This document shows positions 1 to 64,000 of a DNA stretch of 64,000 nt, piece after piece. Source of the stretch: Candidatus Metalachnospira gallinarum (GTDB lineage: Bacteria; Bacillota; Clostridia; Lachnospirales; Anaerotignaceae). The stretch is from assembly GCA_904378045.1 (NCBI GenBank), contig CAJFHC010000010.1:1-64000 (forward strand), in the 5' to 3' direction. The notes under the pieces are model-generated. The model ran no database searches. It was not told the DNA's origin and worked only from the letters and a program-made list of their open reading frames with translations. Both the position numbers and the translations under genes were made by a program. The stretch's first letter is position 1, and every line of letters starts with the position of its first letter.

Positions 1-82
1 TGGGTTTAATTTTTTTCATCAACTGTTCAGTTTTCAAGGATCATTTCCTGTTTTCGTGTCCCCTCTCGGTGACAGCTTGATT
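1..82 (-). other. rRNA operon leader (5' end of pre-rRNA)
   Basis: Read on the minus strand, this stretch follows the last of three promoters and contains the sequence TCCTTGAAAACTGAACAG, which is typical of the leader just upstream of 16S rRNA in Firmicutes. The 16S gene itself would lie outside the window to the left. No mature rRNA sequence is visible here, so the identification rests on the leader motif plus the strong promoters. Confidence 0.7.
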
Positions 83-111
83 AGTATATCACTCTGTTTT
101 CCGTTTGTCAA
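83..111 (-). promoter_or_regulatory. rRNA promoter P1 (proximal)
   Basis: The minus strand shows a perfect -35 TTGACA (106-111), a 17-bp spacer and -10 TATACT (83-88). The -35 lies in the context AAAAGTGTTGACAAA, which recurs at P2, so the two promoters look like a tandem duplication. Confidence 0.8.
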
Positions 112-176
112 CACTTTTTTTGATTTATTTTTTAAATCTTTTTCTTTGCTTTTGCTTTTCTGCATCAGCAAGGAAT

Positions 177-205
177 ATATTACTACATCTTATATCTTTT
201 GTCAA
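177..205 (-). promoter_or_regulatory. rRNA promoter P2
   Basis: The minus strand shows a perfect -35 TTGACA (200-205), a 17-bp spacer and -10 TAATAT (177-182). It sits 94 bp upstream of P1 and shares the AAAAGTGTTGACAAA context. Confidence 0.75.
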
Positions 206-281
206 CACTTTTCTTTTTATTTTTTGTTTTATCTTAACTTGTCTTTAAAAAGCATTTTATATACTTAAGATGTGCTTTATT

Positions 282-309
282 ATTATACTATATCGTCAAA
301 TAAAGTCAA
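282..309 (-). promoter_or_regulatory. rRNA promoter P3 (distal)
   Basis: The minus strand shows TTGACT (304-309), a 16-bp spacer and a perfect -10 TATAAT (282-287). It starts about 40 bp after the end of the YolD-like gene on the same strand. No terminator is visible between that gene and this promoter. Confidence 0.65.
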
Positions 310-349
310 TAGATTTTTGATTATTTTTTGTCAAAGTTAGATTTTTTCT

Positions 350-760
350 TTAATATATCCCCTCGTCCAACTGTATCTTCAATATATGTTCCAGCGGTAT
401 GCTTTTGCCGTCCAAAAATATAAGTCTCCTCTCGTAGTCATCGACCCTTTTGAGTCTTCCCTTTCTGCTTATATACGATCCCTTACCGCTTTTACCGTCA
501 ATTACAAAAGCTGTCACACATATTCCCGGATTATCGCATTTCCTCAATGCGGCGAGCATATCGTCAAGCTCGGAAAGTTCGTCCTCGCTCATCTGTGCCA
601 TTTTCTCTCCCCTGTTTTCTCTTTCGCTTATGGTATCGCCATATCCAGTAAGAGCGGAAAAAGGAGCGAATTGCGCTGCCCTCTCATTTGTTCCCATTGA
701 CCTGTGTTTTTTTGATTTATGCCGTTCAAGTCCTATCATATCGGCGTATTCTTTTTTCAT
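350..760 (-). CDS. YolD-like protein, partner of Y-family polymerase
   Basis: This 136-residue protein resembles the YolD-like family, small proteins encoded next to UvrX/UmuC-type translesion polymerases in Firmicutes. A typical family feature is the N-terminal stretch with MIGLERHKSKKHRSM, followed by a predicted beta-rich core. The ATG overlaps the stop codon of the polymerase gene in an ATGA arrangement, so the two are translationally coupled and share the SOS-type promoter region upstream of the polymerase. Its biochemical role is not well defined; a regulatory or accessory role in translesion synthesis is the usual inference from gene pairing. Confidence 0.8.
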   Translation of the reverse strand: MKKEYADMIGLERHKSKKHRSMGTNERAAQFAPFSALTGYGDTISERENRGEKMAQMSEDELSELDDMLAALRKCDNPGICVTAFVIDGKSGKGSYISRKGRLKRVDDYERRLIFLDGKSIPLEHILKIQLDEGIY

Positions 761-2283
761 GCTCTATGACCTCCTATCTGAGAGTTCCTGTCGCGAGCCG
801 TTGCGCCATCTTCCAGGCTGATGCCTTTTAAAATAGAATTCTTCCCGTACTTATCTTTTATATCCAATATTGCCTTTTGCAGTTTCTTTTCCTTTTCTCT
901 TTCATAATCTTTCTCGCTTTCGGCTTTCTCCCTTTCCGAGTAGTCAGTGAAAAGATCAATTTGTTCTGCCGCCGGCTTCGGTTTATGCCATTCCGGCACT
1001 ATATTTTCGGCCGTCAGATTTATTCGTCTTATCAACAGGCCATTTTCGGCCGTTTTGTCAAACAGCCTTCCCACCGCATTAGTTATTATCCTTCCGGACG
1101 ACGTATATTCTCCGAGCGGCTCAGTTCCATGGCCATGCTTTGGGACGAGTCTGCCGTAATGATCTATTTTTACGGTTCCTTCGTATTCATTGATTTTCTT
1201 CGGATCATTCAAATTTTCTCTGTCATATCCGACTGTAAGCACTATGCGGTCCGTCACGAATCCCTTGCTCATAAGATCGAGCGCAAGTTGATCCGCCATT
1301 TCCAAAACAACTATTTTTGCCCTGTCCGTTGTGTATGGCGACTGAAGCACCTGACCGGATCCTATGCTTTTGTTTTCCGGTCGGTACGCCTTTATGTCCT
1401 TTATTGTACAGCTCTCCCATCCCCAGGCATGGTCTATAAGCAGCTCGGCGTTGACTCCAAAGAGCTTATACAAAAGCTCCTCGTTTTGTATGTCGCCGTC
1501 GCCGCCGATGGAGCATCTCGCCACATCTCCCATGGTAAACATCCCATGTCCCGCCAGTTTGCGCGCATATCCCCGGCCAACTCTCCAAAAATCGGTTATC
1601 GGCTGATGATCCCACAGTTTCTTTCTGTATTCCGTCTCATCAAGTTCCGCTATCCTGACTCCGTTTTCGTCGGGAGGGCTGTGCTTTGCCACAATATCCA
1701 TAGCGACCTTAGCCAAATACAAGTTCGTTCCTATACCGGCCGTCGCCGTTATCCCGGTCTCGCCAAAAACGTCGCTTATCATCCTTCTTGTATACTCTCT
1801 GGCTGAGCATCCGGAAGGCCGCAGATATCCGGTTATATCCATAAACACCTCGTCTATGGAATAAACATGTATATCTTCTGGAGCCGCGTATCTCATATAT
1901 ATTTCATATATGTCCGCGCTTTGCTCCATATATCTCCCCATCCTCGGAGTCGCCACTATATAGTCCATTTCCAGCTCAGGATGTTCCATCAGCTCATTAT
2001 AATTACAGGAACTGCCCTTAAATTTTCTTTCCGGAGCCCTTCTTCGTCTGTCCGCGTTGATTTCCCTGACCCTTTGTATCACCTCGAACAGTCTTGGCCT
2101 TGCCGGTATTCCGAGAGCCTTCATCGGAGGCGATACCGCCAGGCATATTGTTTTATCCGTTCTGCTTTTGTCCGCCACCACAAGGTTAGTCTCAAGAGGG
2201 TCAAGCCCGCGCCATACACATTCCACTGAAGCATAGTATGATTTAAGATCTATTGCAGCGTATATGTGATTTCTTCTTTCCAT
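757..2283 (-). CDS. Y-family DNA polymerase (UmuC/UvrX-like)
   Basis: This is a 508-residue error-prone DNA polymerase of the DinB/UmuC superfamily. The metal-binding motifs are visible at the N-terminus (AAIDLKSYYASVE) and in the palm (YSIDEVFMDIT, with the SIDE catalytic acidic pair). The helix-hairpin-helix and little-finger regions follow, and the C-terminus is a charged lysine/glutamate-rich tail. It is longer than typical DinB (about 350-420) and fits the UvrX-like group that pairs with YolD. A perfect LexA-type site lies 21 bp before the start codon, so it is probably induced by DNA damage. The start is the ATG preceded by GCGGAGG. Confidence 0.9.
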   Translation of the reverse strand: MERRNHIYAAIDLKSYYASVECVWRGLDPLETNLVVADKSRTDKTICLAVSPPMKALGIPARPRLFEVIQRVREINADRRRRAPERKFKGSSCNYNELMEHPELEMDYIVATPRMGRYMEQSADIYEIYMRYAAPEDIHVYSIDEVFMDITGYLRPSGCSAREYTRRMISDVFGETGITATAGIGTNLYLAKVAMDIVAKHSPPDENGVRIAELDETEYRKKLWDHQPITDFWRVGRGYARKLAGHGMFTMGDVARCSIGGDGDIQNEELLYKLFGVNAELLIDHAWGWESCTIKDIKAYRPENKSIGSGQVLQSPYTTDRAKIVVLEMADQLALDLMSKGFVTDRIVLTVGYDRENLNDPKKINEYEGTVKIDHYGRLVPKHGHGTEPLGEYTSSGRIITNAVGRLFDKTAENGLLIRRINLTAENIVPEWHKPKPAAEQIDLFTDYSEREKAESEKDYEREKEKKLQKAILDIKDKYGKNSILKGISLEDGATARDRNSQIGGHRA

Positions 2284-2304
2284 TCAAACCGACCTCCGCC
2301 ATCG

Positions 2305-2316
2305 GAACGACCGTTC
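2305..2316 (-). promoter_or_regulatory. LexA (SOS) box of the polymerase-yolD operon
   Basis: The sequence is GAAC-GACC-GTTC, a perfect match to the core GAAC-N4-GTTC of the Gram-positive SOS box, with further symmetry outside (GGAAC...GTTCC). It lies just upstream of the polymerase start codon. I could not pick out a convincing -35/-10 pair around it. Confidence 0.8.
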
Positions 2317-2368
2317 CCGTACTTTTTATTTCCGTCCATGATTTTTAATGATTTGTAAATATGCGAAC

Positions 2369-2389
2369 GGCCGGGTCAAACGCCCGGCC
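2369..2389 (-). terminator. Hairpin after the small Asn/Lys-rich gene
   Basis: A 7-bp perfect stem, GGCCGGG / CCCGGCC, with a 7-nt loop lies 10 bp past the stop codon of the small gene on the minus strand. The following T-tract is weak, so termination efficiency is uncertain. Confidence 0.5.
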
Positions 2390-2399
2390 GGATGGATAT

Positions 2400-2543
2400 T
2401 TATTTGCAGTTGCAGTCCTTATTGTTTTTCTTCGCGTTGTTTTTGTTCTTGCCAGTCTCAATGCTGTATTCTTCCGCGAATTCGGCTCTGTTGTTTTTTT
2501 CGGCTCTCTTGGACGCATTGTTTTTCTCGCTGTTCTTATCCAT
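2400..2543 (-). CDS. Small Asn/Lys/Glu-rich protein, possibly a small acid-soluble spore protein
   Basis: The start chosen is the ATG preceded by GGAGAGGTGATAAAG, giving 47 residues beginning MDKNSEKNNASK. The protein is very hydrophilic, rich in Asn, Lys and Glu, and ends in a DCNCK tail with two cysteines. An internal AEFAEEYSIETG segment vaguely resembles the EFASE motif of gamma-type small acid-soluble spore proteins. A forespore-type promoter candidate lies upstream. I do not recognise the family with certainty; the spore protein idea is inference from composition, size and promoter. Confidence 0.55.
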   Translation of the reverse strand: MDKNSEKNNASKRAEKNNRAEFAEEYSIETGKNKNNAKKNNKDCNCK

Positions 2544-2589
2544 CTTTATCACCTCTCCACATGATATATGCAGCCTTGCCGCATACACA

Positions 2590-2618
2590 TAGTGTGGTCA
2601 CCAAAACGGATATTATTC
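2590..2618 (-). promoter_or_regulatory. Possible forespore (sigma-G/F type) promoter
   Basis: The minus strand has GAATA (2614-2618), 17 bp, then CACACTA (2590-2596). This is one mismatch from the sigma-G type -10 CATACTA with a suitable -35. It lies about 50 bp before the small Asn/Lys-rich gene. Confidence 0.3.
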
Positions 2619-2640
2619 ATAAAATTATTTTAAGGCGCCG

Positions 2641-2916
2641 TCATACATACTCTATAACCGGTACTATAATGCTCTGTCCCGCCATAAGACTGTCGTTCTC
2701 GGCGTTGTTGAATTCCATAATATATTCGGTATATTCCTCTCTGGTCATTCCATCGGAGCTGAATCTTCCTGCTATGTCCCAGTATGTATCTCCTTTTAAC
2801 ACCCTTACCTGATTATAATAAACATTTACCTCGTCCTTCTCAGCCTCACCAAAGGCGCTGTCAACGGCGAATATCGTAATTAAAAAAACAACAAGCATAA
2901 AAACAAATTTTCTCAT
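2641..2916 (-). CDS. yneA: YneA-like LysM protein (SOS cell division inhibitor candidate)
   Basis: The start is the ATG preceded by AAAGGGGCGATAAT, giving a 91-residue protein. It has an N-terminal membrane segment or signal ([18 protein letters not shown]) and an extracytoplasmic LysM domain in the C-terminal half ([16 protein letters not shown] ... GQSIIVPV). Gene position divergent from lexA, the N-terminal anchor plus LysM architecture and the LexA box inside its promoter all match Bacillus YneA, which delays septation during the SOS response. A generic LysM anchor protein is the alternative, but the regulatory context makes the YneA role likely. Confidence 0.75.
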
Positions 2917-2958
2917 ATTATCGCCCCTTTGCAAATGTATGTTCGTCTTTATGCCTAT

Positions 2959-2987
2959 ATAATATACGAATTTACGTTCTAAGTCAA
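2959..2987 (-). promoter_or_regulatory. yneA promoter with embedded LexA box
   Basis: The minus strand shows -35 TTGACT (2982-2987), a 17-bp spacer and -10 TATTAT (2959-2964). The spacer contains AGAAC-GTAA-ATTCG (2967-2980), one mismatch from GAAC-N4-GTTC, so LexA bound here would block RNA polymerase. A weaker second half-site resembling CGAAC-ATAC-ATTTG lies in the leader at 2932-2945. Confidence 0.75.
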
Positions 2988-3006
2988 TGTTTTTTTGCAA
3001 ATTTAA

Positions 3007-3046
3007 GAAACATTTGTTTGATATTTCTTTTAAACTGTGTTATCAT
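3007..3046 (+). promoter_or_regulatory. lexA promoter with autoregulatory LexA box
   Basis: The promoter reads -35 TTGATA (3018-3023), 17 bp, -10 TATCAT (3041-3046). A palindrome G-AAAC-ATTT-GTTT-G (3007-3020) overlaps the -35, as expected for LexA autorepression. It differs symmetrically from the GAAC-N4-GTTC consensus at the outer positions. Confidence 0.75.
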
Positions 3047-3077
3047 TAAGAAAAAGATCGTTTCAGGAGGTCAAGTA

Positions 3078-3698
3078 ATGGAAAAATTATCTCAGAAACA
3101 GATAGAAATACTTGAATATATGAAAAAAGAAGTAAAAGAAAAGGGCTATCCCCCTTCGGTCAGGGAAATTTGCGAAGCCGTCGGCCTTAAATCCACATCT
3201 ACCGTACATGGGCATCTCGAGAGGCTGGAGAAAAAAGGATATATAAGAAGGGATCCGTCAAAGCCCAGAGCCATAGAAATATTCTCATCGACCGAAGCCT
3301 CGCCTGACAGGCAGGAACAGAAGGAACTTGTAAATATTCCCATTGTCGGAACGGTCACAGCGGGCACTCCTATACTTGCCGTTGAAAATATAGAGGACAC
3401 ATTTCCCCTTCCGCTGGACTACGCTCCCAACGGAGACACATTCATGCTCAGGGTCAAAGGCGACAGCATGATCAACGCCGGCATATTCAACCGCGACCTT
3501 ATTATCGTTAAACAGCAGAATACGGCTGAAAACGGTGATATCGTAGTTGCTCTCATCGAGGATTTCGCTACGGTAAAAACATTTTACAGAGAAAACGGCT
3601 ATATAAGGCTTCAGCCGGAAAACCCGTCAATGTCTCCCATTATCGTAAAGGATGTCACAATTCTCGGTAAGGTTGTAGGCCTTTACAGAAAGTATTAA
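3078..3698 (+). CDS. lexA: LexA repressor
   Basis: This 206-residue SOS repressor starts at the ATG after CAGGAGG; an upstream in-frame TTG lies in the promoter and was rejected. The N-terminal winged helix includes [28 protein letters not shown]. The self-cleavage Ala-Gly pair is in [10 protein letters not shown], the nucleophile Ser in GDSMINAG and the catalytic Lys in ATVKTFYR. All residues for RecA-stimulated autoproteolysis are present. It is divergent from yneA and close to the polymerase-yolD operon, and LexA-type sites occur at all three promoters, so this is a compact SOS locus. Confidence 0.97.
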
Positions 3699-3789
3699 AA
3701 ATGTCGTTATTCCGCCGTCCGGCGTCAAATTTGTTTATACAATGTTATCTGAATGTACTGTTTTTTTACACCTGACGGTAATTAGGTAA

Positions 3790-3817
3790 TTGACACAGCC
3801 ATAGGTTTCAATATAAA
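3790..3817 (+). promoter_or_regulatory. Promoter of the DegV-family gene
   Basis: The sequence has a perfect -35 TTGACA (3790-3795), a 16-bp spacer and -10 TATAAA (3812-3817), 37 bp before the DegV start codon. Confidence 0.6.
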
Positions 3818-3853
3818 ATCAATCTATATAACAGAAGAAAGGCAGTGTGAATC

Positions 3854-4738
3854 ATGGATTCGTATAAAATCATTTCCGATACAGCCTGCGATATATTTCC
3901 TTCCGTCATAGATGTGGAATCCGTTCCAAGGGTTCCGTTTTATGTATCTTTCGATAAGGAAAATTATCATAAGGAGATCGCCGAGCTCTCAATAGACGAC
4001 TTTTACAAACATATTCTTGAGGACAAAGTATATCCCAAAACATCTTGTCCCACCATCAACGACTATACGACGGTATTCGAGCCCTATCTCAAAGATGGCC
4101 TTGATATAATCTGCTTCTGCATATCATCCCTTTTCAGCGGCTCATATCAGAGCGCGGTAAACGCGGCCGAGATGATGCGCGAGACCTATCCCGAACGCAG
4201 GATAGAGATTGTTGACAGCATACAGGCCACGGCCGGAATGGGTCTTATCGTTTATCAGGCATATCTTATGAAGGAGGCCGGATATACTCTTGAAGAAAAC
4301 CTCTCGGTTATAGACAGGCTCAAACACGATGTAGCCATTTACTTTACCGTAGGCTCTCTGGATTTCCTCCAGAACGGCGGAAGGATCGGCAAGGCGACTG
4401 CGCTGGCCGGAACCCTTTTCAACGTAAAGCCCATTATATGTATGCGTGAAGGTGAGCTTACTCCGGTGGAGAATGTGCGCGGAAACAAAAAAGCAGTAAA
4501 GGCGATAATAGACAGAACCGATAAGGATATCGAAGGCCACGAGGAGGATTACTATGTATCGGCCTTTTTCGCGGCCGACCGCAATCCCCTTATGGATACG
4601 ATCGATGAGCATTACAGCGGCGGAAAATCCGACTACAGCAACAATATGTTCCGTGTCGGCGTAACCGTGGGCGCCCATACCGGTCCCCTTGTAATGGCCA
4701 TAGCCCTTGCAAAAAAATATACGCTCTACGATAAATAA
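3854..4738 (+). CDS. DegV family fatty-acid-binding protein (FakB-like)
   Basis: This 294-residue protein belongs to the DegV/FakB family, which binds a fatty acid and, as FakB, presents it to the FakA kinase for phosphorylation in exogenous fatty acid use. Visible family features include the start YKIISDTACDI, the S/T-rich KTSCPTINDY segment that helps bind the carboxylate, SSLFSGSYQSA, and the glycine-rich FLQNGGRIGKA motif. The length is typical. It is monocistronic, with its own promoter and a terminator just after it. No FakA is in the window, so the partner kinase would be encoded elsewhere. Confidence 0.9.
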   Translation: MDSYKIISDTACDIFPSVIDVESVPRVPFYVSFDKENYHKEIAELSIDDFYKHILEDKVYPKTSCPTINDYTTVFEPYLKDGLDIICFCISSLFSGSYQSAVNAAEMMRETYPERRIEIVDSIQATAGMGLIVYQAYLMKEAGYTLEENLSVIDRLKHDVAIYFTVGSLDFLQNGGRIGKATALAGTLFNVKPIICMREGELTPVENVRGNKKAVKAIIDRTDKDIEGHEEDYYVSAFFAADRNPLMDTIDEHYSGGKSDYSNNMFRVGVTVGAHTGPLVMAIALAKKYTLYDK

Positions 4739-4752
4739 GATCTGTACATACG

Positions 4753-4786
4753 CTCCGGGCCGTCCGACGGTTCGGGGCTGTTTTTT
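4753..4786 (+). terminator. Terminator after the DegV gene
   Basis: An imperfect stem (CTCCGGGCCG paired with CGGTTCGGGG, including G-U pairs, around a short TCCGA loop) is followed by CTGTTTTTT. Confidence 0.75.
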
Positions 4787-4808
4787 ATACCGGATAGGAG
4801 ATGAAAAT

Positions 4809-5450
4809 GTGTTTAACTATATAGATAGGGAAAACTGGGAAAGAAAAGAGCATTTTGAATATTACCGAACAAAGATCGTATGCGGGTACAGCTGTACGGT
4901 TCAGCTTGACGTAACGAAATTTCTGCGTAAAATACGCGCTAAGGGGCTTAGATTTTATCCTGCCTTTGTCTATTGCGTGTCTAAAACGGTAAACAGTATG
5001 AAAGAATTTAGGATGGCTGTCGACGTGGACGGCCTGCCGGGATATTATGATTTTTGCGTGCCTAATATGACCATATTCCACGATGATGACCATACGTTTT
5101 CCGATATGTGGACGGAATACTATCCGGAATTTGATAAATTCTACCGCAATACCGTGGAAAATATGGAGAAATATAAAAACGTCAAAGGCATAAAGGCAAG
5201 AGACGGACAGCCGCCTAACTTTTTCTGCGTCTCCTGCGTTCCCTGGCTTACATATACGGCATACAGCACCAGCGTTCCCGGAGGCACTCCAAACCTTTTC
5301 CCCATAATAACATTCGGAAAATATACGGAAGCTAACGGAAAATATACGCTCCCGTTCACTCTAAACATAGCCCATGCGGCCGCCGACGGCTACCATTCCA
5401 GTATGTTCTTCAACAGCCTTCAGGAGCTTCTTGACTCCATAGAGCTTTAA
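4809..5450 (+). CDS. Chloramphenicol acetyltransferase-like acyltransferase
   Basis: This 213-residue protein resembles type A chloramphenicol acetyltransferases: an N-terminal FNYIDRENWERKEHFEYY, a central FYPAFVYCVSKTVN, and a C-terminal HAAADGYH with the HxxxD catalytic motif. I chose the GTG at 4809 because GGAG lies 8 nt upstream; longer in-frame ORF sequence runs back into the DegV terminator. CAT-like proteins without antibiotic association are common in Clostridia, and no resistance island or mobile element is nearby. It may therefore be a housekeeping acyltransferase of unknown substrate rather than a resistance determinant. Confidence 0.8.
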   Translation: MFNYIDRENWERKEHFEYYRTKIVCGYSCTVQLDVTKFLRKIRAKGLRFYPAFVYCVSKTVNSMKEFRMAVDVDGLPGYYDFCVPNMTIFHDDDHTFSDMWTEYYPEFDKFYRNTVENMEKYKNVKGIKARDGQPPNFFCVSCVPWLTYTAYSTSVPGGTPNLFPIITFGKYTEANGKYTLPFTLNIAHAAADGYHSSMFFNSLQELLDSIEL

Positions 5451-5486
5451 TATACCGGGCTCAAACATCCGTATTTATCACAAAAA

Positions 5487-5528
5487 ACCGCCGCTGAAGA
5501 TGATATACTCTTCGCGGCGGTATATTTT
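5487..5528. terminator. Bidirectional terminator between CAT-like gene and glnQ-like gene
   Basis: The stem ACCGCCGC / GCGGCGGT is extended inward by GAAGA / TCTTC. It is preceded by six A and followed by a T-run, so it can serve both converging genes. Confidence 0.85.
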
Positions 5529-5543
5529 TTTGATTTTATTGTA

Positions 5544-6290
5544 TTAAAGTACCTTGGCAAGGAAGCTCTTAAGCCTGTCCGTTTTGGGGCTGCCGAATAT
5601 CTGATCAGGCGCGCCCTCCTCCATGATTACTCCGTCCTCAAGGAAAAGAACCCTGTCTCCGACCTCTCTGGCGAAGCCCATCTCATGCGTAACAACGACC
5701 ATTGTCATATTGTCCTGGGCAAGCTCTTTCATAACGTCAAGAACCTCTCCTACCATCTCCGGGTCAAGGGCAGACGTAGGCTCGTCAAAAAGCATTACGT
5801 CGGGCTTCATGCAAAGCGCCCTGACTATTGCTATACGCTGCTTCTGTCCTCCGGAAAGCTGTGAAGGATATGCCTGAGCCCTGTCGGAAAGGCCGACCCT
5901 CTCCAGAAGTTTCATAGCCATCTCATTGGCTTCTTCCTCGCTTTTTCCCTGTAATTTTACGGGAGCGAGAGTCATATTTTTAAGCACTGTCATATGGGGG
6001 AAAAGGTTGAAATGCTGAAAAACCATTCCCATCTTCTGCCTGTGGACATTGATGTTTACCTTTTTATCCGTGATGTTAACTCCGTTAAAAAGGATAGATC
6101 CGCTCGTGGGTATCTCAAGCAGGTTAAGGCACCTTAAGAACGTACTTTTTCCCGAGCCGGAGGGTCCTATCATTACGACTACCTCGCCCTTTTTAATGTC
6201 CGTGCTGACGCTTTTGAGCGCTGTAACGCCGTTAAACTTCTTTTCAAGCTCCCTGACGCTTATGAGCACATTGCTGTCATTATCGTTCAC
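5544..6290 (-). CDS. Polar amino acid ABC transporter, ATP-binding protein
   Basis: This 248-residue ATPase is of the GlnQ/HisP/ArtP group. It has Walker [10 protein letters not shown], the Q-loop region [16 protein letters not shown] (typical for polar amino acid importers), signature LSGGQKQR, Walker [13 protein letters not shown] and H-loop VVTHE. It overlaps the permease gene by 11 bp and energises that permease. The substrate cannot be read from the sequence; glutamine, cystine, arginine or histidine are all possible. Confidence 0.93.
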
Positions 6291-7023
6291 TGTTCCTCAG
6301 CCTCCTTTCAAGAACACCTACAAAGTATGTAAGGATCATAACCATTGCGAGATAAATGAGCGCGACCGCGAACAGCGGCATAAACGCGCTGAATGTCTTT
6401 CCTCTGATGATGTTTCCCGCACGGGTAAGGTCAACAACGGCGACATAACCCGCAACCGACGTCTCCTTAAGGAGAGCGATAAACTCGTTTGCGAGTGAAG
6501 GCAGAACATTTTTAAGCGCCTGGGGAATGATTATATATCTCATAGTCTCGATATAATTGAATCCAAGGCTTCGTCCGGCCTCCATCTGTCCCTTGTCGAT
6601 GGACATGATGCCACCCCTTATGATCTCGGCGACATAAGCTCCGGAATTGATACCGAATGCTATGACCGCGCTCATAACTCCGTTGGTGGATGAGGCGAAT
6701 ATAACGAAGAAAATGATAAGGAGCTGGATAACAACGGGAGTTCCCCTTATAACGGTAAGATACACTCTGGCGAATGCATTTAAAATTTTCATCACCGTTT
6801 TTTTGCATCCCCTCATCTCATCTTTCGTGAGATCATAGGTGGAACGTATTGTTGCTATAACAACGCCTATAATAAGTCCGAGGACGATAGATATCAACGT
6901 AATCTGGATAGTTACTCCCAGACCGTTAAGTAACTGTCTCCAGCGGTCCTCTTTGATAAAATTGAGTATAAACTCTGCCTTTACGTCGGCAAACCACTCG
7001 GCCAAAAAAACACGTCCTTTCAA
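6280..7023 (-). CDS. Polar amino acid ABC transporter, permease
   Basis: This 247-residue membrane protein is of the HisM/GlnP family, with about five membrane segments. The cytoplasmic EAA loop that contacts the ATPase is clear ([23 protein letters not shown], split here as [14 protein letters not shown] and YIIIPQALK). The N-terminus has an extra amphipathic segment before the first membrane helix. It forms an operon with the ATPase and probably with the upstream binding protein, from which it is separated by 226 bp containing hairpins. Confidence 0.93.
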
Positions 7024-7125
7024 AATCTGTTTATTAATATGATTATAACAGAAAATAAATAAAACTGTTCAAAAAAACGTAAAAATAATCAAAAAATATT
7101 AAAAAGACGTCAAAAGTAAAACAGC

Positions 7126-7144
7126 GCCGTTTATTTCAAACGGC
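7126..7144 (-). terminator. Second hairpin in the binding-protein/permease gap
   Basis: The sequence GCCGTTT-ATTTC-AAACGGC forms a 7-bp stem. It lies between the stronger hairpin at 7201-7232 and the permease gene. It has only a modest T-rich tail on the minus strand, so it may be a weak terminator or an RNA processing or stabilising structure. Confidence 0.35.
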
Positions 7145-7200
7145 TTTATTTATTCCCCGTGGCTCCGTATGACGAGCCATAAATCCTATATACACAAGAA

Positions 7201-7232
7201 ACACCATGCGGGACGCGAATCTCGCATGGTGT
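7201..7232 (-). terminator. Hairpin after the amino acid binding protein gene
   Basis: ACACCATGCG pairs with CGCATGGTGT (10 bp), and TTTCTTGTG follows on the minus strand. It lies just after the stop of the binding-protein gene. Partial termination here would make the binding protein more abundant than the permease and ATPase, a common arrangement for such importers. Confidence 0.7.
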
Positions 7233-7249
7233 GAAAAAGCCGTTATTGA

Positions 7250-8071
7250 TTAAGACTCTGAAAAATATTTAGCGTCAAGCTCTTCAAAGAAACCGTCTGC
7301 TTCCATATCTGCGAGAGCGGCGTTGATCTGGTCAAGGAGCTCCGTATTTTCCTTAGCTACGGCGATTCCGTAATATTCTTTATCCTCGGGGTTTCCGAAG
7401 TTTTCATCAAGAACCTTAAGGTCGTTAGCCTCTGCGTAAGCGTTTGCAACGCCTGTGTCAAGAACCATGCAGTCAACCTTTCCTGCCATAAGAGCTGCAA
7501 GAGCGTCACCGTATTTCTCGAACTGGCTTACTCTTCCGGGCATCTTCTCTGAAGCCATGATGTCGCCTGTTGTAGCAAGCTGAACGCTGGCTGTGTAATC
7601 TCCGTCAATAAGATCCTGATATCCTGTTATAGGAGAATCCTTAGGAACAAGGATTGACTGAGCTGCTACGAAGTAGGGCTCTGAGAAGTTTACGCTTGCC
7701 TGACGTTCTTCCGTAATTGTGATTCCTGAAGCTCCAACGTCAAGTTTTCCTGTCTGTACTCCGGCTACGATAGCGTCAAAGTTCATATCCTGAACCTGAA
7801 GAGTTCTTCCGATTCTGTTGCAAACTTCCTGCATCATATCAATATCGTATCCTGTGATTGTTACAGCGTCATCAGCGTAGTACTCGAAAGGAGCGAAATC
7901 AGCGCTGCATCCCATTAAGAGAACTTCTCCGCCTTCTGTTTCCTCTGTCGTTTCGCCTTCTGTTTCTTCCGTCTGTTCTGTTTCCTGTGTCTCCTCAGTT
8001 GTGCCTGATGAACAAGCGGCAACGCCAAGAACCATAACAGCGGCAACAGCCATTGCTAAAAATTTCTTCAT
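7250..8071 (-). CDS. Polar amino acid ABC transporter, substrate-binding lipoprotein
   Basis: This 273-residue lipoprotein has a signal peptide ending in the lipobox GVAAC (MKKFLAMAVAAVMVLGVAAC). A threonine/glutamate-rich linker is followed by the SBP_bac_3 fold (GCSADFAPFEYYADD, GYDIDMMQEVC, FDAIVAGVQTGKLDVGASGITITEERQ broken across the text, and VNFSEPYF). It captures an amino acid outside the membrane and delivers it to the permease encoded next. A good SD (AAGGAGGAATTTAATC) precedes the ATG. Confidence 0.93.
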   Translation of the reverse strand: MKKFLAMAVAAVMVLGVAACSSGTTEETQETEQTEETEGETTEETEGGEVLLMGCSADFAPFEYYADDAVTITGYDIDMMQEVCNRIGRTLQVQDMNFDAIVAGVQTGKLDVGASGITITEERQASVNFSEPYFVAAQSILVPKDSPITGYQDLIDGDYTASVQLATTGDIMASEKMPGRVSQFEKYGDALAALMAGKVDCMVLDTGVANAYAEANDLKVLDENFGNPEDKEYYGIAVAKENTELLDQINAALADMEADGFFEELDAKYFSES

Positions 8072-8173
8072 GATTAAATTCCTCCTTAAAATAATCCCTT
8101 GTTTGGGATACCTTTAAAAATCATTTCAAATTATAACCTATAACAACGCATAATTCAAGTGTTTTATGCAATA

Positions 8174-9430
8174 TTATAAGGTTTTTTTGTCTATAAATTC
8201 AGGTTTTTGTTTTGAATATACGATTTTCTGAGAACTATACAGTCCGTAATAGCCCGACAGCCTGTAGGCCACCGCGCAGGCTATGGCATAATATACCATC
8301 CCCTCGGCTCCGAAAAGCTCAATGCTCAAAATGAGCGATGTGACCGGGCAGTTGGTTACGCCGCAGAAAAGAGCGGCCATTCCCATACAGGCTCCCAGAG
8401 ACGATCCAAGGCCGAGTATTCCTCCGGCAATACATCCAAATGTCGCTCCGACAAAAAGAGTAGGCACTATTTCTCCGCCCTTGAATCCCGCTCCAAGGGT
8501 AACGGCGGTAAATATCATTTTCAAAATAAACGCTTCCGGAGCAGCCTCTCCCGCCACGGCTCTGTTTATGACGTCCATTCCTGCTCCGTTATAGTCCCTT
8601 GTTCCAACTATATATGTAAGGATAATGACGATCACTCCGCCGATAAATGCCGCCGCTGCTCTGTCCGGGATCCTGTCGTAGAGTTTGTGTACTTTTTTAA
8701 GTATGACGCAGAAAAGTATGCTCACTCCGGCGCAGAGTATTCCGAGGACTGCCGCCCTTATTATCATCATAACGCTTATGGCCGGCACTCCTCCCACAAG
8801 TGTAAACGCCGTCGGCGCCACCGAAAAGAGGGAAGCGACATAGGCTCCCATTACCGCGGATATGACGCAGGGAACAATGGCCGAATAATACATTACGCCG
8901 ACGCTGACCACTTCCATCGAAAATATGACCGCCGCCAGAGGTGTTCCGAAAAGCGCTGAGAATCCGGCGCTCATACCGCACATGGTTATTATCCTCTCGT
9001 CCTTCTCGTCCAGATTGATTTTCTTTCCCAGAAACGAGGCTATGCTTCCGCCTATTTGTAATGCCGCCCCTTCTCTTCCTGACGAGCCGCCGAAAAGATG
9101 GGTTATGACCGTGCTTATAAATATGAGCGGAGCGGTTTTTATATTCAGCGGGTCGTTGCTTCTTACGGCCTCCAGCACGAAATTTGTTCCGCCGTCCTTC
9201 TCCATTCCGGCCTTTTTATAAAGCCTGACGATAGCCACGCCTCCCAGAGGCAGAAACCATATAAGCCATCCCGCCGCCGTCCTCAGCTCCGTGGCCGCCT
9301 CCACCGAAAGATGAAACGCAACGCCCACTATTCCTATAACAATTCCTACGACAGCCGCCACCGCCGCCCATTTCAAAAAGCTCTTTATCGCCTTTAAAGC
9401 TCCTTCCAGCTCGTTCAGTCCGTTTCCCAC
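8174..9430 (-). CDS. ClC family anion/proton antiporter, possibly the fluoride (CLC-F) type
   Basis: This 418-residue membrane protein carries ClC features: GGSSGREGAALQIGG with the gating glutamate, and GFKGGEIVPTLFVGA in the position of the GxFxP loop. The first selectivity motif is not the canonical GSGIP but GGTNFVLEAV, and the sequence THLFGGSSGREG resembles that of fluoride-exporting CLC-F proteins. I therefore favour a fluoride/proton antiporter over a chloride channel, but cannot exclude other anions. No fluoride riboswitch could be matched upstream. It has its own promoter region and no obvious operon partner. Confidence 0.85.
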   Translation of the reverse strand: MGNGLNELEGALKAIKSFLKWAAVAAVVGIVIGIVGVAFHLSVEAATELRTAAGWLIWFLPLGGVAIVRLYKKAGMEKDGGTNFVLEAVRSNDPLNIKTAPLIFISTVITHLFGGSSGREGAALQIGGSIASFLGKKINLDEKDERIITMCGMSAGFSALFGTPLAAVIFSMEVVSVGVMYYSAIVPCVISAVMGAYVASLFSVAPTAFTLVGGVPAISVMMIIRAAVLGILCAGVSILFCVILKKVHKLYDRIPDRAAAAFIGGVIVIILTYIVGTRDYNGAGMDVINRAVAGEAAPEAFILKMIFTAVTLGAGFKGGEIVPTLFVGATFGCIAGGILGLGSSLGACMGMAALFCGVTNCPVTSLILSIELFGAEGMVYYAIACAVAYRLSGYYGLYSSQKIVYSKQKPEFIDKKTL

Positions 9431-9595
9431 AGATATTCCCCCTGATTATATATTCTTAATATTTAATTTATTACATTTTTTCTGTAATTTCAAGGAAATT
9501 CTGTCCGCTCCCTTTGGTCGTTTTATCAGCCGCCATCGTGGTCACCATTCAAAAAATATAATGAGATTATTAATCTATGATTCCCAATCCAAATA

Positions 9596-9624
9596 TTGTA
9601 TTTTATATCTATTTTTGATATTCT
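9596..9624 (+). promoter_or_regulatory. Promoter of the AT-rich small membrane protein gene
   Basis: The sequence has -35 TTGTAT (9596-9601), 17 bp and -10 TATTCT (9619-9624), placing the transcription start just before the strong SD GGGAGGTG. Confidence 0.45.
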
Positions 9625-9647
9625 AATTATATAGGGAGGTGTTATTA

Positions 9648-10073
9648 TTGAATACTTCGGATTTGAACTTTAAAAATAATAATGGCTATTCCATTGCAAA
9701 GCCTGCGGCAAACATATATCTGTTGATTTTTCCCATACTGCAGTTTGTTATGATCCCATTATTATGTGATAACCTGTCATCAAAATACCCGACAACGGCG
9801 ATGGGCGGTTTGATAATGATATTTTTAATTATCTGTATTCTATACGGAATCTTCATTCTGATTTTCCTGTTGTCGCAAAAATGGTTTAAAAAAATCGTGT
9901 TTTTAATCAGCATTGCCGAAATATTGTTTTTGATTATTCTGTTCAAAATATATTATCCCTATTACTTTTTGGTTCTCAGCCATATAGAATTTATGGGACC
10001 TGTAATTTCAACGGTATTTGTATTATATCTGTACTCAGGGATAAAGTATGTTTTCAAGCAAAGCTCTTTATGA
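9648..10073 (+). CDS. Unknown four-helix membrane protein
   Basis: I do not recognise this 141-residue protein. The start chosen is TTG at 9648, 7 nt after GGGAGGTG. Four hydrophobic segments are visible, at about residues 21-40, 53-76, 83-105 and 110-130 (for example GLIMIFLIICILYGIFILIF, then IAEILFLIILFKIYYPYYF). Base composition is clearly more AT-rich than the flanking genes and the coding strand is isolated between leftward genes, so it may have been acquired. Nothing in the sequence indicates a substrate or enzyme activity. Confidence 0.6.
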   Translation: MNTSDLNFKNNNGYSIAKPAANIYLLIFPILQFVMIPLLCDNLSSKYPTTAMGGLIMIFLIICILYGIFILIFLLSQKWFKKIVFLISIAEILFLIILFKIYYPYYFLVLSHIEFMGPVISTVFVLYLYSGIKYVFKQSSL

Positions 10074-10197
10074 AAGATCTTCCGTTCTTTTGGCGTCTCC
10101 TATTGCCCTCGCGGCGAAAATATTTGCGTTCCAAACGGCACGGATCTTTCTATGAATAATGAAACCGACAACAAGACTTAGCGCAAAAACGCCATCA

Positions 10198-10231
10198 AAA
10201 AACGGGAAGAGGATCATACCTTCTTCCCGTT
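10198..10231 (-). terminator. Terminator of the two-component/Ig-like operon
   Basis: AACGGGAAGA pairs with TCTTCCCGTT (10 bp), followed by TTTTTTG on the minus strand. It lies downstream of the Ig-like protein gene and could also act on the rightward AT-rich gene. Confidence 0.75.
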
Positions 10232-10312
10232 ATTCTTAACAGCCGCGCCTATCCATAAACAGGCATTTTTTATTTCATCTGTCCGTTGCCTGAATCGGAA
10301 TAGCGCGCGCTT

Positions 10313-10816
10313 TTATTTTATTTCAAAATATCCGTACAGCTTATATACGTCCGTAATGTTGTAGTCGTCCGTATATATTTTTTCTATCCTGTACTTTCCG
10401 CTGTCGATCTCTCCGTAGGCGTCAGCCCAGTATATCCTGAACTCGGCCGTGTACCCGCTCTCCACCACATAGAACATGTCGTTCCAGTCTCCCTCTCCGG
10501 AAGCGGCCGGAAGCCTTATCCACATACCGTTCTCATATCTGTCAAGAGCGTAATACTCGCTGAACATAACGTCATAGTCCAGATCGTTGACTATGTTTAT
10601 CGTCGCTCCCCTTGTCGTGACCGTGTCCTCGGGAATATCGATACGCAAAGTGAGGGCGTCACCGGATTCTCCCGGCGGAACATATTCCGTTCCCCATGTG
10701 CTGAAAAGCACCGGCTCGCCGTTGTCCATTCTTCTCATATCCTCCCTGTAAAGGGCGAAAACGATCAGGCAGATGGCGGCGGAAACAGCCATAAGAAATA
10801 TAGCAGCTTTTTTCAT
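10313..10816 (-). CDS. Membrane-anchored Ig-like domain protein (Big_14-like)
   Basis: This 167-residue protein has one N-terminal membrane anchor (KKAAIFLMAVSAAICLIVFAL) with no lipobox cysteine, followed by an extracytoplasmic domain. That domain contains INIVNDLDYDVMFSEYYALDRYENGMW, quoted here only as key words INIVND, YYALDR and ENGMW, and a terminal SGKYRIEKIY strand, which fit bacterial Ig-like domains of the Big_14 type. It is the last gene of an operon with a response regulator and histidine kinase, 15 bp after the kinase. It may sense or respond at the cell surface with them; the function itself is unknown. Confidence 0.7.
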   Translation of the reverse strand: MKKAAIFLMAVSAAICLIVFALYREDMRRMDNGEPVLFSTWGTEYVPPGESGDALTLRIDIPEDTVTTRGATINIVNDLDYDVMFSEYYALDRYENGMWIRLPAASGEGDWNDMFYVVESGYTAEFRIYWADAYGEIDSGKYRIEKIYTDDYNITDVYKLYGYFEIK

Positions 10817-10831
10817 ATTTCCGCCTCCCCG

Positions 10832-13027
10832 TCAGCTTTCCGTATAAAGCGGCATAATTACCGCGGCCTTAAACACATCTCCGTCCGATGAAATTTCCAG
10901 CCTTCCTCCCTGGATTTCCGAAAGGCTCTGGGTTATGGAAAGTCCAAGCCCCGCTCCTTCCGTCGTTCTTGAGGCGTCGCCCCTTACGAATCTCTCCGTC
11001 AGGCTCTTTATATCCACATCGTCAATGGGAACCACCGAGACGTTCTTTATCATCATAACGCCTTCGTTGTCCTTTTTATAAATATCTATAAACACCCTTG
11101 TTTTCGGCATTGCGTATTTAAGAGCGTTTGAAATCAGATTTTCCGTTATCCTCCACATATGCCTGCCGTCGGCATATATGTCCACATCATCGGCCACATT
11201 CAGCTTGAACTCCAGATCGGACGACTCTATCTTTTCGTCAAATTCCCCAAGAGCCTGTTCTATCAGCCCTTTAAGATTTATCCTGTCCCTTGAAACTGCA
11301 AGATTTCCGCTGGAAGCCTTGCTCGCCTCCACAAGATCCTCTATGAGCTGTTTCAGTCTGTTTGTTTTTTCATCAAGTATGGCCACATAGTTCTGCGCCT
11401 TTTCGTTGTTGAGTTCTTCCCTTTTGAGCAGGTCAACGTAGGTTATTATTGAAGTTAGCGGCGTCTTAAGGTCGTGGGAAACGTTTGTTATCAGTTCCGT
11501 TTTCATTTTCTCGCCCTTTACGGCTCTGCCAACGGCCTGCTTCATACCGTTTTGCATATTTGACACGTCTATGGCGAAATTTTTGAGGGACGGGGATATA
11601 TCGTCCGGATCGACCTTGCGGTCAAAATTCCCCTCGGACGTTTCCTTTACCGCCACCATTATCTTTTTAAGCGACTTAAGCGCCCTCGCCACAAAAAACA
11701 GTCCGGCCATATCAAATATTACGGCCGCTATGAGAGGTATGACCGTGTCTCCCTCGCAGGCCATAAACGTGAGCGCGCAGTTTATGAATGCGTAGAGCAC
11801 CATACATATTACCATCCACACTCTGAACGTGGATTCCTTAAAGAATGACGCGATCCACCTTATGAACGCTCCAAGCACCGTATTGGAGAGCAGCCTTCTC
11901 TTTTTTATCTGCCTCGACATTCCCGTGACATAGCACATCAGCATTATCGTATCCAGCATAAGCAGTAGACATATAAGTCCCTTGATTATAGCGACCCACT
12001 CCACGCTGACATAATATATGCTCTGTACGAGCCTGTCGGCAATCACATAGGATATCACCGTCATAACGATAAACAGCAGAGTCCATACATCGTTGAAAAC
12101 ATAATCCGTAGCTACAAGCGTAACCTCGCTGTACCTGCTCGTTTTTCCGGATACAAAGGCGAGATACGCTATGCCGCCAATCACGATCAGGGCGCAGACA
12201 ACGGCCGCTACAACCATCTTCGGAGCGTTTTCTTTTCTGCTCTCAAACGCCTGATACTGGCTGGCAAACACTCCGCTGCCGTTTTCCATATCGTCGCTTA
12301 CTCCCACATAAAGTGAATATCCGTTGTTGAACAGTATTCTCGTAACGGAGTCAAGGTAATTGTCATAATAAAAATAATTCACAAGCATACCATCGTCGGT
12401 ATAGGTGTAATAATATTCCGTATCATAGACCGTCGTTCCCCTTGTGTACTGTCCGTCAAGGAAGGAATTAATCCTCAGCTCCGATATGGCTTCCGGATCG
12501 TGATTGGATATTTCCTCCCCTGTGACATTGTTCACAAGGCAGTAATAAAAGTCCGTATATCTTTCCAGCTCGTTTATGGCGTCGTCATACTCATAGAGCT
12601 GATCCTGTATGGCCTGGTTCCTGTAGCTTGGATAACGCTCGTCAAAATACGCCTGGTCATCCGGGCTGTTAAATATGACTTCAATGGGACCGCCTACTGC
12701 GTTATACATGGAATAGGCTCCGAGACCGTTGTCCAAAGCGAAGTTGTATATTACCTTTTCCTCGTTGAGGGCGTTGCCCGTTTTTATATTTTCCTCGCTT
12801 TTAAATACGAGCTTTGTGTTTACCACGTCTCTCACAAGCTGACTGTACTGTGAATAAAAAGTCTCGGTATCAAAATAGCTGCTGTATAAAAAGTCCGTAC
12901 CGTAGCGCATATCGGCTATGTTGACAAGGCTGACGCTCGCCGTAAGGGCCGCCAGAAGCACAACGGCAACGGCAAAAGCCTTGGTTTTCAGCGAATACAG
13001 CTTAGACCTTTTCAATTTTGTAGCCAA
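10832..13027 (-). CDS. Sensor histidine kinase with large extracytoplasmic domain
   Basis: This is a 731-residue kinase. A first membrane helix (about 17-33) precedes an extracytoplasmic region of about 230 residues rich in Tyr and Asp. Five further membrane segments lie between about 270 and 450. The cytoplasmic HisKA box ELITNVSHDLKTPLTS has the phospho-acceptor His at 518, followed by an ATPase domain with ENLISNALKYAMP and EGAGLGLSITQSL. The annotated start is a TTG that overlaps the response regulator gene by 26 bp, so the exact start is uncertain. The pairing suggests envelope sensing, as in VanS-like systems, but the stimulus is unknown. Confidence 0.88.
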   Translation of the reverse strand: MATKLKRSKLYSLKTKAFAVAVVLLAALTASVSLVNIADMRYGTDFLYSSYFDTETFYSQYSQLVRDVVNTKLVFKSEENIKTGNALNEEKVIYNFALDNGLGAYSMYNAVGGPIEVIFNSPDDQAYFDERYPSYRNQAIQDQLYEYDDAINELERYTDFYYCLVNNVTGEEISNHDPEAISELRINSFLDGQYTRGTTVYDTEYYYTYTDDGMLVNYFYYDNYLDSVTRILFNNGYSLYVGVSDDMENGSGVFASQYQAFESRKENAPKMVVAAVVCALIVIGGIAYLAFVSGKTSRYSEVTLVATDYVFNDVWTLLFIVMTVISYVIADRLVQSIYYVSVEWVAIIKGLICLLLMLDTIMLMCYVTGMSRQIKKRRLLSNTVLGAFIRWIASFFKESTFRVWMVICMVLYAFINCALTFMACEGDTVIPLIAAVIFDMAGLFFVARALKSLKKIMVAVKETSEGNFDRKVDPDDISPSLKNFAIDVSNMQNGMKQAVGRAVKGEKMKTELITNVSHDLKTPLTSIITYVDLLKREELNNEKAQNYVAILDEKTNRLKQLIEDLVEASKASSGNLAVSRDRINLKGLIEQALGEFDEKIESSDLEFKLNVADDVDIYADGRHMWRITENLISNALKYAMPKTRVFIDIYKKDNEGVMMIKNVSVVPIDDVDIKSLTERFVRGDASRTTEGAGLGLSITQSLSEIQGGRLEISSDGDVFKAAVIMPLYTES

Positions 13028-13703
13028 TGCCCCACACCACCTTTAAATATCTTGGCTCCTTGGGATTGATCTCTATCTTCTCCCTGATCCTTCTAATATG
13101 TACGGAAACGGTGTTTTCCGGAGCGAATGAAAGCTCGTTCCATACCTTTTCGTATATCTCATCGATGGAAAATACCTTTCCGGCGTTTTCCATAAGAAGC
13201 TGGAGTATTCCGTATTCCGTAGCGGTGAGCTTTACGGGCTCTCCGTTTACCCTTACCTCTTTTGAGTCCTTGTCAAGTTCAAGATCGCCGATCTTGATGA
13301 CGTTGCCCTTCTCGGCGATGGAGCCGAATGAAGTGTATCTTCTCATATGGGATTTTACCCTTGCTATAAGCTCAAGGGGGTTGAAGGGCTTTGTTATGTA
13401 ATCGTCGGCTCCGAAGTTAAGGCCGATGATCTTGTCCGTGTCCTCGGATTTTGCCGAAAGCATGATGATCGGTATATTAAGCGTCTCCCTTATTTTTACC
13501 ACAGCCTTGAGCCCGTCCATTTTCGGCATCATAATGTCCATTATGACAAGGTGTACGTCGTTGTTCTCAAGCACCCTGAGGGCTTCCTCGCCGTCAAACG
13601 CCTTTAAAACATTATAGTTTTCCTGTTTAAGATATATCTCGATGGCGTCAACGATTGATTTTTCGTCGTCGCATACCAGAATATTGTACTTTCTGTTGTC
13701 CAT
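13002..13703 (-). CDS. OmpR/PhoB-family response regulator
   Basis: This 233-residue regulator has a receiver domain with acidic CDDEK, phospho-acceptor Asp at about 56 (VIMDIMMPKMDG), the switch Ser in MLSAKSED and Lys in DDYITKPF. The C-terminal winged helix (TATEYGILQLLMENAGKVFS ... VSVHIRRIREKI) binds DNA. It is the first gene of the operon with the kinase and the Ig-like protein. A good SD (AAAGGAGGAAACCCAA) precedes the ATG. Confidence 0.95.
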   Translation of the reverse strand: MDNRKYNILVCDDEKSIVDAIEIYLKQENYNVLKAFDGEEALRVLENNDVHLVIMDIMMPKMDGLKAVVKIRETLNIPIIMLSAKSEDTDKIIGLNFGADDYITKPFNPLELIARVKSHMRRYTSFGSIAEKGNVIKIGDLELDKDSKEVRVNGEPVKLTATEYGILQLLMENAGKVFSIDEIYEKVWNELSFAPENTVSVHIRRIREKIEINPKEPRYLKVVWGIGYKIEKV

Positions 13704-13920
13704 TTGGGTTTCCTCCTTTACAAAACCGTTCGTATCAAAAAGCGGATAGCCAAAACTCGGGAAAATCCCCAGCGAATCATCCGCCGATTCTATAATATAA
13801 TTATTTTTTTAAAAAATCTGGATAATTTTCTTTCGGTATTCTTAATTTTACCACAAAACAGCGTTTTTGGGAAACCCATAAGCCCTTCGGACGCCAAGAA
13901 ATTTAAGGAAAACAAAAAAT

Positions 13921-13943
13921 CCCCGGCCTGTCACGGCTCGGGG
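13921..13943 (-). terminator. Terminator after addA
   Basis: CCCCGAGCC pairs with GGCCGGGG-type bases around TGTCAC, followed by ATTTTTTG on the minus strand, immediately past the addA stop codon. Confidence 0.8.
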
Positions 13944-13954
13944 AAAACTTGATT

Positions 13955-16900
13955 TTACACTCCAACGGGTATGGCCTTTCCCGATTCAAGGGAAAAAATA
14001 TAACATTCCTTGACTCTCATTCCCGTTACCTTTTCAAGGGCTCTTGAGTAAAGCTCCATCTGTATGTCGTATCTTTCGTGGAATTCTTCTTCGCTGTCCT
14101 CGTTATATCTGTCCGTCTTGTAGTCTATGAGCACCACTTCTCCGTTCTCCACAAAATAGCAGTCGGCTCTTCCGTGCAGTATGACGTCTCCGTCCAAACC
14201 GGCATATTTTTCTTCGCCGTATATATCCAACGGCTTTACCGCCACCGTAAAGGCTTCTTCTTTAAATATCTGCTCAGAGCTCATGATCCTTTTATACAAA
14301 GGCGATGCTGTGAACATCTGTATTTTTTTGACGCTTATGGCTTCTGCCTCGGCTTCCGAAAGTATACCCGCAAGACGGCACTCATCCACAAGGGCTTTTA
14401 CATCGGGATAAGAGTATTCCCTGCGAAAATCCATCCTCTCCAGCACCCTGTGGAACGCCGTTCCCCTTTCGGAGGCGGAAAGCCCCTTCGTGTCTGAGTA
14501 AAAATCCGGCTTTCTTATGGTATGGGTCAATCTTATGCCCCTCATCCTTTTCACGTCGGAGACGGACACTGTTCCCGGTATAGTTGTTTCTTCCTCATAA
14601 GGGTACTGCCAGTTCAGTCTTGCCTCTATCTGCGCCCTAAGAAACGCCCTATCCTCCTCGGTATTCAGCGCGTTGTCCTCCATAACAACGGTCTCCGAGC
14701 CGACGTTTCCGATAAAGTTCAGCTCAAATTCCGATTCGTGGCCGTAAAGCCCGTTTTTGGCGTCAGCCCCTTCCCCGTTTAAAAGGCAGGCTCCGTCTCT
14801 GTGCCTTGCCAGAGCCATAAGCAGCCAGTCCATATAGCTGTTTCTTGAAGCTATGTCAAACACAGGCAGGCCCGTTTCGTCTCTTCCTGCATAAAGGTTC
14901 CAGTTTCCGGCGTTTGTGGGCTCAATGGATGATGTTCCCGTTATTATGAGCTTTTCCTTCGCTCTGGTCATCGCCACATACAGTATCCTCATTTCCTCCG
15001 CCACGGCTTCCATCCTCAGCTTTTCGGAAATAACTATCCTCGGAATGGGGTTGTATCTTATCCTTGTTTCAATATCCGTATACTCGGCGCCTATTCCAAG
15101 CTCCTTATGCAAAACAACGGACGCTCCGGAGTCTGTTCTGTTGAAATATCCTCCGCAGCCTGACAAAAACACCACGGGGAACTCAAGTCCCTTGCTCCTG
15201 TGTATGGTCATTATCCTTACGCCTTCGGACGCCAGCCCGCTTGCCGTGTCCAGCTCAACATCGTTTTTGTCTATTTTCTCTATATATCTTATAAAGTCGA
15301 AAAGTCCCTTAAAACTTATGCTGTCATAGTCCGACGCCTTTTGAACCAGCTTGAGCAGGTTCATCTGGCGCAGTTTTCCCTCCGGCAGGACTCCAACCAT
15401 ATCGTAGTATCCGGTTTGAGTATATACGGCCCAAATCAGGTCGTTTATATTCTCGTCGATGGCCATATTCCTCCATCCGTTCAGCTGGGCAAGGAATTTT
15501 CTCAAAACGTCCCTTATTCTTGGGTTCCTTCCGTTTTCCGCGTAGAAATTCACACATTCCCAAAATTCCTCAAGCCCGCTTTCCAGCTTTATGGTAAGCA
15601 GCTCGTCAGCGGTAAGCCCGTATGCCATGGATCTGAGCGCCGACGCCAGAGGTATGTCCTGCCTGGGGTTGTCGATTATCCTCAAAAAGCTGAGTATCGT
15701 CATGATTTCCGGCGTCTCAAGGAATCCCGTGCCAACGTCAGCCGAGGCCGGTATGCCCTTCCGCCTTAAAATGTCCACAAAGTCGGCGCCCTTTGTCTTT
15801 TTTCTCATAATGATGACTATGTCGCTGAATCTCAGCGGCCTGTAGTCGCCAAGCCCCGCGTCATAGACCTCCAGCCTGTCCTTTCCGTACATAAGGCCGT
15901 TTATCCTGTCGGCGACGAAATTCATCTCCCTTTCGCCGGCGTCTCCCTCTTCCTCATCGGACTCTGCGGTTTCCTCTTCCTCGATATTCTTTTTTATAAC
16001 GTCTATCTCCACCGCTCCGCCGACTTTCGCTTCTCCCATATACTTGGGGAACTCTGCCCCGGCGTGAAGGCTGGCTTTTTCATCGTAGTCGATGCCGCCA
16101 AGCTCCCTTTGCATAAGCTGCATAAATATAAAATTGATACCGTCCAGTATCTCCTTTCTGCTTCGGAAATTGCTGAACATATCTATCCTTTCGTTTTCCG
16201 CTCCGCTTTCAAGGGAGAATGCGTTGTATTTTTCCGTGAAAATGTCCGGGTCGGCAAGCCTGAATCCGTATATGCTCTGTTTCACGTCGCCGACCATAAA
16301 ACGGTTCGCTCCGTTGGAAACAAGATTCAGCACCGTTTCCTGCACGGCGTTGGAATCCTGATACTCATCAGTCATAACATAAATGTATTTCTCCGTGAGT
16401 TCCTTCGCCGCCTCCGATTTTACCGGATGAGCCATATCGCAGCCCTCCTCGGTAAGCGCCGTAAGACAGTAGTGCTCCAAATCTCCGTAATCAGCTATTC
16501 TTCTCTGCCTTTTTTCCGCGGAGAACCTGTCTCCAAACTCCCTCACAAGATCAAGGAGAGGGAAAACCGCTTTCTTTGCCTCGGATATGTCTTTTTCCAT
16601 TTCCTCAGGGTCTCTTACAAGAAATTTCTCTCCTATGGAAGAAAATATCTTTTTTGCCTTGTCACGCAGTCCTTTGACCTTTTCCTTTGTCGGCGAGTCA
16701 CATTTTTTCCTTGACAGAGCAGTAAAAGTCATCGAACGTATGGCGGAATAAAATTCGGCCATATCTCCGTCCGCCGCCTCAAGTATTTCCTTCATCTGCT
16801 CAATGTCGTTCTCAAGAGCGGGTATGTATGTCTCCGGCCCTGTCAGATGCGCCGTGTCAAGGGCAATCCTTGTCAGTTCCAGCGCGCCTTTTATGTATAC

Positions 16901-17542
16901 GCGTATCTGTTCCTTCAATATGCCGCTCCAGAAATCAATGCCTCCCTCATAGCCCTTCTTCTGCCTTTCTATGGCTCCTTCCGGGTCGGGAAAGCTTCTT
17001 AAAAAATCATATATCCTTAAAACAAGATCCTTAAGCTTTCTGTCCGATATGCCGTTGCTGTAATTCTCCACCAGATAAAGAAAATCATCAGGATCGTCAG
17101 AAGCGTACATGTCCTCGAACAGGTCGTCTATGACCTCCTCCCTCAAAAGGGCTGTCTCCGTGTCATCGGCGACCCTGAACGCCGGGTCTATTCCAAGCCT
17201 GTTGTAATTTTCTCTGGCGACCCTCAGACAGAATGAGTGTATGGTCGTTATATCCGCTCGGTTGAGCAGTACGGCCTGTCTTCTCAGGTTGACCGACTCC
17301 GGCTTTTCCGTCAGCGCCCTGCTTATGGCAGCGCCTATCCTTTCCTTCATCTCTGAGGCCGCCGCCCTTGTGAATGTGACCACCAGCAGTCTGTCTATAT
17401 CCACCGACTCCTTCTCGTCGGTTATAAGTCTTATTATCCTTTCGACCAGCACGGCGGTCTTTCCCGAACCCGCCGCCGCGGAAACAAGTATGTTGCCGTT
17501 TTTATCCTTTACAGCTCTGAGCTGTTCGTCCGTCCAACGCAT
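13955..17542 (-). CDS. addA: ATP-dependent helicase/nuclease subunit A (AddA)
   Basis: This 1195-residue subunit of the AddAB complex processes double-strand ends for RecA loading. The N-terminal UvrD-type helicase has Walker A VSAAAGSGKTAV, the motif VMTDEYQDSN, and motif V IMTIHRSKGLEFPVVFLSG. The C-terminal RecB-type nuclease shows GRADCYF and VLIDYKTDR with the catalytic Asp and Lys. Length and motif order are normal. Its usual partner addB, normally just upstream, is absent from this window; instead two small unknown genes precede it on the same strand, with an 18-bp gap to the nearer one. Confidence 0.95.
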   Translation of the reverse strand: MRWTDEQLRAVKDKNGNILVSAAAGSGKTAVLVERIIRLITDEKESVDIDRLLVVTFTRAAASEMKERIGAAISRALTEKPESVNLRRQAVLLNRADITTIHSFCLRVARENYNRLGIDPAFRVADDTETALLREEVIDDLFEDMYASDDPDDFLYLVENYSNGISDRKLKDLVLRIYDFLRSFPDPEGAIERQKKGYEGGIDFWSGILKEQIRVYIKGALELTRIALDTAHLTGPETYIPALENDIEQMKEILEAADGDMAEFYSAIRSMTFTALSRKKCDSPTKEKVKGLRDKAKKIFSSIGEKFLVRDPEEMEKDISEAKKAVFPLLDLVREFGDRFSAEKRQRRIADYGDLEHYCLTALTEEGCDMAHPVKSEAAKELTEKYIYVMTDEYQDSNAVQETVLNLVSNGANRFMVGDVKQSIYGFRLADPDIFTEKYNAFSLESGAENERIDMFSNFRSRKEILDGINFIFMQLMQRELGGIDYDEKASLHAGAEFPKYMGEAKVGGAVEIDVIKKNIEEEETAESDEEEGDAGEREMNFVADRINGLMYGKDRLEVYDAGLGDYRPLRFSDIVIIMRKKTKGADFVDILRRKGIPASADVGTGFLETPEIMTILSFLRIIDNPRQDIPLASALRSMAYGLTADELLTIKLESGLEEFWECVNFYAENGRNPRIRDVLRKFLAQLNGWRNMAIDENINDLIWAVYTQTGYYDMVGVLPEGKLRQMNLLKLVQKASDYDSISFKGLFDFIRYIEKIDKNDVELDTASGLASEGVRIMTIHRSKGLEFPVVFLSGCGGYFNRTDSGASVVLHKELGIGAEYTDIETRIRYNPIPRIVISEKLRMEAVAEEMRILYVAMTRAKEKLIITGTSSIEPTNAGNWNLYAGRDETGLPVFDIASRNSYMDWLLMALARHRDGACLLNGEGADAKNGLYGHESEFELNFIGNVGSETVVMEDNALNTEEDRAFLRAQIEARLNWQYPYEEETTIPGTVSVSDVKRMRGIRLTHTIRKPDFYSDTKGLSASERGTAFHRVLERMDFRREYSYPDVKALVDECRLAGILSEAEAEAISVKKIQMFTASPLYKRIMSSEQIFKEEAFTVAVKPLDIYGEEKYAGLDGDVILHGRADCYFVENGEVVLIDYKTDRYNEDSEEEFHERYDIQMELYSRALEKVTGMRVKECYIFSLESGKAIPVGV

Positions 17543-17560
17543 AGCCTTTCCCCAATTCCG

Positions 17561-18139
17561 TCATGCCCCCTGAAGTCTCTGTTCAAGGGACAGATATTTA
17601 GTAAACGAGTTAAACATCGTCTCATAGGAATTATAGCAGAAATTTTCTATAAAAGCTACGGTGTGCCTTCCGAAGGCGTCTTTGGCAAAAACATATTTCA
17701 TCACAGCGGAAGCGAAAAGCTCTGAGAAGCTGCCCGAATACATAACGGCGCAGGCATAAAGCAGATCGTACATTTTGCGCTCCGCCGCGCCAAAATCAAA
17801 AGCCTTAAAAAGCGCCGAGCGCATATCCGAAGGGTTTACGCGGCTGCGCCTTATCAGCTTTATGGCATGATGAACGGCCATCAGCTTTAAAAACCGTCTT
17901 CCCCTTTCCGGCGTCATCGAATATACGTTTTCGGCGAATACATTGCCGTTCAGCCTCAGCTCAGCGAAATACTCATAGGCGTCCGCCACCGTTGAGTTTA
18001 CGCATTCCTCAAAAAACGACGAATAAAATTTGTTTTCAATACAGTATATACTCTTTAAATATTTTTCTCCTTCTTCCTCCACCGTTCTTTTAACTATATC
18101 GTGCCTACCTCCGGCGGCCCTATATAAAAAATCAAGCAT
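17561..18139 (-). CDS. Unknown protein encoded upstream of addA
   Basis: I do not recognise this 192-residue, largely helical soluble protein. The start chosen is the ATG 8 nt after GGAGG, giving MLDFLYRAAGGRHD; an earlier ATG is too close to the SD. It has several aromatic and alanine-rich helices (AVHHAIKLIRRSR, MYDLLYACAVMYSG, FIENFCYNSYETMFNSF as key stretches) and no membrane segment. It lies 18 bp before addA on the same strand, so it is probably cotranscribed. No catalytic motif is visible. Confidence 0.7.
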   Translation of the reverse strand: MLDFLYRAAGGRHDIVKRTVEEEGEKYLKSIYCIENKFYSSFFEECVNSTVADAYEYFAELRLNGNVFAENVYSMTPERGRRFLKLMAVHHAIKLIRRSRVNPSDMRSALFKAFDFGAAERKMYDLLYACAVMYSGSFSELFASAVMKYVFAKDAFGRHTVAFIENFCYNSYETMFNSFTKYLSLEQRLQGA

Positions 18140-18207
18140 AGTCATAACCTCCATGCTTGAATTTTATAATAAATATATACTTGTGTTCAAAGGCATTCCT
18201 TCGCATT

Positions 18208-18489
18208 TTACGACAGTACCCTTCTTAGATCGTCAACGGTTATGTCCAGAGAATATCCTCCCATCTCGTCCGCCAGGCTTGTAAGCACAAGATTGCCGTT
18301 GTCCCTGAAATAGAGCATATGTGTCATGGCGGCCGCCTCCGCTTCCCGAAGAGCCTCCTCAAAGTCCATTATTTCTCTGAACATTACGTCAAACATTTCC
18401 CTGTATATTTCCGTAAACTCTCTCGCGGCAGTCGTTCCCTCCGCCGAGGACGTTATCATTACTCTTACTTTGTTGTCTCTTTTACTCAT
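18208..18489 (-). CDS. Unknown small acidic protein
   Basis: This 93-residue protein starts at the ATG after AAAGGAGGAGAGCCAA. It has a basic N-terminus (MSKRDNKVRVMITSSAEG), a long amphipathic helix rich in Glu, Met and Phe, and a C-terminal alpha/beta part with GGYSLDITVDDLRRVL. It is 68 bp upstream of the other unknown gene before addA. I cannot assign a family. Confidence 0.6.
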   Translation of the reverse strand: MSKRDNKVRVMITSSAEGTTAAREFTEIYREMFDVMFREIMDFEEALREAEAAAMTHMLYFRDNGNLVLTSLADEMGGYSLDITVDDLRRVLS

Positions 18490-18563
18490 TTGGCTCTCCT
18501 CCTTTTTTACAATGATACCAACGGCTTTTGAAAAAATCAACTAATTTTATTGTGTCAAATCGG

Positions 18564-18592
18564 TTGCAATATTTTCCCCAATAGGATAATAT
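18564..18592 (+). promoter_or_regulatory. xpt promoter
   Basis: The sequence has -35 TTGCAA (18564-18569), a 17-bp spacer and -10 TAATAT (18587-18592). The leader is only about 40 nt, so there is no room for the purine riboswitch often found before xpt. Confidence 0.7.
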
Positions 18593-18637
18593 ATTACAAA
18601 ACGGATTATTTTTTGATTTTAAAACAGGGGGATGAAT

Positions 18638-19216
18638 ATGGAAGCATTAAAGAAGAAAATAATGACGGAAGGCAAAGCCATAGGAACGGATATAATCAAG
18701 GTAGACAGCTTCTTGAACCATCAGATAGACGTTGCTTTTATGAATGAGATAGGAAAAGAGTTCGCCAGGATATTCAGCGATGTTGAAGTTACAAAGATAG
18801 TCACCATCGAGGCCTCAGGGATAGCCATCGCTGCCATAGCGAGCCAGTATTTCAACTATGTCCCCGTTGTGTTCGCCAAAAAGACGGAATCCAGAAATCT
18901 TGATCCCGACAAATATCACGGAGAGGTATATTCCTTCACGAAACAGAAGGTCTATCCCATTATGATCTCCAAAAAATATATTTCCTCCGAGGATAAAATA
19001 CTTATCATCGACGATTTCCTCGCCAACGGAAAAGCTGCCCTTGCCCTTAAGAACCTCTGTGAGCAGGCCGGAGCCACGGTACAGGGTGTCGGCATCGTTA
19101 TTGAGAAGGGCTTCCAGAGCGGCGGCAAGCTGCTGAGGGAGGAAAACCATATCCGTGTCGAGTCCCTCGCTATTATCGACAGCATAGACGACGGAAAAAT
19201 AACTTTCAGAGACTGA
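18638..19216 (+). CDS. xpt: Xanthine phosphoribosyltransferase
   Basis: This 192-residue type I phosphoribosyltransferase converts xanthine and PRPP to XMP in purine salvage. The start MEALKKKI matches the family and lies 6 nt after AGGGGG. The characteristic [11 protein letters not shown] segment and the PRPP-binding loop [14 protein letters not shown] are present. It is monocistronic, with a promoter and a terminator of its own. No xanthine permease lies next to it, unlike the Bacillus xpt-pbuX pair. Confidence 0.96.
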
Positions 19217-19223
19217 TCAATCT

Positions 19224-19251
19224 AAGGACGTTCGGTTTGAGCGTCCTTTTT
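19224..19251 (+). terminator. Terminator of xpt
   Basis: AGGACG pairs with CGTCCT around a TTCGG-containing loop, followed by TTTTTATT. Confidence 0.85.
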
Positions 19252-19302
19252 TATTGCCTTAATTTAAACTCGAAAAAGTCCCAAAGGACTTTTTCGACAC
19301 GC
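19250..19302. repeat. 53-bp interspersed repeat, copy 1
   Basis: This 53-bp sequence is identical to 21658-21710. It contains a perfect 11-bp inverted repeat CGAAAAAGTCC / GGACTTTTTCG with a 4-nt CAAA loop and ends in GACACGC. A 13-bp piece of the same end (TTTTTCGACACGC) recurs at 61303-61315. Each copy abuts, on its right, a terminator-type hairpin of a leftward gene. Confidence 0.85.
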
Positions 19303-19305
19303 AAA

Positions 19306-19327
19306 GGAGACGGCCGAAGCCGTCTCC
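19306..19327 (-). terminator. UUCG-loop hairpin after the SLH gene
   Basis: On the minus strand GGAGACGGC-TTCG-GCCGTCTCC is followed by TTTGCGTGTCG. It is a 9-bp stem with a stable UUCG tetraloop lying about 20 bp after the SLH gene, and the repeat copy 1 begins right after it. Confidence 0.75.
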
Positions 19328-19349
19328 CTCAGTCTTTATTTATCCTGTT

Positions 19350-21308
19350 TTAATCCTTTACCGTTATTGCGATACCGTCATCATCAAATCTTACCGTAAC
19401 ATCGGATATTCCGCCGCTGTTTCTTACCATGCTTCTAAGACTTTCGATATTGATGTCATCATATTCGGTGCCGTCGATATCTATTCTCGTATCCTCGTCA
19501 TAATGGAACCATAACTGTCCATAGCCATCTATATCATCTAATTCCATTTCTCCTCTTGGATAGCGATCGTCGCTTATTGTCACAGTTTCAAGCGTTCCTT
19601 CAACTTCGCTGACATAGCCCTCTATCCTCGTTACTTCTCCGTCTCTTACGGTTATATCGGCTCTTATCTCAACATCGCCGTTGACGCAGTTTATAAGCGT
19701 TTTAAGCTCGTCTATGTCTCCATCACCAAATGTAATATCCACCCTTACCGAGCTTGAAAGGTCATATCTCTTGGAGCCGATCTTGATTTTATCATCATCA
19801 ATATCTGATATCTTTCCGCTTTCTTCCTTGTCCTCCTCGTCGGGGTCGTAGTTGCTGCTCTCGGCATCAACTTCTTCAACCTCGCCGTTGTCATTCAACG
19901 TAAGCTCCGCATCAATGTATTTGTTTCCGGTGAGCTTATCATATATGTCATCGAAAAAGTCATCAATAACTCCTGTCCACTTCTTTCCGTTATATCTCAG
20001 CGTAAAGTCATCCGCCAGATCATAGGTAAAACTCTTGGAACCGGACTCTATGGTTATCTCCCTTGTATTAAAGTTCGTTATTTTTCCTTCCGTATCGCTG
20101 GTGTACTCCTGTTCAACGGCGGTGACGATCTCGGCTTCCTCCGTGGAGGAGTTGAGCTCAACGGTGACCTCGATATAGGAGTCTCCCCTTATCCTGTCGG
20201 AAAGCTGTCTGAGGGTGGCCTTTCTGCCGTCAAGGGTAATATCAGCGTCCTCAGCCACGGTGTAGTATACCTTGTCGCCCCTCTTATCGATAAGGCCGAT
20301 CTTGTATTCTCCGGCGCTTATAAGCTCGCCCTTGTCCTTATATATGTTCGTAAACTCCGGCATATTTACGTTTCCTGGGTCTTTGACAATGTCGTTGGTA
20401 ATAACTACCCTTGCCACGGAAGCCCCGTTGGAATATACCGTTACAGTGTCGCCCAGTCCCATTCCGGTAGGGCCAACATCGCTGCTGGCGTTATTGTAAA
20501 CGGGAGTAGCGTCCGTAAGAACAAATCCGGCCACACCATCGGCTGTCGTAAGTCTGAGTACATAAGTTCCCGTACTTTCATATACTGAAACCACCGTTCC
20601 CGACGTCTGCGTGTATCCCGACTCTGGATTAGCGATGTTTTTTTGTTTCATAATATCATAGGTCTTTGAGGCGATAACGGCAGTCTCAGCCCTTGTTATA
20701 TTTGCTTTTGGATTAAAATTGTTATTTTCATCTCCGTTAACAACACCCATTTTATTCATAAGCTCAACATATGGTCTTGCGGCCTGGGAAATGTTCCATG
20801 TATCGTTGAACGAGAGGGAAGTTCCGGTTGATACCGTATAGCTGAGTGCAAGTGTCTTGCCGAAAAGCGCCGTAAGATCTTCCCTCGATATATATGCGTT
20901 CTGTCCGTTATTCTTGAATTTTGTCAGGTCATACGAAGAAACTATGCCCTTTTCCATACAAAAAGCAACCGCTTTCTCCGCCCACTGATCTATGCCCTCG
21001 TTTGACATCTCCATTGAGTACCTGTTTATGCCAAGCTCGGTCACGTCAGTAGTGAATCCGCTTTTTATTGCCATTGTGTAAATAAGCTGAGCCGTCTCGG
21101 AATAGGTTATGTTTTCCATTCCTCTGAACACCCTCGCTCCGGCGCTGTTGTAGTCGCCTACCATAAGCCCGTTTTCATAGACGCTGTTTATATAGCTCTC
21201 GGCCCATTTAAGATTACTTCCGACATCGGAAAAAACCGCTCCGTAGCCTACGGAAGAAAAGGCCATGCATGCCGACGCCACAAGCGCAGTTAACGCGTAT
21301 TTTTTCAT
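19350..21308 (-). CDS. Secreted SLH-domain protein with repeated beta domains
   Basis: This 652-residue exported protein has a signal peptide (KKYALTALVASACMAFSSVGYG). Its N-terminal 220 residues look like degenerate S-layer homology motifs: FSDVGSNLKWAESYINSVYENGLMVGD as key words FSDV and YENGLMVGD, then FNDTWNISQAARPYVELMNKMGVVNGD as FNDT and MGVVNGDENNNFNPKANITRAE. The remaining 430 residues are acidic, beta-strand-rich and contain repeating units such as GKITNFNTREITIESGS and GKISDIDDDKIKIGS. It is probably anchored to secondary cell wall polymer. The C-terminal function is unknown. Confidence 0.85.
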   Translation of the reverse strand: MKKYALTALVASACMAFSSVGYGAVFSDVGSNLKWAESYINSVYENGLMVGDYNSAGARVFRGMENITYSETAQLIYTMAIKSGFTTDVTELGINRYSMEMSNEGIDQWAEKAVAFCMEKGIVSSYDLTKFKNNGQNAYISREDLTALFGKTLALSYTVSTGTSLSFNDTWNISQAARPYVELMNKMGVVNGDENNNFNPKANITRAETAVIASKTYDIMKQKNIANPESGYTQTSGTVVSVYESTGTYVLRLTTADGVAGFVLTDATPVYNNASSDVGPTGMGLGDTVTVYSNGASVARVVITNDIVKDPGNVNMPEFTNIYKDKGELISAGEYKIGLIDKRGDKVYYTVAEDADITLDGRKATLRQLSDRIRGDSYIEVTVELNSSTEEAEIVTAVEQEYTSDTEGKITNFNTREITIESGSKSFTYDLADDFTLRYNGKKWTGVIDDFFDDIYDKLTGNKYIDAELTLNDNGEVEEVDAESSNYDPDEEDKEESGKISDIDDDKIKIGSKRYDLSSSVRVDITFGDGDIDELKTLINCVNGDVEIRADITVRDGEVTRIEGYVSEVEGTLETVTISDDRYPRGEMELDDIDGYGQLWFHYDEDTRIDIDGTEYDDINIESLRSMVRNSGGISDVTVRFDDDGIAITVKD

Positions 21309-21530
21309 ATATTTATCTCACCCCTGATTAAGTTATAATATCCTGATTATGATTATATAACATAAAACAATAGTTTGCACTAAATTTCATAAAAATTTTC
21401 ATAAAAAAGCCGTAATTTTCAATATTATAAAACTTTCGGCTTCCTTGTGTCTTTCAGTCCGCCGCGGCAAAAAACGCGGAAAATATATCTAAAATCTTCC
21501 AGTATGCAAAGTTTGTCCTCAAAAAAGAAT

Positions 21531-21551
21531 GAGCGGGCATTTTGCCCGCTC
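21531..21551. repeat. Palindrome GAGCGGGC-ATTTT-GCCCGCTC, copy 1
   Basis: This 8-bp-stem palindrome recurs identically at 21713-21733, 182 bp away in the same orientation. The two copies bracket a gene-less stretch with additional palindromes. Confidence 0.8.
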
Positions 21552-21657
21552 CAGACTGTCAAAAAACTAATCCATTGTGAGCGGAAGGGTTCGGGAAACA
21601 AAGCGTTTCCTGAGTTTAATCCGCAGGCGGAATTCATTTCCGCCGAGGAAATAGGGA
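21552..21657. other. Gene-less stretch packed with hairpins
   Basis: Between the two 21-bp palindromes lie GGAAAC-AAAGC-GTTTCC (21595-21611) and GGCGGAA-TTCAT-TTCCGCC (21627-21645), then the 53-bp repeat. A 70-codon ORF crosses this area on the minus strand but has no SD and is built of repeat sequence, so I do not call it a gene. Upstream of the SLH gene, TATAAT at 21352-21357 (minus) is a likely -10. Confidence 0.6.
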
Positions 21658-21710
21658 TTTATTGCCTTAATTTAAACTCGAAAAAGTCCCAAAGGACTTT
21701 TTCGACACGC
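21658..21710. repeat. 53-bp interspersed repeat, copy 2
   Basis: This copy is identical over 53 bp to 19250-19302, including the 11-bp inverted repeat. It lies between the 3' end of ftsH and the start region of the SLH gene. The second GAGCGGGC palindrome starts 2 bp after it. Confidence 0.85.
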
Positions 21711-21712
21711 TG

Positions 21713-21733
21713 GAGCGGGCATTTTGCCCGCTC
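21713..21733 (-). terminator. Palindrome copy 2, likely ftsH terminator hairpin
   Basis: GAGCGGGC-AAAAT-GCCCGCTC on the minus strand lies 8 bp past the ftsH stop. No T-run follows; instead the sequence GCGTGTCGAAAAAG of the 53-bp repeat follows, exactly as after the hairpins at 19306 and 61316. Confidence 0.6.
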
Positions 21734-21740
21734 AAACATA

Positions 21741-23660
21741 TTATTGATTATGAGCTTCCGTATCTTTTATGTCCTCGTTTGAGTTTATTGTATCTTCTTT
21801 TGTCTGACCGCGCTCCTTTTTGACCTCATCGAATATTTCCATAAACTTTTCTCCGCTTATGGTCTCCTCGTCTATGAGGAACGCGGCTATTTTATTGAGG
21901 GCGTCGATGTTCTCATTTAGGATGTCCAGCGCCTTTTTATGGCACTTTCTGATTATATCAAGCACCTCTGCGTCGGCCTTCGCCCCCGTCTCATCCGAGC
22001 AGGTACGGCTTGTCCTGCCGTTTAGATACATATTGTTTTCCTTCTCAAGAGCCATCATATCGAATGTCTCGCTCATACCGAACCTTGTTACCATTGCTCT
22101 GGCAAGCTCCGTAGCTCTCTCAATATCGTTGGACGCTCCCGTGGTCACGTTTTTGAATATAATCTCTTCCGCTCCCCTTCCGGCAAGAAGGGCGGTTATA
22201 TCATCGAGCATCTCGTCCTTTGTCATAAGGTACCTTTCTTCCTCAGGCATCTGCATAGTATATCCGAGTGAGCCCATAGTCCTTGGAACGATGGTTATTT
22301 TCTGCACGGGCTGGGTGTTTTTCTGGCAGGCAATGGCAAGGGCGTGTCCGACCTCGTGGTAAGCCACGATCTTCCTTTCCTTCTCCGTCATTATCCTGTC
22401 CTTCTTTTCCTTTCCGGCGATCACAAGCTCGATGGCCTCCATAAGGTCGTCCTGGATGACCCTGTCTCTGCCTTCTCTTACGGCTCTGAGGGCGGCCTCG
22501 TTTACCATATTGGCTATGTCCGCTCCGGAGCAGCCCGATGTTCCCAGAGCTATCTGCTTGAGATTCAGGTCGTCGGAGGTCTTTACGTTTTTGAGGTGGA
22601 CTTTAAGTATGTCCTCTCTGCCCTTGAGATCCGGTCTGTCGACAACGACTCTCCTGTCGAATCTTCCGGGTCTTAAAAGAGCCTCGTCCAGTACCTCCGG
22701 CCTGTTTGTCGCTCCTATGACGACAATGCCCTTTGTTACGTCAAATCCGTCCATCTCGCTCAAAAGCTGGTTAAGGGTCTGTTCCCTCTCGTCGTTTCCG
22801 CCGAGGACATTTTCCCTGCTTTTTCCGATGGCGTCTATCTCGTCGATAAATATGATGCAGGGAGCGTTTGAAAGGGCGTCCTTAAAAAGATCCCTTACTC
22901 TTGAGGCTCCCACGCCGACAAACATTTCCACGAAGCTGGAACCGCTGAGGGAATAAAACGGTACCTTCGCCTCTCCCGCCACAGCCTTGGCAAGCAGCGT
23001 TTTACCGGTTCCCGGAGGGCCGACAAGCAGAGCTCCCCTGGGCAGCTTGGCGCCGATTTCCGTATATTTTTCCGGCCTGTGGAGAAAATCGACTATTTCC
23101 CTTAATGATTCCTTGGCTTCCTCCTCGCCGGCCACGTCAGCGAATGTAACGCCCGTCTCTTTTTCCACATACATCTTGGCGTTGCTTTTTCCGAATCCTC
23201 CGCCCATTTTTCTCATGGCGAATCTCATAATAAGCATTACGGCAACATAGAAGAACATAAGCGGCAGGACAAATTCCACGAAAAACGTAACTATGGGATT
23301 TGTCATATTGGGCGGAGCGTCGTATGTGACGTTATGATCGTCAAGTTTTTGAAGCAGCTCCGGATTATTTATATATCCGGTATAATATTCCTTTCTTACG
23401 CCCGAGGAACCTTCCTCGTCCTCCTTGAGCGTAAAATTGATAATGGAATTATTAAACTCAACTTCCTCGACCCTGCCTTCGTCGAGCATTTCAATAAACT
23501 CGCTGTATTTCACTTCCGAAACGTCGGACATGGATTTCCTGCCAATAATATAATTCAATGAGACCGTGAACACCAGCGCGGCAATGGCCAGCAAAAGCAG
23601 CAGTCTCTTGTCGTTTCCCTTTTTATTGTTATCATCTGTGTTTTTATTTTCCGATGACAT
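21741..23660 (-). CDS. ftsH: ATP-dependent zinc metalloprotease FtsH
   Basis: This 639-residue membrane AAA+ protease degrades unassembled membrane and regulatory proteins. Two N-terminal membrane helices (LLLLLAIAALVFTVSLNYII and FFVEFVLPLMFFYVAVMLIM as key segments) flank an external domain. Walker A GPPGTGKT, Walker B FIDEIDAIGK, the arginine-finger region RPGRFDRR and the zinc site HEVGH follow in the expected order. Length is normal. The tilS/hpt genes that often precede ftsH are not present here. Its upstream neighbour on the same strand is spoIIP, about 200 bp away. Confidence 0.97.
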   Translation of the reverse strand: MSSENKNTDDNNKKGNDKRLLLLLAIAALVFTVSLNYIIGRKSMSDVSEVKYSEFIEMLDEGRVEEVEFNNSIINFTLKEDEEGSSGVRKEYYTGYINNPELLQKLDDHNVTYDAPPNMTNPIVTFFVEFVLPLMFFYVAVMLIMRFAMRKMGGGFGKSNAKMYVEKETGVTFADVAGEEEAKESLREIVDFLHRPEKYTEIGAKLPRGALLVGPPGTGKTLLAKAVAGEAKVPFYSLSGSSFVEMFVGVGASRVRDLFKDALSNAPCIIFIDEIDAIGKSRENVLGGNDEREQTLNQLLSEMDGFDVTKGIVVIGATNRPEVLDEALLRPGRFDRRVVVDRPDLKGREDILKVHLKNVKTSDDLNLKQIALGTSGCSGADIANMVNEAALRAVREGRDRVIQDDLMEAIELVIAGKEKKDRIMTEKERKIVAYHEVGHALAIACQKNTQPVQKITIVPRTMGSLGYTMQMPEEERYLMTKDEMLDDITALLAGRGAEEIIFKNVTTGASNDIERATELARAMVTRFGMSETFDMMALEKENNMYLNGRTSRTCSDETGAKADAEVLDIIRKCHKKALDILNENIDALNKIAAFLIDEETISGEKFMEIFDEVKKERGQTKEDTINSNEDIKDTEAHNQ

Positions 23661-23856
23661 ATCTACTCCCCTTTCCTTAATACGGACACCTCTGTCTATT
23701 ATAATATAAAATCCGTCAAATGAAAGAGGCCAAAGCTAAAATATTAATTAAAACTTTATATCCGTTAAAATTTTTTATCTATAATTATTTATCTATAACC
23801 CTTTATCTAAAATCCTTTATCCCGGCATATTTAATTTTTTGTTTTGACGGGCCTGA

Positions 23857-24999
23857 TTATGTATTTTTATTTATTACCGCCACAAGTATTTCCGCCAGCG
23901 GCTCCATAGCGTTCAGCGCTTCCTCCTTTGTGTTCGTCTGCGCTCCCACTTCCACCAGCAGTGATTTGGGCAGCATATGCAGGCTGTACCTGTACGCCTT
24001 CAGATAATTTCTTCTTACAAGCCCAGGGAACATTTTGTCGCCGGCGTATTTCATGGCGAAACTGAACGCCAGATTCTCCTCAAGATTGGCGTTGTCAAGC
24101 CCCGCCGCCGGAACAAGCACGCCGTTTTCATATACTCGGCAAAGTCCGTTGAAAAACATTATCTGAGCCGTGCTTTTTCCGTCTATTTCCGTCACCAGCC
24201 TTGTGTCGTCGGCAACACCGTCCCTGTGCAGGTCTATGGCTATCTCGATGGACGGATTTTCGTCCAGTATTTGCCTTATAACCGGTTCCATTCTTTCATA
24301 CGCTCCCGTTGTCGTCATTTTTGAATCCACATAGTCGAAGCTCTCCGTGCAGTGCATCGTCTCTATGCCATACTCCGTCTCAAGTATGTCTTTCAGTCTT
24401 TCTCCCACGCCGACTATTCCCTCATCGGCTCCGGCGGACATATCGCTGTCGGCGAAGCCTTCATGGGAATGGGTGTGAAAAATGAGTATTTTGGGGCCGT
24501 CCGTATCCGTATCTATGGAAAAATCCTCGTTCAGAAATTTCTCACCGTTGAGCTCGCCATCAAGCACTCCCGTTGAGGAGTCAACTATGTATACGTTCTT
24601 TTTAAGATAATCGAGGTTCGAGTAATCCGCCTTTTCCGCCTCGGACATAACAAACAGTGTCCCGTAGTCCTCATGTTTTGGCTCGGAACCACTGTCTTTT
24701 GTTTCTTCCACATCAGCTTTTTCTTTGTCAGCTTTTTCTTCGTTATCATTCTTTTTGGATGCTTCATCCTTTTCGCCGTTGGTATTTACTATGACATTAT
24801 GCTCCTTTTCTGCGGCGTATATTTCTTTTATAAGCGAAAGGGATATTTCCCCTCCCGGCATTATTTCCGAAAGGGCTATGCTTTTCATCAGAAGTCCCCT
24901 GTCCCATGATACCGCCGAAAGGCCAAAAATCGCCAGAATAAGCAGTCCCGTCATATTTTTCTTAAAAAAAAGCCTGTAATTGAAGCTCCATTTTCGCAA
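23857..24999 (-). CDS. spoIIP: Stage II sporulation protein P
   Basis: This 380-residue peptidoglycan amidase/endopeptidase acts in the mother cell during engulfment with SpoIID and SpoIIM. I chose a TTG start (MRKWSFNYRLFFKK) because AAGGAGGAG lies just upstream. One membrane anchor is followed by a long Lys/Glu/Asp-rich linker and then the SpoIIP catalytic domain. This has ILIFHTHSHEGF (zinc ligands), IAIDLHRDG, VEVGAQTNT and EALNAMEPLA near the C-terminus. It appears monocistronic. Confidence 0.95.
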   Translation of the reverse strand: MRKWSFNYRLFFKKNMTGLLILAIFGLSAVSWDRGLLMKSIALSEIMPGGEISLSLIKEIYAAEKEHNVIVNTNGEKDEASKKNDNEEKADKEKADVEETKDSGSEPKHEDYGTLFVMSEAEKADYSNLDYLKKNVYIVDSSTGVLDGELNGEKFLNEDFSIDTDTDGPKILIFHTHSHEGFADSDMSAGADEGIVGVGERLKDILETEYGIETMHCTESFDYVDSKMTTTGAYERMEPVIRQILDENPSIEIAIDLHRDGVADDTRLVTEIDGKSTAQIMFFNGLCRVYENGVLVPAAGLDNANLEENLAFSFAMKYAGDKMFPGLVRRNYLKAYRYSLHMLPKSLLVEVGAQTNTKEEALNAMEPLAEILVAVINKNT

Positions 25000-25080
25000 A
25001 ACGACTCCTCCTTGGTACACGATCAAATTTCCTCAGAGGTAGTATATTCATCTTGCCCGGCTTATATTTCAAATTTATAT

Positions 25081-25108
25081 TTGTACTTGGCCGAATTTGT
25101 GATATACT
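25081..25108 (+). promoter_or_regulatory. ychF promoter
   Basis: The sequence has TTGTAC (25081-25086), 16 bp and TATACT (25103-25108). The short leader carries a GC-rich hairpin GCGCCC/GGGCGC at 25122-25139. Confidence 0.55.
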
Positions 25109-25165
25109 TGTATTTAGCCATGCGCCCGCGCGAGGGCGCAACAACATATGAAAGGACGAAACAAT

Positions 25166-26263
25166 ATGAAATTAGGAATCGTCGGTCTTCCCAACGTCGG
25201 AAAAAGCACTCTTTTCAATTCTATGACATCGGGAAAGGCCGAAGCCGCCAACTATCCGTTCTGCACCATTGATCCCAACGTGGGCATAGTGGCAGTACCG
25301 GATGAAAGAGTAGATAACCTCGCTAAATTATATAACTCGGCAAAAATAACCCCCGCCGTTATCGAATTTGTCGATATCGCCGGACTTGTAAAGGGCGCGA
25401 GCAAAGGAGAGGGCCTTGGAAACAAGTTCCTTTCACACATCCGTGAAGTTGACGCCATCGTGCATGTCGTCCGTTGTTTTGACGATCCCAACGTCGTGCA
25501 TGTCGACGGCTCCATTGACCCGGTAAGGGATATAGAGACCATCAATCTCGAGCTTATTTTCTCCGACCTTGAGATACTTGAAAGAAGAATAGCCAAAACG
25601 ACCAAAGCTGCCCAGGGAGACAAGAGCCTTAGAAAGGAGCTTGTCATCCTTGAAAAACTCAAGGAAGGTCTTGAGGAAGGCAAGGTTGCCCGCCTTATAG
25701 AATTTGACGATCCGGATGACAAGGCTTTTGTCGACAGTCTCACCCTTCTTACTCAGAAGCCCGTGCTTTACGCCGCCAATGTCTCCGAGGACGATTTGGC
25801 CGATGACGGAGAAAATAACGAATATGTCAAAAAAGTTAGAGACTACGCTAAAAACGAGGGTTCGGAAGTATTTGTACTCTGCGCCAAAATCGAGGAGGAG
25901 ATCGCCGAGCTTGACAACGACGAGAAAAAAGAGTTCCTCGCCGATCTGGGCGTTGGCTCCAGCGGACTTGACAGGCTCATCGCCGCAAGCTACAAGCTCC
26001 TCGGCCTCATAAGCTACCTCACGGCCGGCCCCACGGAATCAAGGGCATGGACAATAACCAACGGCACTAAGGCTCCCGGAGCCGCCGGAAAAATACACAG
26101 CGATTTTGAGAGAGGCTTTATCCGCGCCGAGGTCGTAAGCTATGAGGATCTCATGCGTCTCGGTTCATATAACGCCGCCAAAGAGCAGGGTCTTGTCCGC
26201 TCCGAAGGCAAGGAATATGTGGTAAAAGACGGAGACGTCATTCTTTTCAGATTCAACGTATAA
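25166..26263 (+). CDS. ychF: Ribosome-binding ATPase YchF (OLA1-type)
   Basis: This 365-residue Obg-related P-loop ATPase binds ribosomes and is linked to translation and oxidative stress responses. It has the P-loop GLPNVGKST, G3 DIAGLVKGA, and the atypical NVSED in place of NKxD, which switches preference to ATP. The C-terminal TGS domain (RAWTITNGTKAPGAAGKIH) is present. The start MKLGIVG follows AAAGGACG; an ATG 18 nt earlier was rejected. Length matches the family. Confidence 0.97.
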   Translation: MKLGIVGLPNVGKSTLFNSMTSGKAEAANYPFCTIDPNVGIVAVPDERVDNLAKLYNSAKITPAVIEFVDIAGLVKGASKGEGLGNKFLSHIREVDAIVHVVRCFDDPNVVHVDGSIDPVRDIETINLELIFSDLEILERRIAKTTKAAQGDKSLRKELVILEKLKEGLEEGKVARLIEFDDPDDKAFVDSLTLLTQKPVLYAANVSEDDLADDGENNEYVKKVRDYAKNEGSEVFVLCAKIEEEIAELDNDEKKEFLADLGVGSSGLDRLIAASYKLLGLISYLTAGPTESRAWTITNGTKAPGAAGKIHSDFERGFIRAEVVSYEDLMRLGSYNAAKEQGLVRSEGKEYVVKDGDVILFRFNV

Positions 26264-26271
26264 TCTAAAAT

Positions 26272-26312
26272 CCCCGTTTGCCGGATGTTTTTTCGGACAG
26301 ACGGGGTTTTTT
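26272..26312 (+). terminator. Terminator of ychF
   Basis: CCCCGT pairs with ACGGGG at the base of a longer imperfect stem, followed by TTTTTT. Confidence 0.75.
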
Positions 26313-26410
26313 CGCGTCTTTTTCGCCGTTAAAAAAATATCTTTCCGGAATATAATATTAAACTGGGGCGCGATAAGGCCCTCACCGCAAAAATTATCGG
26401 AGGAACAGCA

Positions 26411-27748
26411 ATGGAAAACAACTATTTAACGGAAAAAAATCCTATGAGCGTTTTGGTATATTTTTCTTTGCCGATAATCATAGGGAATCTTTTTCAGCAG
26501 ACATACACAATGGCGGATTCGGCCATCGTCGGCCGATATGTGGGAGAAGGCGCCCTGGCGGCCGTCGGAGCGTCCTATTCGCTTACGAATATATTTATAT
26601 GCATTGCCATAGGCGGAGGAATAGGTTCTTCCGTGATCGTAAGCCGGTATTTCGGGGCGGAACGGTTTGAAAAAATGAAAACGGCGGTCTATACGTCCCT
26701 TGCTGTTTTTCTTTTCATAAGCCTTCTTCTCGGCGGATTCGGACTGATGTTCAGCCGGGAGATACTTTCTTTGCTCAACACTCCCTCCGATGTTTTTGAC
26801 ATGGCTGTAGAATATTTGAACATATATTTTCTCGGGCTTCCCCTTCTTTTTATGTATAATGTTCTTTCATCCATGTTCAATGCCCTCGGAAAATCGAGGA
26901 TACCGCTTTATTTTCTTATATTCTCCTCGGTTTTCAACGTGATACTTGACTGGATACTTGTGACCCAATTCGATATGGGCGTTTCCGGCGTCGCCTGGGC
27001 AACTCTCATCGCCCAGGGAATATCCGCCGTACTGTCCTTCATCGCTCTTATGGCTCAATTCAAAAAGCTTGCCCCGGTCAGGGCAAAGCCCTTTGACTTC
27101 GGCGAGCTTGTTCCAATGGCAAAAATATCTCTGCCGTCGATTTTGCAGCAGTCCACGGTGTCCATAGGTATGATGCTTGTGCAGTCCGTGGTAAACAGCT
27201 TCGGCTCCGAGGCTCTTGCCGGATTTTCCGCCGCGATGAGGATAGAAGCCATATGCGTCGTTCCCATGAGCGGCATAGGAAACGCCATGTCATCCTACAC
27301 GGCGCAGAACATTGGCGCTGACAAATATTCCAGAGTCGGCGAGGGCTACCGCGCGGCAAACAAACTTGTGCTTATATGCGCGGCCGTCATACTCGTTGTT
27401 CTTGAGCTTTTCAACCGGCAGCTCATCGAGATATTCCTCGGCGCAGACGGAACGGCCACCGCCGTGTCCACGGGACGCGACTATCTTATATTTATGGGAT
27501 TTTTCTTCTGTTTCATTGGATTTAAAATGGCTGTCGACGGTCTTCTCCGAGGAGCCGGCGATATGAAAATGTTTACCGTCGCGAATATCGTGAACCTTTT
27601 TATAAGAGTATTTGTCGCCATGGTGTTCGCTCCCCGGTACGGTATACACATGGTGTGGGTAGCCGTTCCCATCGGCTGGTTCGTAAACTGGGCGATTTCC
27701 TTCTCTCAGTACCGCACAGGAAAATGGAAAAAGATATACGAAAAATAA
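26411..27748 (+). CDS. MATE family efflux transporter
   Basis: This 445-residue protein of the MATE superfamily probably exports drugs or metabolites using a sodium or proton gradient. It has about twelve membrane segments, with the family features FSLPIIIGNLFQQTYTMADSAIVG (key words PIIIGNLFQQTY and ADSAIVG) and, at the start of the second half, ISLPSILQQSTVSIGMMLVQ. SD GGAGG lies 7 nt before the ATG. The gene stands alone and the substrate cannot be inferred. Confidence 0.93.
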   Translation: MENNYLTEKNPMSVLVYFSLPIIIGNLFQQTYTMADSAIVGRYVGEGALAAVGASYSLTNIFICIAIGGGIGSSVIVSRYFGAERFEKMKTAVYTSLAVFLFISLLLGGFGLMFSREILSLLNTPSDVFDMAVEYLNIYFLGLPLLFMYNVLSSMFNALGKSRIPLYFLIFSSVFNVILDWILVTQFDMGVSGVAWATLIAQGISAVLSFIALMAQFKKLAPVRAKPFDFGELVPMAKISLPSILQQSTVSIGMMLVQSVVNSFGSEALAGFSAAMRIEAICVVPMSGIGNAMSSYTAQNIGADKYSRVGEGYRAANKLVLICAAVILVVLELFNRQLIEIFLGADGTATAVSTGRDYLIFMGFFFCFIGFKMAVDGLLRGAGDMKMFTVANIVNLFIRVFVAMVFAPRYGIHMVWVAVPIGWFVNWAISFSQYRTGKWKKIYEK

Positions 27749-27755
27749 CAAAAAC

Positions 27756-27797
27756 AAAAGCGGGCAAAGCCTTTATCTTCGGCAAGTCCGCTTTTCT
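27756..27797. terminator. Terminator between MATE gene and lipoprotein gene
   Basis: AAAAGCGG pairs with CCGCTTTT, with an inner GGC/GCC extension. The convergent neighbours can both use it. Confidence 0.75.
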
Positions 27798-27807
27798 CAT
27801 TCTATAT

Positions 27808-28278
27808 TCAGATCGTAGACACGTCGCACTGAGCGTCTTCGTAGAAGGTCACCTGCACCGTTGAAGCGATGTCAAAGCCGTAATATTCGGTGGTGTTGTC
27901 CTCCGAGTCTATAACACAGATGTCGTATTCCTTGCCTGTTTCCATTCCAGGAACAGAAATTATGACCTTCTGTCCATCGGTTATGGGTGAGGAAATAAGA
28001 TTGTTTCCCCAGTCTCCCGATCCGTTTTCGGAAACATATATCTCCGTTATTCCCGTTCCCATAAGATTAGCCGCATAAAACTGATTCTCGGAAAGTCCTT
28101 CTATCTCAGTTTGCGTAATCTGGGCTATGGCTGTCCTGTCCGCCGCTGTCTGCGTGCTTTCGCTTCCGTTCTCCGCGCTTTCACCTGCCGCAGTGTTTTC
28201 CGTTTCGTCCGATCCGCATCCCGTAAAGGCCAGAGCGATGACCGCCGCCGATATGAGCGCTAAAATTCTTTTTTTCAT
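27808..28278 (-). CDS. Unknown lipoprotein
   Basis: This 156-residue protein has a signal peptide with lipobox AFTGC (MKKRILALISAAVIALAFTGC), a Glu/Ser/Thr/Ala-rich linker to about residue 50, and one small beta-rich domain of about 100 residues (FYAANLMGTGITEIYVSENGSGDWG by key words NLMGTGITEIYVS and GSGDWG). I do not recognise the domain with certainty. It faces the outside of the membrane. It is monocistronic with a good SD (GGAGGTAGACGG). Confidence 0.75.
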   Translation of the reverse strand: MKKRILALISAAVIALAFTGCGSDETENTAAGESAENGSESTQTAADRTAIAQITQTEIEGLSENQFYAANLMGTGITEIYVSENGSGDWGNNLISSPITDGQKVIISVPGMETGKEYDICVIDSEDNTTEYYGFDIASTVQVTFYEDAQCDVSTI

Positions 28279-28404
28279 CCGTCTACCTCCGCTTCTTTTC
28301 TAACCACGCCATTATACTAAAGCGATGTATAAAAGTCAATCTTGTTCTACATATTTTAATCTTTGTCTAAATATTATAATAACCCTGTAAGCCTCTTATA
28401 ATGC

Positions 28405-28435
28405 AAAAGGGGCTTCCCTTTACTCGGAAAGCCCC
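28405..28435 (-). terminator. Terminator of the 28-32 kb leftward gene run
   Basis: GGGGCTTTCC pairs with GGAAGCCCC around GAGTAAAG, followed by TTTTGC on the minus strand, just after the last gene. Confidence 0.75.
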
Positions 28436-28453
28436 GGCTTGGCTTTATGTATA

Positions 28454-28933
28454 TTATTTCTTTACAAGTTTTTTATTGTTTCTTGCCAGTTCATAATCCG
28501 GCAGAAGATTTCTTTTCATCATCGCCTCAAGGGTCTTTATCATGTCAACCTCCGGCATGCCTATCTCATCGGCAAGCATCGGCACCATAAGCGTTCCTTC
28601 GTCCTCGACCTCAAATATCACCCTTCTGTAGGTCTTTGATTTTTTATATCCCTCATAGCCCATTCTGGCGAAAACGACTCCGGAAATTCCGTAAATAGCG
28701 CAATAGGCCATATAGGAGTCCCCAAGTAGGTAAGCCACCGTCACGGCTCCGACCATAAACAGCGCGCCAAATACCATTGAAATAAGTCCGAGATTAAGAC
28801 AGGTCTTTCTGCTGAACTGTCCCCTCTTCCACGCCAAAAAAGCTCCGAGAGGCCATATCAGCGCCGTTACTATCACAATAAACACCCAGCTGCAATATAA
28901 TGGGATCCTGTCTTTGTCATTAGCAATACTCAT
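28454..28933 (-). CDS. Unknown membrane protein with cytoplasmic tail
   Basis: This 159-residue protein has three hydrophobic segments in the first 90 residues (WVFIVIVTALIWPLGAFLAW, LGLISMVFGALFMVGAVTVAYL by parts, and MAYCAIYGISGVVFAR). A cytoplasmic tail with EVEDEGTLMVPMLADEIGM then LKTLEAMMKRNL-type helices could be a small helix-turn-helix-like or interaction module. It lies 34 bp after the CARF nuclease gene on the same strand and ends the operon. Function unknown. Confidence 0.65.
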   Translation of the reverse strand: MSIANDKDRIPLYCSWVFIVIVTALIWPLGAFLAWKRGQFSRKTCLNLGLISMVFGALFMVGAVTVAYLLGDSYMAYCAIYGISGVVFARMGYEGYKKSKTYRRVIFEVEDEGTLMVPMLADEIGMPEVDMIKTLEAMMKRNLLPDYELARNNKKLVKK

Positions 28934-28967
28934 AATATTTACTTCCTTTCCCCGAAATTTCCGCCGC

Positions 28968-30155
28968 TTATACTCTACGCCATTTCAGAGCGACTATGTC
29001 CTGCTCGGTTATAGCTCTGTAGAGCCTCTCCCCAAAGTCACGGCTCTTTATGTCTTTTCTGTCAAGCACTATTATACCAAATTCCTCGGCCTTTTTAAAG
29101 GTTCCCGTATTTTTTATTTTATCGTCGCCCGATGTAACGATAACTCCCTTTGAGAACCAGCCTCCAAGCCTCTTTTTCTGTATATAGAGCTCGTTGATGT
29201 CAGGAGTTGATATTCCCCTCAGCTTACATGATATGAATACCGGAATGGAATTTTCCATTATTATAACGTCTATCTCGTTTCCGGCAGCTCTTATATCGTC
29301 ATAGGCGTCCCAGTCTATCATTGCGCCCAGCTTTACGTCCGAAAATTTTCCAAGCCTCTTCGCGCTTATGAAAACGAACATCTCAAGCCAGAGTCCGTAG
29401 GTCGTCATATATGTTTTCGCCTCAGGATAGAGGTAAGTAAAACTGACTCTGTTATTTGACATGCTAAGATTTTTTATAAATCCGTTTTTCTCAAACGCCT
29501 CAAGCATTCCGGGATTCGGCCTGTATTTTCTTCCGTCCTTATGGATGAACGTCATATTGGCGGAAAAATTCAGCCCGTATTCCATCACCGAATTTACGGC
29601 CTGAAGGTATCCGCATGTATAGCTCCAGTTCCTTAGGTCCTTGAATATATAATGGCACATATTCAATATGCTGTCATAATTTTTCTCGTCCGGCTCCCTG
29701 TGGGACTCGCCGACAAACTGGGCCCCTTTTGCGTCCATAAAGTCGTCGAGTGTAAGGCGCACCGTGTCCATTGTAAAATCCGGATCGTCTATGTCCATTA
29801 TTTTACCCGCGGCTATATCCGTGTAATACATCCTTATGTGCCCGTCAAGCCCCGCCCTGTGTCCGGCGATCATCATAAGCTCGCTTCCTCCGGTGAGCTC
29901 CATAACGCAGTCACCGTATTTTTTAATGACTCCGGACGTTTTGCCGTATATATCCCTTACGTTATTTATGTCCACCGGTATTTTTTCCAGCTTTATCCCC
30001 GGAAGATGCTTTTTGAAGCACTTTTTAAGGGCGGCAAAATATTTGTCGTCGGTAACGGCGCTGTCGTATATATATACTATTCTGTCAGGCTTTATGGTCA
30101 GAACGGAAAGTATGTTTTTAATTGTGTCTTTGTCAAAAAACTCTATAAGCGTCAT
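28968..30155 (-). CDS. CARF domain - PD-(D/E)XK nuclease (DUF1887, Card1/Can2-like)
   Basis: This is a 395-residue two-domain protein. Residues 1-150 form a Rossmann-like CARF domain with the ligand-loop motif CVMELTGGSELMMIAG (TGG at 88-90). The C-terminal third is a restriction-endonuclease fold with E258 in GLWLEMFVFI and NEIDVIIMENSIPVFISCK, giving D296 and K311; the usual ExK is SxK here (S309). Characterised family members (Card1, Can2) are activated by cyclic tetra-adenylate made by type III CRISPR complexes and cut nucleic acid. No CRISPR array or cas gene is in this window. Instead the gene lies 15 bp after gerW and is probably cotranscribed with ytfI-gerW, so its activator and role are open. 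Confidence 0.85.
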   Translation of the reverse strand: MTLIEFFDKDTIKNILSVLTIKPDRIVYIYDSAVTDDKYFAALKKCFKKHLPGIKLEKIPVDINNVRDIYGKTSGVIKKYGDCVMELTGGSELMMIAGHRAGLDGHIRMYYTDIAAGKIMDIDDPDFTMDTVRLTLDDFMDAKGAQFVGESHREPDEKNYDSILNMCHYIFKDLRNWSYTCGYLQAVNSVMEYGLNFSANMTFIHKDGRKYRPNPGMLEAFEKNGFIKNLSMSNNRVSFTYLYPEAKTYMTTYGLWLEMFVFISAKRLGKFSDVKLGAMIDWDAYDDIRAAGNEIDVIIMENSIPVFISCKLRGISTPDINELYIQKKRLGGWFSKGVIVTSGDDKIKNTGTFKKAEEFGIIVLDRKDIKSRDFGERLYRAITEQDIVALKWRRV

Positions 30156-30170
30156 AATTCTGTCCGGCTG

Positions 30171-30566
30171 TTACTCAATTACCGTCTTTTCCTCAAATAC
30201 CGTCTCTTCTTCCTTCTTTTCTCCCTTGCCCTTCTTTCCGAAGGCCGAGCCAAAGTTGAGCTTTGCAGCTATTCCGGGAGCCATGTCTATGAGCTTGCTT
30301 ACGGCGTCCTGGTTTTTGATGTTGATGAGCTGCACGCTTCCGTTGACTATGGCGATGACCGCGCTGGGAGTTATTTTTGCTCCGAGTCCGCCTCCGCCGG
30401 CTCCGTTTTCGGCTCCTCCGGCCCCGACGCCAACAGAAACGTCAACAAGCGGAATGAGCGTTACCTCTCCCACCTTTACGGCGTCTCCGACTACCGTTTT
30501 TGAGGATACAAAGTCCTCTACTTTATTCATTAAAGTTTCAAGATTTCCCGCTGTGTTATTTGCCAT
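30171..30566 (-). CDS. gerW: GerW family sporulation protein (YtfJ)
   Basis: This 131-residue spore protein is required for normal germination in Bacillus. The start MANNTAGNLETLMNKVEDF follows GGGTGATAAAA. The glycine-rich core VSVGVGAGGAENGAGGGGLGAK (key part GAGGGGLGAK) and the following ITPSAVIAIVNG are diagnostic, and the tail is Lys/Glu-rich. It overlaps the end of ytfI by 11 bp, as in Bacillus where ytfI and ytfJ are neighbours. Confidence 0.95.
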   Translation of the reverse strand: MANNTAGNLETLMNKVEDFVSSKTVVGDAVKVGEVTLIPLVDVSVGVGAGGAENGAGGGGLGAKITPSAVIAIVNGSVQLINIKNQDAVSKLIDMAPGIAAKLNFGSAFGKKGKGEKKEEETVFEEKTVIE

Positions 30567-31701
30567 TTTTATCACCCTTTATCAATAGTATTATTATTTT
30601 TCTCACCGGTTTTACGGCTATAAATCTTAATATATAAAACATCAGGAAGGCGGGGACTATATATCCCTTTATTCTTGTCTCGCCCTCAATGATCTCTCTG
30701 TCGAACACGGCCTGAACTTCTATTCTTTTATTCAGAACGCCGTTAAGGCTCCATGCCGCCCCGACTATTCGTCCCGTAAGTGAAGGATCTGACAGGCCCA
30801 GCTTTCCAACAAGATAAAAGTCCTTCGGCTTAACGCTTCTGAATATGGACTTTATAAGCCTGACTGCCGCCGATATGAGCTTTTTCCTCTCGTCCTTCGG
30901 CATCTTTATGAAATACTCGGCGTTCAGGCTTACGCTCTTTTCTTCGCTCTCCGCTTTTTTATCTTCTTTTCCGTCTTCTTTTTTATCGTCATTATTGCCT
31001 TTTTGGGCAGGCTCGGCGTTTGCTCCTTCATTTTTCCCGTACGATTTTTTGATCCCGACGGCTGGCTTTTTAGCGGCTTCTTCAGCATTACCGTCATCGT
31101 CACGCATTTTGACGTATTTGATTTTTATATCGCCCTTTTGCGCCGGCTTTTCCTTTATTTCTTTTCTGATGTCGGCCAGCCTGACGACCCTTACCGCCGG
31201 CTCTCTTTCCTCCGCCGTGATATTTTCCCAGTCTGCCGGAGAGGACGGCTCATAGTTTCGCCTTTCCGGCTCGATTTTGACCGCCGGAGTTTCCCTCTTC
31301 TTTGCCTGAGGAATCGGGTGCTGTTCCCCCTTTTTCACGGCGCCGTTTTTTTGCGGCTCCGTTTTTTTCGGAATTTCAACGGGCTTCTTTTCGGCCTTTT
31401 CGTCTTTAACGGCCGAATTTTCATCCTCTTTTTCATCTGGCTCATTTTCAAAGGCTTTAAGTCTCTTTCCGAATATCCTCACGGAAGTAGATACACCGCC
31501 GTCCTTATATCCGAGATCTATCCTCAATATCCCGAAAAGCGCCTTCACTTTGGCCGCCGCCATCGTCTTATCATATTTTTCGCCCTTTATCTCATAAAAC
31601 ACAGGACAGAATATGATGACCAGAAAAAGTATCAAAACAGCGGCTATTGCCCAAAGAACAGCTTTGCCTGCCGTTTTAAGTATTTTCAAAAACATCGTCA
31701 T
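30556..31701 (-). CDS. ytfI: DUF2953 membrane protein (YtfI-like)
   Basis: This 381-residue protein has an N-terminal membrane helix (AVLWAIAAVLILFLVIIFC) and the DUF2953 start FYEIKGEKYDKTMAAAKVK. A long charged insertion of about 170 residues rich in Lys, Glu, Pro and Ala follows, then the conserved C-terminal part (YLVGKLGLSDPSLTGRIVGA ... IIEGETRIKGYI). The low-complexity insertion makes it longer than typical family members. Adjacency to gerW supports a spore envelope function. The start overlaps the stop of the upstream gene as ATGA. Confidence 0.85.
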   Translation of the reverse strand: MTMFLKILKTAGKAVLWAIAAVLILFLVIIFCPVFYEIKGEKYDKTMAAAKVKALFGILRIDLGYKDGGVSTSVRIFGKRLKAFENEPDEKEDENSAVKDEKAEKKPVEIPKKTEPQKNGAVKKGEQHPIPQAKKRETPAVKIEPERRNYEPSSPADWENITAEEREPAVRVVRLADIRKEIKEKPAQKGDIKIKYVKMRDDDGNAEEAAKKPAVGIKKSYGKNEGANAEPAQKGNNDDKKEDGKEDKKAESEEKSVSLNAEYFIKMPKDERKKLISAAVRLIKSIFRSVKPKDFYLVGKLGLSDPSLTGRIVGAAWSLNGVLNKRIEVQAVFDREIIEGETRIKGYIVPAFLMFYILRFIAVKPVRKIIILLIKGDKNGK

Positions 31702-32393
31702 AGGCTTCTCCTCTTTTTGTCAGCCATATACAGTCCAACGCCGGTGATTATGAATACCAACGGAACAACGGCGCAGTACAGAGCCGTCTTTAACGCCATA
31801 TCCGCGAAAAAAGGCTCTACAAGTATATTTATAACCAGATCCTCGGCAGGATCAAGTATCCACAGATCGTTGCTGAAAAACAGCTTATGAAACACGATAA
31901 AGCAAGCGTTGAAATCCACGGCGGCCAATATTCCTATGACAAGGGCCACGGCCAATATTATGCCCGATACCACCGCCGAATATTTTATTAGCCTGTCAAG
32001 AGAAAACTTCTTTTTTACCGCCAGCGCAACTGTCAGCGCCGCGAATATGACGGCCGCCGCCTTTCTTACGGCGAATCCGCCGTCAAAAAGCGCCTTGCAG
32101 TCGGCCATATGTACCTTTTCTCTTTCGCTGAAAAAGTCCCTTGTCTCTCCGTTGACCTTGGTGACGATATTTTCCAGATCGTTTCTGCCGCCGTGCAGAT
32201 AATCCATAAGCTCGTCCATAACATACATTATGTCGTCCATTTCCATATCAATGTTTTGGGTAACGTCATATTTTTCAAACTCGTCCCTGAAATATCCCAT
32301 ATCGCCGAATACCGCCTGCGCCACGGCCGTAAGCAGGAGCATAATGACCAGCGCCAGCGCCGCCGTAAAAGTAATTATTTTTTCAATACGCAT
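31698..32393 (-). CDS. TIGR01906/DUF1461 family integral membrane protein
   Basis: This 231-residue protein has four membrane segments, one N-terminal (IITFTAALALVIMLLLTAVAQ) and three in the C-terminal half, separated by an external helical region with MYVMDELMDYLHGGRNDL. These match the TIGR01906 (DUF1461) family, whose function is unknown. It is translationally coupled to ytfI (ATGA) and overlaps the preceding gene by 11 bp, so the unit is tightly packed. Confidence 0.8.
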   Translation of the reverse strand: MRIEKIITFTAALALVIMLLLTAVAQAVFGDMGYFRDEFEKYDVTQNIDMEMDDIMYVMDELMDYLHGGRNDLENIVTKVNGETRDFFSEREKVHMADCKALFDGGFAVRKAAAVIFAALTVALAVKKKFSLDRLIKYSAVVSGIILAVALVIGILAAVDFNACFIVFHKLFFSNDLWILDPAEDLVINILVEPFFADMALKTALYCAVVPLVFIITGVGLYMADKKRRSL

Positions 32394-32649
32394 TTGTATC
32401 CTCCAAAATGAATCTCAGCAGCTCAAAGGCTTCTCTCTTTCCTCCGGCCACTCCTATGACAGTATACTTTCCGGCGTTTCTCTCCGTAAGGAGCTGTCCG
32501 GACGACATTATCTCATATGAAAATCTGCCGTTATCCCTTACGCAGACGCAAAAAACTCCGGGCGCTGTTATGCCCATCTCCATAAGGCTCACAACCGCCG
32601 CCGTATCTTCTATGCTTTTTCCCACATAAAGCTCTTCGGCAAATCTCAT
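32383..32649 (-). CDS. Unknown small protein, first gene of the ytfI-gerW unit
   Basis: This 88-residue protein starts at the ATG 7 nt after GGAG (MRFAEELYVGKSIED). It is a soluble alpha/beta protein with AGKYTVIGVAGGKREAFELLRF near the C-terminus (key part VIGVAGGKREAF). No family was recognised. It overlaps the DUF1461 gene and so belongs to the same operon. Confidence 0.65.
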   Translation of the reverse strand: MRFAEELYVGKSIEDTAAVVSLMEMGITAPGVFCVCVRDNGRFSYEIMSSGQLLTERNAGKYTVIGVAGGKREAFELLRFILEDTNAY

Positions 32650-32761
32650 ACTATCACTCCAAAACATATATAGATTTAGTATACCAAATTTCGGCTGATT
32701 TGAAAACAACGGCGCGAATTTTTAATATAAAATACAAAAATTTAGTTTCGGCAATAAAAAT

Positions 32762-32790
32762 GGAGACACAACATCAGCAGTTATGTCTCC
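32762..32790 (-). terminator. Terminator of uppP
   Basis: GGAGACA pairs with TGTCTCC, followed by ATTTTTATT on the minus strand, immediately after uppP. Confidence 0.8.
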
Positions 32791-32796
32791 GTTTTT

Positions 32797-33621
32797 TTAT
32801 TTCAGCAGTCCAAAATACAACAATACGACAGCGCCCAAAACGATCCTGTACCATCCGAACACCTTAAAGTCATGCTTTTTGATATATGACATCAAAAATC
32901 TTATTACTATAACCGAAACTATGAAAGCCGATATCATTCCGGCAATGAGTATGGCTATTTCCATACCCTGAAACGCTCCGCCAAACTTGACCAGCTTCAA
33001 AAGGCTTGCGCCAAACATAACCGGTATCGCCAAGAAGAATGTGAACTCGGCCGCAACCGTTCTTGAAACTCCGATAAGAAGCGCGCCGACTATGGTCGCT
33101 CCGGAACGGGACGTCCCGGGAAACACCGCGGCGATGAGTTGGAAAAGGCCGATGATGAGAGCCGTCTGATATGTAATGTCGCCTATACGCCTTACCCTCG
33201 GCCTCATATGGCGGTTACGGTTCTCGATTAAAATAAACGCGATACCGAAAACAATGAGCGCAATACCGACGGTGGTGGAATTATAGAACAGCTCGTTTAT
33301 CTTGTCGTCAAGCAAAAGTCCGACAACGGCGGCTGGCACACAGGCCACAACGATCTTGAACCACATATTCATGATCCTCATATCCGTTTTTATGCCGCCC
33401 CTTTCCCTTCGAAACGGAAATATCTTTTTCCAGAATATGAGCACAACGGCAAGGATGGCGCCAAGCTGTATGACGACCTCGAACACATCCATAAACTCCT
33501 GCGACACATCAAGCGGCATAAACTCATTAAGAAGTATTATATGTCCCGTACTGCTTATGGGAAGCCACTCGGTTATTCCCTCTACGATACCAAAAATAAG
33601 AGCCTTTAAAATCTCAAGCAT
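32797..33621 (-). CDS. uppP: Undecaprenyl-diphosphatase (UppP/BacA)
   Basis: This 274-residue membrane enzyme recycles undecaprenyl pyrophosphate to the lipid carrier used in cell wall synthesis and gives bacitracin tolerance. Both family motifs are intact: GIVEGITEWLPISSTGH near the N-terminus and FPGTSRSGATI in the second half, which together form the active site. About eight membrane helices are visible. It is monocistronic. Confidence 0.96.
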   Translation of the reverse strand: MLEILKALIFGIVEGITEWLPISSTGHIILLNEFMPLDVSQEFMDVFEVVIQLGAILAVVLIFWKKIFPFRRERGGIKTDMRIMNMWFKIVVACVPAAVVGLLLDDKINELFYNSTTVGIALIVFGIAFILIENRNRHMRPRVRRIGDITYQTALIIGLFQLIAAVFPGTSRSGATIVGALLIGVSRTVAAEFTFFLAIPVMFGASLLKLVKFGGAFQGMEIAILIAGMISAFIVSVIVIRFLMSYIKKHDFKVFGWYRIVLGAVVLLYFGLLK

Positions 33622-33697
33622 AATAATTTCTCTCCATATAATTATTTGATGTTTCCGTTCAATTATAATCTCATACGGGGCATATTACAATTATTTT

Positions 33698-34045
33698 TTA
33701 TTTTTTTCTCAGCTCCGCTATTCCCATAACCGCCAGAAATCCGGAAAAAATTTTCCTTAAAACTTCCGAGTCAAGGCTAACCGCGGCAAAAGAACCCAAA
33801 GCTGCGGCCGCGAGCCCGAAAAGGACAATGGGCTTTACTACCTTTTTCTCTACGTTTCCATCCTTTATATGGGATATCAGTGCCGCGACGGCTGTAGGTA
33901 TAAAATATATCAGGTTTATGCCCTGGACGGACTGCTGGCTTATATCCGTCAGCATAACAAGAGCGGGTATAAGCACCGCTCCCCCTCCTATGCCCATACC
34001 GCTTATTATTCCCGAGGCGAATCCTATAACAGCCAGAAGTATCAT
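33698..34045 (-). CDS. TauE/SafE exporter, half-size subunit B
   Basis: This 115-residue protein corresponds to one repeat half of the TauE/SafE family (normal length about 250). It has three to four membrane helices and the glycine motif SGMGIGGGAVLIPALVM. It overlaps the preceding half-gene as ATGA. The two halves would have to combine into a heterodimeric anion or sulfur-compound exporter. The start is the ATG at the overlap. Confidence 0.8.
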   Translation of the reverse strand: MILLAVIGFASGIISGMGIGGGAVLIPALVMLTDISQQSVQGINLIYFIPTAVAALISHIKDGNVEKKVVKPIVLFGLAAAALGSFAAVSLDSEVLRKIFSGFLAVMGIAELRKK

Positions 34046-34395
34046 AGGAACATCCTCACAGCCGCGGCCAGCATAGCGAGACCAAAAATTATATGGATTT
34101 TTCTTGACGATATCTTATTCAGCAGCTTAGCCCCAACTACTCCGCCTATTATTCCGCCTATGGACACGGCTATGGTCTCTCCCCAGGGTACATCAGCCTT
34201 AAAAACATATATCAAAGCTGATAGCACCGACAGCGGCAGTATGACCGCTATAGCTGTGGCATGTGATTTGTGGGCGTCCACTCCGAGGAATTTTTCCATA
34301 CACGGAACGGCTATCGTTCCGCCCCCTGAGCCGAAAAGTCCGTTAGCAAAACCTGTTATTATACCTATCAAAGCTGTTTTTACCTTATTTTTCAA
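34042..34395 (-). CDS. TauE/SafE exporter, half-size subunit A
   Basis: This 117-residue half-size TauE/SafE protein has the motif GLFGSGGGTIAVPCM and three to four membrane helices. It is in a different reading frame from the second half and the two overlap by 4 bp. Neither ORF looks decayed, so this is more likely a true two-gene transporter than a broken single gene. Confidence 0.8.
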   Translation of the reverse strand: MKNKVKTALIGIITGFANGLFGSGGGTIAVPCMEKFLGVDAHKSHATAIAVILPLSVLSALIYVFKADVPWGETIAVSIGGIIGGVVGAKLLNKISSRKIHIIFGLAMLAAAVRMFL

Positions 34396-34423
34396 ATTTT
34401 ATCACCCAAGGTTATTTTTAGCC

Positions 34424-34762
34424 TCACAGGTCTTTAATATTCATTTTATCAATTTCTTTGTTTTTCCTTTTTCTTTCTCTAACAGTAAAATATATGGCCA
34501 GCAATATGGCAGTGGGTATATTCATAAGCAGAAAAACAACAAGTATTAACCCAATGGTAGAAAGCATAGACGTTCCGCCGAAAGCTGCTATGCTAAAGAT
34601 CCCCAAAAGTGAATATATCACACAGAGAAACGGCAGTATAAGGCCAGGCCACTTACTTTTTGAACGGGATAAAAATATTTGTAAGGCTATGCCTCCCCCT
34701 ATTATAAAAATCAATATTATTATTCTTGTAAGATCGGTATAAACATTTCCTGAACTATTCAT
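34424..34762 (-). CDS. Unknown three-helix membrane protein
   Basis: This 112-residue protein has three hydrophobic helices (IIILIFIIGGGIALQIFL, LILPFLCVIYSLLGIFSIAAF by parts, and LILVVFLLMNIPTAILLAIYF by parts) and a basic C-terminal tail RERKRKNKEIDK. Its ATGAATAG start contains the stop codon of the shifted frame of the DUF2089 gene upstream. The two are thus translationally coupled, and it is probably controlled by that regulator. Function unknown. Confidence 0.65.
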   Translation of the reverse strand: MNSSGNVYTDLTRIIILIFIIGGGIALQIFLSRSKSKWPGLILPFLCVIYSLLGIFSIAAFGGTSMLSTIGLILVVFLLMNIPTAILLAIYFTVRERKRKNKEIDKMNIKDL

Positions 34763-35062
34763 TTTTGTTCTCCTCCTGCAGTTTTCGATACTCAGTTATC
34801 AGTATTTTGGCAGCGTCAAAATCCATTTTCTCATTGAGCGCTAACTTTTTGATAAGACTGATATATGGTTCCTCGGATGAGTTTTCACCGGTCTTTATTT
34901 TATCTTATCTATCAAACGATCCAGTCTCAGCCTTACTGTTGGATATGTTACCTCATATTGTCTTGCCATTTCCTTAAGGGAACCGGAGGACAGAACAAAT
35001 CTTTTTATAAACGCCACATCCTCCTCATCCAGCTTTGCCAGCCACGGCGGCATAAATTCCAT
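34755..35062 (-). pseudogene. DUF2089-family HTH regulator split by a -1 frameshift
   Basis: The first frame (35062 to 34895) starts MEFMPPWLAKLDEEDVAF after AGGAAGTGATTGTT. It encodes a helix-turn-helix (GSLKEMARQYEVTYPTVRLRL) and stops after DRLIDKIK. The -1 frame continues without interruption as KTGENSSEEPYISLIKK ... AAKILITEYRKLQEENKNE to a TAG at 34755, which is fused to the ATG of the next gene. Together they give about 102 residues, the expected size of the short DUF2089 proteins I know of, which continue past this point. The junction is in an A-rich run (ATAAAATAAAG). It is either a mutation, an assembly error or recoding. Confidence 0.7.
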
Positions 35063-35148
35063 AACAATCACTTCCTTTAATAAAATTAATATATCATTTA
35101 ATTTTATTAAAGTCAACAAAATATTATTAAAGCAAAACGCATAAAAAT

Positions 35149-35173
35149 AAAGACAGACGAATCGTCTGCCTTT
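35149..35173 (-). terminator. Terminator of the rib operon
   Basis: AAAGGCAGACGAT pairs with TCGTCTGTCTTT with one mismatch, followed by ATTTTTATG on the minus strand. Confidence 0.8.
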
Positions 35174-35184
35174 ATTCCGTATTA

Positions 35185-35841
35185 CTATATATCTCTTTTC
35201 GCCTCCGACAAAATGGCCTGCCTCATCTCTCCAACGGTTCTGACCTTTATGTCCGCCATTTCAAGCTCTTTTTCTCCGCCGTACCCATATAGGCATCCAA
35301 TTGAGCGGGCTCCGTTTTTAAAGGCTGTTTCCATATCTGAATATCTGTCGCCGATTATCACAAACGGGCCGTCATATCTCCCTTTGATATTCTCAAAAAC
35401 GGCGTATTTGGGCTTAAAGCCGTAGTCCTCGGTGCAGTAGAAGCTATCGAAATATTTTCCCAGATCAAAGGCCTTCTTGTGCGCCTCCATATAGCTTCTT
35501 TTGCAGCTGCTGAGAAACACGGTCTTTCCGTACACCCCGGTCTGGCGTACAGCTTCCAGAGCCCCGTCATACAGCACGGCTCTTCCGGAGTAAATAAGCT
35601 CCTCCATATACTCTCCAATGAAGCCGCTGTATTTTTTCTTCTTATCCTCCGAAATATCCGGCCTGAAATCGCTCCACATGGCATTCACGTCCATGCCTAT
35701 CCACTTTTCTATTTCCCGGTTCGAATATTCCCTCACGTCCTCGCCGTCAAGACGCATAATCTCGCAGCATTTTCTGAACGCCGGAGCGTATATCCTCATA
35801 CTGTCGTGTATTGTTCCGTCATAGTCAAACACAAAGGTCAT
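35185..35841 (-). CDS. HAD-family phosphatase at the end of the rib operon
   Basis: This 218-residue HAD hydrolase of the phosphoglycolate-phosphatase type has motif I DYDGTIHD with the nucleophile Asp, motif II SSCKRS, and motifs III/IV KPKY and GDRYSDMETA. It is coupled to ribH by a TAATG overlap. Since the riboflavin pathway needs a phosphatase acting on 5-amino-6-ribitylaminouracil 5'-phosphate, usually a HAD enzyme encoded elsewhere, its place here suggests that role. A nonspecific phosphatase is the alternative. Confidence 0.85.
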   Translation of the reverse strand: MTFVFDYDGTIHDSMRIYAPAFRKCCEIMRLDGEDVREYSNREIEKWIGMDVNAMWSDFRPDISEDKKKKYSGFIGEYMEELIYSGRAVLYDGALEAVRQTGVYGKTVFLSSCKRSYMEAHKKAFDLGKYFDSFYCTEDYGFKPKYAVFENIKGRYDGPFVIIGDRYSDMETAFKNGARSIGCLYGYGGEKELEMADIKVRTVGEMRQAILSEAKRDI

Positions 35842-36308
35842 TATAATCCCATACCTTTAATAAGATTTACCATTTCTATGGCTCCAAGCGCGCAGTCATA
35901 TCCCTTGTTTCCGGCCTTTGTTCCAGCTCTCTCTATAGCCTGCTCGATATTGTCCGTAGTAAGCACTCCAAACATTACGGGAACACCGCTGTGAAGGCCG
36001 GCCTGAGCTACGCCCTTTGAAACCTCGGCGCATACATAGTCATAATGCGATGTCGATCCCCTTATCACGGCTCCAAGGGCGATAACTGCGTCATATTTTC
36101 CGGACTCCGCCATTTTTGAAGCGATAAGAGGTATCTCAAACGCTCCGGGAACCCATGCGATGTCTATATCATCATCGTTTACGTCATGTCTTTTAAGTCC
36201 GTCAAGAGCTCCTGAAACCAGTTTCGATACTATAAACTCGTTGAACCTTGCCGCAACTATTCCGACCTTTATACCCTGCGATACAACATTTCCCTCAAAT
36301 ATTCTCAT
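35841..36308 (-). CDS. ribH: 6,7-dimethyl-8-ribityllumazine synthase
   Basis: This 155-residue enzyme joins the ribitylaminouracil and dihydroxybutanone phosphate to form lumazine, the penultimate step of riboflavin synthesis. Recognisable parts are the start [19 protein letters not shown] (key part VAARFNEF), [23 protein letters not shown] with the catalytic His, and [17 protein letters not shown]. The length is normal. It is the fourth gene of the ribD-ribE-ribBA-ribH-HAD operon. Confidence 0.97.
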
Positions 36309-36349
36309 TTTCTGTTCCTCCTGTTTTATATATTTTTGCGCATTATATT

Positions 36350-37552
36350 TTATTTAAGATGGAGCATATGTCCCATTTTGTTCTGTTTTGTCTTCATATA
36401 GAACTCGTCATACTGGGTAACGCCGATTTCGATGGGCACCCTCTCAACGATGGAAAGGCCAAAGTCCGAAAGTCCCTCTATCTTCTTGGGGTTGTTGGTG
36501 AGAAGTCTTAACGTCTTTATGCCGAGATCCCTAAGTATCTGGGAGCCAATGTAGTATTCTCTCAGATCCTCGTCAAATCCGAGGGCAAGGTTTGCCTCTA
36601 CCGTGTCAAGCCCCTTGTCTTGAAGCTCATAAGCCCTCAGTTTATTTATGAGTCCGATGCCTCTGCCCTCCTGCCTCATATACAGAAGGACTCCTCTTCC
36701 TTCTCTTTCTATCTGTCTCATTGCCTGGGCAAGCTGCTCGCCGCAGTCGCATTTGAGCGAACCGAAAGCGTCTCCGGTCAAACATTCGGAATGCACTCGG
36801 CAAAGCACGTTTTCTCCGTCTCCTATGTCTCCCTTTACAAGAGCCACATGATGCTCTCCGTTGAGCTTGTTAACATAGCCGTATGCAATAAAGTTGCCGT
36901 ACTTTGTAGGCATCTTCGTTCTTGCTACGCACTCAACCAGCCTATCGTTGACCTTTCTGTAGCGCTGGAGAGCCTTTATCGTTATGATTTTCATATCAAA
37001 TTTTTCCGCCAGCGCAAGAAGTTCCGTCCTTCTCATCATCGTGCCGTCGTCCCTCATTATCTCACAGCAAAGACCACATTCCTTAAGTCCGGCTAAACGC
37101 ATAAGGTCAACTGTAGCCTCCGTATGCCCGTTTCTCTCAAGGACGCCGTTCTTCTTGGCCAGCAGAGGGAACATATGGCCGGGGCGGCGGAAGTCCTCGG
37201 GTTTCGAGTCATCATCCACGCATTTCATAGCCGTTATTGATCTTTCTGCCGCTGATATACCCGTTGTCGTGCTTACATGATCTATGGAAACGGTGAACGC
37301 CGTCTCGTGGTTGTCCGTATTATTTGTTACCATCTGCGGAAGCTTGAGCTTTCTTATATATTCCTCGCTCATAGGCATACATATGAGACCCTTGCCGTGA
37401 ACGGCCATAAAGTTGATGTTTTCCGTTGTCGCCGCCTCAGCCGAGCATATAAAGTCACCCTCGTTTTCCCTGTCCTCGTCGTCGGTGACAAGGACTATCT
37501 TTCCCTTTCTGAGATCCTCAAGCGCTTCTTCAATGGTGTTAAATTCTTTCAT
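36350..37552 (-). CDS. ribBA: Bifunctional DHBP synthase / GTP cyclohydrolase II (RibBA)
   Basis: This is a 400-residue fusion. The N-terminal half is 3,4-dihydroxy-2-butanone-4-phosphate synthase ([27 protein letters not shown]). The C-terminal half is GTP cyclohydrolase II with the zinc cysteines in [21 protein letters not shown] (C...C.C) and [13 protein letters not shown]. It feeds both arms of riboflavin synthesis and is regulated by the upstream FMN riboswitch as part of the operon. Confidence 0.97.
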
Positions 37553-37565
37553 TTCCTGTTCCTCC

Positions 37566-38231
37566 TTAAAATCCGGCTTTCAAAAGAAAGTCCCTCGTTA
37601 TGCCCGAGCCCTTTCCCCTCCGGCCGTTATTGTTTTCATTATCGTCAAACATAATAAAATGCTCTATATATTTTCCCACGACGTCATTTTCAAGATTTAC
37701 CGTGTCACCCGGCTTCTTAAATCCAAGCACGGTTTCCTTCGCCGTATGCGGTATAAGAGATACGGAAAAATCCGTGTCCGTGACCTTAGCTACCGTCAGG
37801 CTTATGCCGTCTATTGCTACTGAGCCCTTCTCGATTATATATTTCATTATTTTTCTGTCCGCCGCTATGGTGTACCAAACGGCTATGTCGTCCCTTTCGG
37901 TTTTGACTATTCTTCCCGTGCCGTCGATATGCCCGGATACTATATGTCCGCCGAACCGCCCGTTGCAGAGCATCGCTCTCTCAAGATCGACCCTGCTTCC
38001 CGAGCCAAGCTCTCCAAGATTGCTCCTTGTAAGGGTCTCGTTCATAACGTCGGCCGTGAACGTATCCTTCGTAAATCCTGTCACGGTCAGGCACACTCCG
38101 TTTACGGCAACGCTGTCTCCCAGCTTAAGATCGTCAAATATTTTTGATCCCGACACCGTAAGTCTGGAGGATTTCGCTCCCCTCTCGACCTTGACTACGG
38201 AACCTATTTCCTCAACTATTCCGGTAAACAA
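37566..38231 (-). CDS. ribE: Riboflavin synthase, alpha subunit
   Basis: This 221-residue enzyme carries out the dismutation of two lumazines to riboflavin. It shows the two-fold internal repeat of the family: [12 protein letters not shown] ... [13 protein letters not shown] and [13 protein letters not shown] ... [12 protein letters not shown]. The length is standard. It lies 1 bp from the ribD stop and 13 bp before ribBA. Confidence 0.97.
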
Positions 38232-38232
38232 A

Positions 38233-39318
38233 TCATCTCACCTTCCATTCGATAAGTATGTCCTCATCAAAGCGTGATATTTCGGCGTCTCCCAGCATAA
38301 AGGCGTTTGCCGGAAGCTCCACGCCCCTGCCTCCAACGGGCGTTTTCGCGCTATCGCCTCCGAATATTTTTGGAGCGATATAGCATTTTACCCTGTTTAC
38401 GATTCCCGCCTCAAGGGCGCTGAAATTAAGTCCCGCTCCGCCCTCAAGCAGTACGCTGTCTATGCCGAGTTCTCCCAGCTTTATCATCAGCTCTCTTAGA
38501 TCCACCCGCCCGTCTTTTGGGGAAGTAGTTATTACGCTGACGTTTCTGTCCTCATATTCCCTGCGGCGTTTCTCGTCGGAGCGTACCGTGGCTATTATGG
38601 TCGGTATTTCCCCGGCCGTCTTTACTATATTGGAATCAATGGGCGTTCTAAGGGATGAATCGCATATTATCCTAACCGGGTTGCGTCCTCCTGGCAGGCG
38701 GCAGTTGAGCATCGGATCATCGGCAAGCACCGTGCCTATGCCGGCCATTATTCCCGAGTATCTGTGTCTGTCCTGATGCACGTTGTTTCTCGCGTTTTCG
38801 CCGGTTATCCATTTTGACGCTCCCGTTACCGTGGCGATCTTTCCGTCGGCTGTCATGGCGTATTTCATTACGACAAACGGGGTCTTTGCCGTTATATAGT
38901 GGAAAAACACCTCGTTCATAGCGTCGCATTCGTCCTTCAGCACTCCGCTTATTACTTCTATGCCATGTTCCTCAAGTATTTTTCTGCCCTTCCCGGCCAC
39001 AAGGGGATTAGGGTCATCCGAGCCCATAAACACCCTTTTTATGCCTTTTTCAATTATAATATCCGTGCAGGGAGGAGTCTTTCCGAAGTGGCAGCAAGGC
39101 TCCAGCGTAACGTACAGGTCAGCTCCCCTCGCATCGTCTCCGCACTTTAAAAGCGCGTTCCTTTCGGCGTGGTATTCTCCGCATTTGTGATGATAGTCCT
39201 TTGAGATTATTTTCCCATCCTTCACGACTACGGCTCCGACCATCGGATTCGGCGAAGTCCAGCCCATACCCTTTTTAGCCTCTTCTATGGCAATTCTCAT
39301 ATAATCATTTTCCGTCAA
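38233..39318 (-). CDS. ribD: Bifunctional pyrimidine deaminase/reductase (RibD)
   Basis: This 361-residue enzyme performs the second and third steps from GTP in riboflavin synthesis. I chose TTG (LTENDYMRIA) after GGGAGATGAGAAC; the longer ORF would run into the second terminator of the riboswitch. The deaminase zinc site is HAERNAL plus PCCHFGKTPPC, and the reductase domain follows (KYAMTADGKIAT, LLEGGAGLNFS). First gene of the rib operon, directly controlled by the FMN riboswitch. Confidence 0.95.
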   Translation of the reverse strand: MTENDYMRIAIEEAKKGMGWTSPNPMVGAVVVKDGKIISKDYHHKCGEYHAERNALLKCGDDARGADLYVTLEPCCHFGKTPPCTDIIIEKGIKRVFMGSDDPNPLVAGKGRKILEEHGIEVISGVLKDECDAMNEVFFHYITAKTPFVVMKYAMTADGKIATVTGASKWITGENARNNVHQDRHRYSGIMAGIGTVLADDPMLNCRLPGGRNPVRIICDSSLRTPIDSNIVKTAGEIPTIIATVRSDEKRRREYEDRNVSVITTSPKDGRVDLRELMIKLGELGIDSVLLEGGAGLNFSALEAGIVNRVKCYIAPKIFGGDSAKTPVGGRGVELPANAFMLGDAEISRFDEDILIEWKVR

Positions 39319-39333
39319 GTTCTCATCTCCCAA

Positions 39334-39362
39334 ATAAAAAAGCCCTGAAAACAAATTCAGGG
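39334..39362 (-). terminator. Second riboswitch terminator
   Basis: GCCCTGAA-TTTGTT-TTCAGGGC followed by TTTTTTATTT lies immediately before the ribD SD. Its 5' arm GCCCTGAA repeats that of the first terminator and is complementary to TTCAGGGC at the 5' side of the aptamer. Confidence 0.75.
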
Positions 39363-39390
39363 CATGCCAGACACATCAAAGCCTGCGCAT

Positions 39391-39420
39391 AAAAAAACCT
39401 GAAATGATAAACATTTCAGG
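39391..39420 (-). terminator. First riboswitch terminator
   Basis: CCTGAAATG-TTTAT-CATTTCAGG followed by TTTTTTT is a canonical intrinsic terminator. It lies 40-70 nt after the aptamer. Its 5' arm is preceded by GC, so GCCCTGAA can alternatively pair with the aptamer. Confidence 0.85.
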
Positions 39421-39463
39421 GCATATACGCAAACAAAAGAACCATAAAAAATATGGCTTCTCG

Positions 39464-39572
39464 TCTTCTTTCATCCAGACTGTACTGTCGGTTTTGGAAT
39501 CGCACCAAATCATGCGCTCTCGCGCTCGCGGACTATACCGCCGATCGGGAATTTCACCCTGCCCTGAAGACC
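39464..39572 (-). promoter_or_regulatory. FMN riboswitch (RFN element)
   Basis: The minus strand carries the conserved RFN core: AGGGCAGGGTGAAATTCCC near the start, GACCGACAGTA-like and GATTTGGTGCGATTCC parts, and GTCTGGATGAAAGAAGA at the end. P1 is formed by GTCTTC with GAAGAC. When FMN binds, transcription should stop at the downstream terminators and switch off ribD-ribE-ribBA-ribH-HAD. Confidence 0.95.
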
Positions 39573-39590
39573 GGTATTAACTTCACAAGT

Positions 39591-39619
39591 ATATTATCAC
39601 TATGACAAAGTGATGTCAA
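39591..39619 (-). promoter_or_regulatory. rib operon promoter
   Basis: The minus strand has a perfect -35 TTGACA (39614-39619), 17 bp, and -10 TAATAT (39591-39596), about 20 bp before the RFN element. Confidence 0.85.
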
Positions 39620-39658
39620 TAAAAAAATTTGACAAATATCCTCATCATTTTTCACAGC

Positions 39659-39687
39659 TTGCATTGGGACCGAAAATACTGTAAAAT
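39659..39687 (+). promoter_or_regulatory. Promoter of the binding protein - cysG-like pair
   Basis: The sequence has TTGCAT (39659-39664), 17 bp and TAAAAT (39682-39687), followed by a 50-nt leader. Confidence 0.6.
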
Positions 39688-39736
39688 TCTAAATAATATT
39701 CAGACATATTTTTACGAAGCATAGGAGGAGTTCTTC

Positions 39737-40699
39737 TTGAATAAATACGCTGTTAAAGCCGCTGTTTTATGCCTTTTGGCCTGCATATCGCTTTCCGGGT
39801 GTTCGAGATCCGCGGATGAAAAAGATCCCGTCGTGCCGGCTCGGGAAGAAGGCGTTACGTTTACCGATGACCTCGGCAGGAGCGTTACCGTCTCGTCACC
39901 ACAAAGGGTTGTGACGCTTATCGGCTCCTTTACCGATGTATGGCTGCTTTCCGGAGGAAGCGTTGTCGGCGCCTGCGACGACTCCTGGTCGTCCCTCGGC
40001 CTTGATCTTCCTGACGGCGTTATAAATACGGGAAAGGTTTCGGAGCCTAACCTGGAAAGCATACTCTCTGCCGATCCGGATTTTATAATCGCCAGCGTAA
40101 ATACGGCCGCCAATGTCGAACTTCTGGACACGTTTGATGAGCTGGGCATCTCTTGCGCCTATTTTGATGTGTCAAATTTCGGCGACTACCTTGATATGCT
40201 CAAAATATGCACGGACATAACCGGCAGAAGCGATCTGTACGAGAAAAACGGCCTTGATGTGCAGGAGCAGATAGAAAAAGCCATCCAAAGGGCCGACGGA
40301 AGCGCTCCCGAAGTTTTGTATCTCAGAACGTCAACCAAAAGCATACAGGCCAAAAAAAGCGAAGGCAACGTATGCGGAGAGATACTTGCCAACCTTGGCT
40401 GCGTAAACATTGCCGACAGCGATGAAACAATGCTTGAAAATCTGAGCCTTGAGGCCATAATGCGCGCCGACCCTGATTATATTTTTGTCACTCCACAGGG
40501 CAGCGACAAGGAAGCCGCCATAGCCAATATAGAAGAAACATTTACGTCAAGCCCCGCTTGGCAGACGCTGAGAGCCGTAAAGGAAGGCCGGTATTATGTT
40601 CTCGACCCGTATCTTTACAACCTCAAACCAAATGAACGATGGGGCGAGGCTTACGAGAAAATGGCCGACATACTCTATCCTGAAAATTCAGAAAGGTGA
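39737..40699 (+). CDS. Periplasmic-binding-type lipoprotein (iron/cobalamin/heme uptake family)
   Basis: This 320-residue lipoprotein has lipobox SLSGC and the class III binding-protein fold (FTDDLGRSVTVSSPQRVV, SEPNLESILSADPDFII, KEGRYYVLDPYLYNL), as in FepB, BtuF and related proteins. The start is TTG, 8 nt after AGGAGG. No permease or ATPase gene is adjacent; the only operon partner is a CysG-like tetrapyrrole enzyme 5 bp downstream. This hints that the ligand could be a tetrapyrrole or an iron chelate, but that is inference. Confidence 0.85.
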   Translation: MNKYAVKAAVLCLLACISLSGCSRSADEKDPVVPAREEGVTFTDDLGRSVTVSSPQRVVTLIGSFTDVWLLSGGSVVGACDDSWSSLGLDLPDGVINTGKVSEPNLESILSADPDFIIASVNTAANVELLDTFDELGISCAYFDVSNFGDYLDMLKICTDITGRSDLYEKNGLDVQEQIEKAIQRADGSAPEVLYLRTSTKSIQAKKSEGNVCGEILANLGCVNIADSDETMLENLSLEAIMRADPDYIFVTPQGSDKEAAIANIEETFTSSPAWQTLRAVKEGRYYVLDPYLYNLKPNERWGEAYEKMADILYPENSER

Positions 40700-40704
40700 G
40701 ATCT

Positions 40705-42066
40705 ATGGGATATTTCCCTTTTTTCATTGACATAGAAAACAAAAAATGCCTCATTGTTGGGGGCGGGAACGTAGCCCTCAGGAAAATAAAAAAGCTAATA
40801 CCCTACCGTCCGGCAATAAAAGTAGTGGCGGAAAAAATAAGCGGCGATATACGTTCCATAGCCTATGCCGGCCTTGAGCTTATTGAAAAAAAATTCAGTC
40901 CCTCCGATATAGACGATGTGTTATTTGTCATCGCCGCCACCGACAATGTTTCTCTGAACGCCGAAATATCAAGTCTCTGCCGCGAGCGTGGCATACTCGT
41001 GAACTCCGTTGACTCAAAGGACGACTGCGGATTTATTTTTCCGTCTCTCTACAAAAACGGCGGACTTTCCGCCGGAATCACAACCGGCGGGGCAAGCCCG
41101 TCACTCTCGGCGAAGTGCCGGAACATACTTGAAAAAAATCTGCCCGAGGACTGTGAAAGCATATTGGATTTCCTCTCATCCATACGCCCCGAGGCAAAAC
41201 GCCGCATAGCCGACGGTAATATCAGGAGCGCCTTTTTAAAGGAGTGTATGGAACTTTGCCTCTCCCTTAACGGCGTGCCGTCATCCGGCGACGTGGAGGC
41301 GTTATTTGAAAAATATGCGGGCGGAGACCGCAAGCGTTCCGGCTTTGTACACATTGTGGGCGCCGGATGTTCCCAAGCCGATCTCATAACCGTAAGGGGT
41401 CTTGAGCTTATCCAAAACGCCGACGTTATCATATATGACGACCTTATTTCCGACAAACTCCTTGATATGGCAAAGGAATCCTGCCGGAAAATATATGCCG
41501 GAAAGCGTGGCGGCAGACATTATATGAAACAGGACGAGATAAGCGCCCTCATCGTTTCCGAGGCCGAAAAGGGGCAGACCGTTGTCCGTCTCAAGGGAGG
41601 CGATCCGTTTGTTTTTGGCAGAGGCGGCGAGGAAATACTTGCCCTCAGAGAAAAGGAGATAGACTATGACGTAACGCCAGGCATAACCTCGGCCATAGCC
41701 ATACCGGCGGAAGCCGGCATACCAGTCACCCACAGAGGGCTCAGCCGCAGCCTTCATATAATCACCGGCCACACAGACAGCCCGGACGGCATATCGGAAA
41801 ATTTTGAAAAGCTGGCCGCCCTTGACGGAACATTGGTGTTCCTTATGGGACTTTCTAATCTGGAAAAAATCTGCTCCGGACTTATGGAAAATGGAAAGGA
41901 TAAAAATACTCCGGCCGCCGTCATATCCGGAGGCAATTCCAAAAACAAAACGACCGTCAGGGCCGCCCTTGGCGAGATAGCCGCGGCCTGCCGGAGTGAA
42001 GGCGTAAAGTCGCCTGTGACCATTGTTATCGGCCCCGTGGCATCCCTTGATCTCAGATGTGAATAA
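40705..42066 (+). CDS. cysG: CysG-like bifunctional precorrin-2 dehydrogenase / uroporphyrinogen-III methyltransferase
   Basis: This is a 453-residue fusion. The N-terminal part has a Rossmann motif LIVGGGNVALRKIKKL and ATDNVSLN, NSVDSKDDCGF and GITTGGASPSLS, as in the precorrin-2 dehydrogenase/ferrochelatase half of CysG. The C-terminal half is the SAM-dependent uroporphyrinogen-III C-methyltransferase (VHIVGAGCSQADLITVRG, YDDLIS, VRLKGGDPFVFGRGGEE, VTPGITSAIA). It makes precorrin-2 and sirohydrochlorin for siroheme or B12. The ATG was chosen after AAAGGTGAG; an earlier GTG overlaps the previous gene. Confidence 0.93.
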   Translation: MGYFPFFIDIENKKCLIVGGGNVALRKIKKLIPYRPAIKVVAEKISGDIRSIAYAGLELIEKKFSPSDIDDVLFVIAATDNVSLNAEISSLCRERGILVNSVDSKDDCGFIFPSLYKNGGLSAGITTGGASPSLSAKCRNILEKNLPEDCESILDFLSSIRPEAKRRIADGNIRSAFLKECMELCLSLNGVPSSGDVEALFEKYAGGDRKRSGFVHIVGAGCSQADLITVRGLELIQNADVIIYDDLISDKLLDMAKESCRKIYAGKRGGRHYMKQDEISALIVSEAEKGQTVVRLKGGDPFVFGRGGEEILALREKEIDYDVTPGITSAIAIPAEAGIPVTHRGLSRSLHIITGHTDSPDGISENFEKLAALDGTLVFLMGLSNLEKICSGLMENGKDKNTPAAVISGGNSKNKTTVRAALGEIAAACRSEGVKSPVTIVIGPVASLDLRCE

Positions 42067-42071
42067 TATAG

Positions 42072-42106
42072 ATCCCCATTCCGACAGTTCAAGTCAAAAT
42101 GGGGAT
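42072..42106. terminator. Bidirectional terminator between cysG-like and nim-like genes
   Basis: ATCCCCATT pairs with AATGGGGAT (9 bp) around a 17-nt loop. The T-tail is short on the plus strand. Confidence 0.65.
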
Positions 42107-42137
42107 TTCCTATTTCATCATGTATTTTTGACCGGTA

Positions 42138-42611
42138 TTATTTCCTGTGCTCTTTACAGGACAGCTCTTTTATACTCAGCTTAAAAACGCATACCAGATT
42201 CAGCATTTCATCGGCGTACTCAAAAGTCTCCCTGTCCGAATAGTGACGCATTATTATGTCAAGAGCGCGTCTCTTTTCGTCCGTATCCTCTATAAATTCG
42301 ATACTTCCCGTTCCTATGACGCTCTTATACATGGCCGTATATCCGCACGCTGTTTCGCCCTCTACGATCTCACGGTCGGTGTCCATCTCAAATCCTGCGT
42401 AAGCGTTGTTTTTCATAAGCTCGACCTTTCGGCCTTCTTTGGCTCCGTGGAAATACAGCGTCCTTAGGCCGCCGTTTTCCTCGTATCCAAAGCTGAGAGG
42501 GACGATATAGGGCGCTTCTCCGGTATTCAGCGCTACTCGGCATGTTCCGCAGGCCAAAATGATTTCTTTTATCCTGCTTTCATCCGTTACCTCACGCTCT
42601 TTTCTTCTCAT
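42138..42611 (-). CDS. Pyridoxamine 5'-phosphate oxidase-like flavoprotein (NimA type)
   Basis: This 157-residue flavin-binding split-barrel protein is similar to NimA-type nitroimidazole reductases and related PNPOx-like proteins: MRRKEREVTD, LACGTCRVALN, YIVPLSFGYE, LYFHGAKEGRKVELMKNN. Most Clostridia homologues have an unknown physiological substrate. It is the last gene of the dnaX-led operon, 12 bp after the aldo/keto reductase gene. Confidence 0.88.
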   Translation of the reverse strand: MRRKEREVTDESRIKEIILACGTCRVALNTGEAPYIVPLSFGYEENGGLRTLYFHGAKEGRKVELMKNNAYAGFEMDTDREIVEGETACGYTAMYKSVIGTGSIEFIEDTDEKRRALDIIMRHYSDRETFEYADEMLNLVCVFKLSIKELSCKEHRK

Positions 42612-42623
42612 TTTGCCGCCTCC

Positions 42624-43652
42624 TTATTTAACGCTTACCTCTCCGGCAAGTATGCGCTTGTAGTCCTCGTAATTTTTCTCAAGGAGCGTGGGCGTGTCAA
42701 GGCCGTAGGGGCATTTTTCCTTGCACTGTCCGCAGTGGAGGCAGTCCTCTATCTTTTTCATCTTTGCCTGCATCTCCGGCGTAAGCTGAGCCTCGGAGGG
42801 AGCCCTTCTTATCATAAGGGACATTCTCGCGCAGTTGTTGATCTCTATCCCAACAGGACAGGGCATACAATATCCGCATCCTCTGCAAAATTCTCCGCTG
42901 AGCTCCTGCCTGTCCTTTTCTATAACGGCGCTGAGCTCATCCGTCATCACAGGGGGATTGCCGATATATGATATAAATTCGTCGAGCTCGCTCTCCCTCT
43001 GAACTCCCCATATGGGCAGGACATTGTCGAAACGGTCAAGGAAGGCGTATGCCGCCGCCGAATTGTTTATAAGCCCTCCAGCGAGAGCTTTCATGGCGAT
43101 GAATCCCATATCAGCCTCTTTGCACATATTTACAAGCTCGATCTCCTGTTCTCCAGAAAGGTAGGAGAACGGGAACTGCAGCGTCTCGTAAAGCCCTGAC
43201 TCTATGGCCTCCTTAGCAACGGCCAGTCTGTGATTTGTTATTCCTATATGACGTATTTTTCCGGCTTTTTTCGCCTCCTCGGCAGCTTCATAAAGCCCCG
43301 TACCGTCTCCGGGCTTTGGACAGAAAGCAGGATTATGGAACTGATAAAGGTCAAGATATTCGCATCTGAGGTTCTTAAGCGTCGTATCGAGATCCTTTTT
43401 AAGATCCTCGCCGTTTTGCGCCTGCGTCTTTGAGGCAATGAAAACCCTGTCCCTTATTCCGTCAAAGGCTTCTCCCAGCTTTATCTCACTGTCCGTATAG
43501 GCTCTTGCCGTATCAAAAAATGTAAATCCGGCGTTATATGCCTTTTTTACGAGTTTTACGGCTTCCTCCACCGATATTCTCTGTATCGGCAGCGCTCCGA
43601 AGCCGTTTTTGTCCGTTATTATCCCCGTTTTTCCAAGCCGCACATTTTTCAT
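42624..43652 (-). CDS. Aldo/keto reductase with C-terminal 4Fe-4S domain
   Basis: This 342-residue protein has an AKR barrel with Asp and Tyr in FFDTARAYTDSE, Lys in FIASKT and His in LYQFHN, and QGVQ-type NADP region replaced by GVQRESELDEFI. A ferredoxin-like extension follows, with CRGCGYCMPCPVGI and CLHCGQCKEKCPYG giving two Cys clusters. Such ferredoxin-fused AKRs are common in anaerobes. Substrate unknown. It overlaps nth by 4 bp (ATGA). Confidence 0.93.
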   Translation of the reverse strand: MKNVRLGKTGIITDKNGFGALPIQRISVEEAVKLVKKAYNAGFTFFDTARAYTDSEIKLGEAFDGIRDRVFIASKTQAQNGEDLKKDLDTTLKNLRCEYLDLYQFHNPAFCPKPGDGTGLYEAAEEAKKAGKIRHIGITNHRLAVAKEAIESGLYETLQFPFSYLSGEQEIELVNMCKEADMGFIAMKALAGGLINNSAAAYAFLDRFDNVLPIWGVQRESELDEFISYIGNPPVMTDELSAVIEKDRQELSGEFCRGCGYCMPCPVGIEINNCARMSLMIRRAPSEAQLTPEMQAKMKKIEDCLHCGQCKEKCPYGLDTPTLLEKNYEDYKRILAGEVSVK

Positions 43653-44302
43653 TGGTCATCCCCGCTTTCTTTGTTTTTCTGTATGTGATCGCACAGTCCG
43701 GCCAAAAAGCATATTTCGCATTTCGGTCTCCTCGCTATGCATATCTTCCTTCCATGGGCTATTATCTGCGTGTTGTACGCTATCCAGTTTTTTTCAGGAA
43801 GAAGCTCCATAAGCTCAAATTCTATTTTTACAGGATCCTGGCTGTCGGTAAATCCAAGCAGATTTGATACTCTTCTCACATGGGTATCTACAACTATGCT
43901 CGGTATTCCGTATATGTTTCCCCTTACGACGTTTGCCGTCTTTCTGCCGACGCCCGGCAGCTTGATCAGCTTGTCTATGTCGCTTGGCACCTCGCCGCCG
44001 TATTCACTTAAGAGCATCCGGCAGCAGCCTATTATATTGGCGGCCTTGTTTCTGAAAAAGCCCGTCGAGCGTATGTCCTGCTCAAGCTCAGCCTGATCGG
44101 CCTCGGCGAAGTCCTTTACGCTTGTGTATTTTTTGAAAAGCTCCTTTGTGACCATATTCACCCTTTCATCGGTACACTGGGCGCTCAATATGGTGGCTAT
44201 GAGAAGCTGCCACGCGTTTTCGTGGGTCAGATAGCACTTTGTTGGGCCGTAATGCTCCTCAAGCAGATCAAGCACCTTTATGACCCTTTCCTTAAGCTCC
44301 AT
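43649..44302 (-). CDS. nth: Endonuclease III
   Basis: This 217-residue bifunctional DNA glycosylase/AP lyase acts on oxidised pyrimidines. It has the helix-hairpin-helix KLPGVGRKTANVV with the catalytic Lys, VDTHVRRVSN with the catalytic Asp, and the C-terminal 4Fe-4S cysteines in CIARRPKCEICFLAGLC. The start MELKERV follows TGGAGGAGTGACGGAT; the longer ORF start was rejected. Confidence 0.96.
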   Translation of the reverse strand: MELKERVIKVLDLLEEHYGPTKCYLTHENAWQLLIATILSAQCTDERVNMVTKELFKKYTSVKDFAEADQAELEQDIRSTGFFRNKAANIIGCCRMLLSEYGGEVPSDIDKLIKLPGVGRKTANVVRGNIYGIPSIVVDTHVRRVSNLLGFTDSQDPVKIEFELMELLPEKNWIAYNTQIIAHGRKICIARRPKCEICFLAGLCDHIQKNKESGDDQ

Positions 44303-46037
44303 ATCCGTCACTCCTCCAGACAACGGCGCTTTTCGCTTTGTTCAGCAGTTCGTCCCTGCCGTAATAGTCAAACAGCACCGCCGTTTTTTTATCTTCCCCA
44401 GTTATGGGGTCTATGTCAAAAAATTCTATCCTGCACATTCTAAGGAGCTGTCTGGGCGTGTATCCGACAAGCTCCGGCAGGTATTTTTCAATGTTTTCGG
44501 GATTTTCGTAAAACTCTCTCTCCCATTTTCTTTCTTCCTCCGACTGATCCCTCTCGATGCTTTGAGGTATGTTTTTCATATTGTCGCCAAGAAAAATATC
44601 AAATCTCAAAAGTTCTCTTATATGTCCAAGATGCTCCCTGAAACCGGCCTGTTCCGTGAAAAAATCGAACAGTCTTCCGTAAAGATCCATTTTGCTGTGG
44701 GATATCTCGTCATATCCGTTTTTCTCCCACCACAGGGCTAATGTCTCAAAAAACGAAAATGCCCTGCCGTTTTTTTCAACCATATACCTTATGGTGTTTT
44801 TTGCCTTTCCCGAATTATAAAACGTCTCCACCATTTCCTCTATTCCCTTTAGCCTGAGCAGGCCGTCAAAGGATATGTCCTTTGTGTAAAGCACCTCGTA
44901 TGGAGCCTCATCCGCGTAAACTATCCCGTATTTGTCCGCGTCGCGTCTCAGTCCGGAGCCTTTCAGCAGCTTTAAAAAACCGAGCTGAAGCTGTTCCGGC
45001 TCAAGGGCGTAAACATCGTCAAAGGAACGGCCGAACGACTCATAATCCTCGTAGGGCAGTCCGGCGATAAGGTCAAGATGCTGATGGATATTTCCCGCCT
45101 CCGCGACCCTTCTCACCACGTCCGCTATTCCTCCGAAAGCTGCGTTTCTTTTAACCGCTTCTATGGTCAGGCGGTTTGTGGACTGAACGCCTATCTCAAA
45201 CTGGAAAAGCCCCTTCCTCGCCTTTTTTAAAAGCTCAATGGCCTCATCCCTCAAAATATCGGCCGTTATCTCCATATGGAAGTTTGTGATGCCGTTGTCG
45301 TTGTCCATTATGTATTTCCATATCATCATCGCGTGCTCATGGCTGCAGTTGAACGTCCTGTCAACAAATTTGACCTGTTTGACCTTATTATCGAGAAAAA
45401 ACTTAAGGTCGCTTTTTACCCTTTCCGGCGAAAGGAACCTGACTCCTTTTTCCACCGATGAAAGGCAATACTGACAGTTATAGGGGCATCCCCTCTGGGT
45501 CTCATAATAAATTATCCTGTTTTTGAACTCATCGGCGTTCGCGTAAACAAACGGTATATCGTCAAGGCGCAGCGGCTCTCCGGCGGGGTTTTCGTGTATT
45601 TCCCCGTTTTTTCTGTATGTTATGCCGCCAATGTCCGATATGTCCCCGCCTTCCGTCCATCTTTCAAGCAGGCTTTTATATACGCCCTCGCCCTCGCCTC
45701 TGATTACGGCATCGGCGAACGGGTTTTCCTCAAGGAAGGCCGCCGAGTCATAGCTGACCTCAGGCCCTCCGAAAAACAAAACAGTCCCGGGAAGCAGTTT
45801 CTTCAGCCTTCCGGCGATAATTTTTATCATCCCAATATTCCATATATAGCAGGAAAACCCGATAAAATCGGGTTTTTCCTTGTAAATATCGCTTACAATA
45901 AATTCGATCCTGTTATTTATTGTATATTCCTTTATTTTCGTATATCTGCCCTCGGCGTCGGCATAGGCCATAAGGCTTCTGAGCGCCAGAGACGTATGTA
46001 TATATTTGGCGTTGACCGCCGTAAGCAGAACCTTCAT
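44292..46037 (-). CDS. B12-binding radical SAM protein (DUF4080 type)
   Basis: This is a 581-residue protein with an N-terminal cobalamin-binding Rossmann domain (MKVLLTAVNAKYIHTSLALRSL, IGFSCYIWNIGMI), then the radical SAM core with YYETQRGCPYNCQYCLSS (CxxxCxxC cluster). A DUF4080-like C-terminal region follows. The reaction is unknown; the family is common in Clostridia. It overlaps nth by 11 bp and follows thyA by 14 bp. Confidence 0.92.
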   Translation of the reverse strand: MKVLLTAVNAKYIHTSLALRSLMAYADAEGRYTKIKEYTINNRIEFIVSDIYKEKPDFIGFSCYIWNIGMIKIIAGRLKKLLPGTVLFFGGPEVSYDSAAFLEENPFADAVIRGEGEGVYKSLLERWTEGGDISDIGGITYRKNGEIHENPAGEPLRLDDIPFVYANADEFKNRIIYYETQRGCPYNCQYCLSSVEKGVRFLSPERVKSDLKFFLDNKVKQVKFVDRTFNCSHEHAMMIWKYIMDNDNGITNFHMEITADILRDEAIELLKKARKGLFQFEIGVQSTNRLTIEAVKRNAAFGGIADVVRRVAEAGNIHQHLDLIAGLPYEDYESFGRSFDDVYALEPEQLQLGFLKLLKGSGLRRDADKYGIVYADEAPYEVLYTKDISFDGLLRLKGIEEMVETFYNSGKAKNTIRYMVEKNGRAFSFFETLALWWEKNGYDEISHSKMDLYGRLFDFFTEQAGFREHLGHIRELLRFDIFLGDNMKNIPQSIERDQSEEERKWEREFYENPENIEKYLPELVGYTPRQLLRMCRIEFFDIDPITGEDKKTAVLFDYYGRDELLNKAKSAVVWRSDGYGA

Positions 46038-46051
46038 TTTTCTGTGACCTC

Positions 46052-46882
46052 TCAGATGGCTATGGGCACCTTGCCCACGCTTTCTCCATACTTATAGTCC
46101 ACGATATTGAAATCATCAACGGTAAAATCGTAGAAATTTTTGATATCCTTGTTCATCTCGAATTTAGGAGCGGGAAGCGGTTCCCTCTCTATGAGCTTCT
46201 TTATGATAGGTATGTGCCTGTCATATATATGCATATCCGCTATGACATGCACGAGCTCACCAACCTCAAGGCCGCTTACCTGGGCAAACATATGCACAAG
46301 CACGGAATACTGAACCACATTCCAGTTGTTTGCCGCTAAAGTATCCTGCGAACGCTGGTTAAGTATGGCGTTGAGCTTTCCGTCAACTACATTAAATGTC
46401 ATGCTGTAGGCGCAGGGATAGAGGTTCATCTCGTGGAGATCCTCAAAATTATAAATATTTGTCATTATCCTTCTGCTGTAGGGGTTGTTCTTAAGGTCGT
46501 AAAGCACCCTGTCGACCTGATCGAACATTCCTTCCTTATACTGGTGCTTTATTCCGAGCTGATAGCCGTAAGCCTTTCCTATGGTTCCGTCCTCGCCCAT
46601 CCAGGAATCCCAGATATGTGAATTGAGGTCGGCAACCTTGTTTGATTTTTTCTGCCATATCCAGAGCATCTCGTCAATGGCCGCCTTCCAGTTTGTATAC
46701 CTGAGTGTAAGTATGGGAAATTCCTTTGAAAGGTCGTAGCGGTTTACAACACCGAATTTTTTGATCGTATACGCCGGAGTGCCGTCCTCCCATACGGGAC
46801 GCACCTTTTCGTTTTCGGTTGAAAATCCGTTTTCAAGTATATCTTTACAGTTTTTTATAAATATTTCGTCCGCGTAACTCAA
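46052..46882 (-). CDS. thyA: Thymidylate synthase
   Basis: This 276-residue ThyA-type enzyme makes dTMP from dUMP and methylene-tetrahydrofolate. It shows NPYSRRIMTNIYN, the catalytic Cys in LYPCAYSMTFNV, QRSQDTLAANNWNVVQYSVL and ADMHIYDRH. The residue after the catalytic Cys is Ala instead of the His usual in the E. coli type; the Asn aligned with N177 that selects dUMP is retained. No dihydrofolate reductase gene is adjacent. It sits between recR and the radical SAM gene in one operon. Confidence 0.94.
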   Translation of the reverse strand: MSYADEIFIKNCKDILENGFSTENEKVRPVWEDGTPAYTIKKFGVVNRYDLSKEFPILTLRYTNWKAAIDEMLWIWQKKSNKVADLNSHIWDSWMGEDGTIGKAYGYQLGIKHQYKEGMFDQVDRVLYDLKNNPYSRRIMTNIYNFEDLHEMNLYPCAYSMTFNVVDGKLNAILNQRSQDTLAANNWNVVQYSVLVHMFAQVSGLEVGELVHVIADMHIYDRHIPIIKKLIEREPLPAPKFEMNKDIKNFYDFTVDDFNIVDYKYGESVGKVPIAI

Positions 46883-46900
46883 TTTGATCCTCCTGACTTT

Positions 46901-47500
46901 TCATACTTCTCTTCTGCCTTCCAGCGCTCTTGCAAGCGTCACCTGATCGACATACTCAAGGTCTCCGCCAACGGGCACTCCGTTCGCTATTCTTGTGACC
47001 TTTACTCCAAAGGGCTTTACCAGCTTGCTTATATACATTGCCGTAGCCTCTCCCTCGACGGTGGGATTGGTGGCGAGTATGATCTCCTCCGGGGCGTCGT
47101 CCTGTATTCTTTTAAGCAGCTCCTTGAGCTTTATGTCATCGGGCGTGATGCCTGCCATTGGCGATATTACGCCATGCAGCACATGGTAGACGCCGTTGTA
47201 TTCCTTTGTTCTCTCATAGGCCGCCAGATCCCTCGGGTTCTCTACGACCATTATTAATTTTTTGTTCCTTTTTTCGCTGGCGCATATCGGGCATATATCG
47301 CCGTCGGTAAAATTACAGCACACAGAGCAGTATTTTACGTCCTTTTTTGCCGAAATTATGGCGTCGGCAAGTTCTCTCGCTTCCTTTTCGTCCATCCCTA
47401 TGACATAAAAAGCAAGCCTCTGCGCCGACTTTCTTCCTATTCCGGGAAGCGCCGCGAATTTTTCTATAAGTCTTGTTATTGGATCGCTGTAAAAACTCAT
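46901..47500 (-). CDS. recR: Recombination protein RecR
   Basis: This 199-residue partner of RecF/RecO in gap repair has the helix-hairpin-helix [15 protein letters not shown], zinc-finger [16 protein letters not shown], and Toprim domain with [15 protein letters not shown] and [13 protein letters not shown]. It is 15 bp after ybaB, the usual arrangement. Confidence 0.98.
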
Positions 47501-47515
47501 TTTACGCCTCTGTCA

Positions 47516-47851
47516 TCAAAACATTCCGCCAAGGTTTCCGCCGGCTATCTTTGACATCGCTCCGTTGGCTATCTCGTCCACCTGTCTGAGAGCCTCGTTT
47601 ACAGCGGAAAGTATAAGATCCTCAAGCATCTCAACATCATCGGGATCCACAACGTCGGGATTTATTTTTATTTCCTTGATCTCTTTCTTTCCCGTTGCCG
47701 TTACCTTTACGGCTCCGCCGCCCGATGTTGTCTCAACGACCTGCTCCGCGAGAGCAGCCTGAGCCTCTTCCATCTGTTTCTGCATTTTCTGCGCCTGTTT
47801 CATAAGGGCGTTCATATTCATTCCGCCCATTCCTCCAAATCCTTTTGCCAT
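47516..47851 (-). CDS. ybaB: YbaB/EbfC family nucleoid-associated protein
   Basis: This 111-residue DNA-binding protein has a Gly/Met-rich N-terminus ([14 protein letters not shown]), the helix [19 protein letters not shown] and core [22 protein letters not shown] (key part [12 protein letters not shown]). It occupies its conserved place between dnaX and recR. Confidence 0.97.
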
Positions 47852-47894
47852 TTTAATGATCCTCCTGTATTTATCTTATTGTTTCGCCAAAAGT

Positions 47895-49472
47895 TTAAGG
47901 CTCTACTTCTATTCCCGGTATGATCGAGCTCCAGTCCGCTTCTTCCTCCGGCTGGTCGTCTCCGCCTCCGAAAAGCATTTCATACCTCTTTTTAAATTCG
48001 TTTCTTGAGATTATCTCGAACTCGACCTCCGCCCCGAGCTCCTTCTCAAAGGCGTCCTTTATATCGTCCATCTTGTCCGAAAGTATCCTGCTGTTTATAA
48101 GATTGTCGCTGACAATATACAGCTTATCGCCGTCAAGCTGCCTGAGCTTTGCCCTCTTGATAATTATGTCGTCCGGCGATTTTAAGCTGGACGTTATTTT
48201 ATCCCATGTATCAAGAGCCTTTTGGTAGTCCTCGCTTATGGCTCTTCTGGCCTGTTTTTTCTTTTTCGGATTCTCTGTTTCTCCGCCGGAGTCCGGTGCT
48301 TTAGCCACAAACGCTCCGCTGCGCAGTTTTCTTTCAAGAGCGGCTAATTTCGCGGCAACCGCTGTATAGTCGGCTTCCACCACCGGTGTACACAGCTTCA
48401 TCAGGCATACTTCCAGCACGACTCTTTTGTTTGAGGCGTACTTTATTTCCGAGCTAAGCTCCGAAAATACGCTTATCAGTCTGCTTATTTCGCTTTTGGA
48501 TATTCTTTTTGTCTGTTCCCTGAGAGCTTCCGCGCTTTCCGCCGACACATTGAGTATTTTCCCGGCGTCGTTCACTGAAGCCGTTATCATAAGATTTCTC
48601 AGATGCACAAGATAATCCGACGCGAACTGTCCTGCGTCCCTTCCGTCTGAAATTATGGAATTTACAATGTTCATCAGCGCTCCGGCGTCGCCCTCGGCGA
48701 TTTTGTCCGTCATTTCAAAAAATACAGAATCGTCCACCGATCCGACTATTTCCAGAACCTTGTCCCTTGTCAGCTTTTCGCCGTAATAAAATGCGGCGCA
48801 CTGGTCAAGCAGGCTCAGCGAGTCCCTCATGGAACCGTCGGCAAGCCTTGCCACAAGATGAAGGGCATCGTCGTCAGCCTGTATGCTCTCCTTTGCCGCG
48901 TATTCCTTCAGCGTCTGGGCTATGTCCTCCGCGCCTATTCTTTTAAAGTCAAAGCGCTGGCACCTTGAAAGTATGGTTGGCGGTATTTTCTGCGGATCCG
49001 TCGTAGCCAGTATGAATATGACATGCTTTGGCGGTTCCTCAAGGGTTTTCAAAAGGGCATTGTAGGCTCCAGGCGAAAGCATATGAACCTCGTCGATGAT
49101 ATATACCTTGTATACTCCCTCGGCCGGCGGATACTTTACGTCCTCGCGTATCTCCCTTATGTTGTCCACGCCGTTGTTTGAAGCGGCGTCTATCTCTATG
49201 ATGTTAACGCTTCTGCCCTCGTTGGCCGCGCGGCAGAGCTCACATTCGTTGCAGGGCTCGCCGTCGTGCGGATTAAGACAGTTTATGGCCTTCGCGAATA
49301 TCTTGGCCGTGGACGTTTTTCCCGTTCCCCTCGTTCCGCAAAACAGATAGGCGTGGGACACCCTTCCGCCGGTTATCTGGTTTTTCAATGTTTTGACTAT
49401 ATGCTCCTGGCCTATGACACTGTCGAATGTCTGCGGTCTGAATTTCCTGTAAAGGGCCTGATAAGAGGACAT
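47895..49472 (-). CDS. dnaX: DNA polymerase III subunit gamma/tau
   Basis: This 525-residue clamp-loader ATPase has Walker A CGTRGTGKTSTAK, the zinc module CLNPHDGEPCNECELC, Walker B IIDEVHML, and sensor 1 ATTDPQKIPPTILSRC. A C-terminal extension of about 150 residues binds the polymerase. The start MSSYQALYRKFRP follows AAGGGAGACTTTAGA. It leads an operon of eight genes that ends at the terminator at 42.1 kb. The following gene order dnaX-ybaB-recR is conserved. Confidence 0.97.
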   Translation of the reverse strand: MSSYQALYRKFRPQTFDSVIGQEHIVKTLKNQITGGRVSHAYLFCGTRGTGKTSTAKIFAKAINCLNPHDGEPCNECELCRAANEGRSVNIIEIDAASNNGVDNIREIREDVKYPPAEGVYKVYIIDEVHMLSPGAYNALLKTLEEPPKHVIFILATTDPQKIPPTILSRCQRFDFKRIGAEDIAQTLKEYAAKESIQADDDALHLVARLADGSMRDSLSLLDQCAAFYYGEKLTRDKVLEIVGSVDDSVFFEMTDKIAEGDAGALMNIVNSIISDGRDAGQFASDYLVHLRNLMITASVNDAGKILNVSAESAEALREQTKRISKSEISRLISVFSELSSEIKYASNKRVVLEVCLMKLCTPVVEADYTAVAAKLAALERKLRSGAFVAKAPDSGGETENPKKKKQARRAISEDYQKALDTWDKITSSLKSPDDIIIKRAKLRQLDGDKLYIVSDNLINSRILSDKMDDIKDAFEKELGAEVEFEIISRNEFKKRYEMLFGGGDDQPEEEADWSSIIPGIEVEP

Positions 49473-49507
49473 TCTAAAGTCTCCCTTCCGCATATTGATA
49501 CTATTTT

Positions 49508-49536
49508 ACTATAACAATTTTGGAGAAAAAAATCAA
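49508..49536 (-). promoter_or_regulatory. dnaX operon promoter
   Basis: The minus strand has TTGATT (49531-49536), 17 bp and TATAGT (49508-49513), about 36 bp before the dnaX start. Confidence 0.6.
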
Positions 49537-49590
49537 GATTAGCTCTTAAGCACATTTTCTTTCTCAACAAAGTTTTTTGTTTTCCGTTAA

Positions 49591-50250
<660 letters not shown>

Positions 50251-50255
50251 TTTTT

Positions 50256-50275
50256 TTAAAACGTGTACTTTTTTG
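50256..50275 (+). repeat. Left inversion site candidate
   Basis: The half-sites TTAAAACGT and ACTTTTTTG flank a central dinucleotide GT (50265-50266). The part GTGTACTTTTTTG (50263-50275) is perfectly repeated in inverted orientation at 50393-50405. The structure, two arms around a 2-bp core, is that expected for a serine-recombinase crossover site. Confidence 0.7.
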
Positions 50276-50306
50276 TAAATATTTTTAGTTTTTTGTTTAC
50301 TTTAAA

Positions 50307-50315
50307 AGTATACCA
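50307..50315 (-). promoter_or_regulatory. Extended -10 inside the invertible segment, pointing left
   Basis: The minus strand reads TG-G-TATACT, an extended -10 element with five of six matches in the hexamer. No good -35 lies 17 bp upstream, as is typical for extended -10 promoters. In the sequenced orientation it fires away from the surface protein gene; after inversion it would fire toward it. Confidence 0.5.
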
Positions 50316-50392
50316 TATATTTTTACTATTTAATATCCAATTTTTAAAAAATATTTCCAAAAAATAAAGTTTTTTCTTTATGCTGTTTTAAT

Positions 50393-50412
50393 CAAAAAAG
50401 TACACTTTTTTG
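50393..50412 (-). repeat. Right inversion site candidate
   Basis: The plus strand reads CAAAAAAGT-AC-ACTTTTTTG, a perfect 9-bp dyad around a central AC. Read on the minus strand the core is GT, so relative to the left site it is inverted. The SD of the surface protein gene (AAGGAGG, 50413-50419) begins at the next base. Confidence 0.75.
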
Positions 50413-50429
50413 AAGGAGGACAAACAAAA

Positions 50430-53400
50430 ATGAGGCATTTAAAACAGTTTTTCTGGGTATTTTCCACCATTTATCTGTTATTTACTTTTTTACCTTTTAT
50501 GGCGACGGCAAATGATGAATTTCCAATATCGACATCGGATGAACTTATGGAGCTTTTGAAATCAACCTATTCTGACGAAACGCTTGGCAAAACATATGTT
50601 CTTCAAAACGATATAGAAATCGACACCAGCGAACTTGCGGCTACTTACTCTTCTACATCAAACGGTGCCGAAAGGGCATTTAAAGGTATTCTTGACGGCA
50701 GAGACCATACAATAACTATTTTGGAAAACGAAGACGGAGAGTCTTCAAAACCACTTTTCGACCATATAAGCGGAGATCTCAATTCACGCGTTTTAGCCGG
50801 TGTTAAAAATATTAACTTGATATTTGAAGGCGATGTTGAGGGAACTACCGTTGCTTCCACTCTTTCATATGCCGAAATAAGCAATGTTGATATAACTTTT
50901 GAAAAAGATATTGTCTTCGCCGAATCAGGAAATTATTCAATAGCAACTGGAGTTTTTGGATTTCCATCAAATTCAACTCCCATAAACATAACTGATGTGA
51001 CTGTAACCGGCTATGGTATAATTGGTTCTGAAGAAGCGCAGAATTCAGCCTTTGTTATGGCTTCCGGAGTATATTCGGAATGGAATTTTGCAGGAGGTGA
51101 AATAATTTGCGACGGAATAGAGGTAAGTGCTGATGGAATATACGCCGTAAGCGACTATGATACGGACAATACAAACATTTATTCCGATTGCTGCGCGGCA
51201 GGCATTTCCTCCGGATATTCTCAGTCTAATCTCAGGCTTGGAAACTCTTCCGTAAACATAGAAAATGATATTTACGCACATTCATCAAACGGCGCTGATG
51301 CCGACGCTTACGGTCTTGGATATAGTTTGCTGGCAATGTATAGCTGTGATGTAACCGTTGGCGGAAATATAGAAGCTCGTGCCGATTCTCAGGCGTACTC
51401 CAGATCATACACTGTAACTGCCGCCGGCATGGGGTTTGATGTGTATACAAAATATAACGATGATATTTTTGATAGTCAAACTACAGGCGAATGTTCAATA
51501 GATATATCAGGAAATATTTCAGCTTCGGCATCATCGGAAAGTTCTTCATCAGCCGGATATAAAGCCGTTGCCTCCGGCATAGCGGTATTTACATCTCAGC
51601 AATCGTCCTGGAAAGATGTGTCAGTTGAAGCTAAAAACATAATATCCGATACCGATGGCTATACTTCTTCATACGCTGTTGGTTTCGCTTATCAAACAAA
51701 ACATTCAGGAAATGAAACAGAGGATGATTTTGACTATACAGACTGTACAGTTAAGGCCGAAAGTATTTCGGCTGATTCAAACGGCGATGGAGGATATGCC
51801 GCGGGATTTATGTTTTGGGGATATGCTACATATCTTGACTGTAAAGTCACCGTTGATTTAATAGAAAGCTCAGGTCTTGAAGCCGCATCGGTGGGGTTTG
51901 TCTATCGTTTCTCCCCAAATACGTCTTATTGGAGAGATGATAAGCATGGAGAAATCAAAGGATGCGAAGTCTCCGTAGAGTCCATAGCTGCCAATAATAC
52001 ATACAGTGACTACGGGGCTGAAGTATCCGGCCTTGTTGGTGACGCTTATAATATGCGTTATGGGACTACAGGCGCTATAAGAGATTGCGATGTATGCATA
52101 ACCGAAGACCTATCGGCAACCGGATATAACTGTATTAAAGCGCTTCTCGTTGAACAAAATCGAAGCGGCTACGACATTTATGATAATATTGTTGAACTCC
52201 CGAAATCACAGGCTGATGTGCAAACTATTGACGGAAAGGATTATATCATTTTTACGGGCAGTGAGTCTGACGGCAGAAGCCGTGAATCTATCGATGTTCC
52301 CTCAGCCTGGGAATCCGGGAACCGCGTTATTTTTATAAACAACAGTGAAAATGATATATTCTGTAGATTCGATGATGGAGATACTTCAAAAACATTATGG
52401 GAGCTTAATCAAACATCTCTCTACAGAAAAATCAGCTATGACCTTAACGGCGGAAAAGGTGCCAACGGCGTTGATTACGACACCGAATATGTAACTGACG
52501 GAAATAATATAACAATTAAAGACGCTCCTTCAAAAGACGGCTTTGACTTCATCGGCTGGGGTTACGGCGCTAACGTCTATCAGCCCGGTGATAACCTAAC
52601 CATAAGCACTGACGTTACATTTACCGCGCTTTGGAAATCGGCCGGTTCAATGCCGGAAGAGCATGGTTACACTCTTATATATGACACAAACGGCGGCAGT
52701 CGAATACCTTCCGAAACACAAGACCAAGAATGGATAAAGTCTTACGATAATCTTCCTTCTTCCGAGCGAAACGGCTATGTTTTTAAAGGGTGGTATTATG
52801 ATGAAGATCTGAGCATTCCTGTTGAGAGCGATATACATGTAGACAGACAGTCAGTCACTATCTATGCTAAATGGAGCAGAAACGGACATTCCTACTCTCT
52901 TGAAGAAAAGGAAAGCATCTCATATATACCAGATATAGAAAACCATGAAAGCTACCTCACCGGCTATCCTGACAGCTCCTTCCGTCCCGATGGAAATATG
53001 ACCCGTGCCGAGGCGGCCCAGATGTTTTATAACCTTCTCCCTGACAAGGACATACCCGAAGCTGATGTATTTTCAGATGTTTCCCCCAGCGCCTGGTATG
53101 GCAAGGCGGTACGCAGTCTTGCTTATCTCGGCATAGCAGAAGGCGTCACCGGCGGAGTCGGAAACCATTTATACGAGCCCAATCGCCCCATTACAAGGGC
53201 AGAGCTTACGGCAATGGCCATGCGCTTCTCCGGTCTTGAAACCGGCGGAGAGAACGTGTTTACCGATGTCAGCGAGGATGACCGGTTCTATGAAGAAATA
53301 GTCGGTTCCGCACAATATGGCTGGATAAGCGGCTATCCTGACGGCACATTTCGTCCGAACAACAATATAACAAGAGCCGAGGTGGCATCTATCGTCAACA

Positions 53401-53576
53401 ACCTGCTCGGACGTTCAGCCGATGAGTCCTATATCGACGGTGGGCCGGAAAACCTGCGACGCTTCACTGACCTGTTTGGCTCACATTGGGCTTATTACGA
53501 CATTATGGAGGCAGTCAATGCCCACGACTATGAAATGACATCATACGGAGAGAACTGGGTTGAAATAAATTTATAA
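50430..53576 (+). CDS. Large surface protein with InlB-type B repeats and SLH motifs
   Basis: This is a 1048-residue protein with a signal peptide (MRHLKQFFWVFSTIYLLF then LPFMATA). Residues about 30-640 are Ser/Asp/Gly-rich, beta-helix-like, with FKGILDGRDHTITIL as in adhesin-like repeats. Two Listeria-Bacteroides (InlB B) repeats follow, ISYDLNGGKGANG...FIGWGYG and YTLIYDTNGGSRIP...FKGWYYDEDL. The end has three SLH motifs (YLTGYPDSSFRPDGNMTRAEA, written in part as GYPDSSFRPDGNMTRAEA; FSDVSPSAWYGKAVRSL; ISGYPDGTFRPNNNITRAEV) that anchor it to the wall. Its SD abuts the inversion site, so its promoter must lie in or beyond the invertible segment. The upstream half is more AT-rich than flanking genes. 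Adhesion or surface interaction is the likely role. Confidence 0.9.
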   Translation: MRHLKQFFWVFSTIYLLFTFLPFMATANDEFPISTSDELMELLKSTYSDETLGKTYVLQNDIEIDTSELAATYSSTSNGAERAFKGILDGRDHTITILENEDGESSKPLFDHISGDLNSRVLAGVKNINLIFEGDVEGTTVASTLSYAEISNVDITFEKDIVFAESGNYSIATGVFGFPSNSTPINITDVTVTGYGIIGSEEAQNSAFVMASGVYSEWNFAGGEIICDGIEVSADGIYAVSDYDTDNTNIYSDCCAAGISSGYSQSNLRLGNSSVNIENDIYAHSSNGADADAYGLGYSLLAMYSCDVTVGGNIEARADSQAYSRSYTVTAAGMGFDVYTKYNDDIFDSQTTGECSIDISGNISASASSESSSSAGYKAVASGIAVFTSQQSSWKDVSVEAKNIISDTDGYTSSYAVGFAYQTKHSGNETEDDFDYTDCTVKAESISADSNGDGGYAAGFMFWGYATYLDCKVTVDLIESSGLEAASVGFVYRFSPNTSYWRDDKHGEIKGCEVSVESIAANNTYSDYGAEVSGLVGDAYNMRYGTTGAIRDCDVCITEDLSATGYNCIKALLVEQNRSGYDIYDNIVELPKSQADVQTIDGKDYIIFTGSESDGRSRESIDVPSAWESGNRVIFINNSENDIFCRFDDGDTSKTLWELNQTSLYRKISYDLNGGKGANGVDYDTEYVTDGNNITIKDAPSKDGFDFIGWGYGANVYQPGDNLTISTDVTFTALWKSAGSMPEEHGYTLIYDTNGGSRIPSETQDQEWIKSYDNLPSSERNGYVFKGWYYDEDLSIPVESDIHVDRQSVTIYAKWSRNGHSYSLEEKESISYIPDIENHESYLTGYPDSSFRPDGNMTRAEAAQMFYNLLPDKDIPEADVFSDVSPSAWYGKAVRSLAYLGIAEGVTGGVGNHLYEPNRPITRAELTAMAMRFSGLETGGENVFTDVSEDDRFYEEIVGSAQYGWISGYPDGTFRPNNNITRAEVASIVNNLLGRSADESYIDGGPENLRRFTDLFGSHWAYYDIMEAVNAHDYEMTSYGENWVEINL

Positions 53577-53582
53577 GGCAAA

Positions 53583-53612
53583 AAAGCAGGCGGCTTGTCC
53601 GTCTGCTTTTGC
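53583..53612 (+). terminator. Terminator of the surface protein gene
   Basis: AAGCAGGCGG pairs with CCGTCTGCTT around TTGT, followed by TTGCTATGTTTT; a G-U pair lies in the stem. Confidence 0.65.
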
Positions 53613-53621
53613 TATGTTTTG

Positions 53622-54164
53622 CTATACTTCCTTACGCTTCTCCCTTTTTCTCTCCGCCGCCGTATATATCCTGTGCGCCGCGTATGCGCAGGCGATTCCC
53701 AGCGCCGCTCCGCCTATAACGTCCGTCGGAAAATGCACATACAGGTACAGCCTTGAGAAGGCTATAGCCAAAGCTATCACGCCAAACGCTTTCCAATGCT
53801 TATATTTTGAAAAATACATTGCTCCCGCCGCCGCGAATGACGCAGCCGTATGCCCCGAAGGGAATGAGTGATCCCCCGGCGGGTCTATCATAAGTATTAT
53901 GTCCGGATTTATATGGAACGGTCTCTGCCTTGCCACAAGCGGCTTTATAAGCATATTGCAGAATATAAGATCGAGCACAAGGGCTATGGCCATAACAACG
54001 CCCGTTTTTCTATATTTTTTGGATATAAGGAATATGAGCGTCAGTATGATCCACAAAATGCCGGCGTTCCCAAGAGCCGTTATTTTAGGCATAACAAAGT
54101 CCAGTATATCCCCTTTTATGACGTTTTGCAAAAAATCAAGTACGGCGATCTCTATCTCGTTCAA
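53622..54164 (-). CDS. PAP2-family phosphatase
   Basis: This 180-residue membrane phosphatase of the PAP2 superfamily has the tripartite motif KPLVARQRP, PSGHTAAS and SRLYLYVHFPTDVIGG. Five to six helices are seen. Such proteins dephosphorylate lipid pyrophosphates such as undecaprenyl pyrophosphate, phosphatidylglycerol phosphate or related lipids. It complements uppP at 32.8 kb. It lies between the surface protein gene and the SRP RNA gene on the same strand as the latter. Confidence 0.92.
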   Translation of the reverse strand: MNEIEIAVLDFLQNVIKGDILDFVMPKITALGNAGILWIILTLIFLISKKYRKTGVVMAIALVLDLIFCNMLIKPLVARQRPFHINPDIILMIDPPGDHSFPSGHTAASFAAAGAMYFSKYKHWKAFGVIALAIAFSRLYLYVHFPTDVIGGAALGIACAYAAHRIYTAAERKREKRKEV

Positions 54165-54210
54165 CGGCCCATCTCCCAGTATTGTCAGTCTTTAAAAATT
54201 CCCAATAAAC

Positions 54211-54230
54211 AAAAAACCGCCATATGGCGG
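54211..54230 (-). terminator. SRP RNA terminator
   Basis: CCGCCAT-ATGGCGG followed by TTTTTTG on the minus strand, directly after the SRP RNA 3' end. Confidence 0.85.
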
Positions 54231-54237
54231 AATATTT

Positions 54238-54514
54238 CAGGATCCATGCGTCCGTTCCTTGTATGGCCTTTTCCGCACGTTACCCGGTTCAAAGACTCGG
54301 ACCAAGCGACCTCGTGGCACATAGAAATAACTGCTTAGTGCTGCTTCCTTCCGGACCTGACACGGTTCACAGGTTCCTATTGCACAAGACTCAGCCTTTC
54401 AACGCCTCATTCCCGGGGCAGCTGCGAATAAACGCATCCGCAGAACGGACATCACCCCCACTGTAGCGGATTGTGGGTACAGGGCGCCGCTGCCTCCCCG
54501 GCTAGCATGGAAAA
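54238..54514 (-). ncRNA. ffs: Signal recognition particle RNA, long Gram-positive form
   Basis: The minus strand contains the universally conserved domain IV apex GTCAGGTCCGGAAGGAAGCAGC (key part TCCGGAAGGAAGCAGC), GGGGAGGCAGCGGCGCCCTGTA-type Alu-domain sequence at the 5' end, and complementary ends CCATGC / GCATGG. The total of about 270 nt corresponds to the long Bacillus-type scRNA with an Alu domain, not the short E. coli 4.5S form. It has a consensus promoter and an intrinsic terminator. The exact ends are estimated. Confidence 0.95.
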
Positions 54515-54557
54515 TTTTTAACGCGAAAGCGTCTTTTGCAATTTGAAATGCGTAGAT

Positions 54558-54587
54558 ATTATAATCTATAATCTACACTATTGTCAA
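54558..54587 (-). promoter_or_regulatory. SRP RNA promoter
   Basis: The minus strand has perfect -35 TTGACA (54582-54587) and perfect -10 TATAAT (54558-54563) separated by 18 bp. Its -35 overlaps the -35 of the divergent ddl promoter. Confidence 0.9.
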
Positions 54588-54609
54588 GGACTCCTTTTTT
54601 GAATATAAT
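54581..54609 (+). promoter_or_regulatory. ddl promoter
   Basis: The plus strand has -35 TTGTCA (54581-54586), 17 bp and perfect -10 TATAAT (54604-54609). The -35 shares five base pairs with the SRP RNA -35 on the other strand, so simultaneous occupancy is not possible. Confidence 0.85.
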
Positions 54610-54661
54610 AGTAATAATGTATATGCATTTTTATTTGCATAAAAGAAAAGAGGGAATACCA

Positions 54662-55732
54662 TTGAACAAACTTACAGTCGCTGTGATATTCGGCGGCCAG
54701 TCCTCGGAGCACGAGGTCTCCAGGGTGTCCGCTTCATCCATAATATCAAATCTTGATCCGGAAAAATATTATGTCATTCCCGTCGGCATAACCAAAGACG
54801 GAAAATGGATGATATATAACGGTCCCGTTGATAACATAAAAAACGGCGAATGGGAAAAATTCGGCACTCCCGCCATTCTCAGCCCGGACGCTTCCCAGAA
54901 GGGGCTGCTTAAAACAGTCGGCGGAAAAGTAAAGCTCATCCCCATCGACCTGGCCTTTCCCGTGCTTCATGGAAAATACGGAGAGGACGGAACCATACAG
55001 GGGCTCTTCGAGCTTGCCCAGATCCCCTATGTCGGCAACGGCGTTCTCGCATCAAGCGTTTCCATGGATAAGGCCTTTACAAAAATAATTGCTAAAAACG
55101 CGAGGATAACCCAGGCAAAATACGTCGAGCTGAGAAGCGAGGATCTCCGAAGAATAAAGTCCGCCGTTTCAAGAATAGAAAAGAAACTCGGCTACCCCTG
55201 TTTTGTAAAGCCGGCCAACGCCGGCTCCTCCGTGGGAATAACAAAGGCTCATAACAGAGATGAGCTCATCTCCGGCCTTCATCTCGCTGCCCAGCATGAC
55301 AGCAAGATCGTCGTTGAGGAAGCCATCGTCGGACGAGAGATAGAATGCGCCGTTCTCGGCAACCGCGACAAAGCCGAGGCTTCCTGCGTAGGCGAGATAT
55401 TCGCCGCCGCGGAATTCTACGATTATGACGCCAAATACAACAACTCCGATTCAAAGACCGTCGTTCCTGCCGACATATCCAAGGAAAAATCCGATGAGAT
55501 AAGAAAGACAGCAGTAAAGGTCTTTAAGGCCGTTGACGGCAGCGGTCTGGCCAGGGTCGACTTTTTTGTGGAAAAGGATACCGAAAGGGTCATATTCAAC
55601 GAGCTCAACACTCTTCCCGGCTTTACCCCCATCAGTATGTACAGCATGCTCTGGGCTGCCTGCGGAAAGAGTATGGGCGAGCTTATTGACGATCTCATAG
55701 ACCTTGCCCTTGAGAGATTTTCTCTCAAGTGA
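54662..55732 (+). CDS. ddl: D-alanine-D-alanine ligase
   Basis: This 356-residue ATP-grasp enzyme makes the D-Ala-D-Ala dipeptide for peptidoglycan. I chose TTG at 54662 (LNKLTVAVIFGG) after GAGGG; the longer ORF begins inside the promoter. It has VIFGGQSSEHEVS, PCFVKPANAGSSVGITK, the omega-loop/metal site FNELNTLPGFTPISMY and VLHGKYGEDGTIQG. The tyrosine-type signature of D-Ala ligases, rather than VanA-type lactate ligases, was not checked in detail. It forms an operon with murI. Confidence 0.96.
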   Translation: MNKLTVAVIFGGQSSEHEVSRVSASSIISNLDPEKYYVIPVGITKDGKWMIYNGPVDNIKNGEWEKFGTPAILSPDASQKGLLKTVGGKVKLIPIDLAFPVLHGKYGEDGTIQGLFELAQIPYVGNGVLASSVSMDKAFTKIIAKNARITQAKYVELRSEDLRRIKSAVSRIEKKLGYPCFVKPANAGSSVGITKAHNRDELISGLHLAAQHDSKIVVEEAIVGREIECAVLGNRDKAEASCVGEIFAAAEFYDYDAKYNNSDSKTVVPADISKEKSDEIRKTAVKVFKAVDGSGLARVDFFVEKDTERVIFNELNTLPGFTPISMYSMLWAACGKSMGELIDDLIDLALERFSLK

Positions 55733-55747
55733 TCGGAGGGTGCTTTT

Positions 55748-56551
55748 ATGGATAACAGACCAATAGGAATATTTGATTCCGGAGTCGGCGGCCTTACGGT
55801 CGCGAAGGAAATTCTTAAGGCTCTCCCCAACGAGAATATAGTCTATTTCGGAGACACTGCCAGAGTTCCCTACGGCGATAAGTCAACGGAAGTCGTTACT
55901 AAATACTCCAAGCAGATAGTGCGTTTTCTTCTCACAAAAAACGTAAAAGCGATCATTACCGCCTGCAATACCGTCTCTTCCAACTCTCTCGAGGCTCTCA
56001 GGGCGGAATTTGACGTTCCCTTTGTCGGCGTTGTGGAGCCGGGAGTAAAAAGCGCCGTAAGCACGACTGTCAACAAAAAGGTCGGCGTTATCGGCACGGA
56101 AGCCACGATCAGGAGCAATATGTACAGCAGGCTTATCCACGAGGCTGACAGTTCCATCGAGGTATTTTCCAAGCCCTGTCCCCTTTTTGTTCCTCTTGCC
56201 GAGGAAGGCTGGTACGACAACGATGTGGCAAGGCTTACGGCTGAGATATATTTGAATGAGCTCGTGCGCTGCGGCATAGACACTCTGCTTCTTGGCTGCA
56301 CACATTATCCGCTCCTCAAACAGTGTATAGGCGAAACCATAGGAGAGGCCGTAAAAATCGTTGACCCTGCTAAAAACACGGCGTTTCTCATTAAAGAAAT
56401 ACTTAAGGAAAACGATATGTTGAACGACGGGACTCAAAAGCCCACCAACGTATTTTATGTAAGTGACATAACAAACAAATTCGATAAAATATGCCTTAAG
56501 ACCTTGAAGAAAACCTACACTCCGGCTAAGATAGATATAGAGAAATATTAA
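55748..56551 (+). CDS. murI: Glutamate racemase
   Basis: This 267-residue enzyme supplies D-glutamate for peptidoglycan. It has FDSGVGGLTVAKE, GDTARVPYGDKS, ITACNTVSSN with the first catalytic Cys and LLGCTHYPLL with the second. It starts 15 bp after ddl with a GGAGG SD. The pair supplies two precursors of the stem peptide. Confidence 0.97.
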   Translation: MDNRPIGIFDSGVGGLTVAKEILKALPNENIVYFGDTARVPYGDKSTEVVTKYSKQIVRFLLTKNVKAIITACNTVSSNSLEALRAEFDVPFVGVVEPGVKSAVSTTVNKKVGVIGTEATIRSNMYSRLIHEADSSIEVFSKPCPLFVPLAEEGWYDNDVARLTAEIYLNELVRCGIDTLLLGCTHYPLLKQCIGETIGEAVKIVDPAKNTAFLIKEILKENDMLNDGTQKPTNVFYVSDITNKFDKICLKTLKKTYTPAKIDIEKY

Positions 56552-56553
56552 AA

Positions 56554-56623
56554 CAGGGACGTCGCCCAAACCGCGTCCCAGGCCTTCCGATCTGGCGGCG
56601 CCGTTTTCACGGTAACGTCCCTG
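56554..56623 (+). other. Structured 3' region after murI
   Basis: CAGGGACGT (56554-56562) and ACGTCCCTG (56615-56623) form a 9-bp stem enclosing 52 nt with smaller stems (CCG-TTTTCA-CGG near the end). It begins 3 nt after the murI stop. There is no T-run after it, so it is a stabilising structure or an unusual terminator. It holds T-box-like words (ACCGCG, CGTCCCT) but not a T-box layout. Confidence 0.5.
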
Positions 56624-56645
56624 CGTAACAATAAGGGGAAGAAGT

Positions 56646-56717
56646 ATGAGGGCGGATATGCTTTTACACCCGGCCTCAATAATAATTATTACCGTTTCGG
56701 GCTTTTATATACTTTAA
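56646..56717 (+). CDS. Possible 23-residue hydrophobic peptide
   Basis: An ATG preceded by AAGGGGAAGAAGT opens a 23-codon frame, MRADMLLHPASIIIITVSGFYIL, with a single hydrophobic stretch. The SD is good and the gap between murI and trxA is otherwise empty, but no homologue is known to me. It could be chance. Confidence 0.25.
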   Translation: MRADMLLHPASIIIITVSGFYIL

Positions 56718-56836
56718 AATGAAAATTTTTTCGCGGATTTATTTGAATATCAAAACTTTTCACGTCGGTCATAAAATATGAGACGGCGGTGAAAAATAAA
56801 CGCGTAAAGCCCGAGTTTAAGAAAGGAGAATCACAA

Positions 56837-57157
56837 ATGATCAAAGTTATAACACCTGAAACATTTGAAAGCGAAGTTTTAAACTCAAGCGAGCCCGTTC
56901 TTGTGGATTTCTTCGCCACATGGTGCGGTCCCTGCAAAATGGTCGGCCCGGTTCTTGAAAAGCTCTCCGAGGACTATGCCGGAAAGGTAAAATTCGCGAA
57001 GCTCGACATAGACACGGCTGAGGCTCTCGCCATAAAATACAGCGTTTTCAGCGTTCCATCCATGCTCGTGTTCAGAGACGGAGAGGAAAAGGGCAGAATC
57101 GTGGGCGCCCTTCCTCCCACGGAAATATCCAAAAAAATAGACGAGTATATAAAGTAA
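56837..57157 (+). CDS. trxA: Thioredoxin
   Basis: This 106-residue thioredoxin has the active site ATWCGPCKMVGP, the cis-proline loop SVFSVPSMLVF and the expected size. The start MIKVITPETFE follows AAAGGAGAATCACAA; an upstream in-frame ATG (56789) lacks an SD. It is a general disulfide reductant in the cytoplasm. No thioredoxin reductase gene is adjacent. Confidence 0.97.
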   Translation: MIKVITPETFESEVLNSSEPVLVDFFATWCGPCKMVGPVLEKLSEDYAGKVKFAKLDIDTAEALAIKYSVFSVPSMLVFRDGEEKGRIVGALPPTEISKKIDEYIK

Positions 57158-57169
57158 AGCGTAACGCAA

Positions 57170-57202
57170 AACACCCCCTGTTTATACGAAACAGGGGGTG
57201 TT
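57170..57202. terminator. Strong hairpin after trxA
   Basis: AACACCCCCTGTTT pairs perfectly with AAACAGGGGGTGTT (14 bp). On the minus strand it is followed by TTTTGCG. It can end trxA and also the orphan leftward transcript starting near 57385. Confidence 0.75.
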
Positions 57203-57530
57203 GCTGTATAAGAGTCCGGCAGCGGACTCTGCCCTTTGGCTTAAACCCGAGCCGGATATGGATTCAATCATATACAAAACATTGCGGCCAAAGATATAAG
57301 TTTTTCAGTTATTTTGTTTTATTTTCCATAATTAACACATCTTTACTTTTATGCTAACATAGGCTTAATAATTAGCAACAATTATATATTGATCATAGTA
57401 TAATTTTACATAATTGTCAATCAATCTAAAGGGATCTATTTTTTCGGAACAGGCTTGACAGTCAGAAAGTGCCGCCATCAGGTTAATCTGTCATTTTCTT
57501 TCTGCCATTGGCTTCGGGGCAAAATAAAAA
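57203..57530 (-). other. Gene-less region with an orphan leftward promoter (sRNA candidate)
   Basis: No ORF with an SD is present. On the minus strand a perfect -35 TTGACA (57415-57420), 17 bp and -10 TATGAT (57392-57397) would start a transcript near 57385. It would run about 180-210 nt through the hairpin AGAGTCCG-GCAG-CGGACTCT (57211-57230) to the hairpin at 57170-57202. Longer ORFs are absent, so a small RNA is possible. Confidence 0.4.
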
Positions 57531-57566
57531 GGCTTCAAAGCGAGATGCCACCTCCGCTTTAAAGCC
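57531..57566 (-). terminator. Terminator of the abrB-like gene
   Basis: GGCTTTAAAGCG pairs with CGCTTTGAAGCC with one mismatch, followed by TTTTTATTTT on the minus strand. Confidence 0.85.
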
Positions 57567-57618
57567 CGGTTGTTTTAAAATCCTATGTTTTTCAGGTCGA
57601 ATTTACGCCTTCCGGCGA

Positions 57619-57882
57619 TTATTCGGAAACCTTTAAGCCGGCAAGTTTAGCCATTTCGATGATAGATTCCTTTGAAACCTTCTTGCCTTTATATTCGATA
57701 AGATCATCCATGCTTCCCGTGAAAATGTCAGCGGGCTCATATTTCTTAAGAATGATCCTTTCGTCGTCAACAAAAATTTCAAGTGTATCTCTTTCATTGA
57801 TATTAAGACTTCTTCTGAGCTCAATGGGGAGCACTATACGGCCTAATTCGTCTACTCTCCTTACGATACCTGTTGATTTCAT
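57619..57882 (-). CDS. AbrB-family transition-state regulator
   Basis: This 87-residue DNA-binding protein has the swapped-hairpin AbrB domain KSTGIVRRVDELGRIVLPIELRR (key parts GIVRRVDELGR and VLPIELRR) and a short C-terminal multimerisation region. The start follows AAGGGAGGGATATCA. AbrB/Abh-type proteins repress stationary-phase and sporulation genes during growth, which fits the many spore genes here, though its targets are unknown. SpoVT has a longer GAF-containing C-terminus, so it is excluded. Confidence 0.93.
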   Translation of the reverse strand: MKSTGIVRRVDELGRIVLPIELRRSLNINERDTLEIFVDDERIILKKYEPADIFTGSMDDLIEYKGKKVSKESIIEMAKLAGLKVSE

Positions 57883-57929
57883 TGATATCCCTCCCTTATA
57901 ATTTGGCAAATTAGTTCTATCTCCTGTTC

Positions 57930-57958
57930 ATAATATCAATATACCGTCTTTTTGTCAA
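57930..57958 (-). promoter_or_regulatory. abrB-like gene promoter
   Basis: The minus strand has perfect -35 TTGACA (57953-57958), 17 bp and -10 TATTAT (57930-57935). Confidence 0.8.
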
Positions 57959-58250
57959 TAATTGTAATACTTTTTATATTTTTTGATAGTATAATTAATA
58001 TAAAATTAATTTTTTATTATAAAATAGTACGAAATTTGAGACTAATTACGACAAAAAAAGGTAGTTGTAGACAAACATATATTTCCAAAATTCTATTTTT
58101 TATGCATTAATTTAGTTCATATTGCCGCCGTTTATATGAACTTTTTTACACTTTAGTTCGTTTTATCAAACACTTCGCTGGAAAACGGCCCATGAATAAA
58201 TCCTTGTCTTACAAAATAAAAATAAATAAAACGGAGGTGGACAGACCATT
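57959..58250. other. AT-rich gene-less region before spmA
   Basis: This region is strongly AT-rich and holds no ORF. A single weak Spo0A-like octamer (TACGACAA, 58047-58054) is the only regulatory word I noticed. No confident promoter for spmA was found; a mother-cell sigma factor promoter would be expected but is not evident. Confidence 0.4.
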
Positions 58251-58829
58251 ATGAACATATTATGGGGCTCAATGATAATTATAGGCGTTATCTATTCATT
58301 TTTCAACGGCGTGCCTCTTACCGAGGCTGTCATATCATCCGGTAAAGACGCTGTGGATATGGCTATTACCATGCTTGGAATAGTACCTATATGGTGCGGT
58401 ATGCTAAATATAGCCGAAAAGGCCGGTATCACCGCCGGTATATCAAAAATTCTGGATCCGGCAGTCGGAAGGCTGTTTCCCGAAATACCAAAGGGTCACA
58501 AATCCCTTGAATACATATCCTCAAATATTACGGCCAATATGCTCGGCCTGGGCTGGGCGGCCACTCCGTCGGGCGTGGAAGCCATGAAAAGCCTGTCGGA
58601 GCTTAACGGAAAAAGCGCCGAGGCGTCGGCATCCATGCGTATGTTTATGGTAATAAATATGTCGTCCGTACAGCTTATCACCATAAATATAATAGCTTAC
58701 CGCTCAAATTTTTCGTCCGACTCGCCGTCGGAGATCATTCTTCCCGGAATAGCGGCGACCGTCATATCCACCGCGGTCGGGATCATAGCCGTAAAATTGT
58801 GTGAAAGGCGCGTGAAAAAATGCAGATAA
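58251..58829 (+). CDS. spmA: Spore maturation protein A
   Basis: This 192-residue nucleoside-recognition (gate) domain membrane protein is needed for spore core dehydration. It has MLGIVPIWCGMLNIAEKAG, NITANMLGLGWAATPSGVEAM (key part NMLGLGWAATP), and MRMFMVINMSSVQLI. SD GGAGG precedes the ATG. It overlaps spmB by 10 bp, the conserved pair. Confidence 0.96.
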   Translation: MNILWGSMIIIGVIYSFFNGVPLTEAVISSGKDAVDMAITMLGIVPIWCGMLNIAEKAGITAGISKILDPAVGRLFPEIPKGHKSLEYISSNITANMLGLGWAATPSGVEAMKSLSELNGKSAEASASMRMFMVINMSSVQLITINIIAYRSNFSSDSPSEIILPGIAATVISTAVGIIAVKLCERRVKKCR

Positions 58830-59350
58830 TAAATTATATCTCGCAGTCCGTTCTTCCCGCTATTTTCCTTATTATAATACTTTGCGGCTATTGCGCCGGA
58901 ATAGACATTTTCCATGCCTTTACCGAAGGAGCCGCCAGCGGCATAAAAACCGTATTTTCCGTCCTGCCGTCCCTCCTCGGCCTCTTGTGCGCGGTATCTA
59001 TATTCAGAGCCTCCGGGGCAATGGACGGCTTAATCGCCCTGCTGTCTCCCATCTGCCGCCTGAGCGGCTTTCCGGCGGAGCTTATGTCACTTGGAGCCGT
59101 AAAAATGCTTTCATCCTCGGCGGCGACCGCGCTTCTTCTTGATATTTTCAAGGTCTTCGGCCCGGATTCCCTTGTGGGGACGGCGGCCTCAATAATGATG
59201 TGCTGCACGGAAACCATTTTTTATACTCTGAGCGTATATTCCTCAGCCGCTGGCGTCAAAAGGACAGGCTGCACCGTAATATGCGCCGTAATAGCAAATA
59301 TTTCCGGCATAATAGCCTCCTATGCCATCGCATTATATATGTTTCAATAA
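58820..59350 (+). CDS. spmB: Spore maturation protein B
   Basis: This 176-residue partner of SpmA has the same gate-domain fold, with FTEGAASGIKTVFSVLPSLLGLLCAVSIFRASGAMDGL (key parts GIKTVFSVLPSL and FRASGAMD), SSAATALLLD and CCTETIFYTLSVYSSAAGVKRT (key part TETIFYTLSVY). Start ATG lies inside the end of spmA. Confidence 0.96.
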   Translation: MQIINYISQSVLPAIFLIIILCGYCAGIDIFHAFTEGAASGIKTVFSVLPSLLGLLCAVSIFRASGAMDGLIALLSPICRLSGFPAELMSLGAVKMLSSSAATALLLDIFKVFGPDSLVGTAASIMMCCTETIFYTLSVYSSAAGVKRTGCTVICAVIANISGIIASYAIALYMFQ

Positions 59351-59412
59351 TTGAATTTGAGCCTCCGATATGATATTATTAAATAATAGCTTATTTGCGG
59401 AGGTGATCTGTT

Positions 59413-60750
59413 TTGAAGCTGAAAAAACTTCTTGCCGCGGTGCTTCCGGCCCTGCTTCTTTTCGGATGCGTGGCTCCCGCCGAGGAAGATGAGGAAACGG
59501 TTTTCCAGGTCTCTGACGAGGACGGGGCGTATTACGCTTCCGTTATAGAAGAGACGCTTAACTCATTTTATTGGAGGTATGATTCCGGAAGCATTTTTTA
59601 TGAGGAGGATGTCATACCGGATAACGAGGAAATATTGACCTGTTCGCAAAATGACGGATATGATCTTGAGCGCTATGTCGGCGACGACTGTATAAAAGCC
59701 TCGGCCAGTCTTTTATATTTCAACAGACAGCCCGCCGGAACGGTTTATTTTTACTTTGTCGGTCAAAAACTCGCCGGACTGTATTACACCCCGTTCAGCG
59801 GCGGCATTCCCTGCAGTCTTGACGTGAGGAACGCCTATATGCTGCCCGGCTCGTTCACGAATATGGAAAGCGCCGACCCTATACTTGAATATGACGCCTC
59901 ATACATAGGGGAGACGTCTGTCACCGGTATGTTCGATTCCACCGTTATAGACGGAACATCCTATTCCATATTCACCGACGGCAGGATTCTTTCTATATAC
60001 CGAGGAAACGGCTCTTCGGCCATAAGCCTCTATAAAACCGTTGATCTTACGGAGGAAGGGCTTATCCCAATGTCCGCGGCTTTCATAAACAGAACTACGG
60101 AAAGCGCCGTTTTGTACGGTATCGAGACATACAGCGACGAAGGCTCGTCCCACATAATAGTACCGCAGAAAATAATATTCTTTGATTCGGATTTCAACGC
60201 CACGGAATCGGAAATATCCTCAACGGAAAACGATCTGTACTCCGTTGGATTTGATGATGGAAATCTTGTTGTGTCAAGAGGAAAATACATAGACTACTAC
60301 TCCCTTTCCGGCACGTCTCCCGGTGTTAAGCTGGCCAGCTACTATATCGGCAGATCCATAAGCGCCATGAGGATATGCGACTTGGACGGCGACGGTCAGA
60401 CGGAATATATTTTCACCGACGGTCTTGACCTGTTCATATATCACAGGACGGACACTCTTTTCAGATGCGTATGGAGCACCCACCTGTCCATTGACAGCTT
60501 CGAGGATTTCATATACGCCGGAGACCTTAACGGCGACGGAGTAAAGGAGATATATGTGATCGATTCATCGTCAACGGCGGCCAAATACGCCATTGGCGAA
60601 AAAGGAATGTATATAGACAACGAGGACATAACCTACGGTCAGAGCCTTCATATCGCCGATTTCAACGGCGACGGCCTGTCCGACTGCCTTGTAAGCTACG
60701 GGCAGGACGCAGACTCAATGGAGATGAGGCTTAGCGTGGAAAAGAGCTGA
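59413..60750 (+). CDS. Lipoprotein with VCBS/FG-GAP-like repeats
   Basis: This is a 445-residue lipoprotein with a TTG start after GGAGGTGAT and lipobox LLFGC. The N-terminal half is unassigned. The C-terminal half contains calcium-loop repeats typical of VCBS/FG-GAP beta-propeller blades: DLDGDGQTEYIF, DLNGDGVKEIYV and DFNGDGLSDCLV. It lies between spmB and tadA on the same strand, 62 bp after spmB, with 30 bp to tadA. Function unknown; an envelope scaffold or binding role is suggested by the domains. Confidence 0.8.
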   Translation: MKLKKLLAAVLPALLLFGCVAPAEEDEETVFQVSDEDGAYYASVIEETLNSFYWRYDSGSIFYEEDVIPDNEEILTCSQNDGYDLERYVGDDCIKASASLLYFNRQPAGTVYFYFVGQKLAGLYYTPFSGGIPCSLDVRNAYMLPGSFTNMESADPILEYDASYIGETSVTGMFDSTVIDGTSYSIFTDGRILSIYRGNGSSAISLYKTVDLTEEGLIPMSAAFINRTTESAVLYGIETYSDEGSSHIIVPQKIIFFDSDFNATESEISSTENDLYSVGFDDGNLVVSRGKYIDYYSLSGTSPGVKLASYYIGRSISAMRICDLDGDGQTEYIFTDGLDLFIYHRTDTLFRCVWSTHLSIDSFEDFIYAGDLNGDGVKEIYVIDSSSTAAKYAIGEKGMYIDNEDITYGQSLHIADFNGDGLSDCLVSYGQDADSMEMRLSVEKS

Positions 60751-61302
<552 letters not shown>

Positions 61303-61315
61303 TTTTTCGACACGC
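61303..61315. repeat. Partial copy of the 53-bp repeat end
   Basis: TTTTTCGACACGC, identical to the last 13 bp of the repeats at 19290-19302 and 21698-21710, begins right after the tadA stop. Again a terminator-type hairpin of a leftward gene follows on its right. Confidence 0.65.
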
Positions 61316-61344
61316 TTAAACGGACGGCTCCGCCGTCCGTTTAA
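61316..61344. terminator. Hairpin between tadA and the sleB-type gene
   Basis: TTAAACGGACGG-CTCCG-CCGTCCGTTTAA forms a 12-bp perfect stem between convergent genes. It lacks a long T-run on either side. Confidence 0.75.
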
Positions 61345-61359
61345 GTATATCCAAGAGCT

Positions 61360-61896
61360 TTATCCAAATACCAGCCTTCCTATTCTCTTTTTTACTTTTC
61401 CTTTCGGCAGTTCCTCTCTCCCCGCGAACCACAGCGCCCCTCCCGACGGGTCCCAGCCGTTCACCGCGTCCCTCGAGGCGTTTATATGCGTTTTTTCAGG
61501 CTCTCTCGGCAGAGCTTTTCCCTCCTCAAAGCTGCTTATTATATCGCCTATGCTGTCCCGAAAGCCTCCGTCGGCGGCTCTGTTCATCACTACAGCCCCT
61601 ACGGCCACCTGCGCCGCATATGGTTCTCCTCCGGCGTTTCTGCCTATAAATTCGGCAAGGGCGTATATGTCGTTTTCATCGGCTCTGACCGTCTTTATCC
61701 CAAGTTTTTCAAGCGTCTCCCTCTCGGCTATGCCGTTTGGCGCCATACCTCCATCGGTCTGAAACGCCGTCAGGGCGTAATATGTATAGGCTCCGAATAT
61801 ACCGTCGATCTCTTTTGGATAGTATCCGAGCCCTTTCAGCCCCTCCTGTATGAGAGCCACTGTCCTCCCCGATGTGCCCCAGTAATACACCGCCAC
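61360..61896 (-). CDS. sleB: SleB/CwlJ-type spore cortex-lytic hydrolase
   Basis: This 178-residue enzyme has a peptidoglycan-binding domain 1 (GRTVALIQEGLKGLGYYPKEIDG by key parts LIQEGLKGLGYYP and GIFGAYTYYALTAFQ) followed by the hydrolase 2 domain ALAEFIGRNAGGEPYAAQVAVGAVVMNRA (key part NAGGEPYAAQVAVGAV). It is compact compared with Bacillus SleB. The start is GTG, 7 nt after GAGGG. No signal peptide is visible, which is odd for SleB and may indicate CwlJ-like mother-cell targeting. It is the last gene of a spore gene cluster. Confidence 0.85.
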   Translation of the reverse strand: MAVYYWGTSGRTVALIQEGLKGLGYYPKEIDGIFGAYTYYALTAFQTDGGMAPNGIAERETLEKLGIKTVRADENDIYALAEFIGRNAGGEPYAAQVAVGAVVMNRAADGGFRDSIGDIISSFEEGKALPREPEKTHINASRDAVNGWDPSGGALWFAGREELPKGKVKKRIGRLVFG

Positions 61897-61908
61897 ATAA
61901 ACACCCTC

Positions 61909-62607
61909 TTATTCTTTTATTTTCTCAAACCATTCCACTATCTTGAATTTCATCTTCGGGACGGCATCCTCGGAGGAAAGCATAACAACCTCGTATCCTT
62001 CGTCCCCAAGGGCGTCCCTGAGCGTCTCCCTGTCGTCCTCGCCTATGCTCTCTCCGCCAAGACACAGTGGCGGGTACATAACGCACCACCAGTTGTGCCC
62101 CTTTCCTTCGCCAATTACTATCCTCAAAGAGCTGTATTCGCCCTCCGGGAAAACGGCGTCGGCATAATATCTGACAGGATAACGCTCCCTTGAAAGCTCC
62201 GTTTTTACATCGTATTCAAGGCCGGCCTCCTTTATTACCCTTTCAGCCGTTTCGGTTATGCCCTCGGTCTTTGAAATCAAAACGTCCTCGGCTTCCCTTC
62301 GGCTTTCGCACTTCTCCATCTCCGGCCTTAAATATTCCAGCACCTCGTCCCTCACCCTCAGCTTAAGTCTCTGGTCCGTCTCGCTGTCGCTGTTGGCCAG
62401 CACATGGAACCTTACCACGGAATCCTCTATCCTTTCGCTGACCCTTCCGGCGTAGGAACATACAGCGATATATCCTGTAAGAGCAGCCGCGCAAAGCACC
62501 GCCGCGAGAGCGTCCTTCCACTCCCGTCTTATGACCATGCGTATTTTATACAGACCCGTTTTATACGATTTTTTATTATATCCGTTCTCTTTATTTGCCT
62601 TTTCCAC
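61909..62607 (-). CDS. spoIIR: Stage II sporulation protein R
   Basis: This 232-residue forespore-secreted signal protein activates SpoIIGA processing of pro-sigma-E. The start is GTG after AAGGGAGGG. One N-terminal membrane segment (ALAAVLCAAALTGYIAVCSYAG) is followed by the conserved VVRFHVLANSDSETDQRLKLRVRDEVL (key part FHVLANSDS). GKGHNWWCVMYPPLC contains the diagnostic HNWWCVM segment. It lies 12 bp before the sleB-type gene. SpoIIGA is not in the window. Confidence 0.95.
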   Translation of the reverse strand: MEKANKENGYNKKSYKTGLYKIRMVIRREWKDALAAVLCAAALTGYIAVCSYAGRVSERIEDSVVRFHVLANSDSETDQRLKLRVRDEVLEYLRPEMEKCESRREAEDVLISKTEGITETAERVIKEAGLEYDVKTELSRERYPVRYYADAVFPEGEYSSLRIVIGEGKGHNWWCVMYPPLCLGGESIGEDDRETLRDALGDEGYEVVMLSSEDAVPKMKFKIVEWFEKIKE

Positions 62608-62655
62608 TATGTAACCCTCCCTTATGATATATAAGAAAGGGTCTCCAGAATCACG

Positions 62656-63672
62656 TCATTTTATAACTCCGGAAGAAATTATTTCTACGTCGGCATAAAT
62701 CTCAAGCCCGTCATACTCTCCTATTCCGAGGAAATCCACGTCCATTTCCTCAGCCTTATTTACGCTGGCCGTCAGGGAGTTTATTATCTCTTCCTCAAAG
62801 GCGGCCCCGTTTATCCTGTCCGCGGCGCTCTCGGCGGATACTTCGGCGCTTATATATATTTTCACATTCCCCTCGTCCCTGAGTATATCCGTTTTCTGGC
62901 TTTTTACCCCGGCCGATACTCCTTCCGCCGTTATCAGTTCTCCTTTGGCTCTGCCTTTTATCCATTTGACGTTTCTAATGTCCTCGGCCGTCACGCTTCC
63001 CATGTACTCGCCGTCTTTTATGACCTCTCCGCCGTCAAGGAACACCTCTCCGTTTTCGGCGCTTATTTTCGGTATTACGAACGTGCCTCCTTGACGCAGG
63101 CATTTTATCAGCCGCTCAAAATTCATATACTCGCTGAGTTCCGTGTCCCCACCGTTGTTTTTATAATAGTCCCAAAGATACAGCCCTCCCTTTGAGCCCT
63201 TATCCATAACCGCGCGCACGGTCTGCGCCGCGTTATCCGAGGCGAAAACAACTATCTTCGTGTTTATATCGTCCATTCTCTCCATCGTGTATACGGTTTC
63301 CGCCAGCGTCTCGCCGTCGGAATATACTCCGCTTCCGAATATAACTGTTTTAAGCTGTCCGAAATACATCTTTTTGCTCGAGTACATATCGGCCAGTCTG
63401 CGTATCTCCGGCAGGCTGTCTCCTCCGACAAGTATGGTCTCCTGTTTTTCGGAGCTTTGCCCTATGTCGCTGGCAAGCCCGGCTTCTCCGGCGGACATAA
63501 TATATTTTCCGCCTTCGCCTATGGCTTCCGCCTCCCCGTCCCCGTCCGAGTCCATCCCCATAAGGACGACATATTTCCGGTTTTCCGTCTCCGTGGCGTC
63601 AAAACAGGAGCAGAGAGCGAATGTCAGAGCGAAGATACCGGCCGCAAAAATTCCAAGTTTTTTTATTTTCAT
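62656..63672 (-). CDS. gerAC: Spore germination lipoprotein, Ger(x)C family
   Basis: This 338-residue C subunit of a GerA-type nutrient germinant receptor has a signal peptide with a lipobox-like ALCSC (MKIKKLGIFAAGIFALTFALCSC). The Ger(x)C body with YVVLMGMDSDGDG, MYFGQLKTVIFG, RQGGTFVIPKIS and EVFLDGGEVIKDG follows. The start follows GGAGGAAAAAAGG. It overlaps gerAB by 4 bp. Confidence 0.92.
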   Translation of the reverse strand: MKIKKLGIFAAGIFALTFALCSCFDATETENRKYVVLMGMDSDGDGEAEAIGEGGKYIMSAGEAGLASDIGQSSEKQETILVGGDSLPEIRRLADMYSSKKMYFGQLKTVIFGSGVYSDGETLAETVYTMERMDDINTKIVVFASDNAAQTVRAVMDKGSKGGLYLWDYYKNNGGDTELSEYMNFERLIKCLRQGGTFVIPKISAENGEVFLDGGEVIKDGEYMGSVTAEDIRNVKWIKGRAKGELITAEGVSAGVKSQKTDILRDEGNVKIYISAEVSAESAADRINGAAFEEEIINSLTASVNKAEEMDVDFLGIGEYDGLEIYADVEIISSGVIK

Positions 63673-64000
63673 CCTTTTTTCCTCCATTTCCAGGCAATCA
63701 GGCTTAAAACGGAAGCCACGGCGAAAACGGCCAGCGACGCCCCTCCGGTCAGATAAATACCAGCCACGGCCGAGCTTGCGCCGTCAAAAATGAGCGAAAG
63801 CGCAAACGCCACCGACGCTCCCGCGCATATGAGCAGGGCGGATCCGCCGTCCTTCACAAGCCCCTTTCCGAAAAGCAGTATCTCAAATCCAACGGCGGCA
63901 AAAACGGCAAAAAACCACATCCTGAGCATAAGCACATCCTGCCTGTCTCCCAAAAAGGCCTCAAGATTGACCGTGTCCATTATGTTGAGCGCCGGAAAAA
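63669..64000 (-). CDS. gerAB: GerAB-type spore germination permease, 3' part (cut by window edge)
   Basis: The reading frame is open to the window edge and encodes at least 109 residues: FPALNIMDTVNLEAFLGDRQDVLMLRMW and three hydrophobic helices. The FP..N..DTVNLEAF...QD segment matches the C-terminal part of GerAB endospore germination permeases, and the gerAC gene follows in an ATGA overlap. An internal ATG would give a 103-residue protein, but the context says this is the tail of a longer gene. Confidence 0.8.
   Translation of the reverse strand, partial: FPALNIMDTVNLEAFLGDRQDVLMLRMWFFAVFAAVGFEILLFGKGLVKDGGSALLICAGASVAFALSLIFDGASSAVAGIYLTGGASLAVFAVASVLSLIAWKWRKKG

What the first reader, a model, noticed from the sequence alone, without database searches (positions are those of the whole stretch)
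28968..30155. CARF-nuclease (Card1/Can2-like) embedded in a sporulation operon with no CRISPR nearby
The protein combines a CARF domain (TGG loop at residues 88-90) with a PD-(D/E)XK nuclease domain. Characterised relatives respond to cyclic oligoadenylates from type III CRISPR complexes. Here the gene is 15 bp after gerW and in line with ytfI, DUF1461 and a small unknown gene, and no array or cas gene is within the window. Either it borrows a signal from a distant type III locus or it senses a different nucleotide, possibly during sporulation.
Basis: partly seen in the sequence, partly recalled or inferred. Interest (0 to 1): 0.7.

Follow-up and report, generated by a model that had tools for sequence, protein, structure and literature searches.

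The report
CRISPR-free CARF nuclease in spore operon
A nuclease built like the emergency enzymes of type III CRISPR immunity has become a fixed, vertically inherited part of a spore-gene operon in one family of gut bacteria, where no CRISPR system makes its usual signal and its sensor pocket has turned acidic, so it probably answers to something else.

Summary
Window 30155..28968 (minus strand, 395 aa) encodes a full CARF–PD-(D/E)XK protein of the DUF1887/Can2-Card1 fold, 15 bp after gerW. It is not a stray CRISPR effector. In its family (f1, Anaerotignum and relatives) it is present in 55/58 genomes (37/37 high-quality ones). It lies directly behind gerW, on the same strand, in 50/50 loci read (49 within 80 bp), and forms one clade. 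A real cas10 occurs in only 6/58 of these genomes. The window's own genome has no cas10, cas1 or SMODS cyclase. Three Can2 residues that contact cA4 align with invariant Asp8, Asp31 and Glu92, so cyclic oligoadenylate is an unlikely ligand. The nuclease site is also a variant: the Glu of ExK is Ser309, and an invariant Glu322 sits on the next helix, where solved relatives carry Lys. This resembles the "PD-XXK-E" site of Cfr10I/NgoMIV, so it is probably active. The same variant occurs scattered through Clostridia, mostly without cas10. Best reading: a CRISPR-independent, probably forespore-expressed nuclease with an unknown, non-cOA trigger. Activity, ligand and expression are inferred. PADLOC already lists the protein cluster; the spore-operon link and active-site swap were not found in the papers searched.

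The parts
28968..30155 (-). CARF-PD-(D/E)XK nuclease, 395 aa; CARF domain residues ~1-125, linker/helical middle ~130-240, nuclease domain ~245-384
30132..30134 (-). Asp8, end of CARF strand 1; aligns with cA4-contacting Ser19 of Can2; invariant in 51/51 family sequences
30063..30065 (-). Asp31, aligns with cA4-contacting Thr42 of Can2; invariant 51/51
29880..29882 (-). Glu92 (TGGSE), aligns with cA4-contacting Lys99 of Can2 (TGGTK), the conserved basic residue of CARF domains; invariant 51/51
29223..29231 (-). Ser309-Cys310-Lys311, in place of the Glu-x-Lys half-motif of the nuclease site
29190..29192 (-). Glu322 on the helix after Lys311 (helix 317-330): predicted migrated catalytic carboxylate
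   Evidence: PMC551604
30171..30575 (-). gerW/ytfJ family gene, 134 aa, directly upstream of the nuclease gene
   Evidence: PF09579 65.9 bits; adjacency
30556..31701 (-). DUF2953 (ytfI-like) membrane protein, same operon
   Evidence: PF11167 33.6 bits
31698..32393 (-). Lit/DUF1461-like integral membrane protein, same operon
   Evidence: PF07314 145 bits
32383..32709 (-). small unknown protein (108 aa), head of the conserved gene row
   Evidence: no family hit; conserved upstream of Lit in most relatives
28454..28933 (-). 159-aa membrane protein 34 bp downstream; seen only in the window's own genus, so probably not part of the conserved unit

Best explanation
A CRISPR-independent CARF nuclease, adopted once into the gerW operon of the family's ancestor and kept ever since as a single-copy core gene. 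It is expected to be a homodimer of the VC1899/Can2 fold. Its CARF pocket at the dimer axis has exchanged the residues that hold cyclic tetra-adenylate for invariant acidic ones, so its trigger is something other than a cyclic oligoadenylate. Its C-terminal PD-(D/E)XK site is predicted to be a working, metal-dependent nuclease in which the second carboxylate has moved from the ExK strand (now Ser309) to the next helix (Glu322). Because the gene is transcribed behind gerW, which is forespore-specific in Bacillus, it most likely acts in the developing or germinating spore. There it would cleave or nick nucleic acid when the trigger is present, as a genome-maintenance or phage-exclusion step. Shown here: fold, conservation, synteny, single origin, absence of cOA synthases, residue exchanges. 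Inferred: dimer, catalytic activity, ligand class, forespore expression, purpose.
For: Core gene: 55/58 family genomes, 37/37 high-quality. One clade, support 96/94. Its divergence tracks gerW and DUF2953 (Mantel r 0.85 and 0.84). gerW directly upstream on the same strand in 50/50 loci, median gap about 33 bp, while downstream genes differ between genera. Two of the three genomes without it are incomplete and lack gerW as well. Spo0A in 57/58 genomes. No cas10, cas1 or SMODS cyclase in the own genome; strong cas10 in 6/58, SMODS in 0/58. Pocket: Can2 Ser19/Thr42/Lys99 (contacts listed in PMC7969007) align with Asp8/Asp31/Glu92, invariant 51/51. Best structural match is VC1899, an orphan CARF nuclease with an acidic pocket that cA4 does not regulate. 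Active site: Glu258, Glu294, Asp296, Ser309, Cys310 and Lys311 invariant in 31 sequences down to 19% identity, Glu322 in 28/31. Can2, VC1899, Card1 and Cdn1 have Glu at 309 and Lys at 322, i.e. the reverse. 'PD-XXK-E' is an established active form in Cfr10I, NgoMIV and Ecl18kI (PMC551604). Strong purifying selection: dN about 0.15 against dS at or above 1.5 within the genus (dS near saturation). GerW is forespore-specific and sigma-F dependent in B. subtilis and B. megaterium (PMC4366231).
Against: No activity, binding or expression data. A double mutant that includes the ExK glutamate was used as inactive TsuCan2, so Ser309 could mean a dead enzyme. Three distant relatives (L118, L120, L122) combine Ser309 with Lys322 and have a Glu only at 319, so the exchange is not perfectly coupled. 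The promoter scan found no clear sigma-F/G site before the operon. One genome with gerW lacks the gene (G055, 84% complete). GerW's own function is unknown; it is dispensable for Bacillus germination. Spo0A presence cannot discriminate, because nearly every member has it.
Confidence: 0.55

Rival explanations
1. A classical Can2/Card1 effector that answers to cyclic oligoadenylate made by a type III CRISPR complex elsewhere in the genome.
For: Fold and domain order match Can2/Card1; six family genomes do have a strong cas10.
Against: Own genome has no cas10 or cas1. 49 of the 55 carriers lack a strong cas10. The pocket residues that hold cA4 are acidic and invariant. Gene is vertically inherited.
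Confidence: 0.06
2. A pseudo-enzyme: the nuclease site died when the ExK glutamate was lost, and the protein now works as a ligand-binding or nucleic-acid-binding scaffold in the spore.
For: The second acidic residue of the half-motif is Ser in all members. One relative (L053) has lost the whole site and still persists. Three relatives lack Glu322.
Against: Glu258, Glu294, Asp296, Lys311 are invariant down to 19% identity and Glu322 nearly so, which a dead site would not keep. The migrated-carboxylate form is active in restriction enzymes.
Confidence: 0.2
3. A CRISPR-independent CARF defence nuclease (abortive-infection type) that happens to be carried and expressed with a housekeeping operon, with no role in sporulation itself.
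For: PADLOC lists the cluster among defence candidates. The relatives elsewhere in Clostridia are scattered, in changing neighbourhoods, as defence genes often are.
Against: In this family the gene is neither patchy nor in a defence island; it is a core gene with fixed synteny. Nothing nearby looks like defence.
Confidence: 0.19

Closest known systems
VC1899 (PDB 1xmx), orphan DUF1887 protein
   Same: Best structural match (Z 31.9 over 358 residues); not CRISPR-linked; acidic residues where Can2 binds cA4 (PMC7969007).
   Different: Keeps the Glu-x-Lys half-motif and Lys on the next helix; 15% identical. No spore-operon context (V. cholerae does not sporulate; own knowledge).
Can2 / Card1 (PF09002; PDB 7bdv, 6wxw)
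   Same: Same CARF + PD-(D/E)XK architecture and fold (Z 29.0 and 26.4); Glu-x-Asp and Lys of the site kept.
   Different: Can2/Card1 belong to type III CRISPR loci and are switched on by cA4; here no cas10, acidic pocket, Ser309/Glu322 exchange.
PADLOC PDLC01895 'CARF4--CARF_PDDEXK'
   Same: Full-length match, E = 6e-150: the protein cluster itself is already catalogued.
   Different: The entry carries no description or function; the operon, core-gene status and active-site variant are not in it.
Cfr10I / NgoMIV / Ecl18kI restriction enzymes (PD-XXK-E active site)
   Same: Carboxylate moved from the (D/E)XK strand to another place while Lys stays (PMC551604).
   Different: Similarity of active-site layout only; no homology beyond the superfamily fold was tested.

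Membership tests
CARF--PD-(D/E)XK proteins (DUF1887/Card1-like fold family) | N-terminal CARF Rossmann domain followed by C-terminal PD-(D/E)XK domain in one chain | tested here: met
   Pfam PF09002 over cut-off, PADLOC CARF4 full length; AF2 model pLDDT 90, Z 26-32 to VC1899/Can2/Card1
Can2/Card1 effectors of type III CRISPR | Encoded with, or in a genome with, a cas10 that makes cyclic oligoadenylate | tested here: not met
   No cas10 or cas1 in own genome (95.5% complete); strong cas10 in 6/58 family genomes
Can2/Card1 effectors of type III CRISPR | cA4-contacting residues (Can2 Ser19, Thr42, Lys99; alcoholic residue after strand 1, basic residue after strand 4) | tested here: not met
   Asp8, Asp31, Glu92, invariant 51/51
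Can2/Card1 effectors of type III CRISPR | Nuclease switched on by cA4 | not testable with these tools
   needs a biochemical assay
PD-(D/E)XK nucleases, orthodox site | Asp/Glu-x-Lys half-motif | tested here: not met
   Ser309-Cys-Lys311 in all 51 family sequences; solved relatives have Glu-Cys-Lys
PD-XXK-E variant of PD-(D/E)XK nucleases | Lys kept on the strand, Glu supplied from the following helix | tested here: inconclusive
Spore (gerW operon) gene | Conserved same-strand position in the gerW operon | tested here: met
   50/50 loci, gaps 4-77 bp in 49 of them
Spore (gerW operon) gene | Sporulation-specific expression | not testable with these tools
   promoter scan gave no clear sigma-F/G site; GerW is forespore-specific in Bacillus

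The most novel reading that the evidence does not exclude
The CARF domain has been re-purposed in the spore from nucleotide sensing to sensing of a cation or cationic metabolite (for instance divalent metal or polyamine levels in the forespore) through a dyad pocket of invariant carboxylates (Asp8, Asp31, Glu92, possibly Asp10). It gates a PD-XXK-E nuclease that acts on nucleic acid during spore formation or germination.
Probability: 0.12. Interest if true: 0.85.

Novelty: new variant of a known kind. Interest (0 to 1): 0.62.

Why it matters
CARF proteins are read almost everywhere as receivers of type III CRISPR alarm signals. Here is a family-wide, vertically inherited CARF nuclease that very probably is not one, tied to a spore gene whose own function is unknown. 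It gives a concrete, testable case of a CARF domain with another ligand, a second evolutionary variant of the Can2 nuclease site spread across Clostridia, and a handle on what the gerW operon does. It also warns that defence-gene scanners that label such proteins as antiphage effectors may be wrong.

Tried and rejected
Distant type III locus in the same genome: no cas10, no cas1. CBASS cyclase as a source of cyclic oligoadenylate: SMODS 0/58. Weak PF22335 hits (under about 40 bits) were treated as GGDEF proteins, not cas10: most match only the second half of the model, and the family also rings in the E. coli control. Assembly artefact or contamination: the same order is seen in named isolates (Anaerotignum sp. 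MSJ-24, Tyzzerella sp. An114, the complete Chakrabartyella piscis genome). Sigma-F/G/E promoter search on operon-upstream stretches: scattered matches only, inconclusive. The downstream 159-aa membrane protein as a partner: limited to the own genus. The 2020 CARF classification paper is not held, so whether it discusses this cluster is unknown. Distance checks on the model were not possible (no coordinates). dN/dS by YN00 failed on saturated pairs; NG86 values are quoted.

Full report
What is there. The finding is on the minus strand: window 30155..28968, 395 codons, ATG start, 15 bp behind the stop codon of gerW. Pfam gives the Card1 endonuclease domain over its cut-off and the Card1 CARF domain just under it. 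PADLOC gives CARF4--CARF_PDDEXK PDLC01895 over the full length at E = 6e-150. The AlphaFold2 model built from 14 window and locus sequences has mean pLDDT 90 and pTM 0.86. Its best solved matches are VC1899 (Z 31.9, 358 residues), Can2 (Z 29.0) and Card1 (Z 26.4). The upstream genes on the same strand are gerW (PF09579), DUF2953/ytfI (PF11167), Lit/DUF1461 (PF07314) and a 108-aa unknown.

How conserved it is. A scan of 84,980 genomes with peptide patterns gave 13 relatives of 46-77% identity, all with gerW directly upstream. In the window's family (f1; it includes Anaerotignum sp. MSJ-24, Tyzzerella sp. An114 and Chakrabartyella piscis) 55 of 58 genomes have it, and 37 of 37 high-quality ones. 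Two of the three without it are incomplete and also lack gerW; one (G055) has gerW without it. In all 50 family loci read, gerW is upstream on the same strand: 49 with a gap of 4-77 bp, one with 584 bp. Downstream genes differ from genus to genus. The family's proteins form one clade (96/94) with genera in order, and their divergence follows gerW and DUF2953 (Mantel r 0.85 and 0.84). This is vertical inheritance of a core gene, unlike a CRISPR effector.

No source of cyclic oligoadenylate. The own genome (95.5% complete) has no cas10 and no cas1. In the family, strong cas10 hits (E below 1e-35) occur in 6 of 58 genomes and Cas1 in 18 of 58. SMODS cyclases occur in 0 of 58. A core gene cannot well depend on a signal that nine in ten of its carriers have no known enzyme to make.

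The pocket. In Can2 the conserved cA4 contacts are Ser19, Thr42, Lys99 and Tyr118; in the orphan VC1899 the equivalents are Asp9, Asp34, Arg96 and Val115, and cA4 does not regulate that protein (PMC7969007). Aligned through the family profile (the offset of 11 residues at the N terminus agrees with the structural alignment), the first three fall on Asp8, Asp31 and Glu92, each invariant in 51 of 51 family sequences; the fourth falls on Tyr or His. The 2014 CARF survey names an alcoholic residue after strand 1 and a basic residue after strand 4 as the superfamily's ligand-binding signature (PMC4012209); both are replaced by acids here. A polyanionic cyclic oligoadenylate is therefore an unlikely ligand. 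Their invariance says that the pocket is still used.

The nuclease site. Glu258, Glu294, Asp296 and Lys311 are kept everywhere in the family, but the Glu of the Glu-x-Lys half-motif is Ser309. In a wide set of 31 sequences down to 19% identity, Glu258, Glu294, Asp296, Ser309, Cys310 and Lys311 are invariant and Glu322 is present in 28. Aligned to solved relatives, Can2, VC1899, Card1 and Cdn1 all have Glu at position 309 and Lys at position 322: the carboxylate seems to have moved to the next helix (317-330). The same kind of rearrangement, 'PD-XXK-E', is known from Cfr10I, NgoMIV and Ecl18kI (PMC551604). I infer an active site of that type. Three distant relatives with Ser309 and Lys322 (L118, L120, L122; Glu at 319) and one that lost the whole site (L053, left out of the wide set) show that it is not universal.

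The wider clade. Outside the family, 18 of about 334 genomes of the order, and 45 genomes of a class-wide sample of 391, have weaker relatives. Nearly all those read carry Ser-Cys-Lys, none lies by gerW, and their neighbourhoods differ. Of the 45, four have a real cas10 and in only one (G597, the weakest match) is it nearby. So a Clostridia-wide branch of CARF nucleases is generally free of CRISPR, and one family fixed it in a spore operon. Only 20 of the 45 were read gene by gene.

How it most likely works. A dimeric, ligand-gated nuclease in the developing or germinating spore with a non-cOA trigger. GerW is sigma-F dependent and forespore-specific in Bacillus, but dispensable for germination, and its role is unknown (PMC4366231). 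Spo0A is present in 57/58 genomes, so the family carries the master regulator of sporulation. My promoter scan gave no clear sigma-F/G site. Whether the nuclease serves genome maintenance, RNA turnover or phage exclusion is open.

Novelty. The fold and cluster are known (Can2/Card1; PADLOC). The core-gene status in the gerW operon, the acidic pocket and the active-site exchange were not found in the papers searched, but the 2020 CARF classification is not held, so priority is not established.

Noticed in passing
L053:8506-9729 (G347:C119): A relative that has lost Glu258, Glu294, Ser309, Lys311 and Glu322: apparently a pseudo-enzyme that keeps the CARF domain.
   Followed up: partly
G004:C13:51704-52887: The nuclease gene is split into two ORFs around residue 328 in this genome: frameshift or sequencing error.
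   Followed up: no
L083 (G053:C143): The only family locus with a long gap (584 bp) between gerW and the nuclease gene; content not examined.
   Followed up: no
G055:C16 (L098): gerW operon present but serC- and serA-like genes follow instead of the nuclease: the one credible loss in the family (genome 84% complete).
   Followed up: partly
window 28454-28933 (-): 159-aa membrane protein 34 bp downstream of the nuclease gene, found only in the window's own genus.
   Followed up: partly
L118, L120, L122: Relatives that pair Ser309 with Lys322 and carry Glu at 319, one helical turn earlier: possible second solution of the same active-site problem.
   Followed up: no
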